In this document: positions 1 through 64,000 of the stretch, one piece after another
How positions within the stretch are numbered: the stretch's first letter is position 1
Layout: every line of letters begins with the position of its first letter
Origin: Paenirhizobium daejeonense
GTDB taxonomy: Bacteria; Pseudomonadota; Alphaproteobacteria; Rhizobiales; Rhizobiaceae
Assembly (NCBI RefSeq): GCF_014280875.1
Contig: NZ_JACLAL010000008.1
Location: 104,149-168,148 of the forward strand
DNA: 64,000 nt
Reading direction: 5' to 3'
Notes under the pieces: generated by a model
Told to the model about the DNA's origin: nothing
The model's database searches: none
Seen by the model: only the letters and a program-made list of their open reading frames with translations
Made by a program: the position numbers and the translations under genes

Positions 1-941
1 AAGGCGGGCGGCCCCATGCCGAACCGCAGGCTCTCGCCGATGCGGGAGAAAAGGCGAGGGGGGCGACTGCCTATGTCACCCTTGAGCCGTGCTCGCATCA
101 CGGCAAGACACCGCCCTGCGCCGAGGCGCTGATAGCCGGCGGCGTCGCACGCGTGGTCGTTTCCGTGACCGATCCGGACGAACGGGTGTCGGGGCGGGGG
201 CTCGGCATGCTGGAGGCGGCCGGCATAGAAGTTGAAAGCGGTGTTCTGGAAGAGGAGGGGCGGAAGGCGCTCACGGGTTACCTCACCCGCCAGACGAAGG
301 GCCGCCCGCAAGTGATTCTGAAGCTTGCCGTTTCCCAGGATGGGATGATCGGCCGTGAAGGAGAGGGGCAGGTGGCGATCACCGGTCCTGTGGCCCGCGC
401 CCAGGTGCAGATGCTTCGCGCCGAAACCGATGCTATCCTCGTCGGAATTGGAACCGCGCTGGCTGATGATCCCGAACTCACCGTCCGTCTCCCAGGACTT
501 CAGCAACTTTCGCCCATCCGGGTGATTTTGGATCGCAGGCTCGAATTGCCGCTTGGTTCGAAGTTGGTGAAAACGGCGAACGAGCTTCCCGTCATCTGCA
601 TTGCGGGACCAGGTGATGACGGCGCCTTGTCAGGCCGTCGCGAGGCGCTTCGTGCTGCCGGCGTGGAGGTCCTGCAATCGGAGGATCTCGGGGCATTATT
701 GTTTGCTCTCGCTGCCCGCGGCACTTCTTCCCTTCTGGTGGAGGGGGGCGCTCAGATCGCCCGGTCCTTCCTCGATCTGGGAGTGATTGACGAAATCTGG
801 CTCTTTCGTGGCGATGTCGTCGTCGGGACGGGCGGTATACCCTCTCCAGTAACTCCGGCGAGGTTGCCACCGGAGTTTGTCCTGGAGCGATCGCTCGCTC
901 TCGGACCGGATCGTCTGGAGATCTTCCGCCGTCCCGACTGA
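1..941 (+). CDS. ribD: Riboflavin biosynthesis bifunctional deaminase/reductase RibD (5' end outside window)
   Basis: RibD deaminates the pyrimidine intermediate made from GTP and then reduces its ribosyl side chain, two cytosolic steps of riboflavin synthesis. The open frame runs from base 3 to the TGA at 939-941 with no start inside the window, so the N-terminus is cut off. The deaminase zinc site is visible at once as HAEPQAL (bases 15-35), followed by PCSHHGKTPPC with the zinc cysteines. The reductase domain starts near base 303 (PQVILKLAVSQDGMIG) and carries the SLLVEGGAQ motif near its end. The next riboflavin gene downstream is ribH. The usual riboflavin synthase gene is not between them. 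Confidence 0.95.
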   Translation, partial: GGRPHAEPQALADAGEKARGATAYVTLEPCSHHGKTPPCAEALIAGGVARVVVSVTDPDERVSGRGLGMLEAAGIEVESGVLEEEGRKALTGYLTRQTKGRPQVILKLAVSQDGMIGREGEGQVAITGPVARAQVQMLRAETDAILVGIGTALADDPELTVRLPGLQQLSPIRVILDRRLELPLGSKLVKTANELPVICIAGPGDDGALSGRREALRAAGVEVLQSEDLGALLFALAARGTSSLLVEGGAQIARSFLDLGVIDEIWLFRGDVVVGTGGIPSPVTPARLPPEFVLERSLALGPDRLEIFRRPD

Positions 942-960
942 CGCAGGCTGTTCTGCTGCG

Positions 961-1038
961 TTAACGCCAGAACAGCATGATCAGAATGATGAGTGGAATC
1001 GGTACACCGATAAGCCAGAGCAATATGCCGCGACCCAT
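961..1038 (-). CDS. 25-residue membrane microprotein, conserved-looking, unknown function
   Basis: A 25-codon frame lies antisense between ribD and ribH. It starts with MGRG and is otherwise almost entirely hydrophobic (Leu, Ile, Val, Pro) up to a C-terminal FWR, which predicts a single membrane-spanning helix. A clear Shine-Dalgarno sequence, AAGGGAGG, sits about 8 bases before the ATG at 1036-1038. I recall very similar tiny proteins in other rhizobia, but no function is known to me. The good ribosome site and clean helix argue that it is real; its size keeps confidence moderate. Confidence 0.6.
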   Translation of the reverse strand: MGRGILLWLIGVPIPLIILIMLFWR

Positions 1039-1282
1039 TTGAAATCCTCCCTTGTCTGTGGCGGTAGCAACGGCTGCGCTGCCTCCGTCATGTGGTGGTG
1101 ACTGAGGGCTAAAGGCTTGGGCCGAGGATTTTGTTCCGAAAAATGATGGTCCGCGGGAGAACGTGGAACCTCGTCACAGATGCTCGCTCAGCTAAAAACG
1201 CTTGCCATTGGCGATGCGCCGTGGTTTGACCCCACTGACTGGCCAATGGCCGCACTCTCTTTGAAAAACCGGGATCGTAATC

Positions 1283-1741
1283 ATGGCAAAGAAGAAATCC
1301 GCACCCCATCTTCTGATCGTCGAGGCGCGATTCTACGATGATATGGCAGACGCGCTTCTGGAAGGCGCAACCTTTGCCCTCAAGGAAGCGGGAGCGACCT
1401 ATGACGTCGTGACCGTTCCTGGTGCACTCGAAATTCCGCCGGCAATTGCCATGGCGCTCGATGCGGCGGATGAGGATGGCACCGTTTACGACGGCTTCGT
1501 CGCGCTCGGTCTGGTCATTCGTGGCGAAACCTATCATTTCGATATCGTCGCGAACGAATCCTCGCGCGCTATCATGGATCTTGCTGTCTCCGAATCGCTT
1601 CCGATCGGCAACGGCATCCTGACGGTAGAGAACGACGACCAGGCCTGGGCCCGCGTTCGCCGTTCCGACAAGGACAAGGGTGGCTTCGCCGCTCGCGCTG
1701 CGCTGACGATGATAGCGCTGAAAGAAAAACTGGGTAACTGA
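1283..1741 (+). CDS. ribH: 6,7-dimethyl-8-ribityllumazine synthase
   Basis: RibH condenses the RibD-pathway product with 3,4-dihydroxybutanone phosphate to give lumazine, the direct precursor of riboflavin. The protein is 152 residues, normal for the family. It has the substrate-binding PGALEIP motif and [14 protein letters not shown], which contains the catalytic histidine. Rhizobiales often carry two lumazine synthases; this copy sits next to ribD and nusB, the usual place of RibH1. Six bases separate it from nusB, so the two are probably cotranscribed. Confidence 0.95.
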
Positions 1742-1747
1742 CGCAAC

Positions 1748-2227
1748 ATGTCGAAGGAAGAAAACCAGCCGGTGAAATCCGCCAACCAGCGCGGGGCAGC
1801 GCGCCTTGCCGCTGTGCAGGCGCTGTACCAGATGGATATTGGTGGCACCGGCGTACTTGAAGTGGTAGCCGAATACGAAGCCCACCGTCTCGGTCAGGAG
1901 ATCGATGGCGATACCTACCTGAAGGCCGATCCCTCCTGGTTCCGCTCCATCGTCGCGGGCGTCGTGCGTGACCAGAAGACCATCGATCCTATGATCCGAC
2001 AGGCTCTGCAGGACGACTGGGCGCTTTCGCGCATCGACAGCACTGTTCGCGCCATTCTGCGTGCCGGTACGTTCGAGCTGCTTGAGCGCAAGGATGTGCC
2101 GATTGCTGTGATCGTCACGGAATATGTCGAGATCGCCCGCGCATTTTTCGAGCAGGATGAGCCGAAGCTCGTCAATGCAGTCCTCGACCGCATCGCCAAG
2201 CAGGTGCGCGCTCCGGCAAATAAATAA
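1748..2227 (+). CDS. nusB: Transcription antitermination protein NusB
   Basis: NusB is a small all-helical RNA-binding protein that pairs with ribosomal protein S10 (NusE) on boxA RNA to prevent premature termination of rRNA operons. This 159-residue protein has the N-terminal [16 protein letters not shown] signature and the C-terminal [17 protein letters not shown] and FVNAVLD-like segment ([13 protein letters not shown]). It follows ribH closely, the standard rhizobial arrangement. Nothing unusual was seen. Confidence 0.95.
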
Positions 2228-2245
2228 TCTGAAGGACTGACGGGA

Positions 2246-3475
2246 ATGACTGCTGCTGAGCCTAGGGGGTTGGAAGGCCAGTTGCGGTCTGCCAGACGCA
2301 ATGTCTTTCTCCTCGCCGCGGCGCAGTCCATTCTGGGCTCGGCTGCTCCGCTCAGCTTTGCGGTTGGCGGCCTCGCAGGTTTCCAGCTTCTTGGACTGGA
2401 CAAGTCCCTGGCCACAGCGCCGCTCACCGGGTTCAACGTCGGCGTAGCGCTCGGTGCGATCGTCGTTGCGGTCGCCTCGCGCTTTTTGGGCCGACGTGAA
2501 AGCTTCATGCTCGGCGCCATGATGGGAGCTACCGGTGGCGCGGTGGCGGCACTCGCGCTCTTCCGCTCCGATTTCTGGCTCTTTGCTTTCGGCCTGATGC
2601 TGATCGGTCTTTCGGGCGGCTTCACCCAGAAGATCCGCTTCGCCGCTGCCGATGCCTCGCCGAGCTTCTACAAGGGCAAGGCCATCTCCTGGATCCTGGC
2701 CGGCGGTATCGTATCGGCGATTGTCGGGCCGCAGCTCGCCATCTGGCTGAAGGATGCGATGGCCCCGGTCACCTTCGCCGGTGCGTTCATCGGTCTGGTA
2801 CCGTTGATGCTGCTGGCGATCGTGGTTCTGGCCTTCCTGAAGCTGCCCGACGCGGTCGGAAAAATCGGCGAGAACGGCGAACCGGCTAGGCCGCTGCGCG
2901 AAATCGTCACCAACCAGCGCTTCATCACCGGCATGATCTGCGGCATCAGTTCTTATGCGCTGATGACCTTCATGATGACCGGCGCGCCGCTTGCCATGGT
3001 GATCGGCTGCGGTTTTTCCTCCGAACTCGCGACGCTCGGCATCCAGTGGCATGTCATCGCCATGTTCGCCCCGAGCTTCTTTACCGGCATGCTGATCTCC
3101 CGTTTCGGTACGGAGAAGGTTGTCGCCGCGGGTCTCCTCATTCTGATGGCCTGTGCAATCGTCGCGCACATGGGGGTTGAACTCTGGAATTTCTGGGGTG
3201 CGCTGGTGCTGCTCGGCGTCGGCTGGAATTTCGGCTTCATCGGCGCAACCGCGATCGTCGCTTCCAGCTATCGGCCGCATGAGGCCGACAAGGTGCAAGG
3301 CTTCCACGATATTATCCTGTTCAGCACCGTGGCGCTTTCCTCCTTTTCTTCCGGCAAGGTTTTCACGGCATTCGGCTGGTCTGTCATGAACCTCGTCGTC
3401 TGGCCCGTTACCATCGTCTGCCTCATCCTGGTTGTCCTGCAGATGCGCGCAACTGCTGCCGCAAGGAAAGGTTGA
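2246..3475 (+). CDS. MFS transporter, substrate unknown
   Basis: This 409-residue protein has about twelve hydrophobic segments and the general look of a major facilitator superfamily carrier, with a short basic loop (RFLGRRESF) between early helices. It lies 18 bases after nusB on the same strand and before hppA. Family membership comes from the membrane pattern; the sequence does not reveal the substrate. The start at 2246 is the first ATG after nusB. Confidence 0.8.
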   Translation: MTAAEPRGLEGQLRSARRNVFLLAAAQSILGSAAPLSFAVGGLAGFQLLGLDKSLATAPLTGFNVGVALGAIVVAVASRFLGRRESFMLGAMMGATGGAVAALALFRSDFWLFAFGLMLIGLSGGFTQKIRFAAADASPSFYKGKAISWILAGGIVSAIVGPQLAIWLKDAMAPVTFAGAFIGLVPLMLLAIVVLAFLKLPDAVGKIGENGEPARPLREIVTNQRFITGMICGISSYALMTFMMTGAPLAMVIGCGFSSELATLGIQWHVIAMFAPSFFTGMLISRFGTEKVVAAGLLILMACAIVAHMGVELWNFWGALVLLGVGWNFGFIGATAIVASSYRPHEADKVQGFHDIILFSTVALSSFSSGKVFTAFGWSVMNLVVWPVTIVCLILVVLQMRATAAARKG

Positions 3476-3541
3476 GCCTCCAGTCCTGCGACACCAGCGG
3501 GACTTGACGTAAAGGAAAGCGCGAAGCAATCTCGCCCCAAG

Positions 3542-3606
3542 CCGGACGACCTCGGAGGAGGGGGCCGAGTCCGGATGTCACCGCCCGCGAGGAGTGAGGC
3601 GCGGGC
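3542..3606 (+). promoter_or_regulatory. Structured leader upstream of hppA: two consecutive hairpins
   Basis: The RNA upstream of hppA can form two strong stems. The first uses CCGGAC and CTCGG against CCGAG and TCCGG (3542-3574). The second uses GCCCGCG against CGCGGGC (3583-3589 with 3600-3606). The hppA Shine-Dalgarno sequence (GGGAGGG, about 3611-3617) follows at once. Neither stem is followed by a T-run, so they are not simple terminators. A regulatory role is inference. Confidence 0.4.
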
Positions 3607-3626
3607 AATACGGGAGGGTATTGCGA

Positions 3627-5765
3627 ATGACGGTTCTACCAGTTGTTATTTTATGCGGTCTTCTGTCTGTGGCCTATGCGATCTGGGCCACGCGCTCCGT
3701 GCTGGCGGCCGATCAGGGCAACGCACGCATGCAGGAGATTGCGGGCTATATTCGTGAAGGCGCCCAGGCCTACCTCGCTCGCCAGTATCTGACGATTGCC
3801 ATCGTGGGTGCCGTTGTTTTCATTGCCGCCTGGATCCTTCTTTCCCCGACTGCCGCGATCGGCTTTCTGATCGGTGCGGTGCTTTCCGGCGCGGCCGGCT
3901 TCATCGGCATGCATGTCTCGGTCCGCGCCAATGTGCGCACCGCGCAGGCCTCTTCCCAGAGCCTTTCGGCCGGTCTCGACATCGCCTTCAAGTCAGGTGC
4001 CATCACCGGCATGCTGGTGGCCGGTCTCGCACTTCTCGGTGTCTCCATCTATTTCTACATTCTGACCGCGATACTCGGTCATGAGAGCGGTTCCCGTGAG
4101 GTTATCGATTCACTCGTAGCCCTTGGTTTCGGCGCTTCGCTAATATCGATTTTCGCCCGTCTCGGCGGCGGTATCTTCACCAAGGGCGCCGACGTTGGCG
4201 GCGATTTGGTGGGCAAGGTCGAAGCCGGTATTCCGGAAGACGACCCGCGCAATCCGGCAACCATTGCCGATAACGTCGGCGACAATGTCGGCGACTGCGC
4301 CGGCATGGCGGCCGACCTGTTTGAAACCTATGCGGTATCCGTCGTCGCCACGATGGTTCTGGCCGCGATCTTCTTCGCCGGTTCGCCGACGCTCGATATC
4401 GCGATGACCTATCCGCTGGCAATTTGCGGCGCCTGCATCGTCACCTCGATCATCGGCACCTTCTTCGTCAAGCTCGGCACCAACGGCTCGATCATGGGAG
4501 CACTCTACAAAGGGCTGATCGTAACCGGCATCCTGTCGATTCTCGGTCTCGGCGCTGCCACGTCGCTGACCATCGGCTGGGGTTCCGTCGGCACCGTTGG
4601 AGGTCAGGACATTACGGGGTGGAATCTGTTCATCTGCGGCATTCTCGGTCTCGTTGTGACGGCCCTGATTGTCGTCATCACCGAATTCTACACCGGCACC
4701 AACAAGCGGCCGGTCAACTCGATCGCGCAGGCTTCCGTGACCGGCCACGGCACCAACGTCATCCAGGGGCTTGCTGTTTCGCTGGAATCAACGGCACTTC
4801 CGGCAATCGTCATCGTCGGCGGCATCATCGCCACCTTCCAGCTTGCCGGCCTGTTCGGCACGGCAATCGCCGTCACCACCATGCTCGGCCTTGCCGGCAT
4901 GATCGTGGCGCTCGATGCATTCGGTCCCGTGACCGACAATGCAGGCGGTATCGCGGAAATGTCGCACCTGCCGCCGGAAGTCCGCAAATCCACCGATGCG
5001 CTCGACGCGGTCGGCAATACCACCAAGGCGGTAACCAAGGGCTATGCGATCGGCTCGGCGGGCCTTGGCGCTCTTGTGCTCTTTGCCGCCTATTCCAACG
5101 ACCTGCAGTATTTTGCTGCCAACAGCGATAAATACCCGTATTTTTCGGGTATCGGGGATATTTCCTTCAGTCTGTCCAATCCCTATGTCGTGGCCGGTCT
5201 GATCTTCGGCGGCCTCATTCCCTATCTCTTCGGCGGTATCGCCATGACGGCGGTGGGTCGAGCCGCAGGCTCGATCGTCGAGGAGGTGCGGCGCCAGTTC
5301 AAGGAGAAGCCCGGCATCATGCAGGGCACGGAACGGCCGGACTATGGCCGCGCCGTCGACATGCTGACCAAGGCCGCGATCCGCGAAATGATCGTTCCGT
5401 CATTGCTCCCGGTGCTGGCTCCGCTCGTCGTCTATTTCGGTGTGCTACTGATTTCCGGCTCCAAGGCCTCGGCTTTTGCGGCACTCGGTGCCTCGCTGCT
5501 TGGCGTCATCGTCAACGGTCTCTTCGTGGCAATTTCCATGACCTCGGGCGGCGGTGCCTGGGACAACGCCAAGAAGAGCTTCGAGGACGGCTTCATCGAC
5601 AAGGATGGCGTCAAGCACCTGAAGGGATCGGACGCCCACAAGGCATCCGTTACCGGTGACACGGTGGGAGATCCCTACAAGGATACCGCCGGCCCGGCCG
5701 TAAACCCGGCGATCAAGATCACCAATATCGTCGCGCTTCTGCTGCTGGCCGTGCTGGCCGGCTGA
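3627..5765 (+). CDS. hppA: K+-independent H+-translocating membrane pyrophosphatase
   Basis: This integral membrane enzyme hydrolyses pyrophosphate and pumps protons. The 712-residue protein has about sixteen hydrophobic segments. The pyrophosphate site is visible as [11 protein letters not shown] (around residue 189) followed by the Asp-rich DNVGDNVGD. The segment [10 protein letters not shown] (around residue 462) has Lys and Thr at the positions that mark the K+-independent subclass; K+-dependent enzymes have Ala and Gly there. The start at 3627 was chosen because GGGAGGG lies about 10 bases upstream; an in-frame ATG at 3594 has no such site. A bidirectional terminator follows. Confidence 0.95.
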
Positions 5766-5788
5766 CGACAGATCACTTCTTCAATAAA

Positions 5789-5817
5789 AAAACCGCGGAA
5801 TGAAGTTCCGCGGTTTT
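5789..5817. terminator. Bidirectional intrinsic terminator between hppA and the BamE-like gene
   Basis: A perfect 12-bp inverted repeat (AAAACCGCGGAA with TTCCGCGGTTTT) encloses a 5-base loop. It has an A-run on the left and a T-rich tail on the right, so it can serve both converging genes. Confidence 0.9.
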
Positions 5818-5838
5818 CTTTTGTCGTCTGCCGAGCGA

Positions 5839-6324
5839 TCAATTGCCGCCAAGCATGTTCTTGATGCTATTGGCTGCGCCGCCGCCACCGGAAAGAACTT
5901 GCTGCAGGAAGGTGAGATCCTTGCCCCCTGTCGGAGTGGTGCGGGAAATCATGTCGAAGACCTTGCCGTCCTTCATGGTGTAGTTCGCACGTTGCGACAC
6001 AACGCCATCCTTGTCGAAATAGATGGCGAGGATCTGCTGTTCCACCAACCGTTGTTTCATGAAGGCGGCCGAACGGGTGCGCGTCTGAGAAATGTAATAG
6101 AAGACTTCGCCATCGAAGGTGGCAGTCGTCGACGGGGTGCCGAGCGACAGGAGCACCTGTTCGCGGCTGGAGCCAACCGGTACGAGCTCAAGCGCGCTCT
6201 GGTCTACGACGTAACCATTGTGGAAGACTTCTTGGGTAGTGCAACCCGAAAGGCTCCCGACCGCCACAGCAAGCGCGACAGCAGTGCATCCGAGAACGTT
6301 TCTGTTCGATCTGAGGTACCGCAT
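5839..6324 (-). CDS. BamE/SmpA/OmlA-family outer-membrane assembly lipoprotein
   Basis: This 161-residue protein starts with a lipoprotein signal peptide ending in the lipobox LSGC (Cys about residue 28). A SmpA/OmlA (BamE-like) fold follows, with the typical VPVGSSREQVLLSLGTPS motif and a FYYIS strand. Family members sit on the periplasmic face of the outer membrane and support the BAM complex that inserts beta-barrel proteins. I chose the ATG at 6322-6324 because it begins directly at the signal peptide; an ATG eight codons upstream is also possible. It is divergent from the cytochrome chaperone gene and shares a terminator with hppA. Confidence 0.85.
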   Translation of the reverse strand: MRYLRSNRNVLGCTAVALAVAVGSLSGCTTQEVFHNGYVVDQSALELVPVGSSREQVLLSLGTPSTTATFDGEVFYYISQTRTRSAAFMKQRLVEQQILAIYFDKDGVVSQRANYTMKDGKVFDMISRTTPTGGKDLTFLQQVLSGGGGAANSIKNMLGGN

Positions 6325-6607
6325 TTCCAACCGCAAGTCTCCCATGACTCTAAAGATGGACGTTTCGAAGAAACGCCCGCAAACCTGTTGCGCATACCAT
6401 TGTGGCCTTTCCGGGGACGAACGGCCGGCCGCGACAAACTCGCTTTCGGTCCGGCGATCGGAGACCGGTGTTGCCTTGCCGGCTTGGCGCAGGCAGGCAG
6501 AAACGGCATTGCAATTCACGCCTGCTTCGGTAAACCAGCTTTCGCAATCATGCAACAACGGCATGGGCAGGTGGGCTTGTTCCCGCGGTTCTTTTTGGTG
6601 GAATTGG

Positions 6608-7153
6608 ATGGTATTCGGCTTCTTTCGGCAGAAAAAGCATAACCGGCTCATTGTCGAGCGCCAGTATGCGTCGCTGACATCTATCGCTCGCACACCATTC
6701 TTTTATACAGATCTCGGTGTGCCCGACACAGTGATGGGTCGCTTCGAGATGCTGTCCGTGGTCCTGATTCTGTTCTTTCGCCGCACGGCCCGCTCGCCTC
6801 GTAGCGGACAGGAAATTGCCCAGGAAATCGTCGATGCCTTCTTTCAGGACGTCGATCATTCCATCCGGGAACTCGGCATCGGCGATCAGGGCGTGCCGAA
6901 GCGTATGAAGAAGCTTGCAGGCATGTTCTATGGTCGCCTTGAAGCCTATGCGGCTTGCCTGGATAAAGGTGCGCGCGAGGAGTTGGCGACGGCGCTTCGA
7001 CGCAATATATACCCGGAAACGGTGGAGACCGCGCCTTCTATGCAGGGTCTGGCCAATTGGATGATCGAGGCTGAGGAAGCCTTGGCCGGTCTGGGCGAGG
7101 ACGTGATCGAAACCGGATCCGCCCGATTTGTGGTTCCCGGAGGAACACACTGA
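6608..7153 (+). CDS. Ubiquinol-cytochrome c chaperone (CBP3/UQCC1-like)
   Basis: The 181-residue protein belongs to the ubiquinol-cytochrome c chaperone family, whose mitochondrial relatives assist cytochrome b maturation in the bc1 complex. Recognisable parts are the PDTVMGRFEMLSVVLILFFR block, the VDAFFQDVDHSIRELGIGD segment and the KRMKKLAGMFYGRLEAY helix. The start at 6608 follows a GGTGGA ribosome site and gives the usual family length. The DUF177 gene starts only two bases after its stop, so the two are probably cotranscribed. Confidence 0.85.
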   Translation: MVFGFFRQKKHNRLIVERQYASLTSIARTPFFYTDLGVPDTVMGRFEMLSVVLILFFRRTARSPRSGQEIAQEIVDAFFQDVDHSIRELGIGDQGVPKRMKKLAGMFYGRLEAYAACLDKGAREELATALRRNIYPETVETAPSMQGLANWMIEAEEALAGLGEDVIETGSARFVVPGGTH

Positions 7154-7154
7154 T

Positions 7155-7712
7155 ATGACGACGAACAGGAAAGACGCCACCGGATTCACCTATCTGGTGA
7201 AGGTGGGGCATATCTCTGCCAACCCGGTGCAGGTGCATGTGGAAGCCGATGAGCGCGAATGCGTGTGGCTGGCTCGATTGTGGAAGGTGCTGGCGGTCAA
7301 CCGGCTTGCAGCCGATCTTCAGATTGCCCGCTGGAAGAAGGACGGGGTACGTATCAAAGGACGAGTGACTGGGGAGATCGTACAGTCCTGTGTCGTGACG
7401 CTGGATCCCGTCACCACGGCGATTGACCAGGAGATCGACCAGATCTTCGTGCCGGAAGGTTCTAAGCTGGCGCGCATTGTAACTGACGAGGCCGGTGAGA
7501 TGGTTCTCGACCCGGATGGTCCTGATTTGCCGGAGACCTTTTCCGGGGACGCCATCGACGCGGGTGCGCTGGTGGCAGAGTTTGCTGCACTTGCCATCGA
7601 CCCTTATCCCCGCAAGCCCGGCGTGGATTTCGCAGGGCACCAGGAAGGTTCCGTTGAAGATGATCGGCGCCCTTCACCTTTCGCGGTGCTGAAGGACTGG
7701 AAAAAGGACTGA
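7155..7712 (+). CDS. DUF177 (YceD-family) protein
   Basis: The 185-residue protein matches the YceD/DUF177 family, with the RVTGEIVQSCVVTLDP segment and a short acidic C-terminal half. In many bacteria the family member precedes rpmF and plsX and is associated with large-subunit rRNA; here rpmF is absent and plsX follows after about 100 bases. The gene begins immediately after the chaperone stop. Its molecular role is not clear from sequence. Confidence 0.85.
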   Translation: MTTNRKDATGFTYLVKVGHISANPVQVHVEADERECVWLARLWKVLAVNRLAADLQIARWKKDGVRIKGRVTGEIVQSCVVTLDPVTTAIDQEIDQIFVPEGSKLARIVTDEAGEMVLDPDGPDLPETFSGDAIDAGALVAEFAALAIDPYPRKPGVDFAGHQEGSVEDDRRPSPFAVLKDWKKD

Positions 7713-7811
7713 AGCGCTGCGGAAACCCTTTGAATTGGGTTGTGCGTGGCGGCAAAAACGGTATTTTGGCCGAAAATTTCGCCCGGCAGCGAAAAGAAGG
7801 ATCAGATATAA

Positions 7812-8858
7812 GTGATCAGAATTTCTCTCGACGTGATGGGAGGCGACTTCGGCCCTGAAGTCGTCATTCCTGGAGCTGCCAAGGCGCTGGAACGGCATCC
7901 CGACACTACGTTCATTCTTTTCGGACAGCAGGAACGCTGCCTGCCTCTTTTGGCGCAATATCCCAAGCTCAAGGAAAAGTCCGTCTTCCATCACTGCGAA
8001 GTGGCGGTCGGCATGGATGAAAAGCCGAGCCAGGCGCTTCGCCGTGGCCGCTACGTCTCCAGCATGTGGCGTTCCATCGAGGCGGTGAAGACCGGCCAGG
8101 CTGATGTCGTCGTTTCCGCCGGCAATACCGGTGCCCTGATGGCCATGGCGAAATTCTGCCTCCGCACGATGGCTTCCATCGAGCGTCCGGCAATTGCGGC
8201 CATCTGGCCGACACTTTCCGGTGAAAGCATCGTGCTCGACGTCGGCGCCACGATCGGCGCGGATGCTCAGCAGCTTCTCGACTTTGCGCTGATGGGTGGA
8301 GCCATGGCTCGCGCGCTTTTCGAACTGGAGCGTCCGTCCGTCGGTCTGCTCAATGTCGGCGTGGAAGAGATCAAGGGACAGGAAGAAGTCAAGGAAGCTG
8401 GGCGTCTGATCCGCGAGGCGGGCCTTGATACCATTGACTATTTCGGGTTCGTAGAAGGCGACGATCTCGGCAAGGGAACGGTGGACGTGGTTGTGACCGA
8501 AGGCTTCACCGGCAACATAGCCCTGAAGACCGCAGAAGGCACCGCCCGCCAGATTGCGGAATATCTGCGTTCGGCGATGTCGCGAACCCTGCTTGCCAAG
8601 CTCGGCTATCTCCTTGCAAAGGGCGCTTTCGATCGCTTGCGCGAAAAGATGGACCCACGCAAGGTGAATGGCGGTGTTTTCCTGGGTTTGAACGGTATCG
8701 TCATCAAGAGTCATGGCGGGACGGACTCCGAAGGCTTTGCGGCGGCAATCGACGTCGGTTATGACATGGCCCGCAATGGCCTGACGCAGAAGATAGAAAA
8801 CGATCTGAAGAAATATCATGCCCGGCACCCCTCTGCGGCCGGTCCCGAAGCGGCATGA
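7812..8858 (+). CDS. plsX: Phosphate acyltransferase PlsX
   Basis: PlsX converts acyl-ACP to acyl-phosphate for PlsY, the first step of membrane phospholipid synthesis. The 348-residue protein starts with the family signature [12 protein letters not shown] and includes [12 protein letters not shown] and [17 protein letters not shown]. The start is a GTG preceded by AAGGA about 11 bases upstream; no ATG gives the conserved N-terminus. It pairs with fabH 21 bases downstream, the common fatty-acid/phospholipid initiation arrangement. Confidence 0.95.
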
Positions 8859-8879
8859 TCCCAGGGGTAGGAAACTAAT

Positions 8880-9851
8880 ATGATCCGTGCAGTTGTTCGC
8901 GGCTTCGGAGCGTCGCTTCCGAAGCGGGTGATGACCAATCGCGAATTGGAAGATCTTGTCGAAACCTCCGATGAATGGATCGTGCAGCGCACGGGCATTC
9001 ATCAGCGCTATATTGCCGGAGAAGGTGAGACGACCGCATCGCTAGGGGCCGCCGCCGCGAAGGCTGCTCTGGATAATGCCGGTCTTACCGCATCCGATAT
9101 CGACCTGATTATCTGTGCGACTTCCACCCCGGACAACACCTTCCCGGCGACTGCAGTCAATATCCAGAACCGGCTCGGCATCCATCACGGCTTTGCCTTC
9201 GACGTTCAGGCCGTCTGTTCGGGCTTCGTCTATGCCATGGCGACGGCGGATCTCTATATTCGTGGCGGTATGGCCAAGCGAGTTCTGGTGATCGGCGCGG
9301 AAACCTTCTCCCGCATCCTCGACTGGACGGACCGCACCACCTGCGTGCTCTTCGGGGACGGTGCTGGCGCGCTGGTCCTCGAAGCAGCGGAAGGGGAGGG
9401 AACCACCGATGATCGTGGTGTCTTGACCTCGCAGCTCCGTTCGGATGGCACGCACAAGGAAAAGCTCTATGTCGATGGTGGTCCCTCGACCACTGGAACG
9501 GTCGGTCATCTCCGTATGGAGGGACGTGAGGTGTTTAAGCACGCGGTCGGCATGATTACCGACGTCATCGAGGCGGCATTCGACGCCACCGGGACCTCTG
9601 CTGACGATATCGACTGGCTGGTGCCGCATCAGGCCAACCGTCGTATCATTGATGGCTCGGCGAAGAAGCTCGGCATTCCCTCGGAAAAGGTGGTCATTAC
9701 CGTCGATGTGCACGGCAATACCTCGGCAGCCTCGATTCCGCTGGCGCTTGCGGTCGCCGCCGGTGATGGCCGCATCAAGAAGGGCGATCTCGTCATGCTC
9801 GAAGCGATGGGCGGCGGGTTTACCTGGGGCGCCGTCCTGTTGCGCTGGTAA
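8880..9851 (+). CDS. fabH: Beta-ketoacyl-ACP synthase III
   Basis: FabH condenses acetyl-CoA with malonyl-ACP to start type II fatty acid synthesis. In this 323-residue protein the active-site cysteine is Cys113 in VQAVCSGF. The catalytic His is in VPHQANRRI and the Asn in HGNTSAAS, so the full Cys-His-Asn triad is present. It follows plsX directly and precedes ihfA, the order usual in alphaproteobacteria. Confidence 0.96.
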
Positions 9852-9960
9852 GCGCGAGATTCGAAATAAAGGATTTCATACAAGCGCTTGACCGTCACGC
9901 CCAAGGGCAATACTCTCACAGCGCTTCAACAAGATCATTGATTTATGCGGGCGGGACCAC

Positions 9961-10299
9961 ATGGCCGGAAAGACAGTGACGCGAGCGGATTTGGCGGAAT
10001 CGGTCTTTCGCAAAGTTGGCCTCTCACGCACCGAATCGGCGGAGCTCGTCGAGACCGTGATCGACGAGATTTGCAACGCTATCGTGCGTGGCGAGACCGT
10101 TAAGCTTTCCTCCTTCGCAACCTTCCAGGTGCGGAGCAAGAATGAGCGAATCGGCCGTAACCCAAAGACCGGCGAAGAAGTCCCGATTTCTCCGCGACGG
10201 GTCATGACATTCAAGGCTTCCAACGTTCTCAAGCAGCGGATTTTGCGTTCTCATCTGTCGCGCAAGGCCAAGCAGAAGCCTCAGAACCCCGCTTCCTGA
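9961..10299 (+). CDS. ihfA: Integration host factor subunit alpha
   Basis: IhfA forms the DNA-bending IHF heterodimer used in transcription, recombination and replication. The 112-residue protein has the expected N-terminal helices ([17 protein letters not shown]) and the beta-arm with [14 protein letters not shown], whose proline intercalates between DNA bases. The C-terminus ([16 protein letters not shown]) is slightly longer than in enterobacterial IhfA. It lies between fabH and a MerR-family gene, as usual in rhizobia. Confidence 0.93.
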
Positions 10300-10415
10300 C
10301 GGCGTGCTGCGCTGGTCTCATGAGGATTACCCCTAATAGGGTGCTTGAATTTATCGCTGCAAATCGTTGAAATGAGTGGAGAGTCGCGTAGACGCGCGAG
10401 CCATGGAGCGTGAAC

Positions 10416-10955
10416 ATGCAGTTGGATAAGAGCCCGGACGCCTTCCGCACGATCAGTGAAGTTGCCGAAGATCTCGACCTTCCGCAGCATGTCCTGCGCT
10501 TCTGGGAGACGCGTTTTCCGCAGATCAAGCCTATGAAGCGTGGTGGTGGCCGGCGCTATTACCGGCCTGATGATATCGAGCTTCTTAAGGGCATCCGACA
10601 TTTGCTTTACGATCAGGGCTACACCATCAAGGGTGTTCAGAAGCTCCTGAAGACCAACGGTAACAAGTTCGTGATGGCGGTGGCGACCGGCGATCATGCC
10701 ACCATGGAAGCGCTGATTGCGGCCAATTCTCAGAAATCGGACGAGCCGAAGCTTGGGCCATCGGATGAGGATCAGGTCGTCGGGCGTCCCAAGGCGAGAG
10801 TCAGCGGGCGCTTCTTCGGATTCGGTGGCGGTGAGGACGACATGCCTGAAATCTCCGTCGGCAAGAGCTCGGTGGGCAAGGAAGACCGTGCCTTGCTGCA
10901 GGAGGCTCTTTTCGATCTTCTCGAATGCAAGCGCCTCCTTGATCAGGTTCGCTGA
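10416..10955 (+). CDS. MerR-family transcriptional regulator
   Basis: The 179-residue protein has an N-terminal winged helix of the MerR type ([20 protein letters not shown] then [15 protein letters not shown]) and a short helical C-terminal part with no cysteine-rich metal site. This suggests it does not sense metals the way MerR does. The ATG at 10416 was chosen over the in-frame GTG six bases upstream because GGAG at 10405-10408 gives a 7-base spacing. Genes of this type regularly follow ihfA in alphaproteobacteria; the target is unknown. Confidence 0.85.
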
Positions 10956-11000
10956 ATCCTGCGCTCTTTCCACATCAGAAATCGTATTCTCCGTCGTCTG

Positions 11001-11570
11001 TCAGAGCCAGCGCCAACGCTTGGGATTGTCGGCTGACTCGATCATCAACCAGCGGAGATCAACCTTGTTTACCGGCTTGATCTCGTCATTTCTGTTATCC
11101 AGCACAAGATCGGCCTTTGGCGTCTTCACGATGACCACGACATGCGCTTCGCCGCTGGGTGTCGTCGCCATGGCAAGCCGGATGGAGCGGGGAGGCAGCC
11201 CGCGGTCGATCAGTTTCTTTCGCTTCGTTACCGCGTAATCCTCGCAGTCTCCGGATTTCGGCGAAAGGCGCCAGGTGTCGTTTCCCTTGGTATCCGAGCC
11301 CGGCAGTATTGCCTGATTGACGCTGGTATTGACCGCCTTGAGAGCACGCTCCACCTTTCTGTTCAACTGGGTTCGGCTTGCGCCACCTTTCGGGCGGCAC
11401 TCGCGTGGTGCGTTCACGCAAAGCCTTACAAAGGCATAGGGTGCGATAGTCGCCATTTTTTCATCGAGAAACGGCGCCGCCGGGCGGCCCCCGGCTTGAG
11501 TTTCGCTGGCTGACCACGAGAAGAACATCGCGACAGCGGCGACAAGGATGCAGATGGTCATGAGAGGCAT
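11001..11570 (-). CDS. Bacterial transglutaminase-like cysteine peptidase (BTLCP), secreted
   Basis: The 189-residue protein has an N-terminal hydrophobic signal ending near SETQAG. A BTLCP domain follows: catalytic Cys in KSGDCEDYAV, His in GEAHVVVIV and Asp in LVLDNRNDE. BTLCP enzymes are proposed periplasmic proteases, some linked to surface-adhesin and secretion systems; no such partner gene is adjacent here. GGAG seven bases before the ATG at 11568-11570 supports this start. It converges with the MerR gene. Confidence 0.85.
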   Translation of the reverse strand: MPLMTICILVAAVAMFFSWSASETQAGGRPAAPFLDEKMATIAPYAFVRLCVNAPRECRPKGGASRTQLNRKVERALKAVNTSVNQAILPGSDTKGNDTWRLSPKSGDCEDYAVTKRKKLIDRGLPPRSIRLAMATTPSGEAHVVVIVKTPKADLVLDNRNDEIKPVNKVDLRWLMIESADNPKRWRWL

Positions 11571-11842
11571 CTCACGGCTCCATGGCTGATTGCTTGCGCT
11601 GCACGAACGACACGGGATGCACACGGATACGCATGCCCGATTGATTCTAACCCTTAATCTTGGTCAATGTTCCGCGGAGAGGGGAGAGTGTTGGCAGGAA
11701 TTCTGCTGACTGTCAAAATCCTGACGGTATATGTGATGGATGGCAGGCGGTTTTCTGGGTGAGGTACAGTGTACGCTTCGCTATGTGTCGCCCGTAGAAT
11801 CGATCCTCCTTCACGTCGCATTTGAAGGAAAGTTCGCGAAGA
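11571..11842. other. Intergenic stretch without recognised gene
   Basis: Between the BTLCP start and the terminator of the next minus-strand gene I see no convincing reading frame. It must hold the promoter of the BTLCP gene. A short palindrome, GTACAGTGTAC, lies at 11764-11774. Nothing else stands out. Confidence 0.5.
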
Positions 11843-11867
11843 AGACGGCGGGTTGATCCCGCCGTCT
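11843..11867 (-). terminator. Intrinsic terminator downstream of small acidic gene
   Basis: The 10-bp arms AGACGGCGGG and CCCGCCGTCT surround a 5-base loop. On the minus strand the stem is followed by TTCTTC. It lies just after the stop of the gene at 11878-12189, which supports that gene being transcribed. Confidence 0.65.
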
Positions 11868-11877
11868 CATAGTTTTG

Positions 11878-12189
11878 TCAGGCATGGATGCCCACGCTGT
11901 AGGTGCCGTCTTCGGCAACGCTGAGCGTTGGGGAGCCGGCAGGCAAGTCATCGGCATCGCCATCGTTGATTTCGGTGCCGGAGGCGGTTTCGTCACCATC
12001 TGGACCGTTGCCAGACGCATTGGAGAGGATCACGTCGCCCAGGCCGGGAAAGGATACAGCGGCGGACGATACGCCGACGCCTGCGAGTGCGTCGGGCTTC
12101 GTCACTGGTCCGCTGGGGGGCTGGGACGTTGTCCGTGTCTGGGGAACTTGGTAGGCTGCTGAACTTTCGAGGGATTGAATTGACAGCAT
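11878..12189 (-). CDS. Hypothetical small acidic protein
   Basis: I do not recognise this 103-residue protein. It has no membrane segment or signal peptide and few basic residues. It is rich in Ser, Gly, Pro and Ala, with an acidic stretch (GPDGDETASGTEINDGDADD) followed by a short C-terminal strand-like segment. An in-frame GTG at 12193-12195 is an alternative start and has AAGG five bases upstream. A terminator follows its stop, the main support that it is a gene. It could also be a chance frame. Confidence 0.5.
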   Translation of the reverse strand: MLSIQSLESSAAYQVPQTRTTSQPPSGPVTKPDALAGVGVSSAAVSFPGLGDVILSNASGNGPDGDETASGTEINDGDADDLPAGSPTLSVAEDGTYSVGIHA

Positions 12190-12451
12190 TGTCACTTACA
12201 CCTTGACCAGCCTCGGCCTCATGCGGTCGGTTGGTACTTCACAAGCGCGACGAGTTCATCTCTTCGCAAGCTGTCAGCATCGTCTCTGCCACGGCACAGG
12301 CAGGCCGGGGGCAGTCGTCACGCCGTTTATCGGCAGGCAGTCTGAACGGTGCTAGCTGACAAAAGGCTGACCATATGCGCTTGATAGGAAATAACTCAGT
12401 CGGTCGTTTGCTTGGGAGGTTTCGAATTTGCACGGAAAACTGTTTTTCCGC
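12190..12451. other. Intergenic stretch upstream of tRNA-Pro
   Basis: No gene is supported here. A hairpin with arms CGGAAAA and TTTTCCG lies near 12433-12450 just before the tRNA promoter and may end transcription arriving from the left. The remainder shows nothing I can name. Confidence 0.4.
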
Positions 12452-12480
12452 TTGCGCTTGGCTTCCTGAACGACTATCTG
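12452..12480 (+). promoter_or_regulatory. Probable sigma-70 promoter of tRNA-Pro
   Basis: TTGCGC at 12452-12457 and TATCTG at 12475-12480 are separated by 17 bases, and the mature tRNA begins about 22 bases after the -10 box. Confidence 0.55.
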
Positions 12481-12501
12481 GGACGGGCCTTAACGGCAGG
12501 T

Positions 12502-12578
<77 letters not shown>

Positions 12579-12839
12579 TTAAATTCTTGATTTCCCAGCA
12601 AATTATTCGTCGGTTCCGGATCTTTCCGGAATTGTGGCGCGTCGGAGCTACGGTTCTCTCTAAAATTTTCCTGATTCTGCCCTATCATTGCTGCGTTGCA
12701 GCATTATATGGGCTATGTCCGCTGCTGGAGGAGCGTGAGCGCGTCGTACCCGAAGTAGCGGAGTGCGGCCTGTTCCGGATCCGTGGCGGGCTTTCCCGTG
12801 GGAGTGAGAGCCGAACAATCGAACGGAAACTGCATTTCC

Positions 12840-13856
12840 ATGCGTATGAAAATTCCCGTGCCGTTTTCCTACATAACGGCCCAGCAAAAGAAGTGGCAAA
12901 AGCGTTTGACCCGCGCCGCGGAGGTCATCACGCCTGTCGCACCTGCAAGTCCCAGACTTCGTGGTCCTCGCCCACATCTAACTGAGATCAGCGGCTTCGG
13001 CACGAATCCCGGGCATCTGCGTATGATGGAATATGTGCCGCCCAAGGGACAGACCAAGCCGGCGCTGATGGTCGTCTTGCACGGATGTCTTCAAACGGCC
13101 GAGGACTTCGACAAGGGCAGCAACTGGAGCATGCTTGCGAGAGAAGGCGGCTTCGTCCTGCTTTACCCCGAGCAGCGCCAGTCTAACAATCCGAACCTCT
13201 GCTTCAACTGGTTCCGGCCCAGCGCGGTGGCGCGCGACCGCGGCGAGTTGATGTCGATCCGCCAGATGATCGAGAACGTCTGCGAGCGGCACGGAATCGA
13301 TCGCGACCGCATCTTCCTGCAGGGATTGTCTGCCGGCGGCGGCATGGCTTCCGCCCTGCTTGCCACCTATCCCGATCTCTTCGCTGCTGGCCAGATCGTT
13401 GCAGGTTTGCCCTTCGGCTCCGCCCGCGACGCGATGACCGCTCTGTCCGTTATGAAATCGGGCGCAAACCGCACACCGCAGGAATGGGGGGACCTTGTGC
13501 GCGCGGTCTCACCCGAAATTAACTGGCGTCCGACGATATCCATCTGGCACGGCACCGCCGACCGCGTCGTCTCAACCGCCAACGCCCGCGCTACGCTGAT
13601 GCAGTGGCTTGATCTCTACGGGCTTCGGGAGGATGACGGTAGAGATGTCGATATTGAAGGAAACGCAGCCCGCGTCTGGTTCGACGAGTCGGGCCGACCG
13701 CTGATCGAATTTTGCCTCGTCGACGGCATGGAGCATGGGCTGCCCGTTCTGAAGAAGCCACGAAGGAAGCCGGGGGAGGGCGGAGCGCCCTTCATGCTTG
13801 AAGGGCGGCTAAGCGCGCCGCTGCACATGGCACGCACATTCATGGCAAGCGTCTGA
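12840..13856 (+). CDS. PHB-depolymerase-family alpha/beta esterase
   Basis: The 338-residue protein belongs to the poly(3-hydroxybutyrate) depolymerase/LpqC esterase family. It has the oxyanion region VVLHGCLQTAEDFD, the nucleophile serine in GLSAGGGMA, an Asp in HGTADRVV and a His in GMEHGLPV. No clear signal peptide is seen, so it may be intracellular or exported in another way. The start is uncertain: ATG at 12840, ATG at 12846 and an upstream GTG at 12783 are all in frame. Family members act on polyesters, ferulate or acetyl-xylan, and the substrate cannot be told from sequence. Confidence 0.8.
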   Translation: MRMKIPVPFSYITAQQKKWQKRLTRAAEVITPVAPASPRLRGPRPHLTEISGFGTNPGHLRMMEYVPPKGQTKPALMVVLHGCLQTAEDFDKGSNWSMLAREGGFVLLYPEQRQSNNPNLCFNWFRPSAVARDRGELMSIRQMIENVCERHGIDRDRIFLQGLSAGGGMASALLATYPDLFAAGQIVAGLPFGSARDAMTALSVMKSGANRTPQEWGDLVRAVSPEINWRPTISIWHGTADRVVSTANARATLMQWLDLYGLREDDGRDVDIEGNAARVWFDESGRPLIEFCLVDGMEHGLPVLKKPRRKPGEGGAPFMLEGRLSAPLHMARTFMASV

Positions 13857-13939
13857 TTATCGGACTGGCGGGCAGGCGCGCTTTATCCGAAACCCTGCCC
13901 GGTCGGAGGCTTATTGGGGAAGGGATGAACGCGGGAGCC

Positions 13940-14089
13940 TCAGTTCTCTTCTATCGACACGCCGCCGCGGCCAATGTTGAGTTCGATACCCTTTGGCTTG
14001 GTCTCTTCTTGATAGACGTAATATCCGAGGCCGATGACGACCACGGCAAGTGCACCGATGATGAGATAGAGACCATTATTCCGGTTCAT
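13940..14089 (-). CDS. Small single-span membrane protein, 49 residues
   Basis: The frame encodes a 49-residue protein with a short polar N-terminus (MNRNNGLY), one hydrophobic helix (LIIGALAVVVIGLGYYVY) and a C-terminal tail with EETKPKGIELNIGRGGVSIE. AGGAGC seven bases before the ATG is a good ribosome site. I recall similar small proteins in rhizobia, with no assigned function. The GIEL.IG..GVSIE tail reads as a short conserved beta segment, which supports a real gene. Confidence 0.75.
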   Translation of the reverse strand: MNRNNGLYLIIGALAVVVIGLGYYVYQEETKPKGIELNIGRGGVSIEEN

Positions 14090-14147
14090 GACTGCTCCTG
14101 ATCTGTTTCAACAGGGCAGTAATCCGGAGGGAAGCAATTTGTTCCGT

Positions 14148-14444
14148 TCAGTCGTCATTCGCGGCGTTGAGGTCTTCCGGACGTACTCCGTCATCTTCCT
14201 CATCGCGCTCCGCGAAGCGCACGCCGGCGCCACCGGGCGGGCTGTCACCATCGCTAATGAAGAGGATGCCGCAGGCCTGTAAAGCCAGTTTCAATGCATG
14301 AAGCGTCGACGGATCGATATTGGCCTGTTCTTCCGCCTCTGTCTGAATGATCAGGAATGCGGAAATACCACTCTTTGCCGAAAGCTGGTCGACGGTGATA
14401 CCGAGAAGCGCCCGCGCGGCGCGGATTTGAGCAGGTGTAGCCAT
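14148..14444 (-). CDS. Small XRE-like helix-turn-helix protein
   Basis: The 98-residue protein opens with a helix-turn-helix of the XRE/Cro type (QIRAARALLGITVDQLSAKS then GISAFLIIQTE). It ends in an acidic tail (ERDEEDDGVRPEDLNAANDD). It lies 50 bases downstream of the EPS glycosyltransferase gene on the same strand and may belong to that operon as a local regulator, but the target is unknown. Confidence 0.75.
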   Translation of the reverse strand: MATPAQIRAARALLGITVDQLSAKSGISAFLIIQTEAEEQANIDPSTLHALKLALQACGILFISDGDSPPGGAGVRFAERDEEDDGVRPEDLNAANDD

Positions 14445-14494
14445 AAGAGCAATATGGCGAAATCGGGCTCGAAATCAATCCGGTCGAACCCGGG

Positions 14495-15643
14495 TCAGTT
14501 CAGGACTTCGGAGTAAATCGCAAGCGTCTTGTCGATCATTGTCTCCATTCCGAAAGAATGGCGACGGTTGCAGGCATTGCCGGAGAAGCGGGTGCGTGTT
14601 GCTTCATCCGCAAGCCTTTGCATCGCCTCCGCTAGCGATGAAGGGGCATCATTGTTAGCAAGGATGATGCCGTTCTCATCGGGCGTAACGACATTGCGCG
14701 CTCCGCCGACATCGGTGACGATCATCGGCAATCCGCTCGCCGCCGCTTCCAGCATCACGTAAGACATCGCTTCATAGCGGCTGGGCATCACCAGCACGTC
14801 GAACGCCTGCATGGCTTCAGCGCCCGTTATATCCGCAGTGATGGTGATCCGATCTGCAAGATTGGCGGTCTCAACCTGCAGGCGGATCGCCTGTTCCAGT
14901 TCGCCATGTCCCACCATCAGCAGGCGTGCGGCAGGTAGATTTTGGGCTATATCTGCAAACGCGGCAATCAGCCTTTCCGGCGCTTTCTGTGCAGAAAGGC
15001 GGCCGACGAAACCGAAGATGATAGCGTGTTCCGGCAGGCCGAAACGCCTGCGGATCGTCGGGCCGTTTCCCCGCGGCATTTCCCCCACGCCATTGACGAC
15101 GACACGGAGCAATTCCGCCGGAATGCCGAGCGTCAGCGCATGCTCGTATTCACTCTGCGAGACGCAGATCAGCCGGTCGGTGAAGAAGCGGCCGAGCAGG
15201 GTTTCCACCTTACCGAAGAGCAGGCGGCCTTTGGCTCCGAGCGTCGGATCCATCGTGCGGAAGGCGTGAGGCGTATAGATACGCGGTACATGCGGGCCCG
15301 GGAGACGGATGCGCGTCAACGCGCCGGCCTTGGAGCTATGGCCGTGGATAATGTCGAACGGACCTTCCGCACGCACAACTTGAGCCAATGCTTGCCATGC
15401 GGATGCATCGGCAGGACCGACAGCCCGTTGCATGGGGAGGGCGATGACCTTCCGGAGATCGAGGGCCTTGAGTTCCTCAACGAAGCGTTCCTCCGCCCGC
15501 ACAGGCGAGTAGACCGCGGTCACTGCGTGACCGTGAGCTTTCAATCCGCCGCAGAGATCGACGAAATGGCGGCCGGAGCCGCCGCCGCTTGGTTCCAGAA
15601 CCTGGAGGATGTGCAAAGGGACGTTCGCGTCGGACTTGGTCAT
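14495..15643 (-). CDS. Glycosyltransferase family 4, exopolysaccharide locus
   Basis: This 382-residue cytosolic enzyme has the two-domain GT-B fold. The N-terminal part carries VLEPSGGGSGRHFVDLCGGL, and the C-terminal GT1/GT4 domain carries FVGRLSAQKAPERLIAAF and the E-x7-E type motif in SRYEAMSYVMLEAAASGLP. It would add a sugar from a nucleotide donor to the lipid-linked repeat unit; the sugar is unknown. Its ATG overlaps the stop of the polymerase/ligase gene by four bases (ATGA), so translation is probably coupled. Confidence 0.88.
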   Translation of the reverse strand: MTKSDANVPLHILQVLEPSGGGSGRHFVDLCGGLKAHGHAVTAVYSPVRAEERFVEELKALDLRKVIALPMQRAVGPADASAWQALAQVVRAEGPFDIIHGHSSKAGALTRIRLPGPHVPRIYTPHAFRTMDPTLGAKGRLLFGKVETLLGRFFTDRLICVSQSEYEHALTLGIPAELLRVVVNGVGEMPRGNGPTIRRRFGLPEHAIIFGFVGRLSAQKAPERLIAAFADIAQNLPAARLLMVGHGELEQAIRLQVETANLADRITITADITGAEAMQAFDVLVMPSRYEAMSYVMLEAAASGLPMIVTDVGGARNVVTPDENGIILANNDAPSSLAEAMQRLADEATRTRFSGNACNRRHSFGMETMIDKTLAIYSEVLN

Positions 15644-16884
15644 GTCGGTATGGATCGTCGTTGCGCCCGCTGGTAGCGCCATTCGAGCGCGCCGCAGCCC
15701 CATACGATGCCCAGCAGCATGTAGAAGTGCCGCCAGTGGTCTGTATCGATAACGTTGCCGATAATCATGTGACCGAGGACGACGATCCAGGAAATCATCA
15801 GATAGGGCTGCCACGGGCGATTGCGCAGCAGGTAGCGGAAGCCGATGGTGACCGTCCATGCCATCATCGAGATATAGGAAATGAATCCGAGCCAGCCGTA
15901 AGTGGTCAGCGATTTCAGCCAGATATTATGCTCGTCTTCGGGAAAGATCTTGCTGAATACCATTGGTCCTATGCCGAGCGGCTGTTCCATGGCGTTCAGG
16001 AAGCCGATGCGGTGACGGGCGAAACGGCCGAGATGGCCGCCGTCATAATCCTTCACCAAGGTCGTACGGTCGAGAAACAGATTGCGGACCTGCTCGAACT
16101 GTAGTGCCACCGTAACGGCGACGACCAACAATACGACGGCTGCGAGCGACAGCAGCAGGATCTTCAGCCGGAAGGCCCCTGTGCGCTCTTTGAGCAGCAG
16201 AATCAGCACCAGAGCGATGGCGGAAAAGAGAAAGAGCGCCCATGCCGCGCGCGAGAATGACAGGAAGACGCCGAGCGCAATGATCAGCAGACCGGCGATC
16301 TTGAAGGGTGCGCCGGAAAGCCGCCCGGTCAGGAGGCCATGGATCAGGTAGAGTGAAGGTGCGATCAGGAAAGGACCAAAGACATTTGGGTCCTGAAATG
16401 CGCCCATGGCGCGGTCATAGCGGGTGAAGGCTTCCGCGCCCGGAAAGGCATGGAAATAGCCGAGTATGCCGAGGAGTGCGGTGATCACGGCCGCAGCCAC
16501 CCAGGCGCGGAAGATAAGCCTCAGCCGCCGGTAGTCATCCTCGATGATCGCCGCATAAAACACCGAGGTCAGCGCCAGAAAGGTGGAGACCGCGAGATAC
16601 ATCGGCCCCTCGGCCAGATCCCGCATGACCGTGAGCGAGAGAATGCCGCCGATATTGAAGACCAGCAGGAACACCAGTAGCGGTGCGACTGCGCGGGAGA
16701 TCTTCAGTCCGAGCAGGAACCAGATCGCGACCTGGACCACGAGTACCAGTTCATAGGGGGCGGGTTCGGAAATGACGAAGCCGGACAGGAAAACGCCGAA
16801 GGCGACCATCGCGGAACCGATGATCGCCAGTGCCGCGCGCTGCGGCCTGAAAACGACGGGAGCCTGAACCTCGATCGTACTCAA
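15640..16884 (-). CDS. O-antigen ligase/polymerase-like membrane protein (Wzy_C family)
   Basis: The 414-residue protein is mostly hydrophobic, with about eleven to twelve predicted spans and a large central periplasmic loop containing DYDGGHLGRFARHRIGFLNA. This matches the Wzy/WaaL O-antigen ligase family, which polymerises or ligates undecaprenyl-linked repeats in the periplasm. The start appears to be a TTG at 16882-16884 overlapping the TGA of the upstream gene, with GGAA eight bases before it. It sits between the initiating transferase and a GT4 enzyme, so a role as the EPS polymerase is likely. Confidence 0.8.
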   Translation of the reverse strand: MSTIEVQAPVVFRPQRAALAIIGSAMVAFGVFLSGFVISEPAPYELVLVVQVAIWFLLGLKISRAVAPLLVFLLVFNIGGILSLTVMRDLAEGPMYLAVSTFLALTSVFYAAIIEDDYRRLRLIFRAWVAAAVITALLGILGYFHAFPGAEAFTRYDRAMGAFQDPNVFGPFLIAPSLYLIHGLLTGRLSGAPFKIAGLLIIALGVFLSFSRAAWALFLFSAIALVLILLLKERTGAFRLKILLLSLAAVVLLVVAVTVALQFEQVRNLFLDRTTLVKDYDGGHLGRFARHRIGFLNAMEQPLGIGPMVFSKIFPEDEHNIWLKSLTTYGWLGFISYISMMAWTVTIGFRYLLRNRPWQPYLMISWIVVLGHMIIGNVIDTDHWRHFYMLLGIVWGCGALEWRYQRAQRRSIPT

Positions 16885-18440
16885 TAGGCGTTTTCCGTGT
16901 TCAGCAGCCGGATAGGTGTCAGGAACAGGATCTTGAGATCGAAGAGTAGCGACCAGTTCTCGATGTAGAAGAGGTCGTAAGCTGTCCGGTACTTGATCTT
17001 GTCGTCGCTGTCGATTTCACCGCGCCATCCGTTGATCTGCGCCCAGCCGGTCACGCCGGGCTTGACGCGGTGGCGAGCGAAATAGCCGTCAACGACTTCC
17101 GCATAAACCCGGTCATGGGTCGCGGCGGACACAGCATGCGGGCGAGGGCCGACAAGCGAGAGGTCGCCACGCAGCACATTGAACAGCTGCGGCAATTCAT
17201 CGATCGACGACTTGCGGATGAAGCGCCCGACCTTGGTGACCCGAGGATCACCCTTGGTAACTGCCTTGCGTGCCGACGGATCGCTCATCTCTGTGTACAT
17301 CGAGCGAAATTTCAGGACGTTGATGACCTCATTGTTGAAGCCATGGCGCTTCTGCATGAAGAAGACCGGGCCCTTGGAGTTCAGCTTGATCGCGATGGCG
17401 GTGCCGATGAAGACCGGCCACAGGAGCGAGAGAGCCAAGAGGCTGAAGAATATGTCGAAGATGCGCTTTGCCACCGAGTCCCAGTCGCGGATCGGCTTGT
17501 CGAGAATATCGAGCATCGGCACTGCGCCGACATGAGAATAGGAGCGCGGACGAAAACGCAGGCTGTTGGAGTGGGCCGCGAGCCGCACGTCGGTCGGCAG
17601 AACCCAGAGCATCTTGAGAAGCTGCAGGATGCGCGCCTCGGCGCTGAGCGGCAGCGAGATGATCAGCATGTCGATGCGGGCGAGACGGGCGAATTCGACG
17701 AGTTCGGCAACAGTGCCGAGCTTGGGGTAGCCGGCGACCACATCGGGCGAGCGACCGGAGCCGCGGTCATCGAAGATCCCGCAGATGCGGATATCGTTTT
17801 CCGGCTGCTGTTCCAGCGCACGGATAAGATCCTTGGCGGGCTGACCGCCACCGACGATGACTGCGCGACGTTCCATCACGCCATTGCGCCCCCAGCGGCG
17901 AATGGCGAAGCCGACGAGATTGCGTTCGACGAACAGGAAGGCAAGGCCGCTGCCGTACCAGATGACAAACCAATCCCGGAAGTCGAGACCGTTATCGATG
18001 AAAACGAAGAGTGAAAGCGCAACAAGTGCCAGCGCCACGGTCAATGCGCCGAAATAGCGCCCCGTGGAGCGTAACGGCGTCCGCAGCGACGAAATGTGAT
18101 AGCAATCGGCCGCTTGTAGCAACAGCAGGGCAACACCCGATCCGATCAGACTGATAGCCAGTACGCCAATGAAATGTTCTGCCGGATTGACGGAGATGAA
18201 GTAGTGGATGCCAAGGCCGAAGGCGAGCAGGCAGAGGAACTCCAGAAGTCTGAGCTGACCGGTGATTATCGTCGGAGAATAGCTGGATTCCTGAAACTGC
18301 CCGGCAATCTGGCGGGCCAGTGGATTGATCTCCACGATATCCGCCGCGCCGGGCTTGGCATCGCCCATGGCGGCGTTTTCCGAGATCTTCTTTCGCAGCG
18401 CGTCAACGTCGAACTGCTCGGGCTTTTCCATCTGGTTCAT
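16881..18440 (-). CDS. Undecaprenyl-phosphate glycosylphosphotransferase (EPS initiating enzyme)
   Basis: This 519-residue protein transfers a sugar-1-phosphate to undecaprenyl phosphate to start each repeat unit. The N-terminal half has several membrane spans and a Rossmann-like domain (AVIVGGGQPAKDLIRALEQQ). The C-terminal bacterial sugar transferase domain has PVFFMQKRHG, VLKFRSM, LPQLFNVLRGDLSLVGPRPH and RVKPGVTGWAQINGWRGE. It resembles WcaJ/ExoY-type enzymes, where glucose or galactose is typical. It leads a minus-strand operon with polymerase and glycosyltransferase, linked by 4-base overlaps. Confidence 0.93.
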   Translation of the reverse strand: MNQMEKPEQFDVDALRKKISENAAMGDAKPGAADIVEINPLARQIAGQFQESSYSPTIITGQLRLLEFLCLLAFGLGIHYFISVNPAEHFIGVLAISLIGSGVALLLLQAADCYHISSLRTPLRSTGRYFGALTVALALVALSLFVFIDNGLDFRDWFVIWYGSGLAFLFVERNLVGFAIRRWGRNGVMERRAVIVGGGQPAKDLIRALEQQPENDIRICGIFDDRGSGRSPDVVAGYPKLGTVAELVEFARLARIDMLIISLPLSAEARILQLLKMLWVLPTDVRLAAHSNSLRFRPRSYSHVGAVPMLDILDKPIRDWDSVAKRIFDIFFSLLALSLLWPVFIGTAIAIKLNSKGPVFFMQKRHGFNNEVINVLKFRSMYTEMSDPSARKAVTKGDPRVTKVGRFIRKSSIDELPQLFNVLRGDLSLVGPRPHAVSAATHDRVYAEVVDGYFARHRVKPGVTGWAQINGWRGEIDSDDKIKYRTAYDLFYIENWSLLFDLKILFLTPIRLLNTENAY

Positions 18441-18662
18441 TTGAGGATCTCACCTTTTGTGGCCGAAGCCTAAGGGAAAGGTCCTAAGAAACGTTTGATC
18501 GGATAGAGAAAAACCGATGCAATGGCGAAATATCCGTCGTGTTTTGATACAGTTACACCGGTTGTTCCCGCCATCCACGATTTGACGGAAATCAAAGTCT
18601 TGCGGGAGGGACCGTGCGATGGAAGACTTCTTTGCCGATGGCTTTGCGAAGGGCGCTCCCGC

Positions 18663-20489
18663 ATGGAAAAGAAACACGTTTTCAACCTCAGCTATTTTCT
18701 TTTTGCCTTCTCGCTGTTGCTTCTGTTCCAGGCCTGGATGGGTTACCGCGACTACGCGCAGCTCACCTACACGGAGATGCTGGATGCGGTGAATCAGGGC
18801 AAGGTTGCCTCCGTCACGCTCACCGAGACGACGGTGCAGGGCGAGTACAAGGAGCCGCAGGACGGCCGCAAATATTTCTTAGCAAACCGGGTTGATCCGG
18901 CCTTTGCCGAGGTCTTCGAAAAGGCCGGTGTGAAGATCAGCGGAGCAAGCGACAGCAACTGGCTTACGACGATCCTGTCATGGGTCCTGCCGGTCGTCAT
19001 CTTCTTCGCCCTTTGGTCTTTCTTCTTCCGCGGAATTGCCGAGCGCCAGGGAATGGGCGGCCTGATTAATATCGGAAAGTCGCGGGCCAAGATTTATCTC
19101 GAGCGCAAGACGGGCGTGACCTTCGACGATGTCGCCGGCATCGACGAGGCGAAGGCAGAGCTGGAGGAGATCGTTTCCTTTCTCAAGGACAAGGATCGCT
19201 ATGGCCGGCTGGGGGCGCGTATTCCGAAGGGCATCCTGCTTGTTGGTCCGCCCGGCACCGGCAAGACGCTGATGGCGCGCGCAGTGGCCGGCGAGGCGGG
19301 CGTTCCCTTCTTCTCCATTTCGGGTTCCGAGTTCGTCGAGATGTTCGTCGGCGTCGGCGCCGCCCGCGTACGCGACCTGTTCGAACAGGCCAGAGCCGCA
19401 GCCCCTTGCATCATATTTATCGATGAACTCGACGCGCTCGGTCGTGCACGCAATTCGTTCGGCGGTTTCGGGGGCAATGACGAAAAGGAACAGACGCTCA
19501 ATCAGTTGCTGGCTGAACTCGACGGTTTCGACCCGCGCGTCGGTATCGTGCTGCTTGCCGCAACCAATCGTCCCGAGATTCTCGATCAGGCCCTGATGCG
19601 CGCCGGGCGCTTCGACCGGCAGGTGGTGATCGACCGCCCGGACCGAAAGGGCCGCGCGGCGATCCTCGCAGTGCACATGAAGAACGTCGTCATCGACCGT
19701 GATGTCGATATCGACGCGATCGCGGGGCTGACGCCGGGTTTCACAGGGGCCGATCTCGCGAACCTGATCAACGAGGCCGCGATCCTTGCCACCCGCCGCA
19801 GTGCGGGCAAAGTGGCGATGGAGGATTTCGTCGCAGCGGTTGAGCGGGTGATTGCCGGCACCGAACGGCGCAGCCGTATTCTCAATCCCGAGGAGCGCCG
19901 TCGCGTCGCCTATCACGAGATGGGGCATGCGCTGGTCGCGTCTGCGCTCAAGACCGCCGATCCCGTGCAGAAGGTCTCGATCATTCCCCGCTCAATAGGG
20001 GCGCTCGGTTACACTCTGCAACGTCCGACCGAGGACCGCTTCCTGATCACCTTCGACGAACTCAAGGAACGCATGGTGGTCCTGCTCGCCGGTCGCGCCG
20101 CCGAGGACATCGTCTTCGGAGAGATATCGACCGGCGCTTCCGATGATCTTGCGAAGGTGACGGACATTGCCCGCGAGATCGTCACCCGCTTCGGCATGGA
20201 TGCCTCAGTTGGACAGGCGGTTCTGGAACCGCAGCGCAACCAGTGGCTGGACGATGGCCAGATGCGCATGCGCCCGAAGGACTACTCCGAGGCCACGGCG
20301 CGTGAGGTGGATCTCGCCGTGCGTTCGATGATAGACGATGCCTATCAGCAGGCGAAGCACGTGCTGGAAGGGCGGCGGTCCGAGCTGGAGAGTGGCTCCA
20401 GGCTGCTGCTTGAGAAAGAGACCCTGACGCCTGCCGATTATCCGCCGTTGACGCGTAGCAGCGCGCTTGCGAGCGCCCCGGCAGTATGA
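18663..20489 (+). CDS. FtsH-type ATP-dependent zinc metalloprotease (paralogue in EPS locus)
   Basis: FtsH proteases extract and degrade membrane proteins. This 608-residue protein has two N-terminal membrane spans around a periplasmic domain, then an AAA module: Walker A GPPGTGKT, Walker [10 protein letters not shown], and the [14 protein letters not shown] with both arginines. The zinc site is HEMGH, with an Asp ligand likely in [11 protein letters not shown]. It is shorter than housekeeping FtsH (about 640 residues) and not next to tilS or folP, where I would expect that gene, so I read it as a second FtsH. It is divergent from the EPS initiating enzyme. Confidence 0.9.
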
Positions 20490-20502
20490 CCGGCGCCGGA
20501 TG

Positions 20503-21654
20503 TCAGTTCAGGAATGTCGCGTCGAGACGTTCCCGGTAAAGGCTGGCGATCTGGTCTGCCATGGTGGATGCGGAGAATTTCGCCTTGAAGTCCTCCGGAT
20601 CCGGCATGGTCGCGGTTCCCCACCCCTGGGTGGTGATGGCCTTCGTCATCACACGAGCCAGATCCTCGGCGTTGCCGGGTTCGACCAGCGCCTCGCTTTC
20701 AGTGCCGAGCGCTTCAGGAACTCCGCCGACCCGCGATGCGATGACGGTTTTTCCGGCTCCGAGCGCTTCCAGTACGATGTAGGGCATTGCCTCGGCGCGG
20801 GACGGGACGACGACAGTGTCGGACATTGCAAAAGCATCCTTGACCGGCATGGCCGGTAGGAGGCCGATGCGCCGTCCGAGTCCGCGCTGCTGCATCATGG
20901 CGTCGTATTTGTCGCGATCCGGTCCGTCACCGATGATGAGGGCACTTAGCGGGTGCCCGACCATGCGTTCCGTACGGGCAAAGGCGTCGATGAAGACATC
21001 CGGTCCCTTGAGGTCGCGAAGCATGCCGAGATAGAGAAAGTGGACGCCATCGGAACGGGGCGGTATGCGAACGAAATCCCGATCGCTGATGCCGTTATAG
21101 ATCATTCGGTCGGCACAGCGCGGCCGTCCGATCTTTCGCACATAGGTCTGGCGTTCGTATTCGCAGACGAAGACGAGTGCGTCCGTCATGCGCTCGAGCA
21201 GGCGCTCGGTTGCAAACACCCCCCGGCCTGCCATCGATTTCGGATCGAAATGCAGGCTGCCCCCATGGGGCGAATAGACGCGGGCAACGCTATACTTTTT
21301 GACCCGCAAGGCTGAGCCGATGATGCGTGCGACGGCGCCGCCCTTGGCGCCGTGGCCGTGCAACACATTCGGCTGCAAGCTCCTTATTTCCTTGTAACTG
21401 GCATGCAATGCCGCAGCATCGCTGAACCCTATCGAACGCTGGATCGGCATGCGTGTCAGGCCCAGCGACAGATACGGCCGGATCTGCTCGAACATCCGGT
21501 CTTCGTGCTCGCTGCCGGTTGAACTGTCGCAAAGGATACCGACCTCATGTCCCGCGCGCGCATGCTGTTCAGCAAGGTCACGCACATGGCGGAAGATGCC
21601 GCCAATCGGGGACCGGAAACAGTGCACGATGCGTAGGGGGAAGGTTTGCGGCAT
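20503..21654 (-). CDS. Glycosyltransferase family 4, exopolysaccharide locus
   Basis: The 383-residue GT-B enzyme has an N-terminal acceptor domain (FRSPIGGIFRHVRDLAEQHARAG, HGHGAKGGAVARI) and a C-terminal GT4 domain (YLGMLRDLKGPDVFIDAF, then SRAEAMPYIVLEALGAGKTVIASRVGG in pieces, with the E-x7-E motif). It resembles the other GT4 of this locus in architecture but is clearly a distinct enzyme. It follows the export lipoprotein gene with a 3-base gap, so they form one operon. Donor and linkage are unknown. Confidence 0.88.
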   Translation of the reverse strand: MPQTFPLRIVHCFRSPIGGIFRHVRDLAEQHARAGHEVGILCDSSTGSEHEDRMFEQIRPYLSLGLTRMPIQRSIGFSDAAALHASYKEIRSLQPNVLHGHGAKGGAVARIIGSALRVKKYSVARVYSPHGGSLHFDPKSMAGRGVFATERLLERMTDALVFVCEYERQTYVRKIGRPRCADRMIYNGISDRDFVRIPPRSDGVHFLYLGMLRDLKGPDVFIDAFARTERMVGHPLSALIIGDGPDRDKYDAMMQQRGLGRRIGLLPAMPVKDAFAMSDTVVVPSRAEAMPYIVLEALGAGKTVIASRVGGVPEALGTESEALVEPGNAEDLARVMTKAITTQGWGTATMPDPEDFKAKFSASTMADQIASLYRERLDATFLN

Positions 21655-21657
21655 CGA

Positions 21658-22233
21658 TCAGAAGAGCCGCTCTCTGACGTAGATCGTATCGCCCGCGAGA
21701 ATGGGGTCGGTGATCGGCACACGGCCGGTCAGGATCTCCCCGTTGATCTTGCGGGTCACATCGACATCACGCTGGTTGGCCCGGGTGGAGAAGCCGCCGG
21801 AAACGGCGATCGCATTGAGCACCGTCATGCCGGGAACATAGGCATACTGGCCCGGCTGACCGACTTCGCCCATGACGAAGATGGAGCGATAGCGGTCGAT
21901 CTCGATGGAGACGTCGGGATCGCGAAGATATCCTTGCCGAAGTTTCTGGGCGATCACGCCTTCGAGCTGGGGCAGAGTCGCGCCGCGTGCCGCCACCTGG
22001 CCCACGAGCGGGAAGGCGATATAGCCGGCCTGATCGACGGTGTAGGTGTTGGTCAGGCTTGCCTGTTCGAAGACGGTTATCCGTAGTCTGTCACCGCTGT
22101 CGAGGCGGTAGGGCTGTATCGTTGCCTCGTGGAAGACCTTGGGTGCCGGCTTATATGTCGCGCAGCCGCCCAGCACGGCTAGTGCCAGTGCGGCGAGTAG
22201 CCAGACCATTCCCTTAACACCTAACGATGACAT
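21658..22233 (-). CDS. Polysaccharide export lipoprotein (Wza/ExoF-like, short)
   Basis: The 191-residue protein has a lipoprotein signal peptide with lipobox LGGC and a Poly_export domain (YRLDSGDRLRITVFEQASLTN). A SLBB-like region follows (GYIAFPLVGQV, GEVGQPGQYAYVPGMTVLNAI). Proteins of this family form the outer-membrane export channel or its periplasmic part. At 191 residues it is the short form, without the C-terminal helix and extra SLBB domains of E. coli Wza. It is divergent from the copolymerase gene, a pairing typical for Wzy-dependent export. Confidence 0.9.
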   Translation of the reverse strand: MSSLGVKGMVWLLAALALAVLGGCATYKPAPKVFHEATIQPYRLDSGDRLRITVFEQASLTNTYTVDQAGYIAFPLVGQVAARGATLPQLEGVIAQKLRQGYLRDPDVSIEIDRYRSIFVMGEVGQPGQYAYVPGMTVLNAIAVSGGFSTRANQRDVDVTRKINGEILTGRVPITDPILAGDTIYVRERLF

Positions 22234-22422
22234 GCGCGGACGCGCTCCCGGTACAGAATTCGGATAGCTTCGTTATCATTCGATTAGGGTTAACGCGAGG
22301 TAAAGAGCGGTATTGATGCGGATGAGAAGAGCCTAAACAATGTCGCTGCAAGATTAAAGTGATTAACGCTTGGGTTACCATGTTCCTTTACCATCCGTCC
22401 GGATTTGTACCGGGAGTATGGC

Positions 22423-24690
22423 ATGTCGAGCGTAGGCAACGGGCAACAGGACGTAGATATCGATCTGGCGCAGCTCTTTAGAGCTGTGTGGCAAAGACGT
22501 CTGCGCATTCTGGCGGTCACGGCTCTTGCCGGTGGCCTTGCCTTTGTTGGCGCAAATCTCATTGCGCCGAGCTATCGCAGCGAGGCGCGTATTCTCATCG
22601 AGCCGAGGCAGCCCAATTATTCCACCACGGACCGGGCGGGAGCTACGTCCGAGCCCGTTCTCGACGAGTTGAACATCGTCAGCCAGGTGCAGCTTCTTCA
22701 ATCGGTCGACTTGATCAAGCAGGTTGTGCGCGATCTGAAGCTTTACGAACTGGAAGAGTTCGATCCGGATACCAATCCTTCTATTATATCACATCTTCTG
22801 GTTCTCCTTGGGCTGAAGAAGAACCCGCTCGATCTGGCGCCCGAGGAGCGGGTGCTCAAGACCTTTCAGGAAAAGCTGCAGGTCTATCAGGTCGAGAAAT
22901 CGCGTGTCATCGGCATCGAGTTCAACTCCGAAGACCCGAAGCTTGCGGCAGCCATCCCCAATGAGATTGCCAAGGTTTATAGTGCCATTCAGAGCGGCGC
23001 CAAGCTCGACAGCAATTCCGAGGCCGCACGCTGGCTGGAGCCGGAAATCGCCAACTTGCGTGAGAAGGTGCAAGAGGCCGAGAAGAAGGTTGCCGACTAT
23101 CGGGCCTCCGCAGGACTGCTCCCGCTGAGCGAGACCACGACCTTTTCCTCCCAGCAGTTGAGCGATATTTCTGCTGAACTGGCGCGCGTTCGCGGCGAGC
23201 GTGCCAATGCCGAGGCGAGGGCGGAAGATGTGCGCGCGGCGTTGAAAGCGGGCCGCTCCACCGAAACGCTCGAAGCCGTTGCCGGCTCGGAAGCTATCCA
23301 GCGATTGAAAGGTACCGAGTCCACCATTCGCGCGCAGATCTCCGATCTGTCGACGACGCTGCTCGATGGCCATCCGCAGATGAAGGCTCTCAGGTCTCAG
23401 CTTGCCGGCATCCGCGAGCAGATTGCCACCGAATCCGCCAAGGTTGCCGCAAGTCTTGAAAACGCTGCAACCGTCGCCCGCGCACGCGAGACGCAGCTCA
23501 TCCAGCAGCTTAACACGGTGAAAGCCGAATCCGCTCGCGCTGGCGAGGACGAGGTTGGCCTCAAGGCATTGGAGCGTGAAGCCGCTGCTCAGCGTCAGCT
23601 TCTTGAAACCTATCTCGCCCGCTATCGCGAGGCGACCACGCGCATGGCCAAGGATGCGAGCCCGGCGGATGCCCGTCTTGTCTCGCAGGCCGTAGAGCCG
23701 AACGAGCCGAACTTTCCCAAAGTTCTGCCGATCACCATAGTCGTGGCGCTTGCCGCTTTCATTCTCAGCGCTATCGTAGTGATGTTGTCGGAGCTGTTCA
23801 GCGGCCGGGCGCTTCGTCCTGTTGAGGATGACCTTCCCGCGCAGTTGCCGGCTCGTTTTGAGGCGCCGAGCAACATAGACGATACTGCTCTCGTCGAGCC
23901 GGCTAACATGGAGCAAGCCGCTGCCGTTGAAAAAACGGTGATCGCCGAGGAGACGACTGCGTATACCGCCGCTTCCCATACTTCTGTTGGCGTTGCTCGC
24001 GAAGAGCTTCCGGCAAGCCTGCTCTCGGTCGCCCCTGACGATGAACTGGCAGAAGAGATGGAACAGGTGCTTGAGCTTGCGGAAGAGGAACCAGCGGACG
24101 AATTCTCCATCGAAGCCGTTGCCCGCTATCTCGTGGACGATCAGGTGGGCGTAGCGCTGGTCCTCTCACCTTCTGGTGATGAGGGCTCGACGGCGACGGT
24201 GATGCTGGCACGCGAAGTGGCGGAACGGGGCTTGAAAGTCGTACTGATCGATATGACGGGCTCGGCATGTCCGACGTGGTTGATGGCTTCCCGCCGGGAT
24301 CTTCCCGGCATCACCGACCTCTTGTGCGGCACTGCCCCCTTCTTCGAGGCGATCCACCCGGATCGTCTTTCCGACGCTGACATCGTGCCGCAGGGCAATG
24401 CCGATATCCGGCAGGCCATGCGTGGTGCTGACCGCCTCTCGATGATCACAGATGCGCTGTCGGAAGCCTATGATCTGGTGCTGGTGGAATGCGGTCCTGC
24501 TGATGTTCAGGGCATTGCGCGTCTGAGCCGGAGTAGCGAACAGGAAATCATCCTGTCGGCGCCCGAGCCGGACATGGAGGAACTAGCTCGAATCATGGAA
24601 GCCTTCGAGAAGGTAGGCTACACCGATCTAGTACTTATGACCGGCAAGGCCACCGCTTCGGCACGGCAGGGTAAACGCGCCGCCGCCTGA
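22423..24690 (+). CDS. Wzz/ExoP-like polysaccharide copolymerase with degenerate kinase domain
   Basis: The 755-residue inner-membrane protein controls polysaccharide chain length and export. Two membrane segments (about residues 32-52 and 436-460) flank a long periplasmic coiled-coil region, the Wzz/PCP2 layout. The C-terminal cytoplasmic part (from about 575) resembles a bacterial tyrosine kinase, but key residues are missing. Where GEGKST is expected it reads SGDEGSTATV without the lysine. The Walker A' is LIDMTGS, the Walker B LVLVECGP, and there is no C-terminal tyrosine cluster. The ATG at 22423 has GGGAG six bases upstream. Confidence 0.88.
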   Translation: MSSVGNGQQDVDIDLAQLFRAVWQRRLRILAVTALAGGLAFVGANLIAPSYRSEARILIEPRQPNYSTTDRAGATSEPVLDELNIVSQVQLLQSVDLIKQVVRDLKLYELEEFDPDTNPSIISHLLVLLGLKKNPLDLAPEERVLKTFQEKLQVYQVEKSRVIGIEFNSEDPKLAAAIPNEIAKVYSAIQSGAKLDSNSEAARWLEPEIANLREKVQEAEKKVADYRASAGLLPLSETTTFSSQQLSDISAELARVRGERANAEARAEDVRAALKAGRSTETLEAVAGSEAIQRLKGTESTIRAQISDLSTTLLDGHPQMKALRSQLAGIREQIATESAKVAASLENAATVARARETQLIQQLNTVKAESARAGEDEVGLKALEREAAAQRQLLETYLARYREATTRMAKDASPADARLVSQAVEPNEPNFPKVLPITIVVALAAFILSAIVVMLSELFSGRALRPVEDDLPAQLPARFEAPSNIDDTALVEPANMEQAAAVEKTVIAEETTAYTAASHTSVGVAREELPASLLSVAPDDELAEEMEQVLELAEEEPADEFSIEAVARYLVDDQVGVALVLSPSGDEGSTATVMLAREVAERGLKVVLIDMTGSACPTWLMASRRDLPGITDLLCGTAPFFEAIHPDRLSDADIVPQGNADIRQAMRGADRLSMITDALSEAYDLVLVECGPADVQGIARLSRSSEQEIILSAPEPDMEELARIMEAFEKVGYTDLVLMTGKATASARQGKRAAA

Positions 24691-24711
24691 AAAGGATGGT
24701 CCTGAAAGGCT

Positions 24712-25980
24712 TTAGTCGTCGGTTCCGGTCGCCTGGGCGGGCATGTCGTCTGCATGCGCCCGCAGTCTCTGAATGAACGAATACAGCTGCGGATTGCCCT
24801 TGATAACCGCCTTGGTGCGCACCACGCCCCGTTGGGCGAAGGAAGCAACATGACCGGCGGCGCTGATCGGCAGCAGGATGTCATGCTGCACCGTTTCGAC
24901 CGTACACCAGCGTCGCTTGTATTCCTGATCGCCAAGCCCGAAGTCGAAGAGCGCAGCGCCTTCCTCGCAGGAACGCTCGATCATCAGCCAGAACAGCAAT
25001 TCGCCCGGGCTTGCCTCCGGCAGCAGGCTTTCGTCGATCGAGCCGAACTGGCAGATCACGTGATCGCCCTTGCGTGACAGGCCTGCGATGGCGGCAATCC
25101 GACCTTCATACTGGCCCTTGAGCCGCACGGCATGCAGCTCCAGCGGTGTATCGAGGCTGCTTCCGTCCACTTCCAGAAGCAGGTGAAAGAAGGCCTGTGT
25201 CTCGGGCGCCTGAAACGTGTTCGGCAATCCGAGCGCCTTGAAGCGGATAGCCTTCTGTTCGAAGAAGAGATTGAGCAGGGTGCTCTTTTCCCGCGGCGAC
25301 CGGGCGACGAAATGCTCGAAACCGCCGGTGGCCTCAATCTTGCGAACCTGTCCGCGAAATTTCTTGCGCCGACGCTTGGCGTTCAATTGCCCGATGGTCT
25401 TCTGGAAATCCTCCGTCAACGGCAGCTGGAAGGCGTGATTCTGGTTTTCGATGGCTGGGAGCGCTGCAAACGGGCTTTTCTCGCCACGCCATTCCAGCGG
25501 GATGTTTTGCAGGTTGACGAGATCGGCCTTGCCGGTGAGTAGCCCGGTAATCGCTTGCGATATCTGCGTAGCCTCAGCGGCGTTGGATTCCGCACGGAAA
25601 TCAGCGGAAAAGAGGCCGCTGTTGATGTTGTTGTATCGCGCGGCGATAAATTGCGCGGACCGCACCATGCTGGCGCGGACGATTTCCAGGGGCAGGATGA
25701 AGGCCGTCTTGCCGCCACGCTTGCCCCGGATGATGGCAAGCGGATTGCGATGGGTCTTTGCCCATGCGAGGCACCAGTCATAGCTCTGGTGAAGTGAGTT
25801 GATCGGATCGGCTTCAAGCGCGCGCCATTCCTTTTCCAGCGGCGCCATGCTCTCGTGCAAAGTGATGTCGAGGGCGCTGCTGGCAACCGTCATGCCGGCG
25901 TGCGGAAACTCCACATGCTGCGTGTGGCTCAAGCGGTCTATGGCCGCAAGGCTTGGAAATTCCACCGGCGATATCTGCAC
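24712..25980 (-). CDS. GNAT/CelD-like acyltransferase, exopolysaccharide locus
   Basis: The 422-residue protein has the tandem-GNAT layout of the CelD/BcsL-like (Acetyltransf_6) family. Typical segments are EKEWRALEADP...SYDWCLAWAKTH in the N-terminal half and SPGELLFWLMIERSCEEGAALFDFGLGDQEYKRRW in pieces near the end. It probably transfers an acyl group to the polysaccharide or its precursor; this is inferred from the neighbourhood. The start is a GTG with GGGAGAG just upstream; a Met at residue 30 is an alternative. It converges on the copolymerase gene. Confidence 0.78.
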   Translation of the reverse strand: MQISPVEFPSLAAIDRLSHTQHVEFPHAGMTVASSALDITLHESMAPLEKEWRALEADPINSLHQSYDWCLAWAKTHRNPLAIIRGKRGGKTAFILPLEIVRASMVRSAQFIAARYNNINSGLFSADFRAESNAAEATQISQAITGLLTGKADLVNLQNIPLEWRGEKSPFAALPAIENQNHAFQLPLTEDFQKTIGQLNAKRRRKKFRGQVRKIEATGGFEHFVARSPREKSTLLNLFFEQKAIRFKALGLPNTFQAPETQAFFHLLLEVDGSSLDTPLELHAVRLKGQYEGRIAAIAGLSRKGDHVICQFGSIDESLLPEASPGELLFWLMIERSCEEGAALFDFGLGDQEYKRRWCTVETVQHDILLPISAAGHVASFAQRGVVRTKAVIKGNPQLYSFIQRLRAHADDMPAQATGTDD

Positions 25981-26109
25981 AACACTCTCCCGTCCGACGA
26001 GACTGTGGGGAGACTAGCCCAGGCGTGCAGAGAAACGGTTAGCGAACAGGCTTCGTCGCAGTTTTTCCGCCGAGTGCGGTTATCGGTCGGTTAACCGCCT
26101 CGCTTTCCA

Positions 26110-26319
26110 TCATTTGCGGACGGGGCCGGCCATCCACTTGATGATGAACATGGCCGGCAGGATCCACAGCAGGCCGGACAGCAGAAAGTAGAGGAGATGC
26201 ACCCACCACGGCGAAGTCGCGAGCAGGCTCGAGGCGATGGTGGTCGCGAGGATCGCATAGGCGACGACGAGGATGATGATGAGGATCGTGCCAATGAACG
26301 AGCGCAAACGGGCGGGCAT
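26110..26319 (-). CDS. DUF2842 small membrane protein
   Basis: This 69-residue protein has two hydrophobic helices ([20 protein letters not shown] and [20 protein letters not shown]) ending in KWMAGPVRK, the pattern of alphaproteobacterial DUF2842 proteins. Function is unknown. It is divergent from ctaA, with a 127-base shared upstream region, a pairing I recall from other rhizobia and one that may hint at a link to cytochrome oxidase assembly. Confidence 0.85.
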
Positions 26320-26446
26320 CGTCTATCCTTCTTGTCTTCTTGCCAACGGGCCTATTTCGAGCAGGCGTGAATGCCCACCAGCGGGCAGAGGTCTTGTTTT
26401 GCATGGCCAAGTGATGCAAATCAACAGCATAAACGAGGATGGCAGA

Positions 26447-27550
26447 ATGACTGACGCGGCAAGCACCACCGAGATCCAGGTTCGTCAGGCAATGGAGCGT
26501 AGCGGACGCAATCGACGCTCGATCCGCATATGGCTTGGCGTCGTGCTGGTCACGCTTTTCTGTCTCGTGCTGGTGGGGGGCGCCACGCGGCTGACCGGCT
26601 CCGGCCTTTCCATCACCGAATGGAAACCCATTCATGGCGTCATCCCCCCGCTTTCGGCCGAGGAATGGCAGGAGGAATTCGCGCTCTACCAGCGTATTCC
26701 GCAGTACCAGCAGATCAACAAGGGCATGACGGTCGACGAGTTCAAGTCGATCTTCTGGTGGGAATGGGCGCATCGCCTGCTGGCCCGCAGCATCGGCGTG
26801 ATCTTCGCTCTGCCGCTTCTTTACTTCTGGCTGACGGGCAAGGTCGAGCGCCGTCTGCGCTGGCCGCTGGTCGGGTTGTTGGCTCTCGGCGGTTTTCAGG
26901 GTTTCATCGGCTGGTGGATGGTGTCATCGGGGCTGAGCAAGCTTACGAGCGTTTCCCAGTATCGCCTCGCAACACATCTCGTGATTGCCTGTCTGATCTT
27001 TGCCGCCTGCATGTGGATCATGCGCGGTCTGTCGCCGCATAGTGGGGATGCTCCCCCGACTGCGACATCACGTCGCTGGGCAGGAATGCTGGCATTCCTC
27101 GCCCTGTTCCAGATCTATCTCGGAGCTCTTGTCGCCGGCTTGGACGCAGGCCTTGCCTACAATACCTGGCCTCTGATGGACGGAGCGGTCGTTCCCTCCG
27201 ATCTCTTCATCCAGCAACCCTGGTGGATCAATCTGTTCGAAAATCCCAAGACGGTTCAGTACGTCCACCGCCTCGGTGCCTATCTGCTTCTGGCTGTCGC
27301 GCTGTGGCACATGATCCAGTCGTTGAGGGCCGCACCCCAGACGACCCACTCCCGTCGCAGCGTCGTGCTCTTCGCCCTGATCATGATCCAGGCGGCTATT
27401 GGCATCACCACGCTGCTCCTGCAGGTGCCGTTCGACGCCGCCCTTGCCCATCAGGGCGGAGCCCTCATCGTCCTCGGTTTCGCCATCGCCCACTGGCGCG
27501 GGTTTTACGGAGAATACGCGCCAGAGACGGCGGTCGTCCTGCGCCGCTGA
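26447..27550 (+). CDS. ctaA: Heme A synthase (CtaA/COX15)
   Basis: This membrane enzyme oxidises the C8 methyl of heme O to the formyl of heme A for cytochrome c oxidase. The 367-residue protein has eight predicted spans and the conserved heme-ligand histidines in [14 protein letters not shown]-equivalent [22 protein letters not shown] and AHQGGALIV. The N-terminal [18 protein letters not shown] is a COX15 signature. I chose the ATG at 26447, preceded by GAGGA, over an upstream in-frame start. A strong terminator follows. Confidence 0.94.
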
Positions 27551-27582
27551 GTTTTACCACCCCATTCCCAATCCCACCGGAG

Positions 27583-27613
27583 GGCGGGCGGATAAAATTC
27601 CGCCCGCCTTTTT
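27583..27613 (+). terminator. Intrinsic terminator of ctaA
   Basis: The 9-bp arms GGCGGGCGG and CCGCCCGCC are followed directly by five T residues. Confidence 0.9.
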
Positions 27614-27650
27614 CGTCGCCGCTTTTCCTGCTTGACGTTTCCCGCAGTTA

Positions 27651-27669
27651 ATGTCACTCATGATGACAT
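27651..27669. promoter_or_regulatory. Candidate operator overlapping the TetR start codon
   Basis: ATGTCA at 27651-27656 and TGACAT at 27664-27669 form an inverted repeat with a 7-base spacer, overlapping the proposed ATG at 27668. Its position fits autorepression by the adjacent TetR protein; this is inference. Confidence 0.4.
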
Positions 27670-28306
27670 GAATACATTGAAAGTGACAAAATACGAAAGC
27701 CCGTTGCGGGCGGAGCAGGCTCAGGCCACCCGCGAAAAAATTCTCGCGGGCGTGCGAACAATGCTGGAAGCCGATCCCGCCAATGCGCTCGGGTTCGACG
27801 AACTGGCGGAGGTGAGCGGTGTGAACCGCCGCACCATCTTCCGACATTTTCCGACCAAGGAGGACCTGTTGTCGGCTTTCTGGCAAAGCGCCAACGCCTC
27901 GCTCGGCGTGCGCTTCTGGCCGGAAAGCGAGCAGGATCTGGTGGAGTTGCCGCCGGAACTCTTCGCGTCGCTCGACGGTATCGAGGGCATCGTGCGCGCC
28001 TCCCATGCGAGCGGCGCCGGCCGGCAGATGCGTCTGCAGGCGAATGGCGAGCGGCAAGCGGCGTTCCGCAAAAGTCTCTCGGATGTGACGGACAATCTGG
28101 ACCCCAAACGGGCAAGGCAGCTCGAAGCGACGGTCCAGATTCTTTTCAGCGCCACCGCTTGGCAGACCATGAAGGATTACTGGGGGCTGTCGGGAAGGGA
28201 GGCTGGAAAAGCGGCCGCATGGGCGATCGGCGCCCTGCTCGATGCGGCAAGACGGGAAGGGCGCCTGTTGAAGGACGAACAGTTGGAGGAAGATGGGAAT
28301 GAATGA
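27668..28306 (+). CDS. TetR/AcrR-family transcriptional regulator
   Basis: The 212-residue protein has an N-terminal TetR helix-turn-helix (REKILAGVRTMLEADPANALGFDELAEVSGVNRRTIFRHFPTKEDL, in pieces) and a helical ligand-binding C-terminal half. No good Shine-Dalgarno sequence precedes the ATG at 27668, and an upstream in-frame TTG at 27632 is possible. Its stop overlaps the start of a cupin gene, so the two form one operon; the cupin is the likely target or partner. Confidence 0.82.
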   Translation: MNTLKVTKYESPLRAEQAQATREKILAGVRTMLEADPANALGFDELAEVSGVNRRTIFRHFPTKEDLLSAFWQSANASLGVRFWPESEQDLVELPPELFASLDGIEGIVRASHASGAGRQMRLQANGERQAAFRKSLSDVTDNLDPKRARQLEATVQILFSATAWQTMKDYWGLSGREAGKAAAWAIGALLDAARREGRLLKDEQLEEDGNE

Positions 28307-28766
28307 CAATTTTTCAGCAAAAGTGCATCCGGCCGCAAGCGCCGGAAAGATGTGGGTGATGGGCGATGAGGTGATGAAGCGCGGCAGGCTGGAAGGTACC
28401 GGCTTCAATGTCATCGACGTGGCCGTTCCGCCGGGCAGCGGCACGCCGCCACACAGCCATGCCTCGCCGGAGATCTTTCGCATCCTGCAGGGCACGGTGA
28501 CGATCTGGGCACTGATCGATGGCAAGCCGACCGAGACCGAGGCCGTACCCGGCGACGTGGTAACCATTCCGGCCCATGCGCCACACGCCTATCGTAACGC
28601 CTCGCAGGTGCCGGCGCTGATGATGTCCGTCGTAGACGACCGGATGATGGAATTTTTCGAGGCTGCTGCCAGCCACGAGCCGCCGGCCGGTCCGCCGACA
28701 CCCGAGGCGATCGGTCGCATCATGGCTCTCACCGAGACCTACGGCATCCATATTCTGGCAGCGTGA
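28299..28766 (+). CDS. Cupin-domain protein
   Basis: The 155-residue protein has a single cupin barrel with both motifs: PPHSHASPEIFRILQGTV (His-His-Glu metal ligands) and PGDVVTIPAHAPHAYRN. Such proteins bind a metal and may be small-molecule dioxygenases, isomerases or sensors; the substrate is unknown. GGAGG at 28285-28289 is 9 bases from the ATG at 28299 but only 3 from the ATG at 28293, hence the chosen start. It overlaps the TetR stop. Confidence 0.78.
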   Translation: MNDNFSAKVHPAASAGKMWVMGDEVMKRGRLEGTGFNVIDVAVPPGSGTPPHSHASPEIFRILQGTVTIWALIDGKPTETEAVPGDVVTIPAHAPHAYRNASQVPALMMSVVDDRMMEFFEAAASHEPPAGPPTPEAIGRIMALTETYGIHILAA

Positions 28767-28787
28767 CGTCCCGGATCGTTTTCGACA

Positions 28788-28812
28788 GAAGGCCGGCGGG
28801 CCGCCGGCCTTC
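28788..28812. terminator. Perfect GC-rich hairpin between the cupin gene and the argC remnant
   Basis: Twelve-base arms (GAAGGCCGGCGG and CCGCCGGCCTTC) flank a single G. No clear T-run follows on either strand, so termination efficiency is uncertain, but its position between converging genes fits a terminator. Confidence 0.55.
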
Positions 28813-28817
28813 CGGCA

Positions 28818-28880
28818 GAAAGCATCATGGCCATGTTCTGGACGGCTGCCCCCGAAGCACCCTTGCCGAGATTGTCGAGA
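28818..28880 (-). pseudogene. Duplicated fragment of the argC 3' end
   Basis: These 63 bases match the argC segment 29872-29934 at 58 positions without gaps (counted by eye). In the argC frame they read [16 protein letters not shown] followed by AMMLS where argC has DLMLS. The match stops at the argC stop codon, where TGA is replaced by GGA. It lies 15 bases after the dioxygenase stop. It has no start of its own and is a remnant or a recombination footprint. Confidence 0.8.
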
Positions 28881-28895
28881 GCAGATCTTGTGACC

Positions 28896-29723
28896 TTAGC
28901 CGAACCTGTATCCGGAATAAGGCTTGCCGCGGAATTCACCACGGAAGATGTGCTTGCCGGCGTCGCGACCGGCGGCGCCGGCTGCGACGAACAGGGGTAC
29001 GAGGTGGTCGTGGTCTGGAATGTGGCAGGCCTGTGCGTCCGGGTTCAGTTCCCACGTTGCAAGTCTTGCCGCCCTCTGATCCGGGTCCTCGATTGCTACC
29101 ACATCGCTCAGCCAGTCGTCGAAGCGGATGGCTTGCTGTGTGTGCTCGGGGTTGTCGTGGAAGAACATCCGCATGTTGTGGTAGCTCATGCCGGAGCCGA
29201 CAATCAGCACGCCCTCGTCACGCAGCGGCTCCAGAGCCTTGCCGATTGCCACATGGCTTGGAACGTCGAGCGTGTTCTTGAGCGACATCATCACGACAGG
29301 CACATCGGCATCTGGATAGGCGACCATCAGCGGGATGAATACGCCATGGTCATAGCCGCGCTTGGTATCCTCCGCAGCCGGAATGCCCGCGGCTTCGAGA
29401 AGCTGCTTTGCCCGGTGCGCCACATCGGGAGCGCCCGGAGCAGGGTAGGTGAGTTCATAGGTCTGGGGCGGAAAGCCATAATAATCATAGAGCATGCCGG
29501 GACGGCTGGCCGAGCTCAGGGTCGGCACCGGTTCTCCTTCCCAATGGCCGGACACCATGAGAATGGCTTTCGGCGTGCGGCCGACATCCCTCGGAAGCGA
29601 TTTCAGGAAGTCCGAAAGATCCGCCCACGGCTTCTTGCCGTCCGGTCCCGCCGGAAACTGCATGAAGGGCCAGGGACCGCCGCCATGGGGGATGAAATAG
29701 ACCGGAAAACGGGTGTCGCTCAT
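28896..29723 (-). CDS. 4,5-DOPA-extradiol-dioxygenase-like protein (LigB superfamily)
   Basis: The 275-residue protein matches the class III extradiol dioxygenase family that includes E. coli YgiD. Candidate metal-binding histidines are in YFIPHGGGPWPF, SGHWEGEP, YDHGVFIPL and GSGMSYHN. The enzyme would open catechol-type rings. GAGG six bases before the ATG at 29721-29723 supports this start rather than the upstream in-frame ATG. The gene sits between argC and a second copy of the argC tail, which suggests it arrived at this place by recombination. Confidence 0.85.
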   Translation of the reverse strand: MSDTRFPVYFIPHGGGPWPFMQFPAGPDGKKPWADLSDFLKSLPRDVGRTPKAILMVSGHWEGEPVPTLSSASRPGMLYDYYGFPPQTYELTYPAPGAPDVAHRAKQLLEAAGIPAAEDTKRGYDHGVFIPLMVAYPDADVPVVMMSLKNTLDVPSHVAIGKALEPLRDEGVLIVGSGMSYHNMRMFFHDNPEHTQQAIRFDDWLSDVVAIEDPDQRAARLATWELNPDAQACHIPDHDHLVPLFVAAGAAGRDAGKHIFRGEFRGKPYSGYRFG

Positions 29724-29864
29724 TTCGCGCCTCATCTGTTGATGAAGCGGAATATAGCAACTTGATCAAGGGCAAACGATCCGTCGATCGGACGACGAAT
29801 CGTTCACTCGGAATGAACAATCAAGCTGTCGTTCGTCAATTCTTGAGAACGTTTCTGCCCTGCC

Positions 29865-30797
29865 TCAGGCGGAAAGCATCAGGTCCATGTTCTGAACAGC
29901 TGCCCCGGAAGCACCCTTGCCGAGATTGTCGAGAACCGCGACGAGGTTGACATGCGGGCCGCCCTGCGTGCCGAACACGAAAAGCTTCATCGTGTCCTGA
30001 CCCACCAGTTCCTCGGCGTCTATGCGAGCGAGTTTGGCGCTTTCCTCAAGCGAAACGACGCTGACGATATTCTGCCCGGCATAATGCGCGACAAGGGCTG
30101 CATGGATCGTCTCGATCGTCGTGCCTTCCTTCAGGTCGTCCAGGAAGAGCGGAACCTGCACAATCATACCCTGTGCAAAGCGGCCGACGGAAGGGGAAAA
30201 CAGCGGGGCTCGGTCGAGCAGGCCGTGTGTCTTCATCTCCGGCACGTGCTTGTGCTTGAGGGGCAGGCCGTAGAGGAAATTGTTCGCCGAAATGGCGTCG
30301 GGCCGGCTCTGGTCTTCCATCTGGGCGATCATCTGTTTGCCGCCCCCGGTGTAACCGGAGATCGCGTTGATCGTGACCGGATAGCCATCAGGCAGGATGT
30401 CAGCAGCCCTAAGCGGCCGGATGAGGCCGATTGCACCGGTCGGGTAGCAGCCGGGGTTGGCGACGAAACGGGAGGAGCGGATCTTTTCCGTCTGCGCCTT
30501 GTCCATCTCCGCAAAACCGTAAGCCCAGTCCGGGGCGATACGGAAGGCCGTCGAGGTGTCGATGATCCGGACCTTGTTGTTGCCGGAAACCATCTGCACC
30601 GCTTCCCGCGAAGCATCATCGGGCAGGCAGAGAATGGCGACGTCCGCGCTGTTCAGCATGTCTTCCCGCATCGCCTGATTGCGCCGCTCCGCCTCTGGGA
30701 TGGACAGCAGTTCGACGTCGCGGCGGCCGGCCATGCGGGTGCGGATCTGCAGTCCCGTGGTGCCGTGTTCGCCGTCGATGAAGATCTTCGCTGTCAT
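29865..30797 (-). CDS. argC: N-acetyl-gamma-glutamyl-phosphate reductase, short type
   Basis: ArgC reduces N-acetylglutamyl phosphate with NADPH in arginine synthesis. The 310-residue protein is the short (type 2) form usual in alphaproteobacteria. It starts [14 protein letters not shown], has the catalytic Cys in [14 protein letters not shown], and ends [18 protein letters not shown]. It is 69 bases downstream of the ureohydrolase gene on the same strand. Its last 63 or so bases are repeated 1.05 kb away, beyond the dioxygenase gene. Confidence 0.95.
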
Positions 30798-30866
30798 TTT
30801 ATCTTCCCCTGTCAGGAGGTTGGTGGATTTTCCGGAATCTGTTTCGGAGGATGCTGAATCAATATG

Positions 30867-31820
30867 TCAGGTGCGGATTGCGAGCCTTTCGGCATGCAGG
30901 CCGAGCATATACATCGCGACCGTCGCGCCTGCAATGGCGGTGATGTCGGCGTGATCATAGGCCGGAGCAACCTCGACGATATCTGAGCCGCGAATATCGA
31001 GTGGTCCGAGTTTACGCAGGACCGAGAGCATCTTGGCCGAGGAGGGGCCGCCAGCGACCGGCGTACCTGTCCCGGGGGCAAATGCCGGGTCGAGGCAGTC
31101 GATGTCGAAGGTGAGATAGCAGGGCTTCCTGCCGACATGGGCAAGGATGCGGTCGGCGATCGTCTGCGCGCCGAGGTCCTCGACCTCATAGCCGTGCAGG
31201 ATGCGGATGCCGAAATCCTCCGGCGCGTGGGTCCGGATGCCGATCTGGATGGAATGGGTCGGGTCGATCACGCCTTCGCGTACGGCGCGGCAGACGAAGG
31301 AGCCGTGGTCGATCCGCTTGCCGTCGTCGTCCCAGGTATCCTGGTGCGCGTCGAAATGCACGAGTGCCAGCGGTCCATGCTTGGCGGCATGGGCCTTGAG
31401 AAGTGGCCAGGTGACGAAGTGATCGCCGCCAAGGCCGAGCAGATAAGCGCCGGAAGCGATGATCTTAGCGGCCTCTTTCTCGATCAGGCCGGGCGTTTTC
31501 TCGTGATTGCCATAGTCGAGCAGAACGTCGCCATAATCGACAACCGCCATTTTTTCGAAGAGGTCGCGGGAAAACGGATATTGCGGGTCGTTGTCGAAGA
31601 TCGCGGAGGCGCGCCTGATCGCCTGCGGCCCGAAGCGGGCGCCAGGTCGGTTAGAGACGGCCGCGTCGAAGGGGATGCCGAGGACGGCGGCGTCGACATC
31701 CTTCAACGACTTCGAAAATTTGCGGCGCATGAAGGAGAGCGCGCCGGCATAGGTCGGGTCGGTCGCGGCGCCGCGAACGGCTTTGGCAGTAAAAGCGTTG
31801 TCGATCGATTTGCTCGCCAT
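30867..31820 (-). CDS. speB: Agmatinase-family ureohydrolase
   Basis: The 317-residue enzyme belongs to the arginase/agmatinase family and probably releases urea from agmatine to give putrescine. Manganese-ligand motifs are all present: GLGGDHFVTWP, VHFDAHQDTWDD and LTFDIDCLDPAFAPGTGTP. Similar proteins may hydrolyse guanidinobutyrate or other guanidines, so agmatine is the likeliest but not proven substrate. It lies between rpsI and argC on the same strand but after a strong terminator, so it is probably transcribed separately. Confidence 0.88.
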   Translation of the reverse strand: MASKSIDNAFTAKAVRGAATDPTYAGALSFMRRKFSKSLKDVDAAVLGIPFDAAVSNRPGARFGPQAIRRASAIFDNDPQYPFSRDLFEKMAVVDYGDVLLDYGNHEKTPGLIEKEAAKIIASGAYLLGLGGDHFVTWPLLKAHAAKHGPLALVHFDAHQDTWDDDGKRIDHGSFVCRAVREGVIDPTHSIQIGIRTHAPEDFGIRILHGYEVEDLGAQTIADRILAHVGRKPCYLTFDIDCLDPAFAPGTGTPVAGGPSSAKMLSVLRKLGPLDIRGSDIVEVAPAYDHADITAIAGATVAMYMLGLHAERLAIRT

Positions 31821-31914
31821 GTCTCTTGTCTTCGTCTCTTATTTGTAGTCGGCCTGAACATAGGTGATGGTCCGCGTTCCGCAAATCCGAAATGCTGAAG
31901 GATCGCCCCGAAAC

Positions 31915-31943
31915 GAAAAAAGGCGGAGCCGAAGCCCCGCCTT
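31915..31943 (-). terminator. Intrinsic terminator of the rplM-rpsI operon
   Basis: On the minus strand AAGGCGGGGC, a TTCG tetraloop and GCTCCGCCTT form a stem followed by a run of T residues (the A-run at 31915-31921 on the plus strand). Confidence 0.92.
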
Positions 31944-31969
31944 GCATTCCGTTTCCGGATATCCAGCGA

Positions 31970-32437
31970 TTAACGCTTGGAGAACTGGAACGAACGACGG
32001 GCCTTGGCCTTGCCGTACTTCTTGCGTTCGACAACGCGGCTGTCGCGGGTCAGGAAGCCACCCTTCTTCAGGATCGAGCGCAGGCCCGGTTCGAAGTAGG
32101 TGAGAGCCTTGGACAGACCGTGACGAACGGCACCGGCCTGACCGGAAAGACCACCGCCGGTAACGGTAGCGATGATGTCGAACTGACCGGTGCGGGCAGC
32201 AGCGACGATCGGCTGCTGCAGGATCATCTGCAGAACCGGACGGGCGAAGTAGGTCGTGAAGTCACGGCCGTTGACGATGATCTTGCCGGAACCCGGCTTT
32301 ACCCATACACGGGCGACAGCGTTTTTGCGCTTGCCGGTAGCGTAGGAGCGGCCGAGGGAATCGACCTTGCGGACATGCGCCGGAGCGGCGGCCTGCTCGG
32401 TGGTGCCGAGGTCCTTCAGGGAAGAGAGGTCAGCCAT
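31970..32437 (-). CDS. rpsI: 30S ribosomal protein S9
   Basis: S9 is a small-subunit head protein whose C-terminal tail reaches the P-site tRNA. The 155-residue protein has an alphaproteobacterial N-terminal extension, then [22 protein letters not shown] and the basic end [11 protein letters not shown]. It begins 2 bases after the rplM stop, so both are made from one mRNA. A terminator follows. Confidence 0.97.
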
Positions 32438-32439
32438 TA

Positions 32440-32904
32440 TCAGGCGCTCCTTACGTTCTTGCTGTTCAGCTTGGCCACGTCGAGGGCAACCGGCTGCTGG
32501 GCTTCATGGGGATGGTTGGAACCGGCATAAACGCGCAGGTTCTTCATCTGGCGACGGCCGAGCGGGCCACGCGGAACCATGCGTTCGACAGCCTTCTCGA
32601 TGACGCGCTCCGGGAAGCGGCCTTCGATGATCTGGCGAGCCGTGCGCTCCTTGATGCCGCCCGGATAACCGGTGTGCCAGTAGTACTTCTTGTCGGAATA
32701 CTTCTTGCCGGTCAGGGCGACCTTCTCGGCATTGATGACGATGACGTTGTCGCCGTCGTCAACGTGGGGGGTGTATGTGGCCTTGTGCTTGCCGCGCAGG
32801 CGCATGGCAATGAGGGAGGCGAGGCGACCGACAACGAGGCCTTCGGCATCGATGATGATCCACTTCTTCTCCACCTCGGCGGGCTTCTGAACGAAGGTAG
32901 ACAT
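32440..32904 (-). CDS. rplM: 50S ribosomal protein L13
   Basis: L13 is an early-assembling large-subunit protein. The 154-residue protein carries the family segments [35 protein letters not shown] and [21 protein letters not shown]. It is the first gene of the rplM-rpsI operon, with a good sigma-70 promoter about 125 bases upstream. Confidence 0.97.
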
Positions 32905-33027
32905 GGTGTTATCTTTCCGTTTTGGACCCGTGCACCGTGCGGCGATCGGGCGTTTCTTGTTGCTTGGTTTCGTACATGCGATGCACGAAAAAAGAATGCG
33001 GTCCGGAGGGGCCGCAAACTTGAGCGG

Positions 33028-33056
33028 TGTATAAGCTGCGACCGAATTGCGGTCAA
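33028..33056 (-). promoter_or_regulatory. Sigma-70 promoter of rplM-rpsI
   Basis: On the minus strand TTGACC (33051-33056) and TATACA (33028-33033) are separated by 17 bases, close to consensus. The leader to the rplM start is about 120 bases. Confidence 0.75.
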
Positions 33057-33179
33057 TAGTATCGGATCTTCATGACGTGAAGAAAAGCGAAGCAAAAACA
33101 ATAGCTTGTAATTGTGGTATTATTTTACCTCACATTCGGGCGAGCCTGGCCGCATCGAATCGAGGGTATTTCGGCTCTT

Positions 33180-33608
33180 TCAGCCCTTCGGCGGAATGGA
33201 ATAGGTGGCGGTCGCCTGCGCGATCGGCTCGGAACTTCCATCCTGGGTAAGGATGGCGTCGATGACCGCCAGTCGCTTACCAAGTTTCAGGATGCTGCAT
33301 CTGCAACTGATTGGCTGCGGCTTCGGCAGGCGAAGGAAGTTGATGTTGAGGCTGGTGGTAACGGCGAGTGCCACCGGACCGATATGGGCGAGCACTGCGG
33401 CGTAGGCGCAAACGTCGGAGAGCGCGAACATGGCCGGACCTGAAACCGTGCCGCCGGGTCGCAGATGCCGTTCCGACGGGTCGAAGGTCATCGTCACCGC
33501 TCCGGGCTCCACCGTTGTCACAGTGAACACGCGCCCGTCCGTGTGGATTTGCGGAAAATCTGTTTCCATGAAATGGTTGATTTCCTCGGCGGTCATGATC
33601 GGCTGCAT
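33180..33608 (-). CDS. PaaI-family hotdog thioesterase
   Basis: The 142-residue protein has the hotdog thioesterase pattern: MTFDPSERHLRPGGTVSGPAMFALSDVCAYAAVLAHIG (in pieces) followed by AVTTSLNINFLR. PaaI-type enzymes hydrolyse acyl-CoA thioesters. GGAGG about 11 bases before the ATG at 33606-33608 supports this start; another ATG four codons in is possible. It is divergent from a crotonase-family gene, which makes a role in acyl-CoA metabolism plausible. Confidence 0.85.
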   Translation of the reverse strand: MQPIMTAEEINHFMETDFPQIHTDGRVFTVTTVEPGAVTMTFDPSERHLRPGGTVSGPAMFALSDVCAYAAVLAHIGPVALAVTTSLNINFLRLPKPQPISCRCSILKLGKRLAVIDAILTQDGSSEPIAQATATYSIPPKG

Positions 33609-33716
33609 GTCGGACGGTTCCTCCCTTGGTCCAAGGCTTCGATTTTCGATGGCGAAGCCAGCGGCATTTATGGCAGGCTTCCACGGATATGAAAACGAGA
33701 AGCCCGGGAGGTTGTC

Positions 33717-34547
33717 ATGGCGGAAGTGGTGTCGTTCAAAAAGAATGCAGGCGAGGTGGGAGAGGGGCCGATATTGTCGGCTCTGTCGCACGGCGTGCTG
33801 CGCCTCACACTCCACAATCCGCCCGCCAATGCCCTGTCCATCGCCACCATGGAGGCCCTGACGGGGGCGCTGGAGACGGCGGGCAACGACCCTGAAGTGC
33901 GCGTTATCATCCTTGCCGCGTCAGGCAAGCTGTTCTCCGCCGGTCATGACCTGAAGGAAATGACGGCGCACCGGACGGATCCGGATCGCGGCCGGGCTTT
34001 CTTCGAAAAGACCATGCGGCTCTGCGCCGACCTGATGTTGAAGATCACGCATCTGCCGAAACCCGTGATTGCCGAGGTCGATGGACTTGCGACGGCAGCG
34101 GGCTGCCAACTCGTGGCCTCCTGCGATCTCGCCATCTGCACGGATACGGCGACCTTCTGCACGCCGGGCGTGAATATCGGCCTTTTCTGCTCGACGCCGA
34201 TGGTCGCGGTTAGTCGCGCCGCGCATCGCAAGCAGGCCATGGAGATGCTGCTGACGGGCGAGACCATCGACGCATCCACCGCCAAGGATTTCGGTCTCGT
34301 CAATCGGATCGTGCCCAAGCAGTACCTCGCTCAGGTCGTGGACAAATATGCATCCGTGATCGCGTCCAAGTCACCGCTGATCCTTAAGATCGGCAAGGAA
34401 GCCTTTTATCGCCAGATCGATATGCCTCTGGAGGGAGCCTACGACTATGCGGCGCAGGTCATGGTCGAAAACATGCTTGCACGCGACGCGGCCGAAGGCA
34501 TCGGCGCCTTTCTCAACAAGCGTCATCCGACCTGGACAGGGGAGTAA
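33717..34547 (+). CDS. Enoyl-CoA hydratase/isomerase (crotonase) family protein
   Basis: The 276-residue protein has the crotonase fold, with the oxyanion-hole segments KLFSAGHDLKEM and VDGLATAAGCQLVASCDLAICTD. The C-terminal part (KSPLILKIGKEAFYRQIDMP) is typical of family members. The precise reaction is uncertain because crotonases include hydratases, isomerases and hydrolases. GGGAGG lies 6 bases before the ATG. Confidence 0.87.
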   Translation: MAEVVSFKKNAGEVGEGPILSALSHGVLRLTLHNPPANALSIATMEALTGALETAGNDPEVRVIILAASGKLFSAGHDLKEMTAHRTDPDRGRAFFEKTMRLCADLMLKITHLPKPVIAEVDGLATAAGCQLVASCDLAICTDTATFCTPGVNIGLFCSTPMVAVSRAAHRKQAMEMLLTGETIDASTAKDFGLVNRIVPKQYLAQVVDKYASVIASKSPLILKIGKEAFYRQIDMPLEGAYDYAAQVMVENMLARDAAEGIGAFLNKRHPTWTGE

Positions 34548-34728
34548 TCCCATTCTTGCCGGAGAGTGTTTTCGTCCTCGAATGCATATGGTTGTAACTA
34601 TCAATTATATATCAAAAAGATCACGATACGTACAATTGCAACTATGAGGCGATCCTAATATTGACGAAACCAATAGATGAACATAAATAGAACATATGGA
34701 GAATTTATCAGCGTGGGGAAATGTTCCT
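34548..34728. other. AT-rich intergenic stretch with a direct repeat
   Basis: This region is visibly richer in A and T than its surroundings, especially 34585-34710. It holds two copies of TTGYAACTAT (34592-34601 with T, 34636-34645 with C), 44 bases apart. It must contain the promoter of the VOC gene. The repeat may be a regulator site; this is inference. Confidence 0.4.
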
Positions 34729-35163
34729 GTGACCATTGATCGCCGTATATCGTTGATTACGCTGGGCGTCGCTGATTTGGCGCGCAGCACCGCCTTCTAC
34801 GAAAGGCTGGGGTGGAGCCGTTCGAGTGCTTCACAGGGAGCCATAACCTTCATCCAGCTCAAGGGGATCGTGCTTGCACTCTTTTCGCGAGCCGCTCTCG
34901 CCGAAGATGCGGGAGTGGAGAATACGCCCGTTGGCTTTTCCGGCGTCACGCTCGCCCACAATGTCTCGAACCCCCAGGAAGTCGATGCCGTCGTCGATTT
35001 CGCTATTTCCTGCGGTGCCACGCTAGTCAAAAAGCCTGAAAAGGTCTTCTGGGGTGGTTATTCCGGCTATTTCGCCGATCCCGACGGTCATCTCTGGGAG
35101 GTCGCTCATAATCCATTCGCTCCGCTGGATGAGCAAGGGCATCTCTCGCTGCCGGAACGATGA
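34729..35163 (+). CDS. VOC (glyoxalase/bleomycin resistance) family protein
   Basis: The 144-residue protein shows the betaalphabeta-beta-beta repeats of the vicinal-oxygen-chelate fold. The first half begins ISLITLGVADLARSTAFYERLGW, and the second half ends in GYFADPDGHLWEVAHNP with the metal-ligand Glu. The GTG at 34729 was preferred because GGGGAA lies 8 bases upstream and the fold begins right after it; an ATG at 34696 without a ribosome site is the alternative. The substrate is unknown. Confidence 0.78.
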   Translation: MTIDRRISLITLGVADLARSTAFYERLGWSRSSASQGAITFIQLKGIVLALFSRAALAEDAGVENTPVGFSGVTLAHNVSNPQEVDAVVDFAISCGATLVKKPEKVFWGGYSGYFADPDGHLWEVAHNPFAPLDEQGHLSLPER

Positions 35164-35290
35164 AGCCCTCATTCCTGAACAGATTGTATTTGACCTGTTG
35201 CTGCCAGATCTTCTTAAGGAAGGAGCTTTATACAAGGTGACGGGCGAGGGGATTGTTCGCAAGGCCGTATACGGCCGGGAGGAGATTTCC

Positions 35291-35752
35291 ATGAGACATG
35301 ATACCTATCCCGCAGCCTATCTAGCCGAAATTCTGAATAACGCGAGGACCGTAGCGATTCTTGGCGCGTCGTCCGATAACCGACGTCCCAGTTACTGGAT
35401 TGGCGGTTTTCTGCTCGGCAAGGGCTATCGTGTCTTTCCGATCAATCCCAAATATGCCGGTCAGACCATCTTGGGGCAGCCGGTTTATGCGAGGCTTGCC
35501 GATGTTCCCGTTGCAATCGACATTGTCGATGTTTTCCGTCGGCCTGATCAGTTTGGAATGGTTGTCGAGGAAACCCTGAATCTGCCGGAATTACCGAGTG
35601 CCATATGGGGACAGCTCGGTGTCCGCGACGATAAGGCGGCGCGGCGGGCCGAAGCCGCCGGTATAAAGGTCGTGATGGACCGAGGGCTCGTTACCGAGTA
35701 TCCGCTGGTCTACGAACTCCAGCACACAAGGTTGCCGCGTTCTGCGGCCTGA
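35291..35752 (+). CDS. CoA-binding-domain protein (first of two paralogues)
   Basis: The 153-residue protein is a single CoA-binding Rossmann domain like that of succinyl-CoA synthetase alpha (VAILGASSDNRRPSYWIGGFLL, then VFPINPKYAGQTILGQPVY and IWGQLGVRDDKAARRAEAAG). GGAGGAG precedes the ATG by about 7 bases. Such proteins (YccU type) bind CoA, with no established reaction. A second copy with the same architecture lies 0.5 kb downstream. Confidence 0.85.
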   Translation: MRHDTYPAAYLAEILNNARTVAILGASSDNRRPSYWIGGFLLGKGYRVFPINPKYAGQTILGQPVYARLADVPVAIDIVDVFRRPDQFGMVVEETLNLPELPSAIWGQLGVRDDKAARRAEAAGIKVVMDRGLVTEYPLVYELQHTRLPRSAA

Positions 35753-35792
35753 AAGGGGAGCCAATACAGAAGCGCCGCTGCGCGGGCTCTGA

Positions 35793-36128
35793 TCAGAAAC
35801 GAATCCACGGACGCCGGAACATGGAGTTTTCGTTGTCGTCAATCGGTTTGCAGGCCAGAACCGGGCAGCGCGGATTGTCGCGCGTTGGGACATACGCGCG
35901 TTCAGCGTAGTCCTGTTGGTCGCATTGGCTGTTGTCGTGCACGTAACGGTCGTAAAGAGTCATTCCAGCCACGCGCTTGGACGGATAGCGAAGGATGACC
36001 GCGCCTTGGCTCAATATGGCTGCGCGGGCCGCCTCGCATGTCATCGAAGGTGAGTTGTAGCGCGAAATTGCCAGCGCGGGCGATGAGGCGACGGTTGCGG
36101 CGACGGCCAATAAAACAAGCTTTTTCAT
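35793..36128 (-). CDS. Secreted hypothetical protein with conserved cysteines
   Basis: The 111-residue protein has a clear signal peptide (MKKLVLLAVAATVASSPALA). The mature part is SRYNSPSMTCEAARAAILSQ followed by GAVILRYPSKRVAGMTLYDRYV, with further cysteines in NSQCDQQDY, NPRCPVLAC. Four cysteines after export suggest disulfides in the periplasm. I recall similar proteins in rhizobia without function. It is antisense to, and between, two CoA-binding paralogues. Confidence 0.75.
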   Translation of the reverse strand: MKKLVLLAVAATVASSPALAISRYNSPSMTCEAARAAILSQGAVILRYPSKRVAGMTLYDRYVHDNSQCDQQDYAERAYVPTRDNPRCPVLACKPIDDNENSMFRRPWIRF

Positions 36129-36281
36129 CGATATGTCTCTCTTTGTTCCGGAGCGAGCGGGGGCGAATGAACGCGGCTCTCGCTCTTCCATCCCTTGTTG
36201 TTGGCTGGGCAAGTCCCATTTATCTCCTAGCTATAAAACGATAGCACATTCCGCCTGAAATCGCCACGAATGAGGATGTCG

Positions 36282-36716
36282 ATGATCATGGACCACGACC
36301 GCTATGACGATGCTTATCTCACTGAGATCCTGCAGGGTACGAGAACAATAGCTCTTGTCGGCGCCTCGCCGAAGCCCGACCGGCCGAGTTACGGCGTTAT
36401 GCGATTTTTGTTGTCCAGTGGTTATAAGGTGATCCCCGTCAACCCGGGACAGGCCGGAAAAGAAATCCTTGGCCAAAATACCGTGGCGCAACTGGCCGAT
36501 ATCGGCGAACCGATCGATATGATCGATGTTTTCCGCGCCTCCGAATATCTGGGCGAGGTGGTCGACGATGCGTTGGCGCTGGAAACTCGCCCGAAAGTGA
36601 TCTGGTCTCAACTCGGTGTCAGGGACGACAGCGCGGCGGCAAGGGCGGAAGCGGCCGGGATCAAGGTTGTCATGAACCATTGCCCGGCCATCGAGATTCC
36701 GCGCCTCGGCCTTTGA
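36282..36716 (+). CDS. CoA-binding-domain protein (second of two paralogues)
   Basis: The 144-residue protein is one CoA-binding Rossmann domain (TIALVGASPKPDRPSYGVMRFL, VIPVNPGQAGKEILGQ, VIWSQLGVRDDSAAARAEAAG). Several in-frame ATGs lie close together (36270, 36276, 36282, 36288); GAGG at 36272-36275 best serves 36282. It shares architecture and many residues with the gene at 35291-35752, so an old duplication is likely. Confidence 0.85.
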   Translation: MIMDHDRYDDAYLTEILQGTRTIALVGASPKPDRPSYGVMRFLLSSGYKVIPVNPGQAGKEILGQNTVAQLADIGEPIDMIDVFRASEYLGEVVDDALALETRPKVIWSQLGVRDDSAAARAEAAGIKVVMNHCPAIEIPRLGL

Positions 36717-36741
36717 GAAAGACCGGGACGCGCTGAGCGTC

Positions 36742-37170
36742 TTATGCGATCAGTAAATCCGGATTGGCGCGAAGCGCATTGAGATGTTCGGCATTGCCGC
36801 AATAATGGCCGAAATTCTCGGCTGCTGCACCTCGCGCCAGATCCTTGCGACATTCGCCCTTCGAGGCGCAATGAGAACACGTGATCTGCATATCGCGGAA
36901 TTCGTTGCGCAACCGCAACTCCACTTCGGTCGGGTCGATGTTCAGCGCGCGCATCATCGCCAGCATTTCGTCGGCGGCGTGGGGACCAACCTTGGCAAGC
37001 TCGATCAGCTGATCCGGCGTGATTCCGCAATCATTGGCGATATTACGGATCGTCGAATCGTCGAGCGAAGCGATCATGTCGGCTTCGGCTGAGCTTTCCC
37101 AACTCTTGGCGAACCAGCCGGCCAGACGCGAAAAAACAGTTCTGGTAGCATCATTAACTGCAGTTTCCAT
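36742..37170 (-). CDS. DUF6455-like protein with cysteine cluster
   Basis: The 142-residue protein has a helical N-terminal half (RLAGWFAKSWESSAEADMI) and a region like DUF6455 (LDDSTIRNIANDCGITPDQL). The C-terminal cysteine cluster is CSHCASKGECRKDL and then HYCGNAEHL, which could bind zinc or an Fe-S cluster. GGAGGTG precedes the ATG at 37168-37170 closely. Function is unknown. Confidence 0.72.
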   Translation of the reverse strand: METAVNDATRTVFSRLAGWFAKSWESSAEADMIASLDDSTIRNIANDCGITPDQLIELAKVGPHAADEMLAMMRALNIDPTEVELRLRNEFRDMQITCSHCASKGECRKDLARGAAAENFGHYCGNAEHLNALRANPDLLIA

Positions 37171-37335
37171 CGAAACACCTCCATTTTGAGGCAATCCTGA
37201 GCCTCTGGCGATGTGGTCGCATTGACTTCGATCAATCCTGCGGGGCGCTCGCTTTCCGGCGTGACGAAAAAGCCGGCTGACAACCGAAGGCCAGACGTTA
37301 TGATCCGCCCAACCAAATCAAGGGAGGTTACAATC

Positions 37336-38619
37336 ATGACGACAGACAATCCGGGTTTTGCCACGCTGGCGGTTCATGCCGGAGCCCAGCCGGATCCAAC
37401 GACGGGCGCGCGGATCACACCGATCTACCAGACCACGGCCTATGTCTTCAACGACGCCGACCATGCCGCGGCGCTGTTCGGGCTGAAGCAGTTCGGCAAC
37501 ATTTACACCCGCATCATGAACCCGACTCAGGCCGTGCTGGAAGAGCGTGTCGCGGCTCTGGAAGGGGGTACCGCGGCATTGGCGGTCGCCTCCGGGCACG
37601 CGGCCCAGATGCTGGTTTTCCATACGCTGATGCAGCCGGGCGACAATTTCGTTGCAGCAAAGAAGCTGTATGGCGGCTCAATCAACCAGTTCGGCCATGC
37701 CTTCCAGAACTTCGGCTGGCAGGTTCGCTGGGCCGATCCCGCCGATCCGGAAAGCTTCGCTGCCCAGATAGATGACCGCACGCGTGCCATCTTTATCGAA
37801 AGCCTTGCCAATCCGGGCGGCACCTTCGTCGATATCGCCGCAATCGCCGATGTCGCCCGCCACCACGGCCTGCCGCTGATCGTCGACAACACCATGGCGA
37901 GCCCCTATCTCGTTCGCCCCCTCGAGCATGGTGCGGATATCGTCGTCCATTCGGCAACGAAGTTCCTCGGCGGCCACGGCAATTCGATGGGCGGCATTAT
38001 TGTGGATGGCGGCACGTTTGACTGGTCGCAGTCCGACAAGTTTCCGATGCTGTCGAGGCCGCGGCCGGAATATTCCGGCGTCGTCCTGCACCAGACCTTT
38101 GGCAATTTTGCCTTCGCGATCGCCTGCCGCGTGCTTGGCCTTCGCGACCTTGGTCCCGCAATCTCCCCGATGAATTCATTCCTGCTTCTCACCGGAATTG
38201 AAACGCTACCGCTGCGCATGCAGCGTCATTGCGAAAACGCCCTGCGGGTAGCGACCTGGCTGAAGCAGCACCCCAAGGTGGCGTGGGTGAATTACGCCGG
38301 CCTGCCTGACGATCCGAACCACGCGCTGCAGCAGCGTTATTCACCGAAGGGCGCCGGCGCCGTCTTTACTTTCGGCGTGAAGGGCGGCTATGCCGCGGGC
38401 AAGGCGCTTGTCGAGGGACTGCAGCTCTTCTCGCACCTTGCCAATATCGGCGACACCCGCTCGTTGGTCATTCATCCGGCCTCCACCACCCATGCCCAGC
38501 TTTCCGAGGAACAGCAGATTGCAGCCGGTGCTGGGCCGGATGTCGTGCGCCTGTCGGTCGGCATCGAGGATGCCGAGGATATTATCGGCGATCTTGAGCA
38601 GTCACTCGCCAAGGTCTGA
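37336..38619 (+). CDS. metY: O-acetylhomoserine sulfhydrylase (PLP-dependent)
   Basis: The 427-residue enzyme belongs to the Cys/Met metabolism PLP family and would use sulfide and O-acetylhomoserine to make homocysteine. It starts GFATLAVHAGAQPDPTTGAR, has the YQTTAYVF active-site segment, ESLANPGG and the PLP lysine in HSATKFLGGHGNSMGG. Length and the long C-terminal domain fit MetY rather than the shorter gamma-synthases. AAGGGAGG precedes the ATG at 37336. The upstream 165 bases were examined for a SAM riboswitch and none was recognised. Confidence 0.92.
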   Translation: MTTDNPGFATLAVHAGAQPDPTTGARITPIYQTTAYVFNDADHAAALFGLKQFGNIYTRIMNPTQAVLEERVAALEGGTAALAVASGHAAQMLVFHTLMQPGDNFVAAKKLYGGSINQFGHAFQNFGWQVRWADPADPESFAAQIDDRTRAIFIESLANPGGTFVDIAAIADVARHHGLPLIVDNTMASPYLVRPLEHGADIVVHSATKFLGGHGNSMGGIIVDGGTFDWSQSDKFPMLSRPRPEYSGVVLHQTFGNFAFAIACRVLGLRDLGPAISPMNSFLLLTGIETLPLRMQRHCENALRVATWLKQHPKVAWVNYAGLPDDPNHALQQRYSPKGAGAVFTFGVKGGYAAGKALVEGLQLFSHLANIGDTRSLVIHPASTTHAQLSEEQQIAAGAGPDVVRLSVGIEDAEDIIGDLEQSLAKV

Positions 38620-38668
38620 TCAAAGCAACCGCGCCGTAGCTCTGGGGCTGTGGCGTATCGGAGAACCA

Positions 38669-39013
38669 ATGACGAATTCCCTGACATTCGACCTCACCGG
38701 CATCGAGCCGGAAGAGGGCGCACCCGCCGCCGACCAGATCATTGCCGGCGATCCTCGTTTCACCACTTGGAACATCGAGGATCGCGACGGTTCGCTCTTT
38801 TCCGGCGTCTGGCAGGCGACGCCGGGCAAGTGGAAGGTTTCCTACGACGAGTGGGAGTATTTCCATATCCATGAGGGCCATTCGATCCTCACCGAGGAAG
38901 GTTGCGAACCGATCCACCTGCGGGCGGGTGACCGGCTGATCGTGCGACCGGGCCTGAAGGGCACCTGGGAAGTCATCGAGACCACCCTCAAGGACTACGT
39001 CATCAAGCTCTGA
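38669..39013 (+). CDS. Cupin_3 (DUF861) family protein
   Basis: The 114-residue protein has a single cupin of the DUF861 type: GVWQATPGKWKVSYDEWEYFHIHEG and LRAGDRLIVRPGLKGTWEV. It lies 49 bases downstream of metY on the same strand and may be cotranscribed. Family members include ureidoglycolate hydrolase relatives and many of unknown role, so the function is open. Confidence 0.8.
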   Translation: MTNSLTFDLTGIEPEEGAPAADQIIAGDPRFTTWNIEDRDGSLFSGVWQATPGKWKVSYDEWEYFHIHEGHSILTEEGCEPIHLRAGDRLIVRPGLKGTWEVIETTLKDYVIKL

Positions 39014-39038
39014 GAGCTGAAACGAACAGGTCGCGCCG

Positions 39039-39752
39039 TCAGCGCAGCAGCATGCTGATCAGCGGCGCGGCCAGAACATTGACGAGGCCGACCAGTACCA
39101 TCACGAGGCCGGCAATCGAGCCTTCTTCCGAGCCGATCTGGTGTGCCTTCGCCACGCCCGCCCCATGGGCGCCCATGCCGAAAAGAGCTCCGCGGGCAAG
39201 CGTCGAGCGGATAGGCAGGACGCGCAGCAGGGTTTCCCCCAAAGCCGCACCGCAGACCCCGGTGATGACCACGAAGATCGCGGTCAGATCCGGCACGCCG
39301 CCGATGTCCTGCGAAATGGTCATGGCGAAGGGCGTGCTGATCGAGCGTGGCAGAAGGCTGAGGCGCAACGCCCCGTCGATGCTGAGCAGGCTCGCAAGCG
39401 CCCATGCCGTCAGCATGGCTGTGGCGCTGCCGACGAACACGCCGAAAGCCAGTACCGGCCAGTAGCGCCGGATCGTATGGCGCTCCTCGAAGATCGGGAT
39501 CGCGAAGGCGACCGTCACGGGGCCGAGCATAGCGACCAGCCAGTGGGTGGCGTGGATATATTCTGCATAATTGGCCCGCAGCAGCAGGGCGAGTGCAATC
39601 AGCGCCATCGGGGTCACGATCAGCGGCGAAAGCCAACTCTGCGGCCAGCGCCGGTAGATCGCCTTCGAGACGAGGTAGAAGAAGATGGTGGCCGCCGACC
39701 AGAAGGCGGTCAGCAGGGCGGGATTAGTGGCGAAGGGCACGGTCGCCTCCAT
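39039..39752 (-). CDS. lrgB: LrgB/CidB-family membrane protein
   Basis: The 237-residue protein has seven or eight hydrophobic segments and the LrgB signatures RSISTPFAMTISQDIGG and GMGAHGAGVAKAHQIGSEEGS. LrgB partners with the holin-like LrgA in control of murein hydrolase activity, and some homologues move pyruvate or glycolate. The gene overlaps lrgA by 29 bases, so they form an operon divergent from a LysR gene. Confidence 0.9.
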   Translation of the reverse strand: MEATVPFATNPALLTAFWSAATIFFYLVSKAIYRRWPQSWLSPLIVTPMALIALALLLRANYAEYIHATHWLVAMLGPVTVAFAIPIFEERHTIRRYWPVLAFGVFVGSATAMLTAWALASLLSIDGALRLSLLPRSISTPFAMTISQDIGGVPDLTAIFVVITGVCGAALGETLLRVLPIRSTLARGALFGMGAHGAGVAKAHQIGSEEGSIAGLVMVLVGLVNVLAAPLISMLLR

Positions 39753-40146
39753 GGGCGAGCATAAAGCGATAGCCGATATCGACGGCAATCGCGGTGGAAG
39801 CCATGACGGCGATTGTGCCGCCCAGAATGACCGCTAGAACCTTGAGGCCCAGAAGGCCGATGAATTCCTGATGGTCGAGGACGGCAAGAACCGCCGGAAC
39901 GAAGAACAGCAACATTTCCGCAAGCAGCCAGCGGGCGCCGTTACGCATGCTGGCCGGACGCAGCCGGCCGCTCGCCAGAAGCATCAGCACCATCGCCATG
40001 CCGATGACGCCGCCGGGGATCGGCAGAGCCAGCAAACGGGTTATGGATTCTCCGGCCAGCCAGAAGGCTGCGATAATGGCGATCTGTACCAGACGGTTCG
40101 AGTGCAGTTGGCGGCGGGCGAGGAGAGTTATGTTGCGGGATGACAT
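39724..40146 (-). CDS. lrgA: LrgA/CidA-family holin-like protein
   Basis: The 140-residue protein has four predicted membrane spans and the CidA/LrgA pattern LALPIPGGVIGMAMVLMLLASG followed by LLFFVPAVLAVLDH. Such proteins form oligomers in the inner membrane. The ATG at 40144-40146 has AAGGTGC just upstream. It is the first gene of lrgAB and is 96 bases from a divergent LysR gene. Confidence 0.88.
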   Translation of the reverse strand: MSSRNITLLARRQLHSNRLVQIAIIAAFWLAGESITRLLALPIPGGVIGMAMVLMLLASGRLRPASMRNGARWLLAEMLLFFVPAVLAVLDHQEFIGLLGLKVLAVILGGTIAVMASTAIAVDIGYRFMLAHGGDRALRH

Positions 40147-40242
40147 TTTCAGCACCTTGTGTGGTTGCTGGAAATATAGGCGTGGTCGTGCTATGAGCAA
40201 AATGAATTGATGTTATAGATATAAGTCGAAATTGGAATAGTT

Positions 40243-41133
40243 ATGGAGATCCGCACCCTTCGCGCATTTGTTGAGGTCATCCGTCAGGGCGGCTTTTCCC
40301 AGGCGGCCCGGACTGTGTTCATCACCCAGTCTGCGGTGAGTAAGGCTGTCCGCCAGCTCGAGGAGGAGCTCGGGTTCGAGCTTATCGACCGCGCCGGCCA
40401 CAAGGTTGCGCTAACGGATGCCGGCGAGATCGTGTTTCGCCGTGCGCAGACCATGCTCACCCTGCGTGAGGATCTTCTGGCCGAGCTTTCCGAACTCCGT
40501 GGTCTGCGCCGCGGACGCCTGCAGCTCGGGCTTCCGCCGATCGGCAGCGATGCGCTGTTTGCACCCCTCTTCGCCATCTACCGCAGCCGCCACCCGGAGG
40601 TGGAAATCCAGCTTGTCGAGCATGGCAGTCGCAAGCTGGAGGAACTGGTGATGGCAGGGGAGGTGGAGCTTGGCGCCTCGCTGCTGCCGGTGCCGGATCG
40701 TTTCGAATGGCAGGAGGTGACGCGCGAGCCGCTTCACGTCCTCATCCCGGAAGATCATCCGCTAGCAAAACAGGAGGGTGTTGCCCTTCATGACCTCCAG
40801 TCCATGCCATTCGTCCTGTTCGATGCCGGGTTCGCCCTCAATCCGATCATTCTGGACGCCTGCCGCGAGGCTGGATTTGATCCGGTGATCGCGGCCCGCA
40901 GCGGCCAGATCAACTTCATAGTCGAACTGGTTGGCGCGGGCCTCGGTATCGGCTTTCTGCCAAGGATGATCGCGGAACGGCGTGTTCGTCCGGGCGTCAC
41001 CCATATTCCGGTGCATTCGCCGCAGATGGACTGGCATATGGCCTGGGTCTGGCGGCGTGGCGGCTATCTGTCCTTCGCGGCCAAGGCCTGGCTGGAACTT
41101 GCCCGTTCAGCCAGCATGCCGCCAGCGCCCTGA
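40243..41133 (+). CDS. LysR-family transcriptional regulator, probable lrgAB regulator
   Basis: The 296-residue protein has the LysR helix-turn-helix at its N-terminus (IRTLRAFVEVIRQGGFSQAA then ITQSAVSKAVRQLEEELG) and a type 2 periplasmic-binding-like effector domain. It is divergent from lrgAB across 96 bases, the arrangement of CidR with cidA/lrgA in Gram-positive bacteria, so control of lrgAB is inferred. The effector is unknown. Confidence 0.87.
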   Translation: MEIRTLRAFVEVIRQGGFSQAARTVFITQSAVSKAVRQLEEELGFELIDRAGHKVALTDAGEIVFRRAQTMLTLREDLLAELSELRGLRRGRLQLGLPPIGSDALFAPLFAIYRSRHPEVEIQLVEHGSRKLEELVMAGEVELGASLLPVPDRFEWQEVTREPLHVLIPEDHPLAKQEGVALHDLQSMPFVLFDAGFALNPIILDACREAGFDPVIAARSGQINFIVELVGAGLGIGFLPRMIAERRVRPGVTHIPVHSPQMDWHMAWVWRRGGYLSFAAKAWLELARSASMPPAP

Positions 41134-41190
41134 TTGATCGCCTGTTGATGATTCCGGGCTGGCGTCCTTCTGTCGTTTTCGGCCTCTTTG

Positions 41191-41234
41191 ATATTGGCAG
41201 TATTGCGTTTTGCCAATATACGGGTATATACCCG
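41191..41234. promoter_or_regulatory. Two adjacent palindromes upstream of a MarR gene
   Basis: ATATTGGCA (41191-41199) pairs with TGCCAATAT (41211-41219). It is followed by the perfect 14-bp palindrome CGGGTATATACCCG (41221-41234), which ends four bases before the MarR start codon. These are strong candidates for the MarR operator. Confidence 0.6.
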
Positions 41235-41238
41235 CAAT

Positions 41239-41661
41239 ATGACGAAATCCTCTTGCTACTGCATCACACTGCGCAACGCCTCACGACGCCTCACGTCGCT
41301 ATATGACGAGGCGCTGGCTCCGCTTGGCATCAATGTCACGCAGTTTAGTCAGTTGAGAAACATAGGGCGAATGCAGCCGGTTTCTCTGACCGATCTCGGC
41401 AAGAGGATGGAGCTGGATCGTTCGACCGTCGGTCGCAACACCAAGATCCTTGAGCGTATGGGCCTCGTGACTGCCGCATCCGCTGAAGACCACAGGGAAA
41501 GTGCGCTGGTTTTGACTGGGGACGGGGAGGTTCTTCTGGGGCAGGCTTTGCCGATCTGGGAAGAGGTTCAGGCGCGCATCTCCAGGAGGTTGGGGCCTGG
41601 CGGCCTTGAGGAGATCGTGTCGGCGCTGGATATGGTCACTGAAGATAATTTAGCTAATTAA
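41239..41661 (+). CDS. MarR-family transcriptional regulator
   Basis: The 140-residue protein has the MarR winged helix (PVSLTDLGKRMELDRSTVGRN then ERMGLVTAASAEDHRESALV) between dimerisation helices. An unusual SSCYC motif follows the start and could be redox-sensitive. No Shine-Dalgarno is seen because the palindrome CGGGTATATACCCG lies directly before the ATG, so translation may be leaderless. It is followed by an MFS carrier gene, its likely target. Confidence 0.85.
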   Translation: MTKSSCYCITLRNASRRLTSLYDEALAPLGINVTQFSQLRNIGRMQPVSLTDLGKRMELDRSTVGRNTKILERMGLVTAASAEDHRESALVLTGDGEVLLGQALPIWEEVQARISRRLGPGGLEEIVSALDMVTEDNLAN

Positions 41662-41720
41662 CGAAATACGGAAATAACTTGCGTGCTTGCTCGACAGGCC
41701 GCGACCACAGGAGAACGACC

Positions 41721-43019
41721 TTGATCTCAGCCAGACTGGCCAACTACCTGGCGGCACGTAACATCCATTACGGATGGGTCGTCGCCGGGATTACCTTCCT
41801 CACCATGCTCGCGACCGCGGGGGCCATGGGATCGGCCGGTGTTCTGATCACGCCGCTCAGCCGTGAGTTCGGATGGACCACCGAAGAAATCTCCTCCGCC
41901 ATGGCAATCCGCCTCGCGCTCTTCGGATTGCTCGGGCCGTTTGCCGCCGCCCTGATGAATCATTTCGGTATGCGCGCCGTGATCGGCGTGGCTCTCACGC
42001 TGATCGGCGGCGGCATTCTTCTCTCCTTCCGCATGACGGAACTCTGGGAAATGGTCGTGCTTTGGGGCATCGTCATCGGGGTCGGCACCGGCATGACGGC
42101 GCTCGTTCTCGGCGCAACCGTCGCCACCCGGTGGTTCCACGCGCGCCGTGGCGTGGTCGTCGGTCTGATGACGGTGAGCAACGCGACCGGCCAGCTCATC
42201 TTCCTGCCGTTGCTGGCAAGTCTCACGGAAGCCTATGGCTGGCGTGTCGCCCTGTCGCTCAATGTCGTGGTGCTGGCGCTTGCCATGGTGATTGTGCTGG
42301 CGTTGATGCGAAACTATCCTGCCGATCTCGGACTCGCGCCCTATGGCAGCCGTGAACTGCAGCCGGCCCCAATCCGCTCGGCGCGACTGTCGTCTCTTCT
42401 GGTGGCGCCGATTGCCGCCCTGCGTGAAGCCTCGGTGAAGCCGGTGTTCTGGATCCTGTTCTTCACCTTCTTCGTCTGTGGTCTTTCCACCAACGGCCTG
42501 ATCCAGACGCACTGGATTTCGATCTGCGGCGATTATGGGGTGGCTGCCGTCAGTGCCGCCGGCATGCTGGCGATGATCGGTATCTTCGATTTCATCGGCA
42601 CGCTCGGTGCCGGCTGGCTGTCCGACCGTTTCGACAATCGCTGGCTGCTCTTCTGGTTCTACGGCCTGCGTGGTCTTTCGCTGATTTTCCTGTCTGCCTC
42701 GGGCTTCGACTATGTAACGCTATCGATCTTTGCCGTCTTCTACGGTCTCGACTGGGTTGCTACTGTGCCGCCGACGGTCAAGCTCACAGTGGAGAATTTC
42801 GGTCGCGATAAGGCGAATATCGTCTTCGGCTGGATCTTTGCCGCCCACCAGCTAGGCGCCGCGACAGCCACGTTTGGAGCGGGCTACATCCGGACGGATT
42901 ACGAGACCTTCCTGCCGGCCGTCTACATCGCCGGTTTCATGTGCCTGCTCGCTGCCCTGTCGGTTCTTTCGATCGGCAAGACCGTCCGTCGCGATACGGT
43001 CGTTCAGGCGGCAGAATGA
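41721..43019 (+). CDS. MFS transporter (OFA/monocarboxylate type)
   Basis: The 432-residue protein has about twelve spans and features of the OFA/MCT branch of the major facilitator superfamily (HYGWVVAGITFLTMLATAGA, GVLITPLSREFGWT). The start is taken as the TTG at 41721 because AGGAGA lies 7 bases before it; an upstream in-frame TTG at 41679 is less likely. It is probably cotranscribed with the MarR gene and converges on a P450 gene. The substrate is unknown, perhaps an organic acid. Confidence 0.82.
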   Translation: MISARLANYLAARNIHYGWVVAGITFLTMLATAGAMGSAGVLITPLSREFGWTTEEISSAMAIRLALFGLLGPFAAALMNHFGMRAVIGVALTLIGGGILLSFRMTELWEMVVLWGIVIGVGTGMTALVLGATVATRWFHARRGVVVGLMTVSNATGQLIFLPLLASLTEAYGWRVALSLNVVVLALAMVIVLALMRNYPADLGLAPYGSRELQPAPIRSARLSSLLVAPIAALREASVKPVFWILFFTFFVCGLSTNGLIQTHWISICGDYGVAAVSAAGMLAMIGIFDFIGTLGAGWLSDRFDNRWLLFWFYGLRGLSLIFLSASGFDYVTLSIFAVFYGLDWVATVPPTVKLTVENFGRDKANIVFGWIFAAHQLGAATATFGAGYIRTDYETFLPAVYIAGFMCLLAALSVLSIGKTVRRDTVVQAAE

Positions 43020-43034
43020 TCGCGTGGACTTCGC

Positions 43035-44279
43035 TCACCAGGCGAGGTCCAGCCGCTCCAGTCCGTGGAAGTGATAAACGTCCTTCACCTGTGGCGGAGC
43101 AGCGATCCGCATACCGGGCAGCCGCTGGAACAGCAGTGGCAGGACGATGTTGAGCTCGAGACGTGCGAGCGGTGCACCAATGCAGAAATGGATACCCGCG
43201 CCGAATGAGAGGTTCGGCGCCTCGTCGCGTTCCGGGCGGAAGGTCAGAGGATCCGTGAATTTCTCGGGATCGAGATTGGCGGCGGCGAGGATCATGCTCA
43301 CCTTTTCACCGCGCTTGAACGACACGCCGTCGATTTCCGCCGGCTCCAGACAATAACGCTGGAAGATGTGGACCGGAGCGCAGATGCGGAGGGTCTCCTC
43401 GACGGTCCTTTCGGCCGCCTTCTCATCGCGAAACATTTCGGCAGGTGAGAGGCCGCTTTCGAGGATGACGCGCACCGAGTTGCCAATCTGGTGCACCGTT
43501 GCCTCATGGCCGGCATTCAGCAGCACGATCGTCGTCGAGATGAGCTCGTCCTCGGTGAGGTACTGACCCTTGTGTTCGGTGTGGATCATGTGGCTGAGGA
43601 GATCGTCCTGCGGATTGGCGCGACGCTCCGCGATCATGCTACGCACATAGTCGGCGAATTCCTGCGCCGAGCGATCGGCAGCTTCCTCGTCCGCGCGGGT
43701 GCGCTTGAACATGTACATGCCAACATAGTCGTGGGACCATTTGAGCAGCTGAGGCCCCATCTCCTCGGGAATGCCGATCATGCGGGCGATCATGGTCACC
43801 GGAATGATGTCGGCGAAGGTCGAGAGCAGTTCCGTCTGGCCATCCTTCTCGAAGGCGTCGATCAGCCGGTTGGCAAGCTCTTCGATTTCCGGCTTCATCT
43901 TCTCGACGTGCCGCGAGACAAAGGCGCGATTGACGAGCGTTCTCAGCCGGGTGTGCTCCGGCGGTTCCAATTCCAGAAGGGAATGCGCTTCCGCGGCGTC
44001 GAAATGGCGCGTGTGGGCGGCTGGGTCGGGCATGCCCAGTTCTTCGCGGGTGGCGATGTGCAGGATCTGTCGGCCGAAGCGCCGGTCGCGCAACAGCGCG
44101 TTCACGGTGTCGTAGCTGGTTACGAACCACTGCTTCTGTTCCTCCCAGAAAAAGGTCGGGCATTCGGCGTGCAGCGCCGCATAGACGCGATTCGGATCGG
44201 AATAGAAAGCCGGATTGCGGCCGTCGAGGCTGACACGGCGCGAAGCCTTGTCGATGGAAAGGAAGGAGAGGTCGGTCAT
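43035..44279 (-). CDS. Cytochrome P450
   Basis: The 414-residue soluble P450 has the I-helix AGHEAT (replacing the usual AGxDTT with Glu and Ala), the K-helix ETLR, and the heme loop LSFGAGIHFCIGAPLARLE with the cysteine ligand. It would need a separate ferredoxin and reductase, which are not adjacent. The substrate is unknown. The gene converges on the MarR-MFS pair and is followed upstream by a diguanylate cyclase gene on the same strand. Confidence 0.92.
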   Translation of the reverse strand: MTDLSFLSIDKASRRVSLDGRNPAFYSDPNRVYAALHAECPTFFWEEQKQWFVTSYDTVNALLRDRRFGRQILHIATREELGMPDPAAHTRHFDAAEAHSLLELEPPEHTRLRTLVNRAFVSRHVEKMKPEIEELANRLIDAFEKDGQTELLSTFADIIPVTMIARMIGIPEEMGPQLLKWSHDYVGMYMFKRTRADEEAADRSAQEFADYVRSMIAERRANPQDDLLSHMIHTEHKGQYLTEDELISTTIVLLNAGHEATVHQIGNSVRVILESGLSPAEMFRDEKAAERTVEETLRICAPVHIFQRYCLEPAEIDGVSFKRGEKVSMILAAANLDPEKFTDPLTFRPERDEAPNLSFGAGIHFCIGAPLARLELNIVLPLLFQRLPGMRIAAPPQVKDVYHFHGLERLDLAW

Positions 44280-44327
44280 GGGAAAAGTTCTCTAGCCAAT
44301 CCGGAGCGTGGCCGGAAGGGGGCGTGT

Positions 44328-45590
44328 TCAGGAGCGGTAAAGATCCTGTTGCGAGGAGGCGACTGTCTGCAGCCGGCGCAATGCCGCGACCTGCCTGTCC
44401 GCCTGCTCATCGATGGCCTGTGGCGTGGATGAGGGAACGCATAGTACCTTCTCGCCAGTCAGCACGGCTGTACGGTTTCTTCCTCTGGCCTTCGCCTTGT
44501 AGAGAGCGCGGTCCGCGCCACTCATCAGGCGGTCGAAATCGGCCTCTGCAGCGGGCAGGGTGGCAATGCCGATGCTCGCCGTAGTGCGGATGATCTGGCC
44601 GCCGAAGGCGATCGGCTTGTCAGCGATGGTGCGGCGGATCGCCTCCGCTACTAGAACAGCGTCGTGCATGCTGGTGACATCGAGCAGGGCTGCAAATTCC
44701 TCGCCGCCGCTGCGGCCAAAACAGGCGTTAGAGGGCATCAGCGATCGGCAGGACTGCGTAAAGCTCGTCAGCACGGCGTTCCCGGCCTGGTGTCCGTGGC
44801 TGTCGTTGATCTTCTTGAAGCGGTCGAGGTCGAACACCAGCAATGCGACGTTCCGTTTCGCCTCGCCGGCGCGGCTGCGAATGGTTTCGAACTCGTCGAG
44901 CAGTCCTCGCCGGTTGAGGGCGCCGGTCAGCGGGTCTGTCAGTGCAAGCATTCGCAGCCTGTCGGCGGAGCGATCCATCAGGATTTTTGCCAGAACGGCG
45001 ATGGAGCCCACGAAACCAACAATGCCAGCAATCCCCACCAGACCGCTGATCGAAATCTCCTTGAAGTTGGCGGGGTTGTTTATCGCTACAGCCACAGCAA
45101 ACCCGAGATTCAGCAGCGCCTGTGTAAGCCAGATGCCAATCAGCGCCTTGCGATGGCGATCGGAGCTGAAGCGGGCGTTCGTCACCACGGCAGCCATCAT
45201 CAGGTAGCCCGTCGCCGCAGCGACGTCATAAAGAGCCACCCGATAGGCGAAGGTTTCCCGCACGAGAGGCAGCAGATTTCCGGCGAGCCACATGAGGCTC
45301 GGGATCGCCGCGATGGAGAGCGGCGGGCGCTGATCGAGGTAGCGCACGCCAGACAGCCAGAAGCCGTAGGCCGAAAGCGCGGTAAAATTTGCGACCTGGA
45401 TCGAGACGAAGTCGGGGATCTGTCCGCGGAAAGTGACGAGCACGATACCGGCGGCATGCGCCGCGAAGCCCAGCGCGAACATCAGGTAGTGTTTTTCGCC
45501 GCGCGCCCGCAACCAGACCACGGCCAGCAGCATCGCCAGCGTGCCGGCTTCTGTCGCCCAGAGAAGGAACGCCGTTTTGACATCGAGCAC
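44328..45590 (-). CDS. Membrane-bound diguanylate cyclase (GGDEF)
   Basis: The 420-residue protein has six or more N-terminal membrane spans and a C-terminal GGDEF domain. The active site reads GRSGGEEF and the domain starts LALTDPLTGALNRRG, so it should make cyclic di-GMP. The usual RxxD inhibitory site five residues before GGEEF is absent, so product feedback may be lost. The GTG at 45588-45590 is preferred because AGGA lies 9 bases upstream; an in-frame TTG at 45632 is the alternative. Confidence 0.85.
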   Translation of the reverse strand: MLDVKTAFLLWATEAGTLAMLLAVVWLRARGEKHYLMFALGFAAHAAGIVLVTFRGQIPDFVSIQVANFTALSAYGFWLSGVRYLDQRPPLSIAAIPSLMWLAGNLLPLVRETFAYRVALYDVAAATGYLMMAAVVTNARFSSDRHRKALIGIWLTQALLNLGFAVAVAINNPANFKEISISGLVGIAGIVGFVGSIAVLAKILMDRSADRLRMLALTDPLTGALNRRGLLDEFETIRSRAGEAKRNVALLVFDLDRFKKINDSHGHQAGNAVLTSFTQSCRSLMPSNACFGRSGGEEFAALLDVTSMHDAVLVAEAIRRTIADKPIAFGGQIIRTTASIGIATLPAAEADFDRLMSGADRALYKAKARGRNRTAVLTGEKVLCVPSSTPQAIDEQADRQVAALRRLQTVASSQQDLYRS

Positions 45591-45854
45591 AGTGGTCGAT
45601 CCTGAAGTGGTTTTTCGAGAATATGACGTCAAAGTGATGAAGACAGGTTAATCAGTTCCTACGAAAACGGCGATGCCATGGCCGTCCCCAGTTTTTCTGT
45701 CCCCGTATTGAACGTTACCGAACGTTCACCATATGAGCCGTTTCTTGTGAAGTGACTTCCCAGGCGTTCGGAAAGATTAGGCAATTTGCCGCAAAAGCCT
45801 TACGCCGACGGCAGAGACCAGCGCTTGACGATTAAGGATATCCGAAGCTCGCGT

Positions 45855-45884
45855 CTTGAAGTCGAGGGTGCGGACACTCTATGT
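45855..45884 (+). promoter_or_regulatory. Probable heat-shock (RpoH) promoter of clpP
   Basis: CTTGAA at 45855-45860 is followed after 16 bases by CTCTATGT at 45877-45884, containing CTATNT. This fits the alphaproteobacterial sigma-32 pattern (CTTG, then CYTATNT). The clpP start is 72 bases further. The rest of the 45591-45955 gap shows nothing else I can name. Confidence 0.6.
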
Positions 45885-45955
45885 AGGGATTGACAGATAT
45901 TACGTGATTCCCGCCGCCCCAAGGTGTTCGGGGAACAGGCTGACAAAGGACGGAC

Positions 45956-46588
45956 ATGAGAAATCCAGTTGATACCGCCATGGCTCTGGTGCCGATGGTC
46001 GTGGAGCAGACCAATCGCGGCGAACGCTCCTACGACATCTTTTCCCGCCTGCTGAAGGAACGCATCATCTTCCTCACGGGGCCGGTGGAAGACACCATGG
46101 CTTCGCTCGTCTGCGCGCAATTGCTGTTTCTCGAGGCCGAGAACCCCAAGAAGGAAATCGCCCTCTACATCAATTCACCGGGCGGCGTCGTGACCGCCGG
46201 CATGGCAATCTATGACACCATGCAGTTCATTCGCCCCGCAGTCTCGACGCTTTGCATCGGTCAGGCGGCATCCATGGGCTCGCTTCTGCTCGCTGCCGGC
46301 GAGAAGGGCATGCGTTTTGCGACGCCGAATGCACGCATCATGGTTCACCAGCCCTCGGGCGGCTTCCAGGGCCAGGCTTCGGACATCGAACGCCATGCTC
46401 GTGACATCATCAAGATGAAGCGTCGCCTGAACGAAGTTTACGTAAAGCACACCGGCCGCACCTATGAAGAAGTCGAGCAGACGCTTGATCGTGACCACTT
46501 CATGGAAGCCGGCGAAGCGAAGGACTGGGGTCTGATCGACAAGATCCTGACCTCGCGTCAGGAAATCGAGGGCGTGCCGGCAGCCTGA
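45956..46588 (+). CDS. clpP: ATP-dependent Clp protease proteolytic subunit
   Basis: ClpP forms the tetradecameric peptidase chamber used with ClpX and ClpA. The 210-residue protein has the catalytic serine in GQAASMGS, the histidine in IMVHQPSGG and the aspartate further on ([16 protein letters not shown] region). An N-terminal extension of a few residues (MRNPVDTAM) precedes the mature axial loops. It is followed by clpX, lon and hupB, a standard rhizobial order. Confidence 0.97.
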
Positions 46589-46603
46589 TGCTCCGTTGCG
46601 ATA

Positions 46604-46686
46604 TGATCACGACTGCAATGAACTGAAGCGGTCGTGATCACGTAAGGGGTTTAATCTGGCTGCGAAAGCGCTAATAGTAACTATTA
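46604..46686. repeat. Two inverted repeats between clpP and clpX
   Basis: TGATCACGAC (46604-46613) pairs with GTCGTGATCA (46631-46640). Downstream lies the 15-base palindrome TAATAGTAACTATTA (46672-46686). Neither carries a T-run, so regulator binding or RNA structure is more likely than termination. Confidence 0.5.
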
Positions 46687-46838
46687 AGGCTGTGTTGAAT
46701 TTTTATGACATAGCTTGCGGTCTGTAGAGGTTTCGTTGCCGCCGGTCCTGGTTTGTGGGTCGCATGGGCCGGCTAGTACCTCTCAGGATCGAATGAGCCT
46801 GGGGTCGAAGGGCGATCAGCGCCGGGCGTAGAGAGTGA

Positions 46839-46865
46839 CCGCCCTCCGTCGAGGCGGAGGGGCGG
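46839..46865 (+). promoter_or_regulatory. Hairpin in the clpX leader
   Basis: CCGCCCTCCG and CGGAGGGGCGG can pair with one bulge, ending about seven bases before the clpX ribosome site (GGAAGGA). It could affect mRNA stability or initiation; this is inference. Confidence 0.35.
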
Positions 46866-46885
46866 CGTGCTGGAAGGATGAAGAT

Positions 46886-48163
46886 ATGAGCAAGGTCAGC
46901 GGTAGCAACGGCGGTGACTCCAAGAATACCCTTTATTGTTCCTTCTGCGGCAAGAGCCAGCACGAGGTCCGCAAGCTGATTGCCGGCCCGACGGTGTTCA
47001 TCTGCGATGAATGCGTCGAATTGTGCATGGACATCATCCGCGAGGAGAACAAGAGTTCCATGGTGAAGTCCCGTGACGGCGTTCCGACGCCGCAGGACAT
47101 CATCAAGATCCTCGACGAATATGTGATCGGCCAGAAACAGGCCAAGAAGATCCTCTCCGTCGCGGTGCACAACCATTACAAGCGCCTCTCTCACGCCTCC
47201 AAGGGCGGTGAGGTCGAACTGGCGAAGTCGAACATTCTGCTCGTCGGCCCGACCGGCTGCGGCAAGACCTATCTTGCCCAGACGCTCGCGCGCATCATCG
47301 ACGTGCCGTTCACCATGGCCGATGCCACGACACTGACCGAAGCCGGCTATGTCGGTGAGGACGTGGAAAACATCATCCTGAAGCTTCTGCAGGCGGCTGA
47401 CTACAACGTCGAACGCGCCCAGCGCGGCATCGTCTACATCGACGAAGTGGACAAGATTTCCCGCAAGTCGGACAACCCGTCCATCACCCGCGACGTATCG
47501 GGCGAAGGCGTACAGCAGGCGCTCTTGAAGATCATGGAAGGCACGGTTGCTTCCGTGCCGCCTCAGGGCGGCCGCAAGCATCCGCAGCAGGAATTCCTGC
47601 AGGTCGACACGACGAACATCCTGTTCATCTGCGGCGGTGCTTTCGCAGGTCTCGACAAGATCATCTCGGCACGTGGCGAAAAGACCTCGATCGGCTTCGG
47701 TGCCACCGTGGCGTCTCCGGACGATCGGCGTGTCGGCGAAGTGCTGCGCGAACTGGAGCCGGAAGATCTGGTCAAGTTCGGCCTTATCCCGGAATTCATC
47801 GGTCGTCTGCCGGTTCTGGCGACGCTGGAAGACCTTGATGAGGATGCCCTCATCCAGATCCTGTCCGAGCCGAAGAACGCGCTCGTCAAGCAGTACCAGC
47901 GCCTGTTCGAGATGGAAGACGTCGAACTGACCTTCCACGAGGACGCACTGCGCGAGATCGCCCGCAAGGCTATTATCCGCAAGACCGGTGCCCGCGGCCT
48001 GCGCTCGATCATGGAAAAGATCCTGCTCGACACGATGTTCGAACTGCCGGAACTGGAGGGCGTTCGCGAAGTCGTTATTTCCGACGACGTCGTCAACGGA
48101 AATTCCCGGCCGCTCTACATCTATGCCGATCGCCAGGAGGAAAAGGCCAACGCCTCGGCCTGA
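46886..48163 (+). CDS. clpX: ATP-dependent Clp protease ATP-binding subunit ClpX
   Basis: ClpX unfolds substrates and feeds them to ClpP. The 425-residue protein has an N-terminal zinc-binding domain ([11 protein letters not shown] then [10 protein letters not shown]), Walker A GPTGCGKT, Walker [10 protein letters not shown] and the ClpP-binding loop region near [12 protein letters not shown]. The ATG at 46886 gives the conserved MSKVSG start with GGAAGGA upstream. A terminator follows. Confidence 0.97.
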
Positions 48164-48188
48164 TCCGCGAAGGATTGAAATTGTGATG

Positions 48189-48216
48189 AAGGCCCGCCGT
48201 AGTGGCGGGCCTTTTT
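48189..48216 (+). terminator. Intrinsic terminator of clpX
   Basis: The arms GGCCCGCC (48191-48198) and GGCGGGCC (48204-48211) are followed by TTTTT. Confidence 0.9.
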
Positions 48217-48475
48217 CGTTTTTGCGACTGTTTTCCAGTGTTGTTTTGATCCGTGGCCTCGGCCGCTACCGTAAATCGTTCATACGACAGTTTTCGCCGG
48301 CCACGGCTTGGGTTAGAAAAGAACGAAGTGCTTCGCTCGCGGCAGTTGCCGCAGATCGGATCGCCGGGCTGGCCGTTCGTCTCGCTTCAGGCCAGACCAA
48401 CGGGTTATTTGTAGGTTCGGGCCACTGACTGTAATATCGTCGTCACAATCTCGGTGGCCGAGCACGGGCGGAAGG

Positions 48476-48504
48476 CTTGAATTCGCGTTCTGAGAACTCC
48501 ATTT
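48476..48504 (+). promoter_or_regulatory. Heat-shock (RpoH) promoter of lon
   Basis: CTTGAA (48476-48481), a 15-base spacer and CTCCATTT (48497-48504) match the sigma-32 consensus (CTTGAA, then CCCCATNT) at all but one position. The lon start lies 85 bases further. The remaining 48217-48475 stretch shows no gene. Confidence 0.7.
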
Positions 48505-48589
48505 CTTGGAGGAGCAAGAAATATGCCTGTCGCCTTCGGGGTATGGCATTTGGTCCTGGGCTTGCCCGGGACGTCGGAAAGGAAGTGAA

Positions 48590-51007
48590 ATGTCGAAAAC
48601 GTCTGCAGCAAACGAGAGCAATATCTATCCCGTATTGCCTCTGCGCGACATCGTGGTTTTCCCACACATGATCGTGCCTTTGTTCGTCGGGCGCGAGAAG
48701 TCCATTCGCGCTCTCGAAGAGGTCATGGGCTCCGACAAGCAGATCATGCTGGCGACCCAGATCAACGCCGGCGATGACGATCCGGAACCCTCCGCCATTT
48801 ACGAGGTCGGCACGGTCGCCAATGTTCTCCAGCTACTGAAGCTGCCGGACGGCACGGTGAAGGTGCTGATCGAGGGCAGGGCACGTGCCCGCATCGATAC
48901 CTACACCGCGCGTGAAGAGTTCTACGAGGCGACGGCGCAGGTTCTCGCTGAGCCAGTCGAAGACGCTGTCGAAATCGAGGCTCTGTCCCGCTCGGTCGTG
49001 TCCGAGTTTGAGAACTACGTCAAGCTGAACAAGAAGATCTCGCCGGAAGTCGTAGGCGCCGCGAGCCAGATCGAGGACTACTCGAAGCTGGCCGATACGG
49101 TTGCATCGCACCTGTCGATCAAGATCACCGAGAAGCAGGAGATGCTTGAGACCGTCAGCGTCAAGCAGCGTCTCGAAAAGGCTCTCGGCTTCATGGAAGG
49201 CGAAATCTCCGTCCTTCAGGTCGAAAAGCGCATCCGCTCGCGCGTCAAGCGTCAGATGGAGAAGACCCAGCGCGAGTACTACCTGAACGAACAGATGAAG
49301 GCGATTCAGAAGGAACTCGGCGACGGCGAGGATGGTCGTGACGAGATGGCCGAGCTGGAAGAGCGCATCTCCAAGACCAAGCTTTCCAAGGAAGCCAAGG
49401 AAAAGGCCGATGCCGAACTGAAGAAGCTGCGCCACATGAGCCCCATGTCGGCGGAAGCGACGGTCGTTCGCAACTACCTCGACTGGCTGCTAGGCCTGCC
49501 CTGGGGCAAGAAGTCCAAGGTCAAGGTTGATCTGAATGCCGCCGAGAAGATCCTCGACGAGGATCATTTCGGTCTGGACAAGGTCAAGGAGCGCATCGTC
49601 GAATATCTCGCCGTTCAGGCTCGCGCGACCAAGATCAAGGGTCCGATCCTTTGCCTCGTCGGCCCTCCGGGCGTCGGCAAGACCTCGCTCGCCAAGTCGA
49701 TCGCCAAGGCGACCGGCCGCGAATATGTCCGCATGGCGCTTGGCGGCGTGCGTGACGAGGCCGAGATCCGTGGTCACCGCCGCACCTATATCGGTTCGAT
49801 GCCCGGCAAGATCGTGCAGTCGATGAAGAAGGCCAAGAAGTCCAACCCGCTCTTCCTGCTCGACGAGATCGACAAGATGGGCATGGATTTCCGTGGCGAT
49901 CCGTCTTCGGCGCTGCTCGAGGTGCTGGATCCGGAACAGAACTCCACCTTCATGGACCACTACCTGGAAGTGGAATACGACCTGTCCAATGTGATGTTCG
50001 TCACCACGGCCAACACGCTGAACATTCCGGGTCCGCTGATGGACCGCATGGAGATCATCCGCATCGCCGGTTACACCGAGGATGAAAAGCGGGAAATCGC
50101 CAAGCGGCACCTGCTGCCCAAGGCCATCAAGGAACATGCGCTGCGTCCGGAAGAATTTTCGGTCAGCGACGATGCGTTGATGGCGGTGATCCAGCAGTAC
50201 ACCCGCGAAGCAGGTGTACGTTCCTTCGAGCGCGAATTGATGAAGCTCGCCCGCAAGGCGGTCACCGAGATCATCAAGGGCAAGGTGAAGTCAGTCGCCG
50301 TCACCGCCGAGAACATTCACGACTATCTCGGCGTGCCGCGCTTCCGGCATGGTGAAGCTGAAGGCGAAGATCAGGTCGGTATCGTTACCGGTCTGGCCTG
50401 GACCGAGGTGGGTGGCGAACTGCTGACCATCGAAGGCGTGATGATGCCGGGCAAGGGCCGCATGACGGTCACCGGCAACCTCAAGGACGTCATGAAGGAG
50501 TCGATTTCGGCTGCTGCATCCTATGTTCGCTCGCGGGCTGTGGATTTCGGCATCGAGCCGCCGCGGTTCGACAAGAGCGACATCCACGTGCACGTTCCGG
50601 AAGGTGCAACTCCGAAGGACGGTCCGTCCGCCGGTATTGCCATGGCGACCGCTATCGTGTCGATCATGACCGGTATCCCGGTTTCCAAGGATGTCGCCAT
50701 GACGGGTGAAGTCACCCTGCGCGGTCGCGTCCTGCCGATCGGTGGCCTCAAGGAAAAGCTGCTTGCCGCTCTGCGCGGCGGCATCAAGAAGGTTCTGATC
50801 CCGGAAGAAAACGCCAAGGATCTGGCGGACATTCCGGACAACGTGAAGAACAACCTTGAGATCGTTCCGGTGTCGCGGATGGGCGAAGTCATCAAGCACG
50901 CTCTGGTTCGTGTACCTGAACCGATTGAATGGGACGGAACCGTTGAAACTCCGGCAATCGGCACTGTCGAAGGGTCCGACGAAACGGGCACTTCCATGGC
51001 GCATTGA
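48590..51007 (+). CDS. lon: ATP-dependent protease Lon
   Basis: Lon degrades misfolded and regulatory proteins in the cytosol. The 805-residue protein has the N-terminal substrate domain ([20 protein letters not shown]), a coiled-coil middle, the AAA module with GPPGVGKT, and a C-terminal serine protease domain. The catalytic Ser is in [10 protein letters not shown] and the Lys in [13 protein letters not shown]. The ATG at 48590 follows GGAAAGGAAG. A sigma-32-type promoter lies upstream and a strong terminator downstream. Confidence 0.97.
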
Positions 51008-51049
51008 GGTTCTTTTGCCTTAATCTTGCCAAATTGATACACCGAACGG

Positions 51050-51081
51050 AAAAAGGCTGGCATTTTTGCCAGCCTTTTTTG
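51050..51081 (+). terminator. Intrinsic terminator of lon
   Basis: AAAAAGGCTGGC pairs with GCCAGCCTTTTTT around a short A/T loop, with the T-run included. Confidence 0.92.
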
Positions 51082-51132
51082 TGCAAACTCCCTGAAACGT
51101 CTTGTTTTCCGGGCGATTGCGGTGCTTTTCAG

Positions 51133-51160
51133 TTGCGTAGGGCAGATGCTTACGTATTGT
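51133..51160 (+). promoter_or_regulatory. Probable sigma-70 promoter of hupB
   Basis: TTGCGT (51133-51138) and TATTGT (51155-51160) are separated by 16 bases, about 50 bases before the hupB start. Confidence 0.5.
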
Positions 51161-51212
51161 CCGCCCGACTTATCCATTGAGTCGTTTCATACCAGTCAGA
51201 AAGGGTGGAAAC

Positions 51213-51488
51213 ATGAACAAGAACGAACTCGTATCCGCGGTCGCCGAAAAGGCCGGCCTCACCAAGGCCGATGCAGCTTCCGCCGTCGACGCCGTTTTCG
51301 AAACGGTTCAGGCAGAGCTGAAGACCGGCGGCGATGTTCGCCTCGCTGGCTTCGGTGCTTTCACCGTTGCTCGTCGCGAAGCCTCCAAGGGCCGCAACCC
51401 GTCGACCGGCGCTGAAGTCGATATCCCGGCTCGCAACGTTCCGAAGTTCACGGCCGGCAAGGGCCTGAAGGACGCCGTAAACAGCTAA
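51213..51488 (+). CDS. hupB: DNA-binding protein HU-beta
   Basis: HU is a small nucleoid protein that bends DNA non-specifically. The 91-residue protein has the dimerisation helices (MNKNELVSAVAEKAGLTKAD) and the beta-arm GRNPSTGAEVDIPA with its intercalating proline. AAGGGTGG precedes the ATG at 51213. It has its own promoter and terminators, so it is probably a monocistronic gene between lon and the riboswitch-controlled importer. Confidence 0.96.
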   Translation: MNKNELVSAVAEKAGLTKADAASAVDAVFETVQAELKTGGDVRLAGFGAFTVARREASKGRNPSTGAEVDIPARNVPKFTAGKGLKDAVNS

Positions 51489-51499
51489 TCAGCTGGCTA

Positions 51500-51563
51500 C
51501 CTTCGCTCGGATGGAGCGAAGGCTTGGCATCGCAATTTGAGCCCGGCCTCGTGCCGGGCTTTT
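51500..51563 (+). terminator. Two hairpins after hupB, the second an intrinsic terminator
   Basis: The first stem is CCTTCGCTC with GAGCGAAGG (51500-51522), without T-run. The second is GCCCGGC with GCCGGGC (51541-51559) followed by TTTT. Confidence 0.8.
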
Positions 51564-51634
51564 CCGTTTCAGCGGCTTGCCTGCCGTGACGCGTTGACGT
51601 ATCGATTTTTTGCGGACTTCCAAATGGAGGTTTG

Positions 51635-51788
51635 CATTCGTTCTCAGGGCGGGGTGAAAATCCCCACCGGCGGTAAGGGGTTCAGTTCCCAAGCCCGCGA
51701 GCGCCTTCGGAAGCCAAAGGCATCGGAAGGGTCAGCAGATCCGGTGCAACTCCGGAGCCGACGGTCATAGTCCGGATGAAAGAGAATG
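51635..51788 (+). ncRNA. FMN riboswitch (RFN element)
   Basis: The closing stem pairs CATTC at the start with GAATG at the end. Inside are the conserved RFN segments AGGGCGGGGTGAAAATCCCC, ACCGGCGGTAAGGGG, AGCCCGCGAGCG, GTCAGCAGATCCGGTGCAAC and CCGACGGTCATAGTCCGGAT. It binds FMN and normally lowers expression when FMN is plentiful. The regulated gene starts 175 bases later. The intervening RNA is GC-rich and could hold the expression platform, but I could not identify the switch helix with certainty. Confidence 0.96.
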
Positions 51789-51963
51789 AGGTATCGGTTG
51801 CGTGCCTGCTTCGGATGGATGATCCGGGGTCTTGGCTCATGATCGGCTGTTGCCGTGTGCCCCGGCCTCGGCGCGGCAGGTGAGGGGAATGCCTTGTCGC
51901 TCCCCGCGCATTGTCCTCATGCGTCCTGATTTGTGTTGGTCTCTTTCTCAAAGGAAGAAAGAC

Positions 51964-52911
51964 ATGAATCAGAGCTTCCTTGCTCCTTATCGTTCCCGCG
52001 CAGTCGCTGGTGCGGCATTTATGGTGCTTGCAGGTATCGCATTCGCCATTCTCAACGTCGCTACCCAATGGCTGGCAATGACCCTTGGCTTCCCGGCGGT
52101 TTCCGCCGCCTTCTGGCAATATGCCTTTGCCCTCGTTTTCTCTCTGCCACTACTTTTCCGGCTTGGCCTCGGATCGTTGAAGACACGGTATCCCGGCCGT
52201 CATCTGGTGCGGGTTATACTCGCAGCACTTGGAGTACAGGCCTGGGTGATCGGTCTTGCTAGCGTGCCGATCTGGCAGGCCATCGCGCTGGTGATGACTT
52301 CGCCGTTTTTCATCATCGTCGGCGCACGCGTCTTCCTTGGCGAAACGGTTGGCCGCAATCGATGGCTGGCGACGCTCGCTGGCTTCTGCGGGGCGATGAT
52401 TATCCTGCAGCCATGGTCGGATGCATTTTCTCCCACGGCCTTCCTGCCGGTGCTGTCGGCCCTGCTCTGGGGCGGGGCGTCCCTGATGATGAAGAACCTC
52501 ACCGCTCATGAGAGGCCGGAGACGATTACGGTCTGGTTGCTTGTACTGCTGACACCGATCAATGCCGGCCTTGCCGCAGCCTCAGGCTTTGTTGTCCCCG
52601 GTGGAATGGTGCTGGCACTTCTGTTGCTGGCCGGTCTGTTGACCGTGGTCGGACAGCATTTCCTGACGCTTGCCTACAGCACCGTCGATGCGGCCTACGT
52701 GCAGCCATTCGACGACCTGAAGCTGCCACTCAACGTACTCGCGGGCTGGCTGGTCTTTGGCTATGCGCCCGCCGGATACCTCTGGCTCGGGGCAATCCTG
52801 ATCCTCGGCGCCTCGCTTTTCCTGATGATTAGCGAGATGCGTCGGGAGCGGGAACCGTATGGGGAAGAGAAGGAAGAAGAGGGCGGTTCGCTGCCTTTGC
52901 CCCAATCCTGA
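51964..52911 (+). CDS. ribN: RibN-type riboflavin importer (DMT/EamA superfamily)
   Basis: The 315-residue protein has ten predicted spans in two EamA repeats. It is controlled by the FMN riboswitch directly upstream. A DMT protein in this position was described in Rhizobium leguminosarum as the riboflavin importer RibN, and this gene fits that in family and regulation. The ATG at 51964 is preceded by AAAGGAAG. The charged C-terminal tail (RREREPYGEEKEEEGG) is cytosolic. Riboflavin as substrate is inferred, not proven here. Confidence 0.85.
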   Translation: MNQSFLAPYRSRAVAGAAFMVLAGIAFAILNVATQWLAMTLGFPAVSAAFWQYAFALVFSLPLLFRLGLGSLKTRYPGRHLVRVILAALGVQAWVIGLASVPIWQAIALVMTSPFFIIVGARVFLGETVGRNRWLATLAGFCGAMIILQPWSDAFSPTAFLPVLSALLWGGASLMMKNLTAHERPETITVWLLVLLTPINAGLAAASGFVVPGGMVLALLLLAGLLTVVGQHFLTLAYSTVDAAYVQPFDDLKLPLNVLAGWLVFGYAPAGYLWLGAILILGASLFLMISEMRREREPYGEEKEEEGGSLPLPQS

Positions 52912-52925
52912 CAAAATTCGCCAGA

Positions 52926-52942
52926 TGTCATGTGGGTGTCAT
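52926..52942 (+). promoter_or_regulatory. PHO box upstream of phytase-like gene
   Basis: Two TGTCAT hexamers start 11 bases apart (52926 and 52937), the exact geometry of a PhoB binding site. The gene start is at 52998. Phosphate-starvation control is therefore likely; this is inference from the motif. Confidence 0.6.
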
Positions 52943-52958
52943 GGACGTGACGCAAAAG

Positions 52959-52994
52959 CCTCCTGTTCCTTACTCATGGAAACAGGAGGCCTCC
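52959..52994 (+). promoter_or_regulatory. Hairpin sequestering the phytase-like gene's Shine-Dalgarno site
   Basis: CCTCCTGTT (52959-52967) pairs perfectly over 9 bp with AACAGGAGG (52981-52989), which contains the AGGAGG ribosome site. An alternative self-complementary palindrome, GGAGGCCTCC (52985-52994), also covers it. Either would limit translation. Confidence 0.5.
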
Positions 52995-52997
52995 CCC

Positions 52998-55196
52998 ATG
53001 AAGTATTCCATTTCCCGCGCCGCGTTGACGGCCGCGCTGCTGGCTTCTGTTGCGGCACCGGCCGCGGCTGACCAGGTTTTCAACCGTATCGCATCCTTCC
53101 CCGTCGCCACCAACCTGCCGGCCGACAAGGAGAAGCTCTCCACGACTTCGGCTGAAATCATCACGGCGACCGAAGACGGCAATACGCTGATCTATTCCGA
53201 CAGTCCGCTCGGCGCGATCGGCTTTATCGACATCACCGACGCCAAGACTCCGAAGGCCGGCAGCGCGCTGATGATGGATGGCGAGCCGACCTCCGTCGCC
53301 GTCGTCGGTGCGAAGGCCCTTGTCGCCGTCAACACCTCGGAGAACAGGCAGAAGCCTTCCGGCAAGCTCGCCATCGTCGATGTCGCCTCCAAGAAGATCG
53401 ACGCGACCTGCGATCTCGGCGGTCAGCCTGATTCTGTCGCGATTTCGCCGGATAAGACCTTCGCTGCCATCGCCATCGAAAACGAGCGTGACGAAGAGTT
53501 CAACGAAGGCAAGCTGCCGCAGATGCCGGCCGGCGATCTCGTCATCGTCTCGCTGAAGGACGGCGTTGCCGATTGCGCTTCGATCAAGCACGTCACGTTG
53601 ACCGGTCTTGCCGAAATCGCGCCGGAAGATCCGGAACCTGAATTCGTCTCGATCAACAATCTCGGCGAAATCGGCCTGACGCTTCAGGAGAACAACCATA
53701 TCGTCATCATCGACGGCAAGACCGGCGCAGTGAAGAACCACTTCTCGGCCGGCAAGGTCGATCTCGCAGGCATCGACACCAAGAGCGATGGCGCGCTGAA
53801 GTTCACCGGCAAGAAGGAAGGCGTCCTGCGCGAGCCCGACGCCCTGAAGTGGCTGGACGACAACCGTCTCGTGATCGCCAACGAAGGTGACTATGAAGGC
53901 GGTTCGCGCAGCTTCACCATTTTCGACAAAACCGGCAAGGAACTCTACGAGTCCGGCCCGTCTCTGGAACTCGCGATCGCCCAGATCGGTCACTTCCCGG
54001 ACAAGCGCGCCAAGTCCAAGGGCGTCGAGCTCGAAGGCCTGGAAGCCGCAACCTTCAACGGCCAGAAGTACTTCTTCGTCCTTTCCGAGCGCGCCTCCAT
54101 CGCTGCGGTCTACAAGGATACCGGTGCCGAGCCGGAACTCGTGCAGCTCCTGCCGTCCGGCGTTTCGCCGGAAGGCGCCGTTGCCATTCCCGGCCGCAAC
54201 CTGCTGGCAACCGCCAACGAAGCAGATCTCGGTGAGGACGGCGGCCCGCGCTCGCATGTCATGATCTATGAACTTGCCGAAGGCACGCCCGCCTATCCGA
54301 TGATCCGTTCCGACATCGTCGACGGCGCACCGATCGGCTGGGGCGCTCTCTCCGGTCTCGTTGGCGATGCCGAAAAGGCTGGTACGCTCTATGCGGTCAA
54401 TGACAGCTTCTATTCTTCGCAGCCGACGATCTTCACGATCGACGCGACGCAGAAGCCGGCTGTCATCACGACGGCTCTGCCGGTCACCCGTGGCGGTGCC
54501 GCAGCCCAGAAGCTCGACATCGAAGGCATCACGCTGGATGGCAAGGGCGGCTTCTGGCTCGCTTCCGAAGGCGATCCGGCCAAGCTCGTCGGCCACGGCA
54601 TCTACAATGTCGATGCCAAGGGCGAGATCAAGTCCGAGATCGGCTTCCCGGTCGAACTTCTCGCAGGACAGACCCGCTTCGGCCTAGAAGGCATCACCTC
54701 GATTGGCAAGGGCGACGAGCTGACGCTCTGGATGGCCGTTCAGCGCGAATGGAAGGACGACGAGAAGGGCACCGTCAAGCTCGTTTCCTACAAGCCGAAG
54801 GCCAAGGAATGGGGCGCCGTCAGCTATCCGCTCGACAAGGCTGAAGACGGCTGGGTCGGCCTTTCCGAAATCACCGCCCATGGCGACTACGTCTACATCG
54901 TCGAACGTGACAACCAGGTGGGCGACAACGCCAAGCTCAAGAAGCTCTACCGCGTTGCCATTGCCGACCTGAAGCCTGCAAAGCTCGGCGACAAGCTGCC
55001 ACTGGTGAAGAAGGAAGAAGTCCATGATTTCATTCCGGACCTGAAGAACGCCACGAACGGCTATGTCGTCGACAAGCTGGAAGGCTTCGCCTTCGACGCC
55101 GCTGGCAAGGCCTTCGCCGTCACCGACAACGATGGCGTGGACGACAGCTCGGGAGAGACCCTGTTCTTCCCTGTCGATCTGAAGGGCACCAACTGA
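52998..55196 (+). CDS. Secreted esterase-like/phytase-like protein
   Basis: The 732-residue protein has a signal peptide ending near AAPAAADQ. The N-terminal part reads as a beta-propeller (repeated LAIVDVASKKIDATCDLGGQPDSVAISPD-like blades). The C-terminal part matches the esterase-like-activity-of-phytase family, with LDIEGITLDGKGGFWLASEGD, FGLEGITSIGKGDELTLW and KLEGFAFDAAGKAFAVTDNDG. It would act in the periplasm or outside, possibly on phosphate esters. A PHO box upstream supports a phosphate-scavenging role. AGGAGG is 8 bases before the ATG but lies in a hairpin. Confidence 0.82.
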   Translation: MKYSISRAALTAALLASVAAPAAADQVFNRIASFPVATNLPADKEKLSTTSAEIITATEDGNTLIYSDSPLGAIGFIDITDAKTPKAGSALMMDGEPTSVAVVGAKALVAVNTSENRQKPSGKLAIVDVASKKIDATCDLGGQPDSVAISPDKTFAAIAIENERDEEFNEGKLPQMPAGDLVIVSLKDGVADCASIKHVTLTGLAEIAPEDPEPEFVSINNLGEIGLTLQENNHIVIIDGKTGAVKNHFSAGKVDLAGIDTKSDGALKFTGKKEGVLREPDALKWLDDNRLVIANEGDYEGGSRSFTIFDKTGKELYESGPSLELAIAQIGHFPDKRAKSKGVELEGLEAATFNGQKYFFVLSERASIAAVYKDTGAEPELVQLLPSGVSPEGAVAIPGRNLLATANEADLGEDGGPRSHVMIYELAEGTPAYPMIRSDIVDGAPIGWGALSGLVGDAEKAGTLYAVNDSFYSSQPTIFTIDATQKPAVITTALPVTRGGAAAQKLDIEGITLDGKGGFWLASEGDPAKLVGHGIYNVDAKGEIKSEIGFPVELLAGQTRFGLEGITSIGKGDELTLWMAVQREWKDDEKGTVKLVSYKPKAKEWGAVSYPLDKAEDGWVGLSEITAHGDYVYIVERDNQVGDNAKLKKLYRVAIADLKPAKLGDKLPLVKKEEVHDFIPDLKNATNGYVVDKLEGFAFDAAGKAFAVTDNDGVDDSSGETLFFPVDLKGTN

Positions 55197-55226
55197 TCCA
55201 TCGGCATCGAAATGCGAAGAATCAGG

Positions 55227-55254
55227 AAGGCCGGGCGAATGATCGCCCGGCCTT
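55227..55254. terminator. Bidirectional terminator between phytase-like and hydrolase genes
   Basis: AAGGCCGGGCGA and TCGCCCGGCCTT form a 12-bp stem around ATGA, followed by TTCTC on the plus strand. It separates two converging genes. Confidence 0.85.
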
Positions 55255-55277
55255 TCTCAATTATGCGGTCCTGAATT

Positions 55278-56048
55278 TCACACGCACGAATTCGATGCGC
55301 TTCTCCGCTCCAGGAATTCGGCAACGGGTCCGATCAGCAAACCGGGAGCTGAGACATGCGGGGCGTGGCCGGTATTCAGCGTCACCACTTCGGCACCGGG
55401 CACCAGTTCCTGCATCCGCCGTTGCAGGTAGATGAACACCGACTGGTCGTCGGTCGCCTCGACATAGAGACGTGGTATCAGGCCGAATCGCTCTGCCGTG
55501 AGCGAAGGGGCCGACGCTCGCCCGCCTTCCGGCTGTGGAGTGAGCCTTGCTGCCGCGGCAAGCGCCGTCTCAAGCGGCAGGTCGTTGAGGAAGTGCCGTG
55601 CTGCGGCTTCCGGCGGAACGGTGCTTACAATCCCATCCTGCGACCATACGAGATGGGGTGAGATACCGCCCGCCTCGGGATGTGTGGGAAGGGCTTCCTT
55701 CACGATATCGCCGAATCCCATGCCCGAGGGCAGCATCATGCCTGCCACATAGACGATCCCCGTAATGGCTTCCGGCATGGCCTCGCCAAGGGCGGAAGCG
55801 GCGTTGCCGCCGCCGGAATGGGCGATCACCGCCACAGGCGCACCGGCAGCCTCGATGAGCGAGCGCAGATGGGAAATGTAGAGATCGAGATTGACGGCTT
55901 CCGGCGGCGTATCGTCCACGCCGTTGCCGGGCAGGTCGACCGGGATCGGCTGGAAGCCAGATTCTTCGAGCAGGGGTGAAAACGCCTCCCATACCCAGGA
56001 ACCCTGCCATGCGCCGTGAATCAGAAGAACGGGAAGCTTCCGACTCAT
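55278..56048 (-). CDS. Alpha/beta hydrolase
   Basis: The 256-residue protein has the alpha/beta-hydrolase pattern [20 protein letters not shown], the nucleophile serine in AHSGGGNAA, and the histidine in [10 protein letters not shown]. It resembles the salicylate/methyl-ester esterase-like group. Its start overlaps the end of the upstream oxygenase gene by four bases (ATGA), so the two are translated together and probably act in one pathway. The substrate is unknown. Confidence 0.85.
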
Positions 56049-57061
56049 GCCTTGCCCGCCGATGCCGGTGCTGGGGCGGGTGTATAGGTACGCTGGTACA
56101 TGGCTTTCAGGTGGTCCTCTACCGTTGTGACAGAGTATTTCGGCTGCTCGCCGGCGCTGAGGCAGTTCGGCAGGCACTCGACCACGTGATCGGGATTGCC
56201 GACGAAGAAGAAGGGAATCGAATAACGCTCGCGGCCGCTCTCGTTGACCACCCGGTGAAGCGTCGAGCGATAGCGATCATTGGTCCAGCGAGCGATCATG
56301 TCGCCGAGATTGACGACGAAAGTGCCGGGAATGGGATCGGCATGAATCCAGCTGTCGCTCGCGGAATCATGCACCTGCAGTCCGCCGGCATCATCCTGCA
56401 GAAGCAGCGTCAGCCCGCCGAAATCCGTATGTGCGCCGGCACCCTTTTCATTGGGCGCGGCATCCTTCGGCTGCGGAGGGTAGTGCAGCAGGCGGAGCGT
56501 TCCGAGCGGCTCGCGCACGAATGCATCGAAGTGATTCTCCGGCAGGCCCAGCGAAAGAGCCATGCCGCGCATCAGCCGCTCTCCGAGGTCGGTCATCGCC
56601 GCGAAATAGGCCATCATCACGGGTCTGAAACCTGGCTGATCGGCGGGCCACTGGTTCGGCCCGCGATTGAACCGTCCGGCCACGACGCGCGGATCGTCCA
56701 TAGGCAGGTCCGGGCCAATGTAGTAACCCTCCTTGAGATCCGCGGGTGCGCCCGCCTCGAGCGTCTGGCCACGCATGTGCTCGTAGCCGCGGTTACAGAA
56801 GGAATGCACCTTGTCGACGGTCAGCTTTTCCTCGATGGGCCGATTGAAGAATACTCTGGATTCGGCAAAGGCCGCATCGATCAGTCCCTGGGGGATGCCA
56901 TGGCCGGCGCAATAGAAGAAGCCCTTGTCGAGGCAGGCCTGTCGCAACGCTTCGCCGACGGCTGCGCGTTTTTCCAGAGATGACGAGGAGAGACCGGAAA
57001 TGTCGATGACCGGAAGCGTTACTGCTTCTACGGAGCGCGCGCCGAGCATGGATGCGTTCAT
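56045..57061 (-). CDS. Isopenicillin N synthase-like 2-oxoglutarate/Fe(II) oxygenase
   Basis: The 338-residue protein has the N-terminal DIOX_N domain ([28 protein letters not shown]) and the C-terminal jelly-roll with the iron triad: His and Asp in [12 protein letters not shown] and His in RSTLHRVVN, plus RYSIPFF for the co-substrate. It probably oxidises a small molecule using oxygen and 2-oxoglutarate. GGAGAG precedes the ATG at 57059-57061. It is translationally coupled to the downstream alpha/beta hydrolase. Confidence 0.9.
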
Positions 57062-57359
57062 GGATATCTCTCCTGGCCGAGTTCGCGCCGACTTTTTTGG
57101 GGAGGCGTGGGCGCTGGTTGGAACGGGAGGCTATTGCAACGCACCAATGCATGGCAACGGTGAAGGTGACTATAAAATAGATAGGTCCGAAAATTGCCCA
57201 TGAATTGCTCATCCTGCAATAGGCGCCTGCGGTGAGCGCAACAAGGCTGGCATCCAACGCAGATCACCCGTACATCCACAGACCCAGCGAAAATCCTTCG
57301 CTTTATTAACGTGCACTCGGTAGTTTTACGACCAACTTTCCCACGACGAGACCTTCGAC
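57062..57359. other. Divergent intergenic region
   Basis: This stretch separates the oxygenase gene (minus) from the DUF2161 gene (plus). It holds no supported gene. On the minus strand a TATAGT-like -10 occurs near 57170 and may serve the oxygenase operon. Confidence 0.4.
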
Positions 57360-58046
57360 TTGGAAGCAGACCTCTATCCCCCCGTAAAGCAATTCCTCGA
57401 AGGCCTGGGATTCGAGGTGAAGGGTGAAATACGAAGCTGCGATGTCGTGGCGATTTCGCAGGATGTGACGGAACTCGTCGTCATCGGTGAGCTGAAGCGC
57501 AGCTTCACTCTGGAACTCGTCCTGCAGGCGGTGGAGCGCACGGCCGTCTGCGATGAAGTCTGGCTCGCTGTCGAGGCTTCGAAGAAGGGGCGTGGACGGG
57601 AAGGCGATGCCCGGGTGAAGAAACTCTGCCACTTCCTGGGATTCGGCCTGCTGACGGTCGCCGCCACGGGCCGTGTCGATGTGATCGTAGAGCCGGGACC
57701 TTGGAAGCCCCGGCGCAACAGCAAGCGCCGGTCGCGGATCGTTGAAGAGTTTCGCCGCCGCCGGGGCGATCCGATGGCGGGTGGCTCGACCCGTATTCCG
57801 CAGATGACGGCATACCGCCAGCAGGCGCTCGTGATCGCGGAAGCCCTCGCAAACGGTCCCGCCCGTCCGCGCGACCTTAAGCCAATTGCTCCAGAGGTCG
57901 CCAGGATCCTGCAGTCCAATGTCTATGGCTGGTTCGATCGAATCGAGCGCGGTGTTTATGGCCTGAACTCCGCCGGCCATGCCGCACTCATCGCATGGTC
58001 CGACAGGATACCACGGGATGATAGAAACTCACCCGAGGCTGCCTGA
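57360..58046 (+). CDS. DUF2161 protein (nuclease-like fold)
   Basis: The 228-residue protein matches DUF2161. The N-terminal half (LYPPVKQFLEGLGFEVKGEI, VVAISQDVTELVVIGELKRS) has the PD-(D/E)xK-like arrangement of Asp, then Glu-x-Lys (GELK). The C-terminal part is helical with MTAYRQQALVIAEALANGPA. It starts with a TTG at 57360 that gives the family N-terminus; no ATG does. Nucleic acid cleavage is suggested by the motif but not shown. Confidence 0.78.
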   Translation: MEADLYPPVKQFLEGLGFEVKGEIRSCDVVAISQDVTELVVIGELKRSFTLELVLQAVERTAVCDEVWLAVEASKKGRGREGDARVKKLCHFLGFGLLTVAATGRVDVIVEPGPWKPRRNSKRRSRIVEEFRRRRGDPMAGGSTRIPQMTAYRQQALVIAEALANGPARPRDLKPIAPEVARILQSNVYGWFDRIERGVYGLNSAGHAALIAWSDRIPRDDRNSPEAA

Positions 58047-58420
58047 GAAAGAAGGCCTGTCGAACTTTTGCTCGATGCGATGCGTGGGAACTCGGATCAC
58101 TGTCGACGAATCCGAATTGGCAGAATCAGGCGTAGCGAGCCGATTCGCCGAGATAGATGCCCACGAATTATTTTCCGCCGAAATTTTGAGGGTAGGGCGC
58201 GCATCACTCGTCGAAGATGTCTCTGATTCCCTAATGGGAAATCTGTCGGTGCCCTCATTGTTCCTTTGACCGATGGGCAGGCGAAAAGGCTGCGGATATC
58301 CTGTTATGGTTGGTGGCCATCCACAGGGAGCTTCCAATCGTCAGCATATCGGCCGAACCGACGGTTCTGTCGCCAGAACACAACGAAGATCAGGCAATAA
58401 CGTATTTTCAAAGAGGGAAA
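58047..58420. other. Gap between DUF2161 and tRNA-Lys
   Basis: No convincing gene or RNA was recognised in these 374 bases on either strand. Short open frames on both strands lack ribosome sites and family features. Confidence 0.5.
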
Positions 58421-58496
<76 letters not shown>

Positions 58497-58749
58497 GAAG
58501 GCACCGTTTGGCGGTGTGAGAGGGCGTATAAACAGGATCTGCACTATTGTCCAGCTCAGAATATCCGTGCCGCAGAGATCTTTTCCTGTCCCGTCCAGGT
58601 CGCCGAATGCGTCCCGAAGCAGGCCAAGGCTCTACTTGTGCCGCTGCTACGACTATAGCCCTCAATGCCCATGACGAAATCAACCCGTCCCACCCGCTCC
58701 CTCGTGGATAGCGATTACAACAGCCTATTAAACGTTACATGGGAGAAAA

Positions 58750-58825
58750 TGGTGGGCGATGAGAGACTCGAACTCCCGACATCCTCGGTGTAAACGAGGC
58801 GCTCTACCAACTGAGCTAATCGCCC
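58750..58825 (-). tRNA. tRNA-Val (anticodon TAC)
   Basis: On the minus strand acceptor GGGCGAT pairs with ATCGCCC. The anticodon stem is CCTCG with CGAGG around loop TTTACAC, giving TAC. The T loop is TTCGAGT. CCA is encoded. Confidence 0.95.
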
Positions 58826-59072
58826 TTCGCTGACTGGGTCAGTGCCCGCCGCGTCGGTGGCCGTGATCTATGCGGATCGCAGAGAAACCGCAAGAGTGTT
58901 TGTGAAGTTTTTTTGCTTTTTTTGCGTACCATTTTGAGGGGAGGGGCGAAACGGCCTGAATTTCGGGGCTTTTTCTTTTGGGTGGTGCCGCCGTCGTTTT
59001 CTTCGTCCACAGGCGGGCGAATTGTCGGTGCAGATAAAATTCGATCTGTCATGGATTTGTCTTCGATCCTGC
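58826..59072. other. Gap between tRNA-Val and the tRNA-Asp promoter
   Basis: This stretch contains a T-rich patch (about 58905-58925) and no supported gene. An 88-codon minus-strand frame covers it but overlaps the tRNA-Val gene and has no recognisable features. Confidence 0.45.
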
Positions 59073-59101
59073 TTGACACCAATAACCGAACCCCGTAGTT
59101 A
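59073..59101 (+). promoter_or_regulatory. Sigma-70 promoter of the tandem tRNA-Asp genes
   Basis: A perfect TTGACA (59073-59078), a 17-base spacer and TAGTTA (59096-59101) lie 60 bases before the first tRNA-Asp. Confidence 0.75.
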
Positions 59102-59161
59102 GCCGCTCATCGAACGGGCCTCGGCCGGTTCGGGAAGGCGGAGACGCCTTTCAAGAAATGC

Positions 59162-59238
59162 GCGGGTGTAGCTCAGTCGGTTAGAGTGCCGGCCTGTCAC
59201 GCCGGAGGTCGCGGGTTCGAGCCCCGTCACTCGCGCCA
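59162..59238 (+). tRNA. tRNA-Asp (anticodon GTC), copy 1
   Basis: Acceptor GCGGGTG pairs with CACTCGC with one G-T pair. The anticodon stem CCGGC with GCCGG holds loop CTGTCAC, giving GTC. The T loop is TTCGAGC and CCA is encoded. A second identical gene follows 79 bases downstream. Confidence 0.95.
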
Positions 59239-59317
59239 TTCTTGAAAATTATCCTGCTTGTCGAAGCGGAAACGCCAACAGCAAGCCCGGATTGACCAAC
59301 GGTTAATCCATTTATGC

Positions 59318-59394
59318 GCGGGTGTAGCTCAGTCGGTTAGAGTGCCGGCCTGTCACGCCGGAGGTCGCGGGTTCGAGCCCCGTCACTCGCGCCA
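59318..59394 (+). tRNA. tRNA-Asp (anticodon GTC), copy 2
   Basis: This gene is identical in sequence to the copy at 59162-59238, including three bases before it (TGC) and the TT after CCA. Both probably come from one transcript. Confidence 0.95.
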
Positions 59395-59629
59395 TTTTTA
59401 GTTTTCCATCATAACTTTATGCTGCTTTGCAATGTGGCTCTATGGACTTTATTGTGCTGCCGATTTACACCTCGGTAAGCCGCATGATGTATCGCGTGAA
59501 AAGCTGGCGCTCGGGCTTGCACAAGCGTGCAGGCTGCGTTAACGACGGCTCGTTGCAACTCTTCTTTCGGCTTGTCGGCCCAGCGCCAAAAATGCCGCCC
59601 GGCATTCGAGACAAGCAGGGATGGATATG

Positions 59630-59995
59630 ATGACTGAACTGCTCAGTTCCTACCTTCCGATCGCCATCTTTATCGGTATCGCCCTTGTGATTGGCCTCGC
59701 GCTTTTGATTGCGCCGTTTGCCGTCGCCTTCAAGGCTCCCGACTCGGAAAAGCTGTCGGCTTACGAATGCGGCTTCAATGCTTTCGATGATGCCCGCATG
59801 AAGTTCGATATCCGCTTCTACCTGGTGTCGATCCTCTTCATCATCTTCGACCTCGAAGTTGCCTTCCTGTTCCCGTGGGCAGTGTCTTTCGGTGAGCTCG
59901 GCTGGTTCGGCTTCTGGTCGATGATGGTGTTCCTTGGTGTACTCACCATCGGCTTTATCTATGAATGGAAGAAGGGGGCACTCGAATGGGAGTAG
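59630..59995 (+). CDS. nuoA: NADH-quinone oxidoreductase subunit A
   Basis: NuoA is a three-span membrane subunit of complex I at the junction of the peripheral and membrane arms. The 121-residue protein has the family segment [20 protein letters not shown] and [13 protein letters not shown] with the conserved acidic residues. The start MTELLSS at 59630 was preferred over ATGs at 59621 and 59627 because it matches the family N-terminus I recall in rhizobia. nuoB overlaps its end by 10 bases. Confidence 0.95.
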
Positions 59996-60567
59996 TCCAG
60001 TCCAACACGACGCTCGTCGCTCCGCAGGCCAAGGGGATCATCGATCCCAATACCGGCAAACCGATCGGCAGCGATGATGCTTTCTTCGGTGAGATCAACA
60101 ATGAACTCGCCGATAAGGGCTTTCTCGTTACCTCTACGGACGAGCTGATCAACTGGGCCCGTACTGGCTCACTGATGTGGATGACATTCGGTCTTGCCTG
60201 CTGTGCGGTCGAGATGATGCAGCTCTCCATGCCGCGTTATGACGTCGAGCGTTTCGGTTTTGCTCCCCGTGCCAGCCCGCGTCAGTCGGACGTGATGATT
60301 GTCGCCGGCACGCTGACCAACAAGATGGCGCCCGCGCTCCGGAAGGTCTACGACCAGATGCCGGAGCCCCGTTACGTCATTTCGATGGGCTCCTGCGCCA
60401 ATGGCGGTGGCTACTATCACTATTCCTATTCGGTGGTGCGCGGATGCGATCGCGTCGTGCCTGTCGATATTTATGTTCCCGGCTGTCCCCCCACGGCAGA
60501 GGCGCTGCTTTACGGCGTACTCCTGCTGCAGAAGAAGATCCGCCGCACCGGAACGATCGAGCGCTAA
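59986..60567 (+). CDS. nuoB: NADH-quinone oxidoreductase subunit B
   Basis: NuoB carries the terminal 4Fe-4S cluster N2 that passes electrons to quinone. The 193-residue protein shows all four cysteines: the tandem pair in [12 protein letters not shown], one in MGSCANGGG and one in [20 protein letters not shown] lies before the ATG at 59986, inside the end of nuoA, so translation is coupled. Confidence 0.96.
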
Positions 60568-60585
60568 GTCAAGGGACGCGACAAG

Positions 60586-61188
60586 ATGAGTGAAGCCCTG
60601 AACGAGCTTGCATCCTACCTTACCGAGGTGCGTGGTGCGCTCATTGCCTCTTCGGAAGTTCGTTTCGGCGAACTGAATCTGACTGCGGCGCCGGAAAACA
60701 TCATTGCATTGCTGACTTTCCTGCGTGACGACGTGCAGTGCGGTTTTGTCAATCTGATCGATATCTGCGGCGTAGACTATCCGGAGCGGGAAGATCGCTT
60801 CGATGTGGTCTATCACCTGCAGTCCCCGCGTCAGAACCTGCGCATCCGTGTCAAGGTCGCAACGGGCGAAGACAAGCCGGTACCATCGGCCTGTTCGGTT
60901 TTCCCGGGCGCCGACTGGTTCGAACGCGAAACCTGGGACATGTATGGCGTGCTCTTTACCGATCACCCGGATCTGCGCCGCATCCTGACGGACTACGGTT
61001 TCGAGGGGCATCCGCTCCGCAAGGACTTCCCGACCACCGGTTTCGTCGAGGTTCGCTACGACGACAACGCCAAGCGTGTGGTCTACGAACCTGTCGAGCT
61101 GAAGCAGGAATTCCGGAACTTCGACTTTCTCTCGCCTTGGGAAGGCACGGATTACGTGCTGCCCGGCGATGAGAAAGCGGCCCAGTAA
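60586..61188 (+). CDS. nuoC: NADH-quinone oxidoreductase subunit C
   Basis: NuoC is the 30-kDa peripheral-arm subunit of complex I. The 200-residue protein has the family signature [20 protein letters not shown] and [12 protein letters not shown]. It is a separate gene here, not fused to nuoD as in E. coli. AAGGGACG precedes the ATG. It lies 18 bases after nuoB and 21 before nuoD. Confidence 0.96.
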
Positions 61189-61209
61189 GACGGCGGAAGG
61201 TTTGTTACC

Positions 61210-62400
61210 ATGACTGAACATAACGTCCGCAACTTCAACATCAACTTCGGCCCGCAGCATCCGGCGGCTCACGGCGTTCTGCGTCTGGTGCTGGAGCTTG
61301 ACGGCGAAATCGTGGAGCGCGTCGATCCGCATATCGGCCTGCTGCATCGCGGTACCGAGAAGCTGATCGAGACCAAGACCTACCTGCAGGCATTGCCCTA
61401 TTTCGATCGTCTCGACTACGTCGCGCCGATGAACCAGGAGCATGCCTATTCGCTGGCAGTGGAAAAGCTGCTGGGTGTGCAGATCCCGATTCGCGGTCAA
61501 CTGATCCGTGTTCTCTACTCGGAAATCGGCCGTATCCTGTCGCATCTTCTGAACGTGACCACCCAGGCCATGGACGTCGGTGCGCTGACGCCGCCGCTCT
61601 GGGGCTTCGAAGAGCGTGAAAAGCTGATGGTGTTCTATGAGCGTGCCTGTGGCGCGCGCATGCACTCGGCCTATTTCCGTCCGGGTGGCGTTCACCAGGA
61701 CCTACCGCACCAACTCGTCGAGGATATCGGCAAGTGGTGCGATCCGTTCCTGAAGACGCTCGACGATATCGACGCGCTTCTGACCGGCAACCGTATCTTC
61801 AAACAGCGTAACGTCGACATCGGCGTCGTGGCTCTTGAAGACGCATGGGCTTGGGGCTTCTCGGGCGTCATGGTTCGCGGTTCCGGCGCTGCCTGGGACC
61901 TGCGTCGTTCACAGCCCTACGAATGCTATTCGGAACTCGAATTCGATATTCCGATCGGCAAGAACGGCGACTGCTACGACCGTTACCTGATCCGCATGAT
62001 CGAAATGCGTGAATCGGTGAAGATCATGAAGCAGTGCGTCAATCGTCTGCTCGGTGATGCGAAGACCGGTCCGGTTTCCTCGCTCGACGGCAAGGTCGTG
62101 CCGCCGAAGCGTGGCGAGATGAAGCGGTCAATGGAAGCGCTGATCCACCACTTCAAGCTCTACACCGAAGGCTATCACGTGCCTGAGGGCGAGGTTTACG
62201 CCGCAGTTGAAGCCCCCAAGGGTGAATTCGGCGTCTACGTCGTCTCCGACGGCTCGAACAAGCCTTATCGTTGCAAGATTCGCGCTCCGGGTTACGCGCA
62301 CCTGCAGGCCATGGATTTCATCTGTCGGGGGCATCAACTCGCCGACGTTTCGGCAATCCTTGGCTCGCTCGACATCGTGTTCGGAGAGGTTGACCGCTGA
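61210..62400 (+). CDS. nuoD: NADH-quinone oxidoreductase subunit D
   Basis: NuoD is the 49-kDa subunit that forms the quinone pocket with NuoB. The 396-residue protein has [15 protein letters not shown] with the quinone-site histidine, [13 protein letters not shown], and ends FGEVDR as usual. Its TGA overlaps the ATG of a small secreted-protein gene by one base (TGATG). Confidence 0.97.
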
Positions 62401-62642
62401 TGAAGGTGTGGCTGCTCACGGTTCTCGCTCTGGCCTCCGCCGTTCAGGCGCAGGCTCAGGAAGCGGCCGTCTCTTCGAGCAGCTCGACCACCACCATGGC
62501 GGATCTCATCAAGCAGGGCTACGAGATCAGAACCTCCAGCGAAAGCGGTTCGAAGATCATCGTGTTCCTGCAAAAAGACAAGACGGCCTATGCCTGCGAA
62601 TTCACGTCTCTGACGCGTTCGCGGTGTGGATCCATAAACTGA
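62400..62642 (+). CDS. Small secreted protein between nuoD and nuoE
   Basis: The 80-residue protein has an N-terminal signal peptide ([20 protein letters not shown]). A Ser/Thr-rich segment follows, then IKQGYEIRTSSESGSKIIVFL and two cysteines in YACEFTSLTRSRCG that could form a disulfide in the periplasm. It starts at the nuoD stop and ends 18 bases before nuoE, with GGAGAGG upstream, so it is part of the complex I operon. I recall similar genes in other rhizobia, without assigned function. Confidence 0.8.
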   Translation: MKVWLLTVLALASAVQAQAQEAAVSSSSSTTTMADLIKQGYEIRTSSESGSKIIVFLQKDKTAYACEFTSLTRSRCGSIN

Positions 62643-62660
62643 GACAAGGGGCGAGGAAGT

Positions 62661-63764
62661 ATGTCCGTTCGTCGACTAGCCGAAGAGCAATTCCAGCCGG
62701 CAGGCTTTTCCTTCAACGAGGAAAATTCGGTCTGGGCTGAGGCAACCATCCGCAAATATCCCGAGGGCCGCCAGCAGTCGGCGGTCATTCCGCTTCTGAT
62801 GCGGGCTCAGGAGCAGGACGGCTGGGTGACGCGAGCGGCCATCGAATTCGTCGCTGAAAAGCTTTCCATGCCCTATATCCGGGTTCTGGAAGTCGCGACC
62901 TTCTACACGCAGTTCCAGCTGAAGCCGGTCGGTACGCGCGCCCACGTTCAGGTCTGTGGCACCACGCCGTGCATGCTGCGCGGCGCGGAGGATCTCATCA
63001 AGGTCTGCAAGAGCCGAATCCACGCCGAGCCCTTCGAGCGCAATGCCGACGGCACGCTCTCCTGGGAAGAGGTGGAGTGTCAGGGCGCCTGCGTAAACGC
63101 GCCGATGGTGATGATCTTCAAGGATAGCTACGAAGACCTGACGCCGACCCAGCTTGAGCATATCATCGACCGTTTCCAGGCTGGCAAGGGCTCCGACATC
63201 AAGCCGGGTCCGCAGATTGATCGCTTCCATTCGGCTCCGGCCGGCGGTTTGACTGCCCTGACTGACGCCGATGTTAAGCCGGCGGCAAAGCCGAAGGCCC
63301 TTCCGCTGGATGCCGAAACGGTGGCTGTCCCGCCGTCGAATGCGGCTAAGCCGGTGACTGCGACGGATGAGACCAACCCGGCCATCAAGAGCCCGGCAGA
63401 CGGTGAAACGGCCCTTCCGGAAGCAAGCCCCAAGGCGAAGCCTGCGAAGGCTGAAAATGTTGCTGCCAGCCAGCCCTCGCTGGATGACAAGAACCGTCCG
63501 GCCGGTATCGAGAAGCCCGAGGTTCCGGATGATCTCAAGATGATCTCCGGCGTCGGTCCGAAAATCGAGGGCATTCTGAACACCATCGGCATCTACACCT
63601 TTGCCCAGATTTCCGGCTGGAAGAAGGCTGAACGCGAATGGGTCGATGGTTATTTGAAATTCTCCGGCCGCATCGAGCGTGACGATTGGGTCAAGCAGGC
63701 CAAGGCGCTCGCTAAGGGTGGCGAAGCCGAATACATCAAAGTTTTCGGCAAGAAGCCGCGGTAA
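62661..63764 (+). CDS. nuoE: NADH-quinone oxidoreductase subunit E with C-terminal extension
   Basis: NuoE carries the 2Fe-2S cluster N1a in the NADH-oxidising module. The thioredoxin-like part (about residues 20-180) has the cysteines [10 protein letters not shown] and [10 protein letters not shown]. The protein is 367 residues, about twice the usual 160-180. The extra part is an Ala/Pro/Lys-rich linker (about 190-285) and a helix-hairpin-helix-like end ([19 protein letters not shown]). GAGGAAG precedes the ATG. nuoF follows after 11 bases. Confidence 0.94.
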
Positions 63765-63775
63765 GGGGGTAGGAC

Positions 63776-64000
63776 ATGTTGAAGGATCAGGATCGTATCT
63801 TCACCAATATCTACGGCCTTAAGGACAAGTCGCTGAAAGGCGCCATGAGCCGTGGCCACTGGGATGGAACCAAGCAGATCCTCGAAAAGGGTCGCGACTG
63901 GATCATCAATGAGATCAAGGCTTCGGGTCTGCGCGGCCGTGGCGGCGCGGGCTTCCCGACCGGTCTGAAGTGGTCGTTCATGCCGAAGGAATCCGACGGC
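63776..64000 (+). CDS. nuoF: NADH-quinone oxidoreductase subunit F (3' end outside window)
   Basis: NuoF binds NADH and FMN and carries cluster N3 in complex I. Only the first 75 codons are in the window. They include [20 protein letters not shown], the conserved segment near the FMN/NADH site. GGGGGTAGG precedes the ATG. The frame is open at the window end. Confidence 0.95.

Follow-up and report, generated by a model that had tools for sequence, protein, structure and literature searches.

A second copy of the argC 3' end beside a dioxygenase gene in Paenirhizobium daejeonense, a probable recombination scar in a variable gene slot

The locus described here lies in a 64,000-nucleotide stretch of the Paenirhizobium daejeonense genome (contig NZ_JACLAL010000008.1), called the window below. 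On the reverse strand, argC (29865..30797; PF22698 and PF01118) is followed, after an intergenic region read on the same strand (29736..29864), by dodA, a gene for a LigB-type extradiol dioxygenase (28896..29735; PF02900, E 4.3e-29) with its stop codon at 28896-28898. Beyond dodA come a spacer of 15 bases (28881..28895) and a second copy of the argC 3' end on the reverse strand (28811..28880), hereafter copy B. A GC-rich palindromic spacer (28767..28810; inverted repeat I3), which by eye forms a hairpin and is absent from the terminator-scan list, separates copy B from a cupin gene (28293..28766, forward strand; PF07883), and the cupin gene adjoins a gene for a TetR-family regulator, tetR (27668..28306, forward strand; PF00440, scanned from an upstream start at 27632). 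The far border is ctaA (COX15; 26447..27550, forward strand; PF02628, scanned from an upstream start at 26273), after which a hairpin followed by a T run can be seen by eye on the forward strand (27551..27620), again missing from the terminator-scan list. Sixteen window proteins, which are part of the open reading frames between 22,405 and 38,619 and include the products of argC, dodA, cupin, tetR and ctaA, were scanned against Pfam, and none matched an integrase, transposase or recombinase family, in agreement with the earlier note on this DNA. Elsewhere in the window, an FMN riboswitch was detected at 51636-51791 (E 5.3e-27).

Copy B is a direct repeat (D1) of the functional 3' end of argC, copy A (29865..29934, reverse strand), with 63 of 70 positions identical. 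The earlier note had counted 58 of 63 by eye, with 15 bases between the repeat and the dioxygenase stop, and both figures were recovered when the two copies were counted. It had also placed the edge of the similarity at the argC stop codon; the repeat is indeed the end of argC, but the stop codon (29865-29867) lies inside the 70 nucleotides, so that the repeat takes in the gene end together with its stop position, where copy A has TGA and copy B has GGA. The seven differences between the copies in the window include two changes of the amino-acid type and this lost stop, and copy B is apparently non-functional. A DNA search of the window's own genome with positions 28800-28900 as query recovered the argC end with E = 6.5e-21; the repeat is real and far beyond chance, and chance similarity of the two tails is ruled out. 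A decaying full copy of argC was also rejected, as no more argC sequence was found beside copy B, next to which dodA ends 15 bases away. In genome G001, 6 more bases separate copy B from the dodA stop, and this longer spacer contains GTCGCG, which, by eye, may weakly extend the repeat.

A DNA search with the copy B region gave a match in all 63 genomes of the genus. Two matches of at least 90 bits were obtained only in the window genome, G019 and G001 (the carriers); thirteen other genus genomes gave a weak second match of 35-40 bits that was not counted as a tail, and a much more diverged tail would escape. The repeat that the earlier note proposed to look for in other genomes is present in two of them. 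An argC protein search over 40 relatives yielded second tails in these three genomes again, at distances of 1054 to 1060 bases from the end of argC, and a local search of 80 loci from named contigs, mostly titled Rhizobiaceae and a few of them short, found none.

The stretch between argC and ctaA was mapped with five marker genes in all genus genomes but G063 and G066, which leaves 61 of 63. It holds dodA in 50 of these 61 loci, 47 of which are without cupin-tetR. Seven classes of content were found between the same two core genes: dodA (18 loci), an APH-like gene with dodA (15), a VOC gene with dodA (14), dodA with cupin-tetR (3), the APH-like gene (2), the VOC gene (1) and no marker (8), where 'APH-like' and 'VOC' are labels given from sequence to open reading frames of N. 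huautlense and R. terricola. Differing contents between two fixed core genes, in a slot with no integrase or transposase among the window proteins scanned, are what is looked for in a recombination hotspot, and the argC-ctaA stretch is a variable slot in these Rhizobiaceae.

Within this slot, dodA does not behave as a newcomer. The dodA tree groups the carriers with Rhizobium terricola and three Ciceribacter, the seven together being starred, and in the tree of the GNAT gene beyond ctaA they likewise stand beside R. terricola and Ciceribacter (89/79). Conservation with Ciceribacter is also seen in the sequence upstream of dodA, where the dodA-proximal part of the argC-dodA intergenic region (to about 29805) aligns with it. 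A further argC locus, L124, on a contig titled as a metagenome-assembled Arenimonas sp., groups with Ciceribacter, and the name of that record is probably wrong.

A fourth genome, G059, belongs to the same clade. The tree of rplM, rpsI, speB and argC reads (G001,(G019,(window,G059))), the group of three being starred and the last pair labelled 86/91; argC alone gives the same order, again starred, and dodA alone and ctaA alone leave the order open. In G059, dodA starts at the same distance after argC, with neither the second tail nor cupin-tetR, and the argC-dodA neighbourhood is therefore independent of the repeat. The gap between dodA and ctaA in G059 (L216:2126-5070) is occupied by two open reading frames of 328 and 616 amino acids which, by the look of their sequences, resemble a glycosyltransferase and a membrane protein. 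Its ctaA is 96% identical to that of the carriers, with a different C-terminus. From its nested place in the tree, G059 probably lost copy B by replacement.

Taken together, the dodA tree, the arrangement in G059, the 50 of 61 genus loci and the upstream stretch shared with Ciceribacter refute dodA as a mobile or new insert in its simple form, and by these sequence comparisons dodA is an old resident of the slot. The earlier note had read the locus as an insertion of a dodA segment at the argC end. The second tail does mark a junction there, but the view of dodA as the newly inserted segment is not supported: when the relatives are compared as that note asked, dodA is found next to argC without any repeat, the very arrangement by which it said the idea would fail. 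Two side observations concern the flanks. speB (window 30867-31820) falls into two identity classes across loci, about 74-80% and 83-97%, which do not track argC similarity and hint at recombination at speB. In G019 (L061), the speB-rpsI region matching window 31750-31900 aligns only to about 21% with the other two carriers, perhaps through an insertion or a misalignment.

The unusual part of the locus is the cupin-tetR pair that lies behind the extra tail. Apart from the three carriers themselves, the genomes and loci searched gave close relatives of the pair in N. huautlense and, reduced to a cupin relic, in Pseudorhizobium endolithicum, and nowhere else. In N. huautlense (G217) the cupin is 81% and tetR 86% identical, and the pair adjoins ctaA in the same slot; argC and the cupin gene are about 1.4 kb apart there, with other sequence in between. 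In P. endolithicum a cupin relic of 69 residues lies about 89 bases after argC and before ctaA (L177:6016-6212), and a stretch of G335 that matches this relic carries an internal stop. In the rest of the genus, cupin and tetR matches do not exceed 43% identity, and the ten tetR matches at 1e-40 or better in a sample of 394 family genomes are the window genome, G217 and eight at 40-43%. A distance of 44 bases separates copy B from the cupin stop, with the GC-rich spacer between the tail and the cupin gene, and argC and the cupin relic of P. endolithicum stand in the same order. The hairpin after ctaA is common to the carriers, N. huautlense, three N. galegae-like loci and P. endolithicum, and is absent from G059, from the Ciceribacter loci inspected and from L156, L112 and L116.

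For ctaA, identities and the protein tree, in which the carriers fall on the Neorhizobium side (92/89) and which differs from the GNAT tree, suggested import of the whole gene together with cupin-tetR. This was not upheld. AU tests did not reject a grouping of ctaA with Ciceribacter (p 0.124 and 0.31), segments of the gene show mixed affinity, and G059 has the same ctaA without the pair, so that ctaA is not clearly travelling with cupin-tetR. As a separate observation, cupin and tetR (window 27668-28766) are more alike among the carriers than their neighbours are at fourfold sites. Between G019 and G001, 190 of 202 such sites in cupin and tetR are identical, against 500 of 683 in speB, argC, dodA and ctaA (Fisher p 9e-12); the same comparison gives p 2e-5 for the window and G001 and p 7e-4 for the window and G019. 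The spacers adjoining the pair are diverged among the carriers. This similarity suggests a later exchange of both genes or, alternatively, slower change in them.

The two tails can also be compared over time. Copies A and B differ at 7 of 70 positions in the window, 5 in G019 and 8 in G001. Among the carriers, copy A differs at 4 (window-G019), 6 (window-G001) and 5 (G019-G001) of 70 positions, and copy B at 3, 11 and 9, respectively. In strict majority consensus, the two copies disagree at position 51 and at the stop codon, and two further positions are ambiguous. With three positions masked, the B consensus differs at none from A and at one from G059, and at four or more from the other 111 of the 112 distinct tails (161 loci placed), four of which, at 17-20 differences, are doubtful placements. 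All differences in copy A among the carriers are synonymous; those in copy B include amino-acid-type changes and the lost stop. Given the near-identical consensuses and the different nature of the changes, A and B were probably alike in the ancestor of the clade and have diverged since. The earlier note had instead taken the differences to suggest diverged sources, which the consensuses do not support, although gene conversion could also produce such likeness. In G001, A and B have two states in common that are unseen in the other carriers, so that conversion between the copies is possible, and it would weaken the dating. The sequence of copy B did not by itself point to a donor genus, the tail being so conserved that six tails from outside the clade agree with it equally well, at 57 of 64 positions.

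With this in mind, we consider it reasonably probable that copy B is an unselected scar, left when a dodA-bearing version of the argC-ctaA slot was joined to a version bearing cupin-tetR. According to this model, in or before the ancestor of the clade, an argC-dodA version and an argC-cupin-tetR-ctaA version would have recombined. One end of the exchange would have been homologous and would have lain either in argC or, at the opposite border, in ctaA and beyond; both presumed versions of the slot are bordered by these two genes. The other end would have been illegitimate, linking a site immediately past the dodA stop with one some 63-66 bases before the end of the other argC, and the junction lies 1-15 bases after the dodA stop. 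Both gene sets would have been kept, with the last bases of the second argC left between them. Copy B would then have lost its stop and drifted, while A was held by selection. We infer the type of recombination and the presence of both versions in or near the same clade; the exchange could have run in either direction.

The varying contents of the slot, the strong second tail match in only three of 63 genomes, the relatives of cupin-tetR in the same slot elsewhere, the order of tail, spacer and cupin, the near-identical consensuses of A and B, the post-ctaA hairpin that the carriers share with N. huautlense, N. galegae-like loci and P. endolithicum, and the lack of an integrase among the 16 proteins scanned all argue for the scar. 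Against it, the presumed version argC-cupin-tetR-ctaA without dodA is unseen in the 61 genus loci, N. huautlense has its gap of about 1.4 kb between argC and cupin, and ctaA does not clearly go with the pair. Loss of B in G059, which is nested in the clade and yet without the tail, is a cost that the model has to bear. Moreover, the likeness of copy B is to the argC of the clade itself rather than to the argC found with the cupin-tetR relatives, which calls for either a history in two steps or gene conversion between the copies. Drift of B is itself not evident in every comparison, as between the window and G019 it has changed no faster (3 of 70) than A (4 of 70).

A possible, if rather doubtful, alternative is that the tail was copied locally: in the course of repair or replication, a polymerase near the end of dodA would have gone back to the argC end, about 1 kb away, as its template and, after some 66 bases, continued into imported cupin-tetR DNA, with no second argC-bearing version involved. 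The near-identity of B to the clade's own A in consensus is what such copying would give, and the match ends at or just before the argC stop codon; left unexplained is the order of tail, GC-rich spacer and cupin, which resembles that of argC and cupin in P. endolithicum.

The scar model has two directions, and one of them, which by itself we hold to be unlikely and whose weight is a share of that given to the scar, is a re-import of dodA. The clade would first have had argC-cupin-tetR-ctaA, and a piece with an argC end and dodA would have entered from a close relative by recombination in argC, leaving the old tail behind. Of all the alternatives this is the closest to the view of the earlier note. 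The geometry fits, and displaced 3' ends figure in a comparable model for T6SS loci (PMC5361080). However, R. terricola, which in the tree is the species closest to the clade without belonging to it, has dodA in the slot, as do 50 of 61 genus loci, so that an earlier loss of dodA must be assumed.

That copy B has a regulatory function, for example as an RNA element or a processing site, is very improbable. It is still recognisable in three genomes, but comparison of G001 with the other two carriers gives 11 and 9 differences in 70 positions for B and 6 and 5 for A, between the window and G019 the counts are 3 in B and 4 in A, amino-acid-type changes are present, and a search of Rfam at gathering scores found no family at the locus. 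Integrative elements are known that insert at the 3' ends of genes and restore them, and here too a short direct repeat of a gene end stands on both sides of a segment. Nonetheless, we give hardly any credence to a site-specific element that targets and regenerates the argC 3' end and carries dodA, for although a gene-end repeat flanks one gene, the 16 proteins scanned hold no integrase family match, 47 of 61 genus loci, the nested G059 among them, have dodA and no cupin-tetR, the second tail is present in only 3 of 63 genomes, and the enclosed gene is resident in relatives that have no repeat.

Similar processes have been described elsewhere. Hotspots without mobile elements, fed by recombination at the flanking core genes, have been reported (PMC5635113), and they share with this locus variable genes between two core genes, no mobile element found and differences between close relatives; here, a piece of the flanking core gene has remained in the slot, and the comparison is of a single locus. 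In Vibrio T6SS loci, displaced 3' ends are found with the downstream genes kept, which the authors relate to homology-facilitated illegitimate recombination (PMC5361080). There, an old downstream gene is also kept, a remnant of a gene end is left, and one homologous anchor and one illegitimate end are proposed, but the genes are effector and immunity genes in arrays, while here there is a biosynthetic core gene and one remnant. In the literature on argC, nothing pertinent was found among the matches listed. Most likely, copy B is a decaying remnant of DNA exchanged among related bacteria, and the locus looks like an ordinary recombination scar rather than a mobile element. One may speculate that the argC end is a reusable landing pad of homology for RecA-dependent gene entry, where each entry can leave a tail and array-like units of gene plus tail could build up without an integrase, but we regard this as a long shot.

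The locus can thus be explained without a new mechanism and reveals no new system. It is also a caution that a gene with a repeated gene end at its side has not necessarily been inserted, and the scar illustrates how accessory genes can be swapped between core genes of the Rhizobiaceae without a recognised mobile element.
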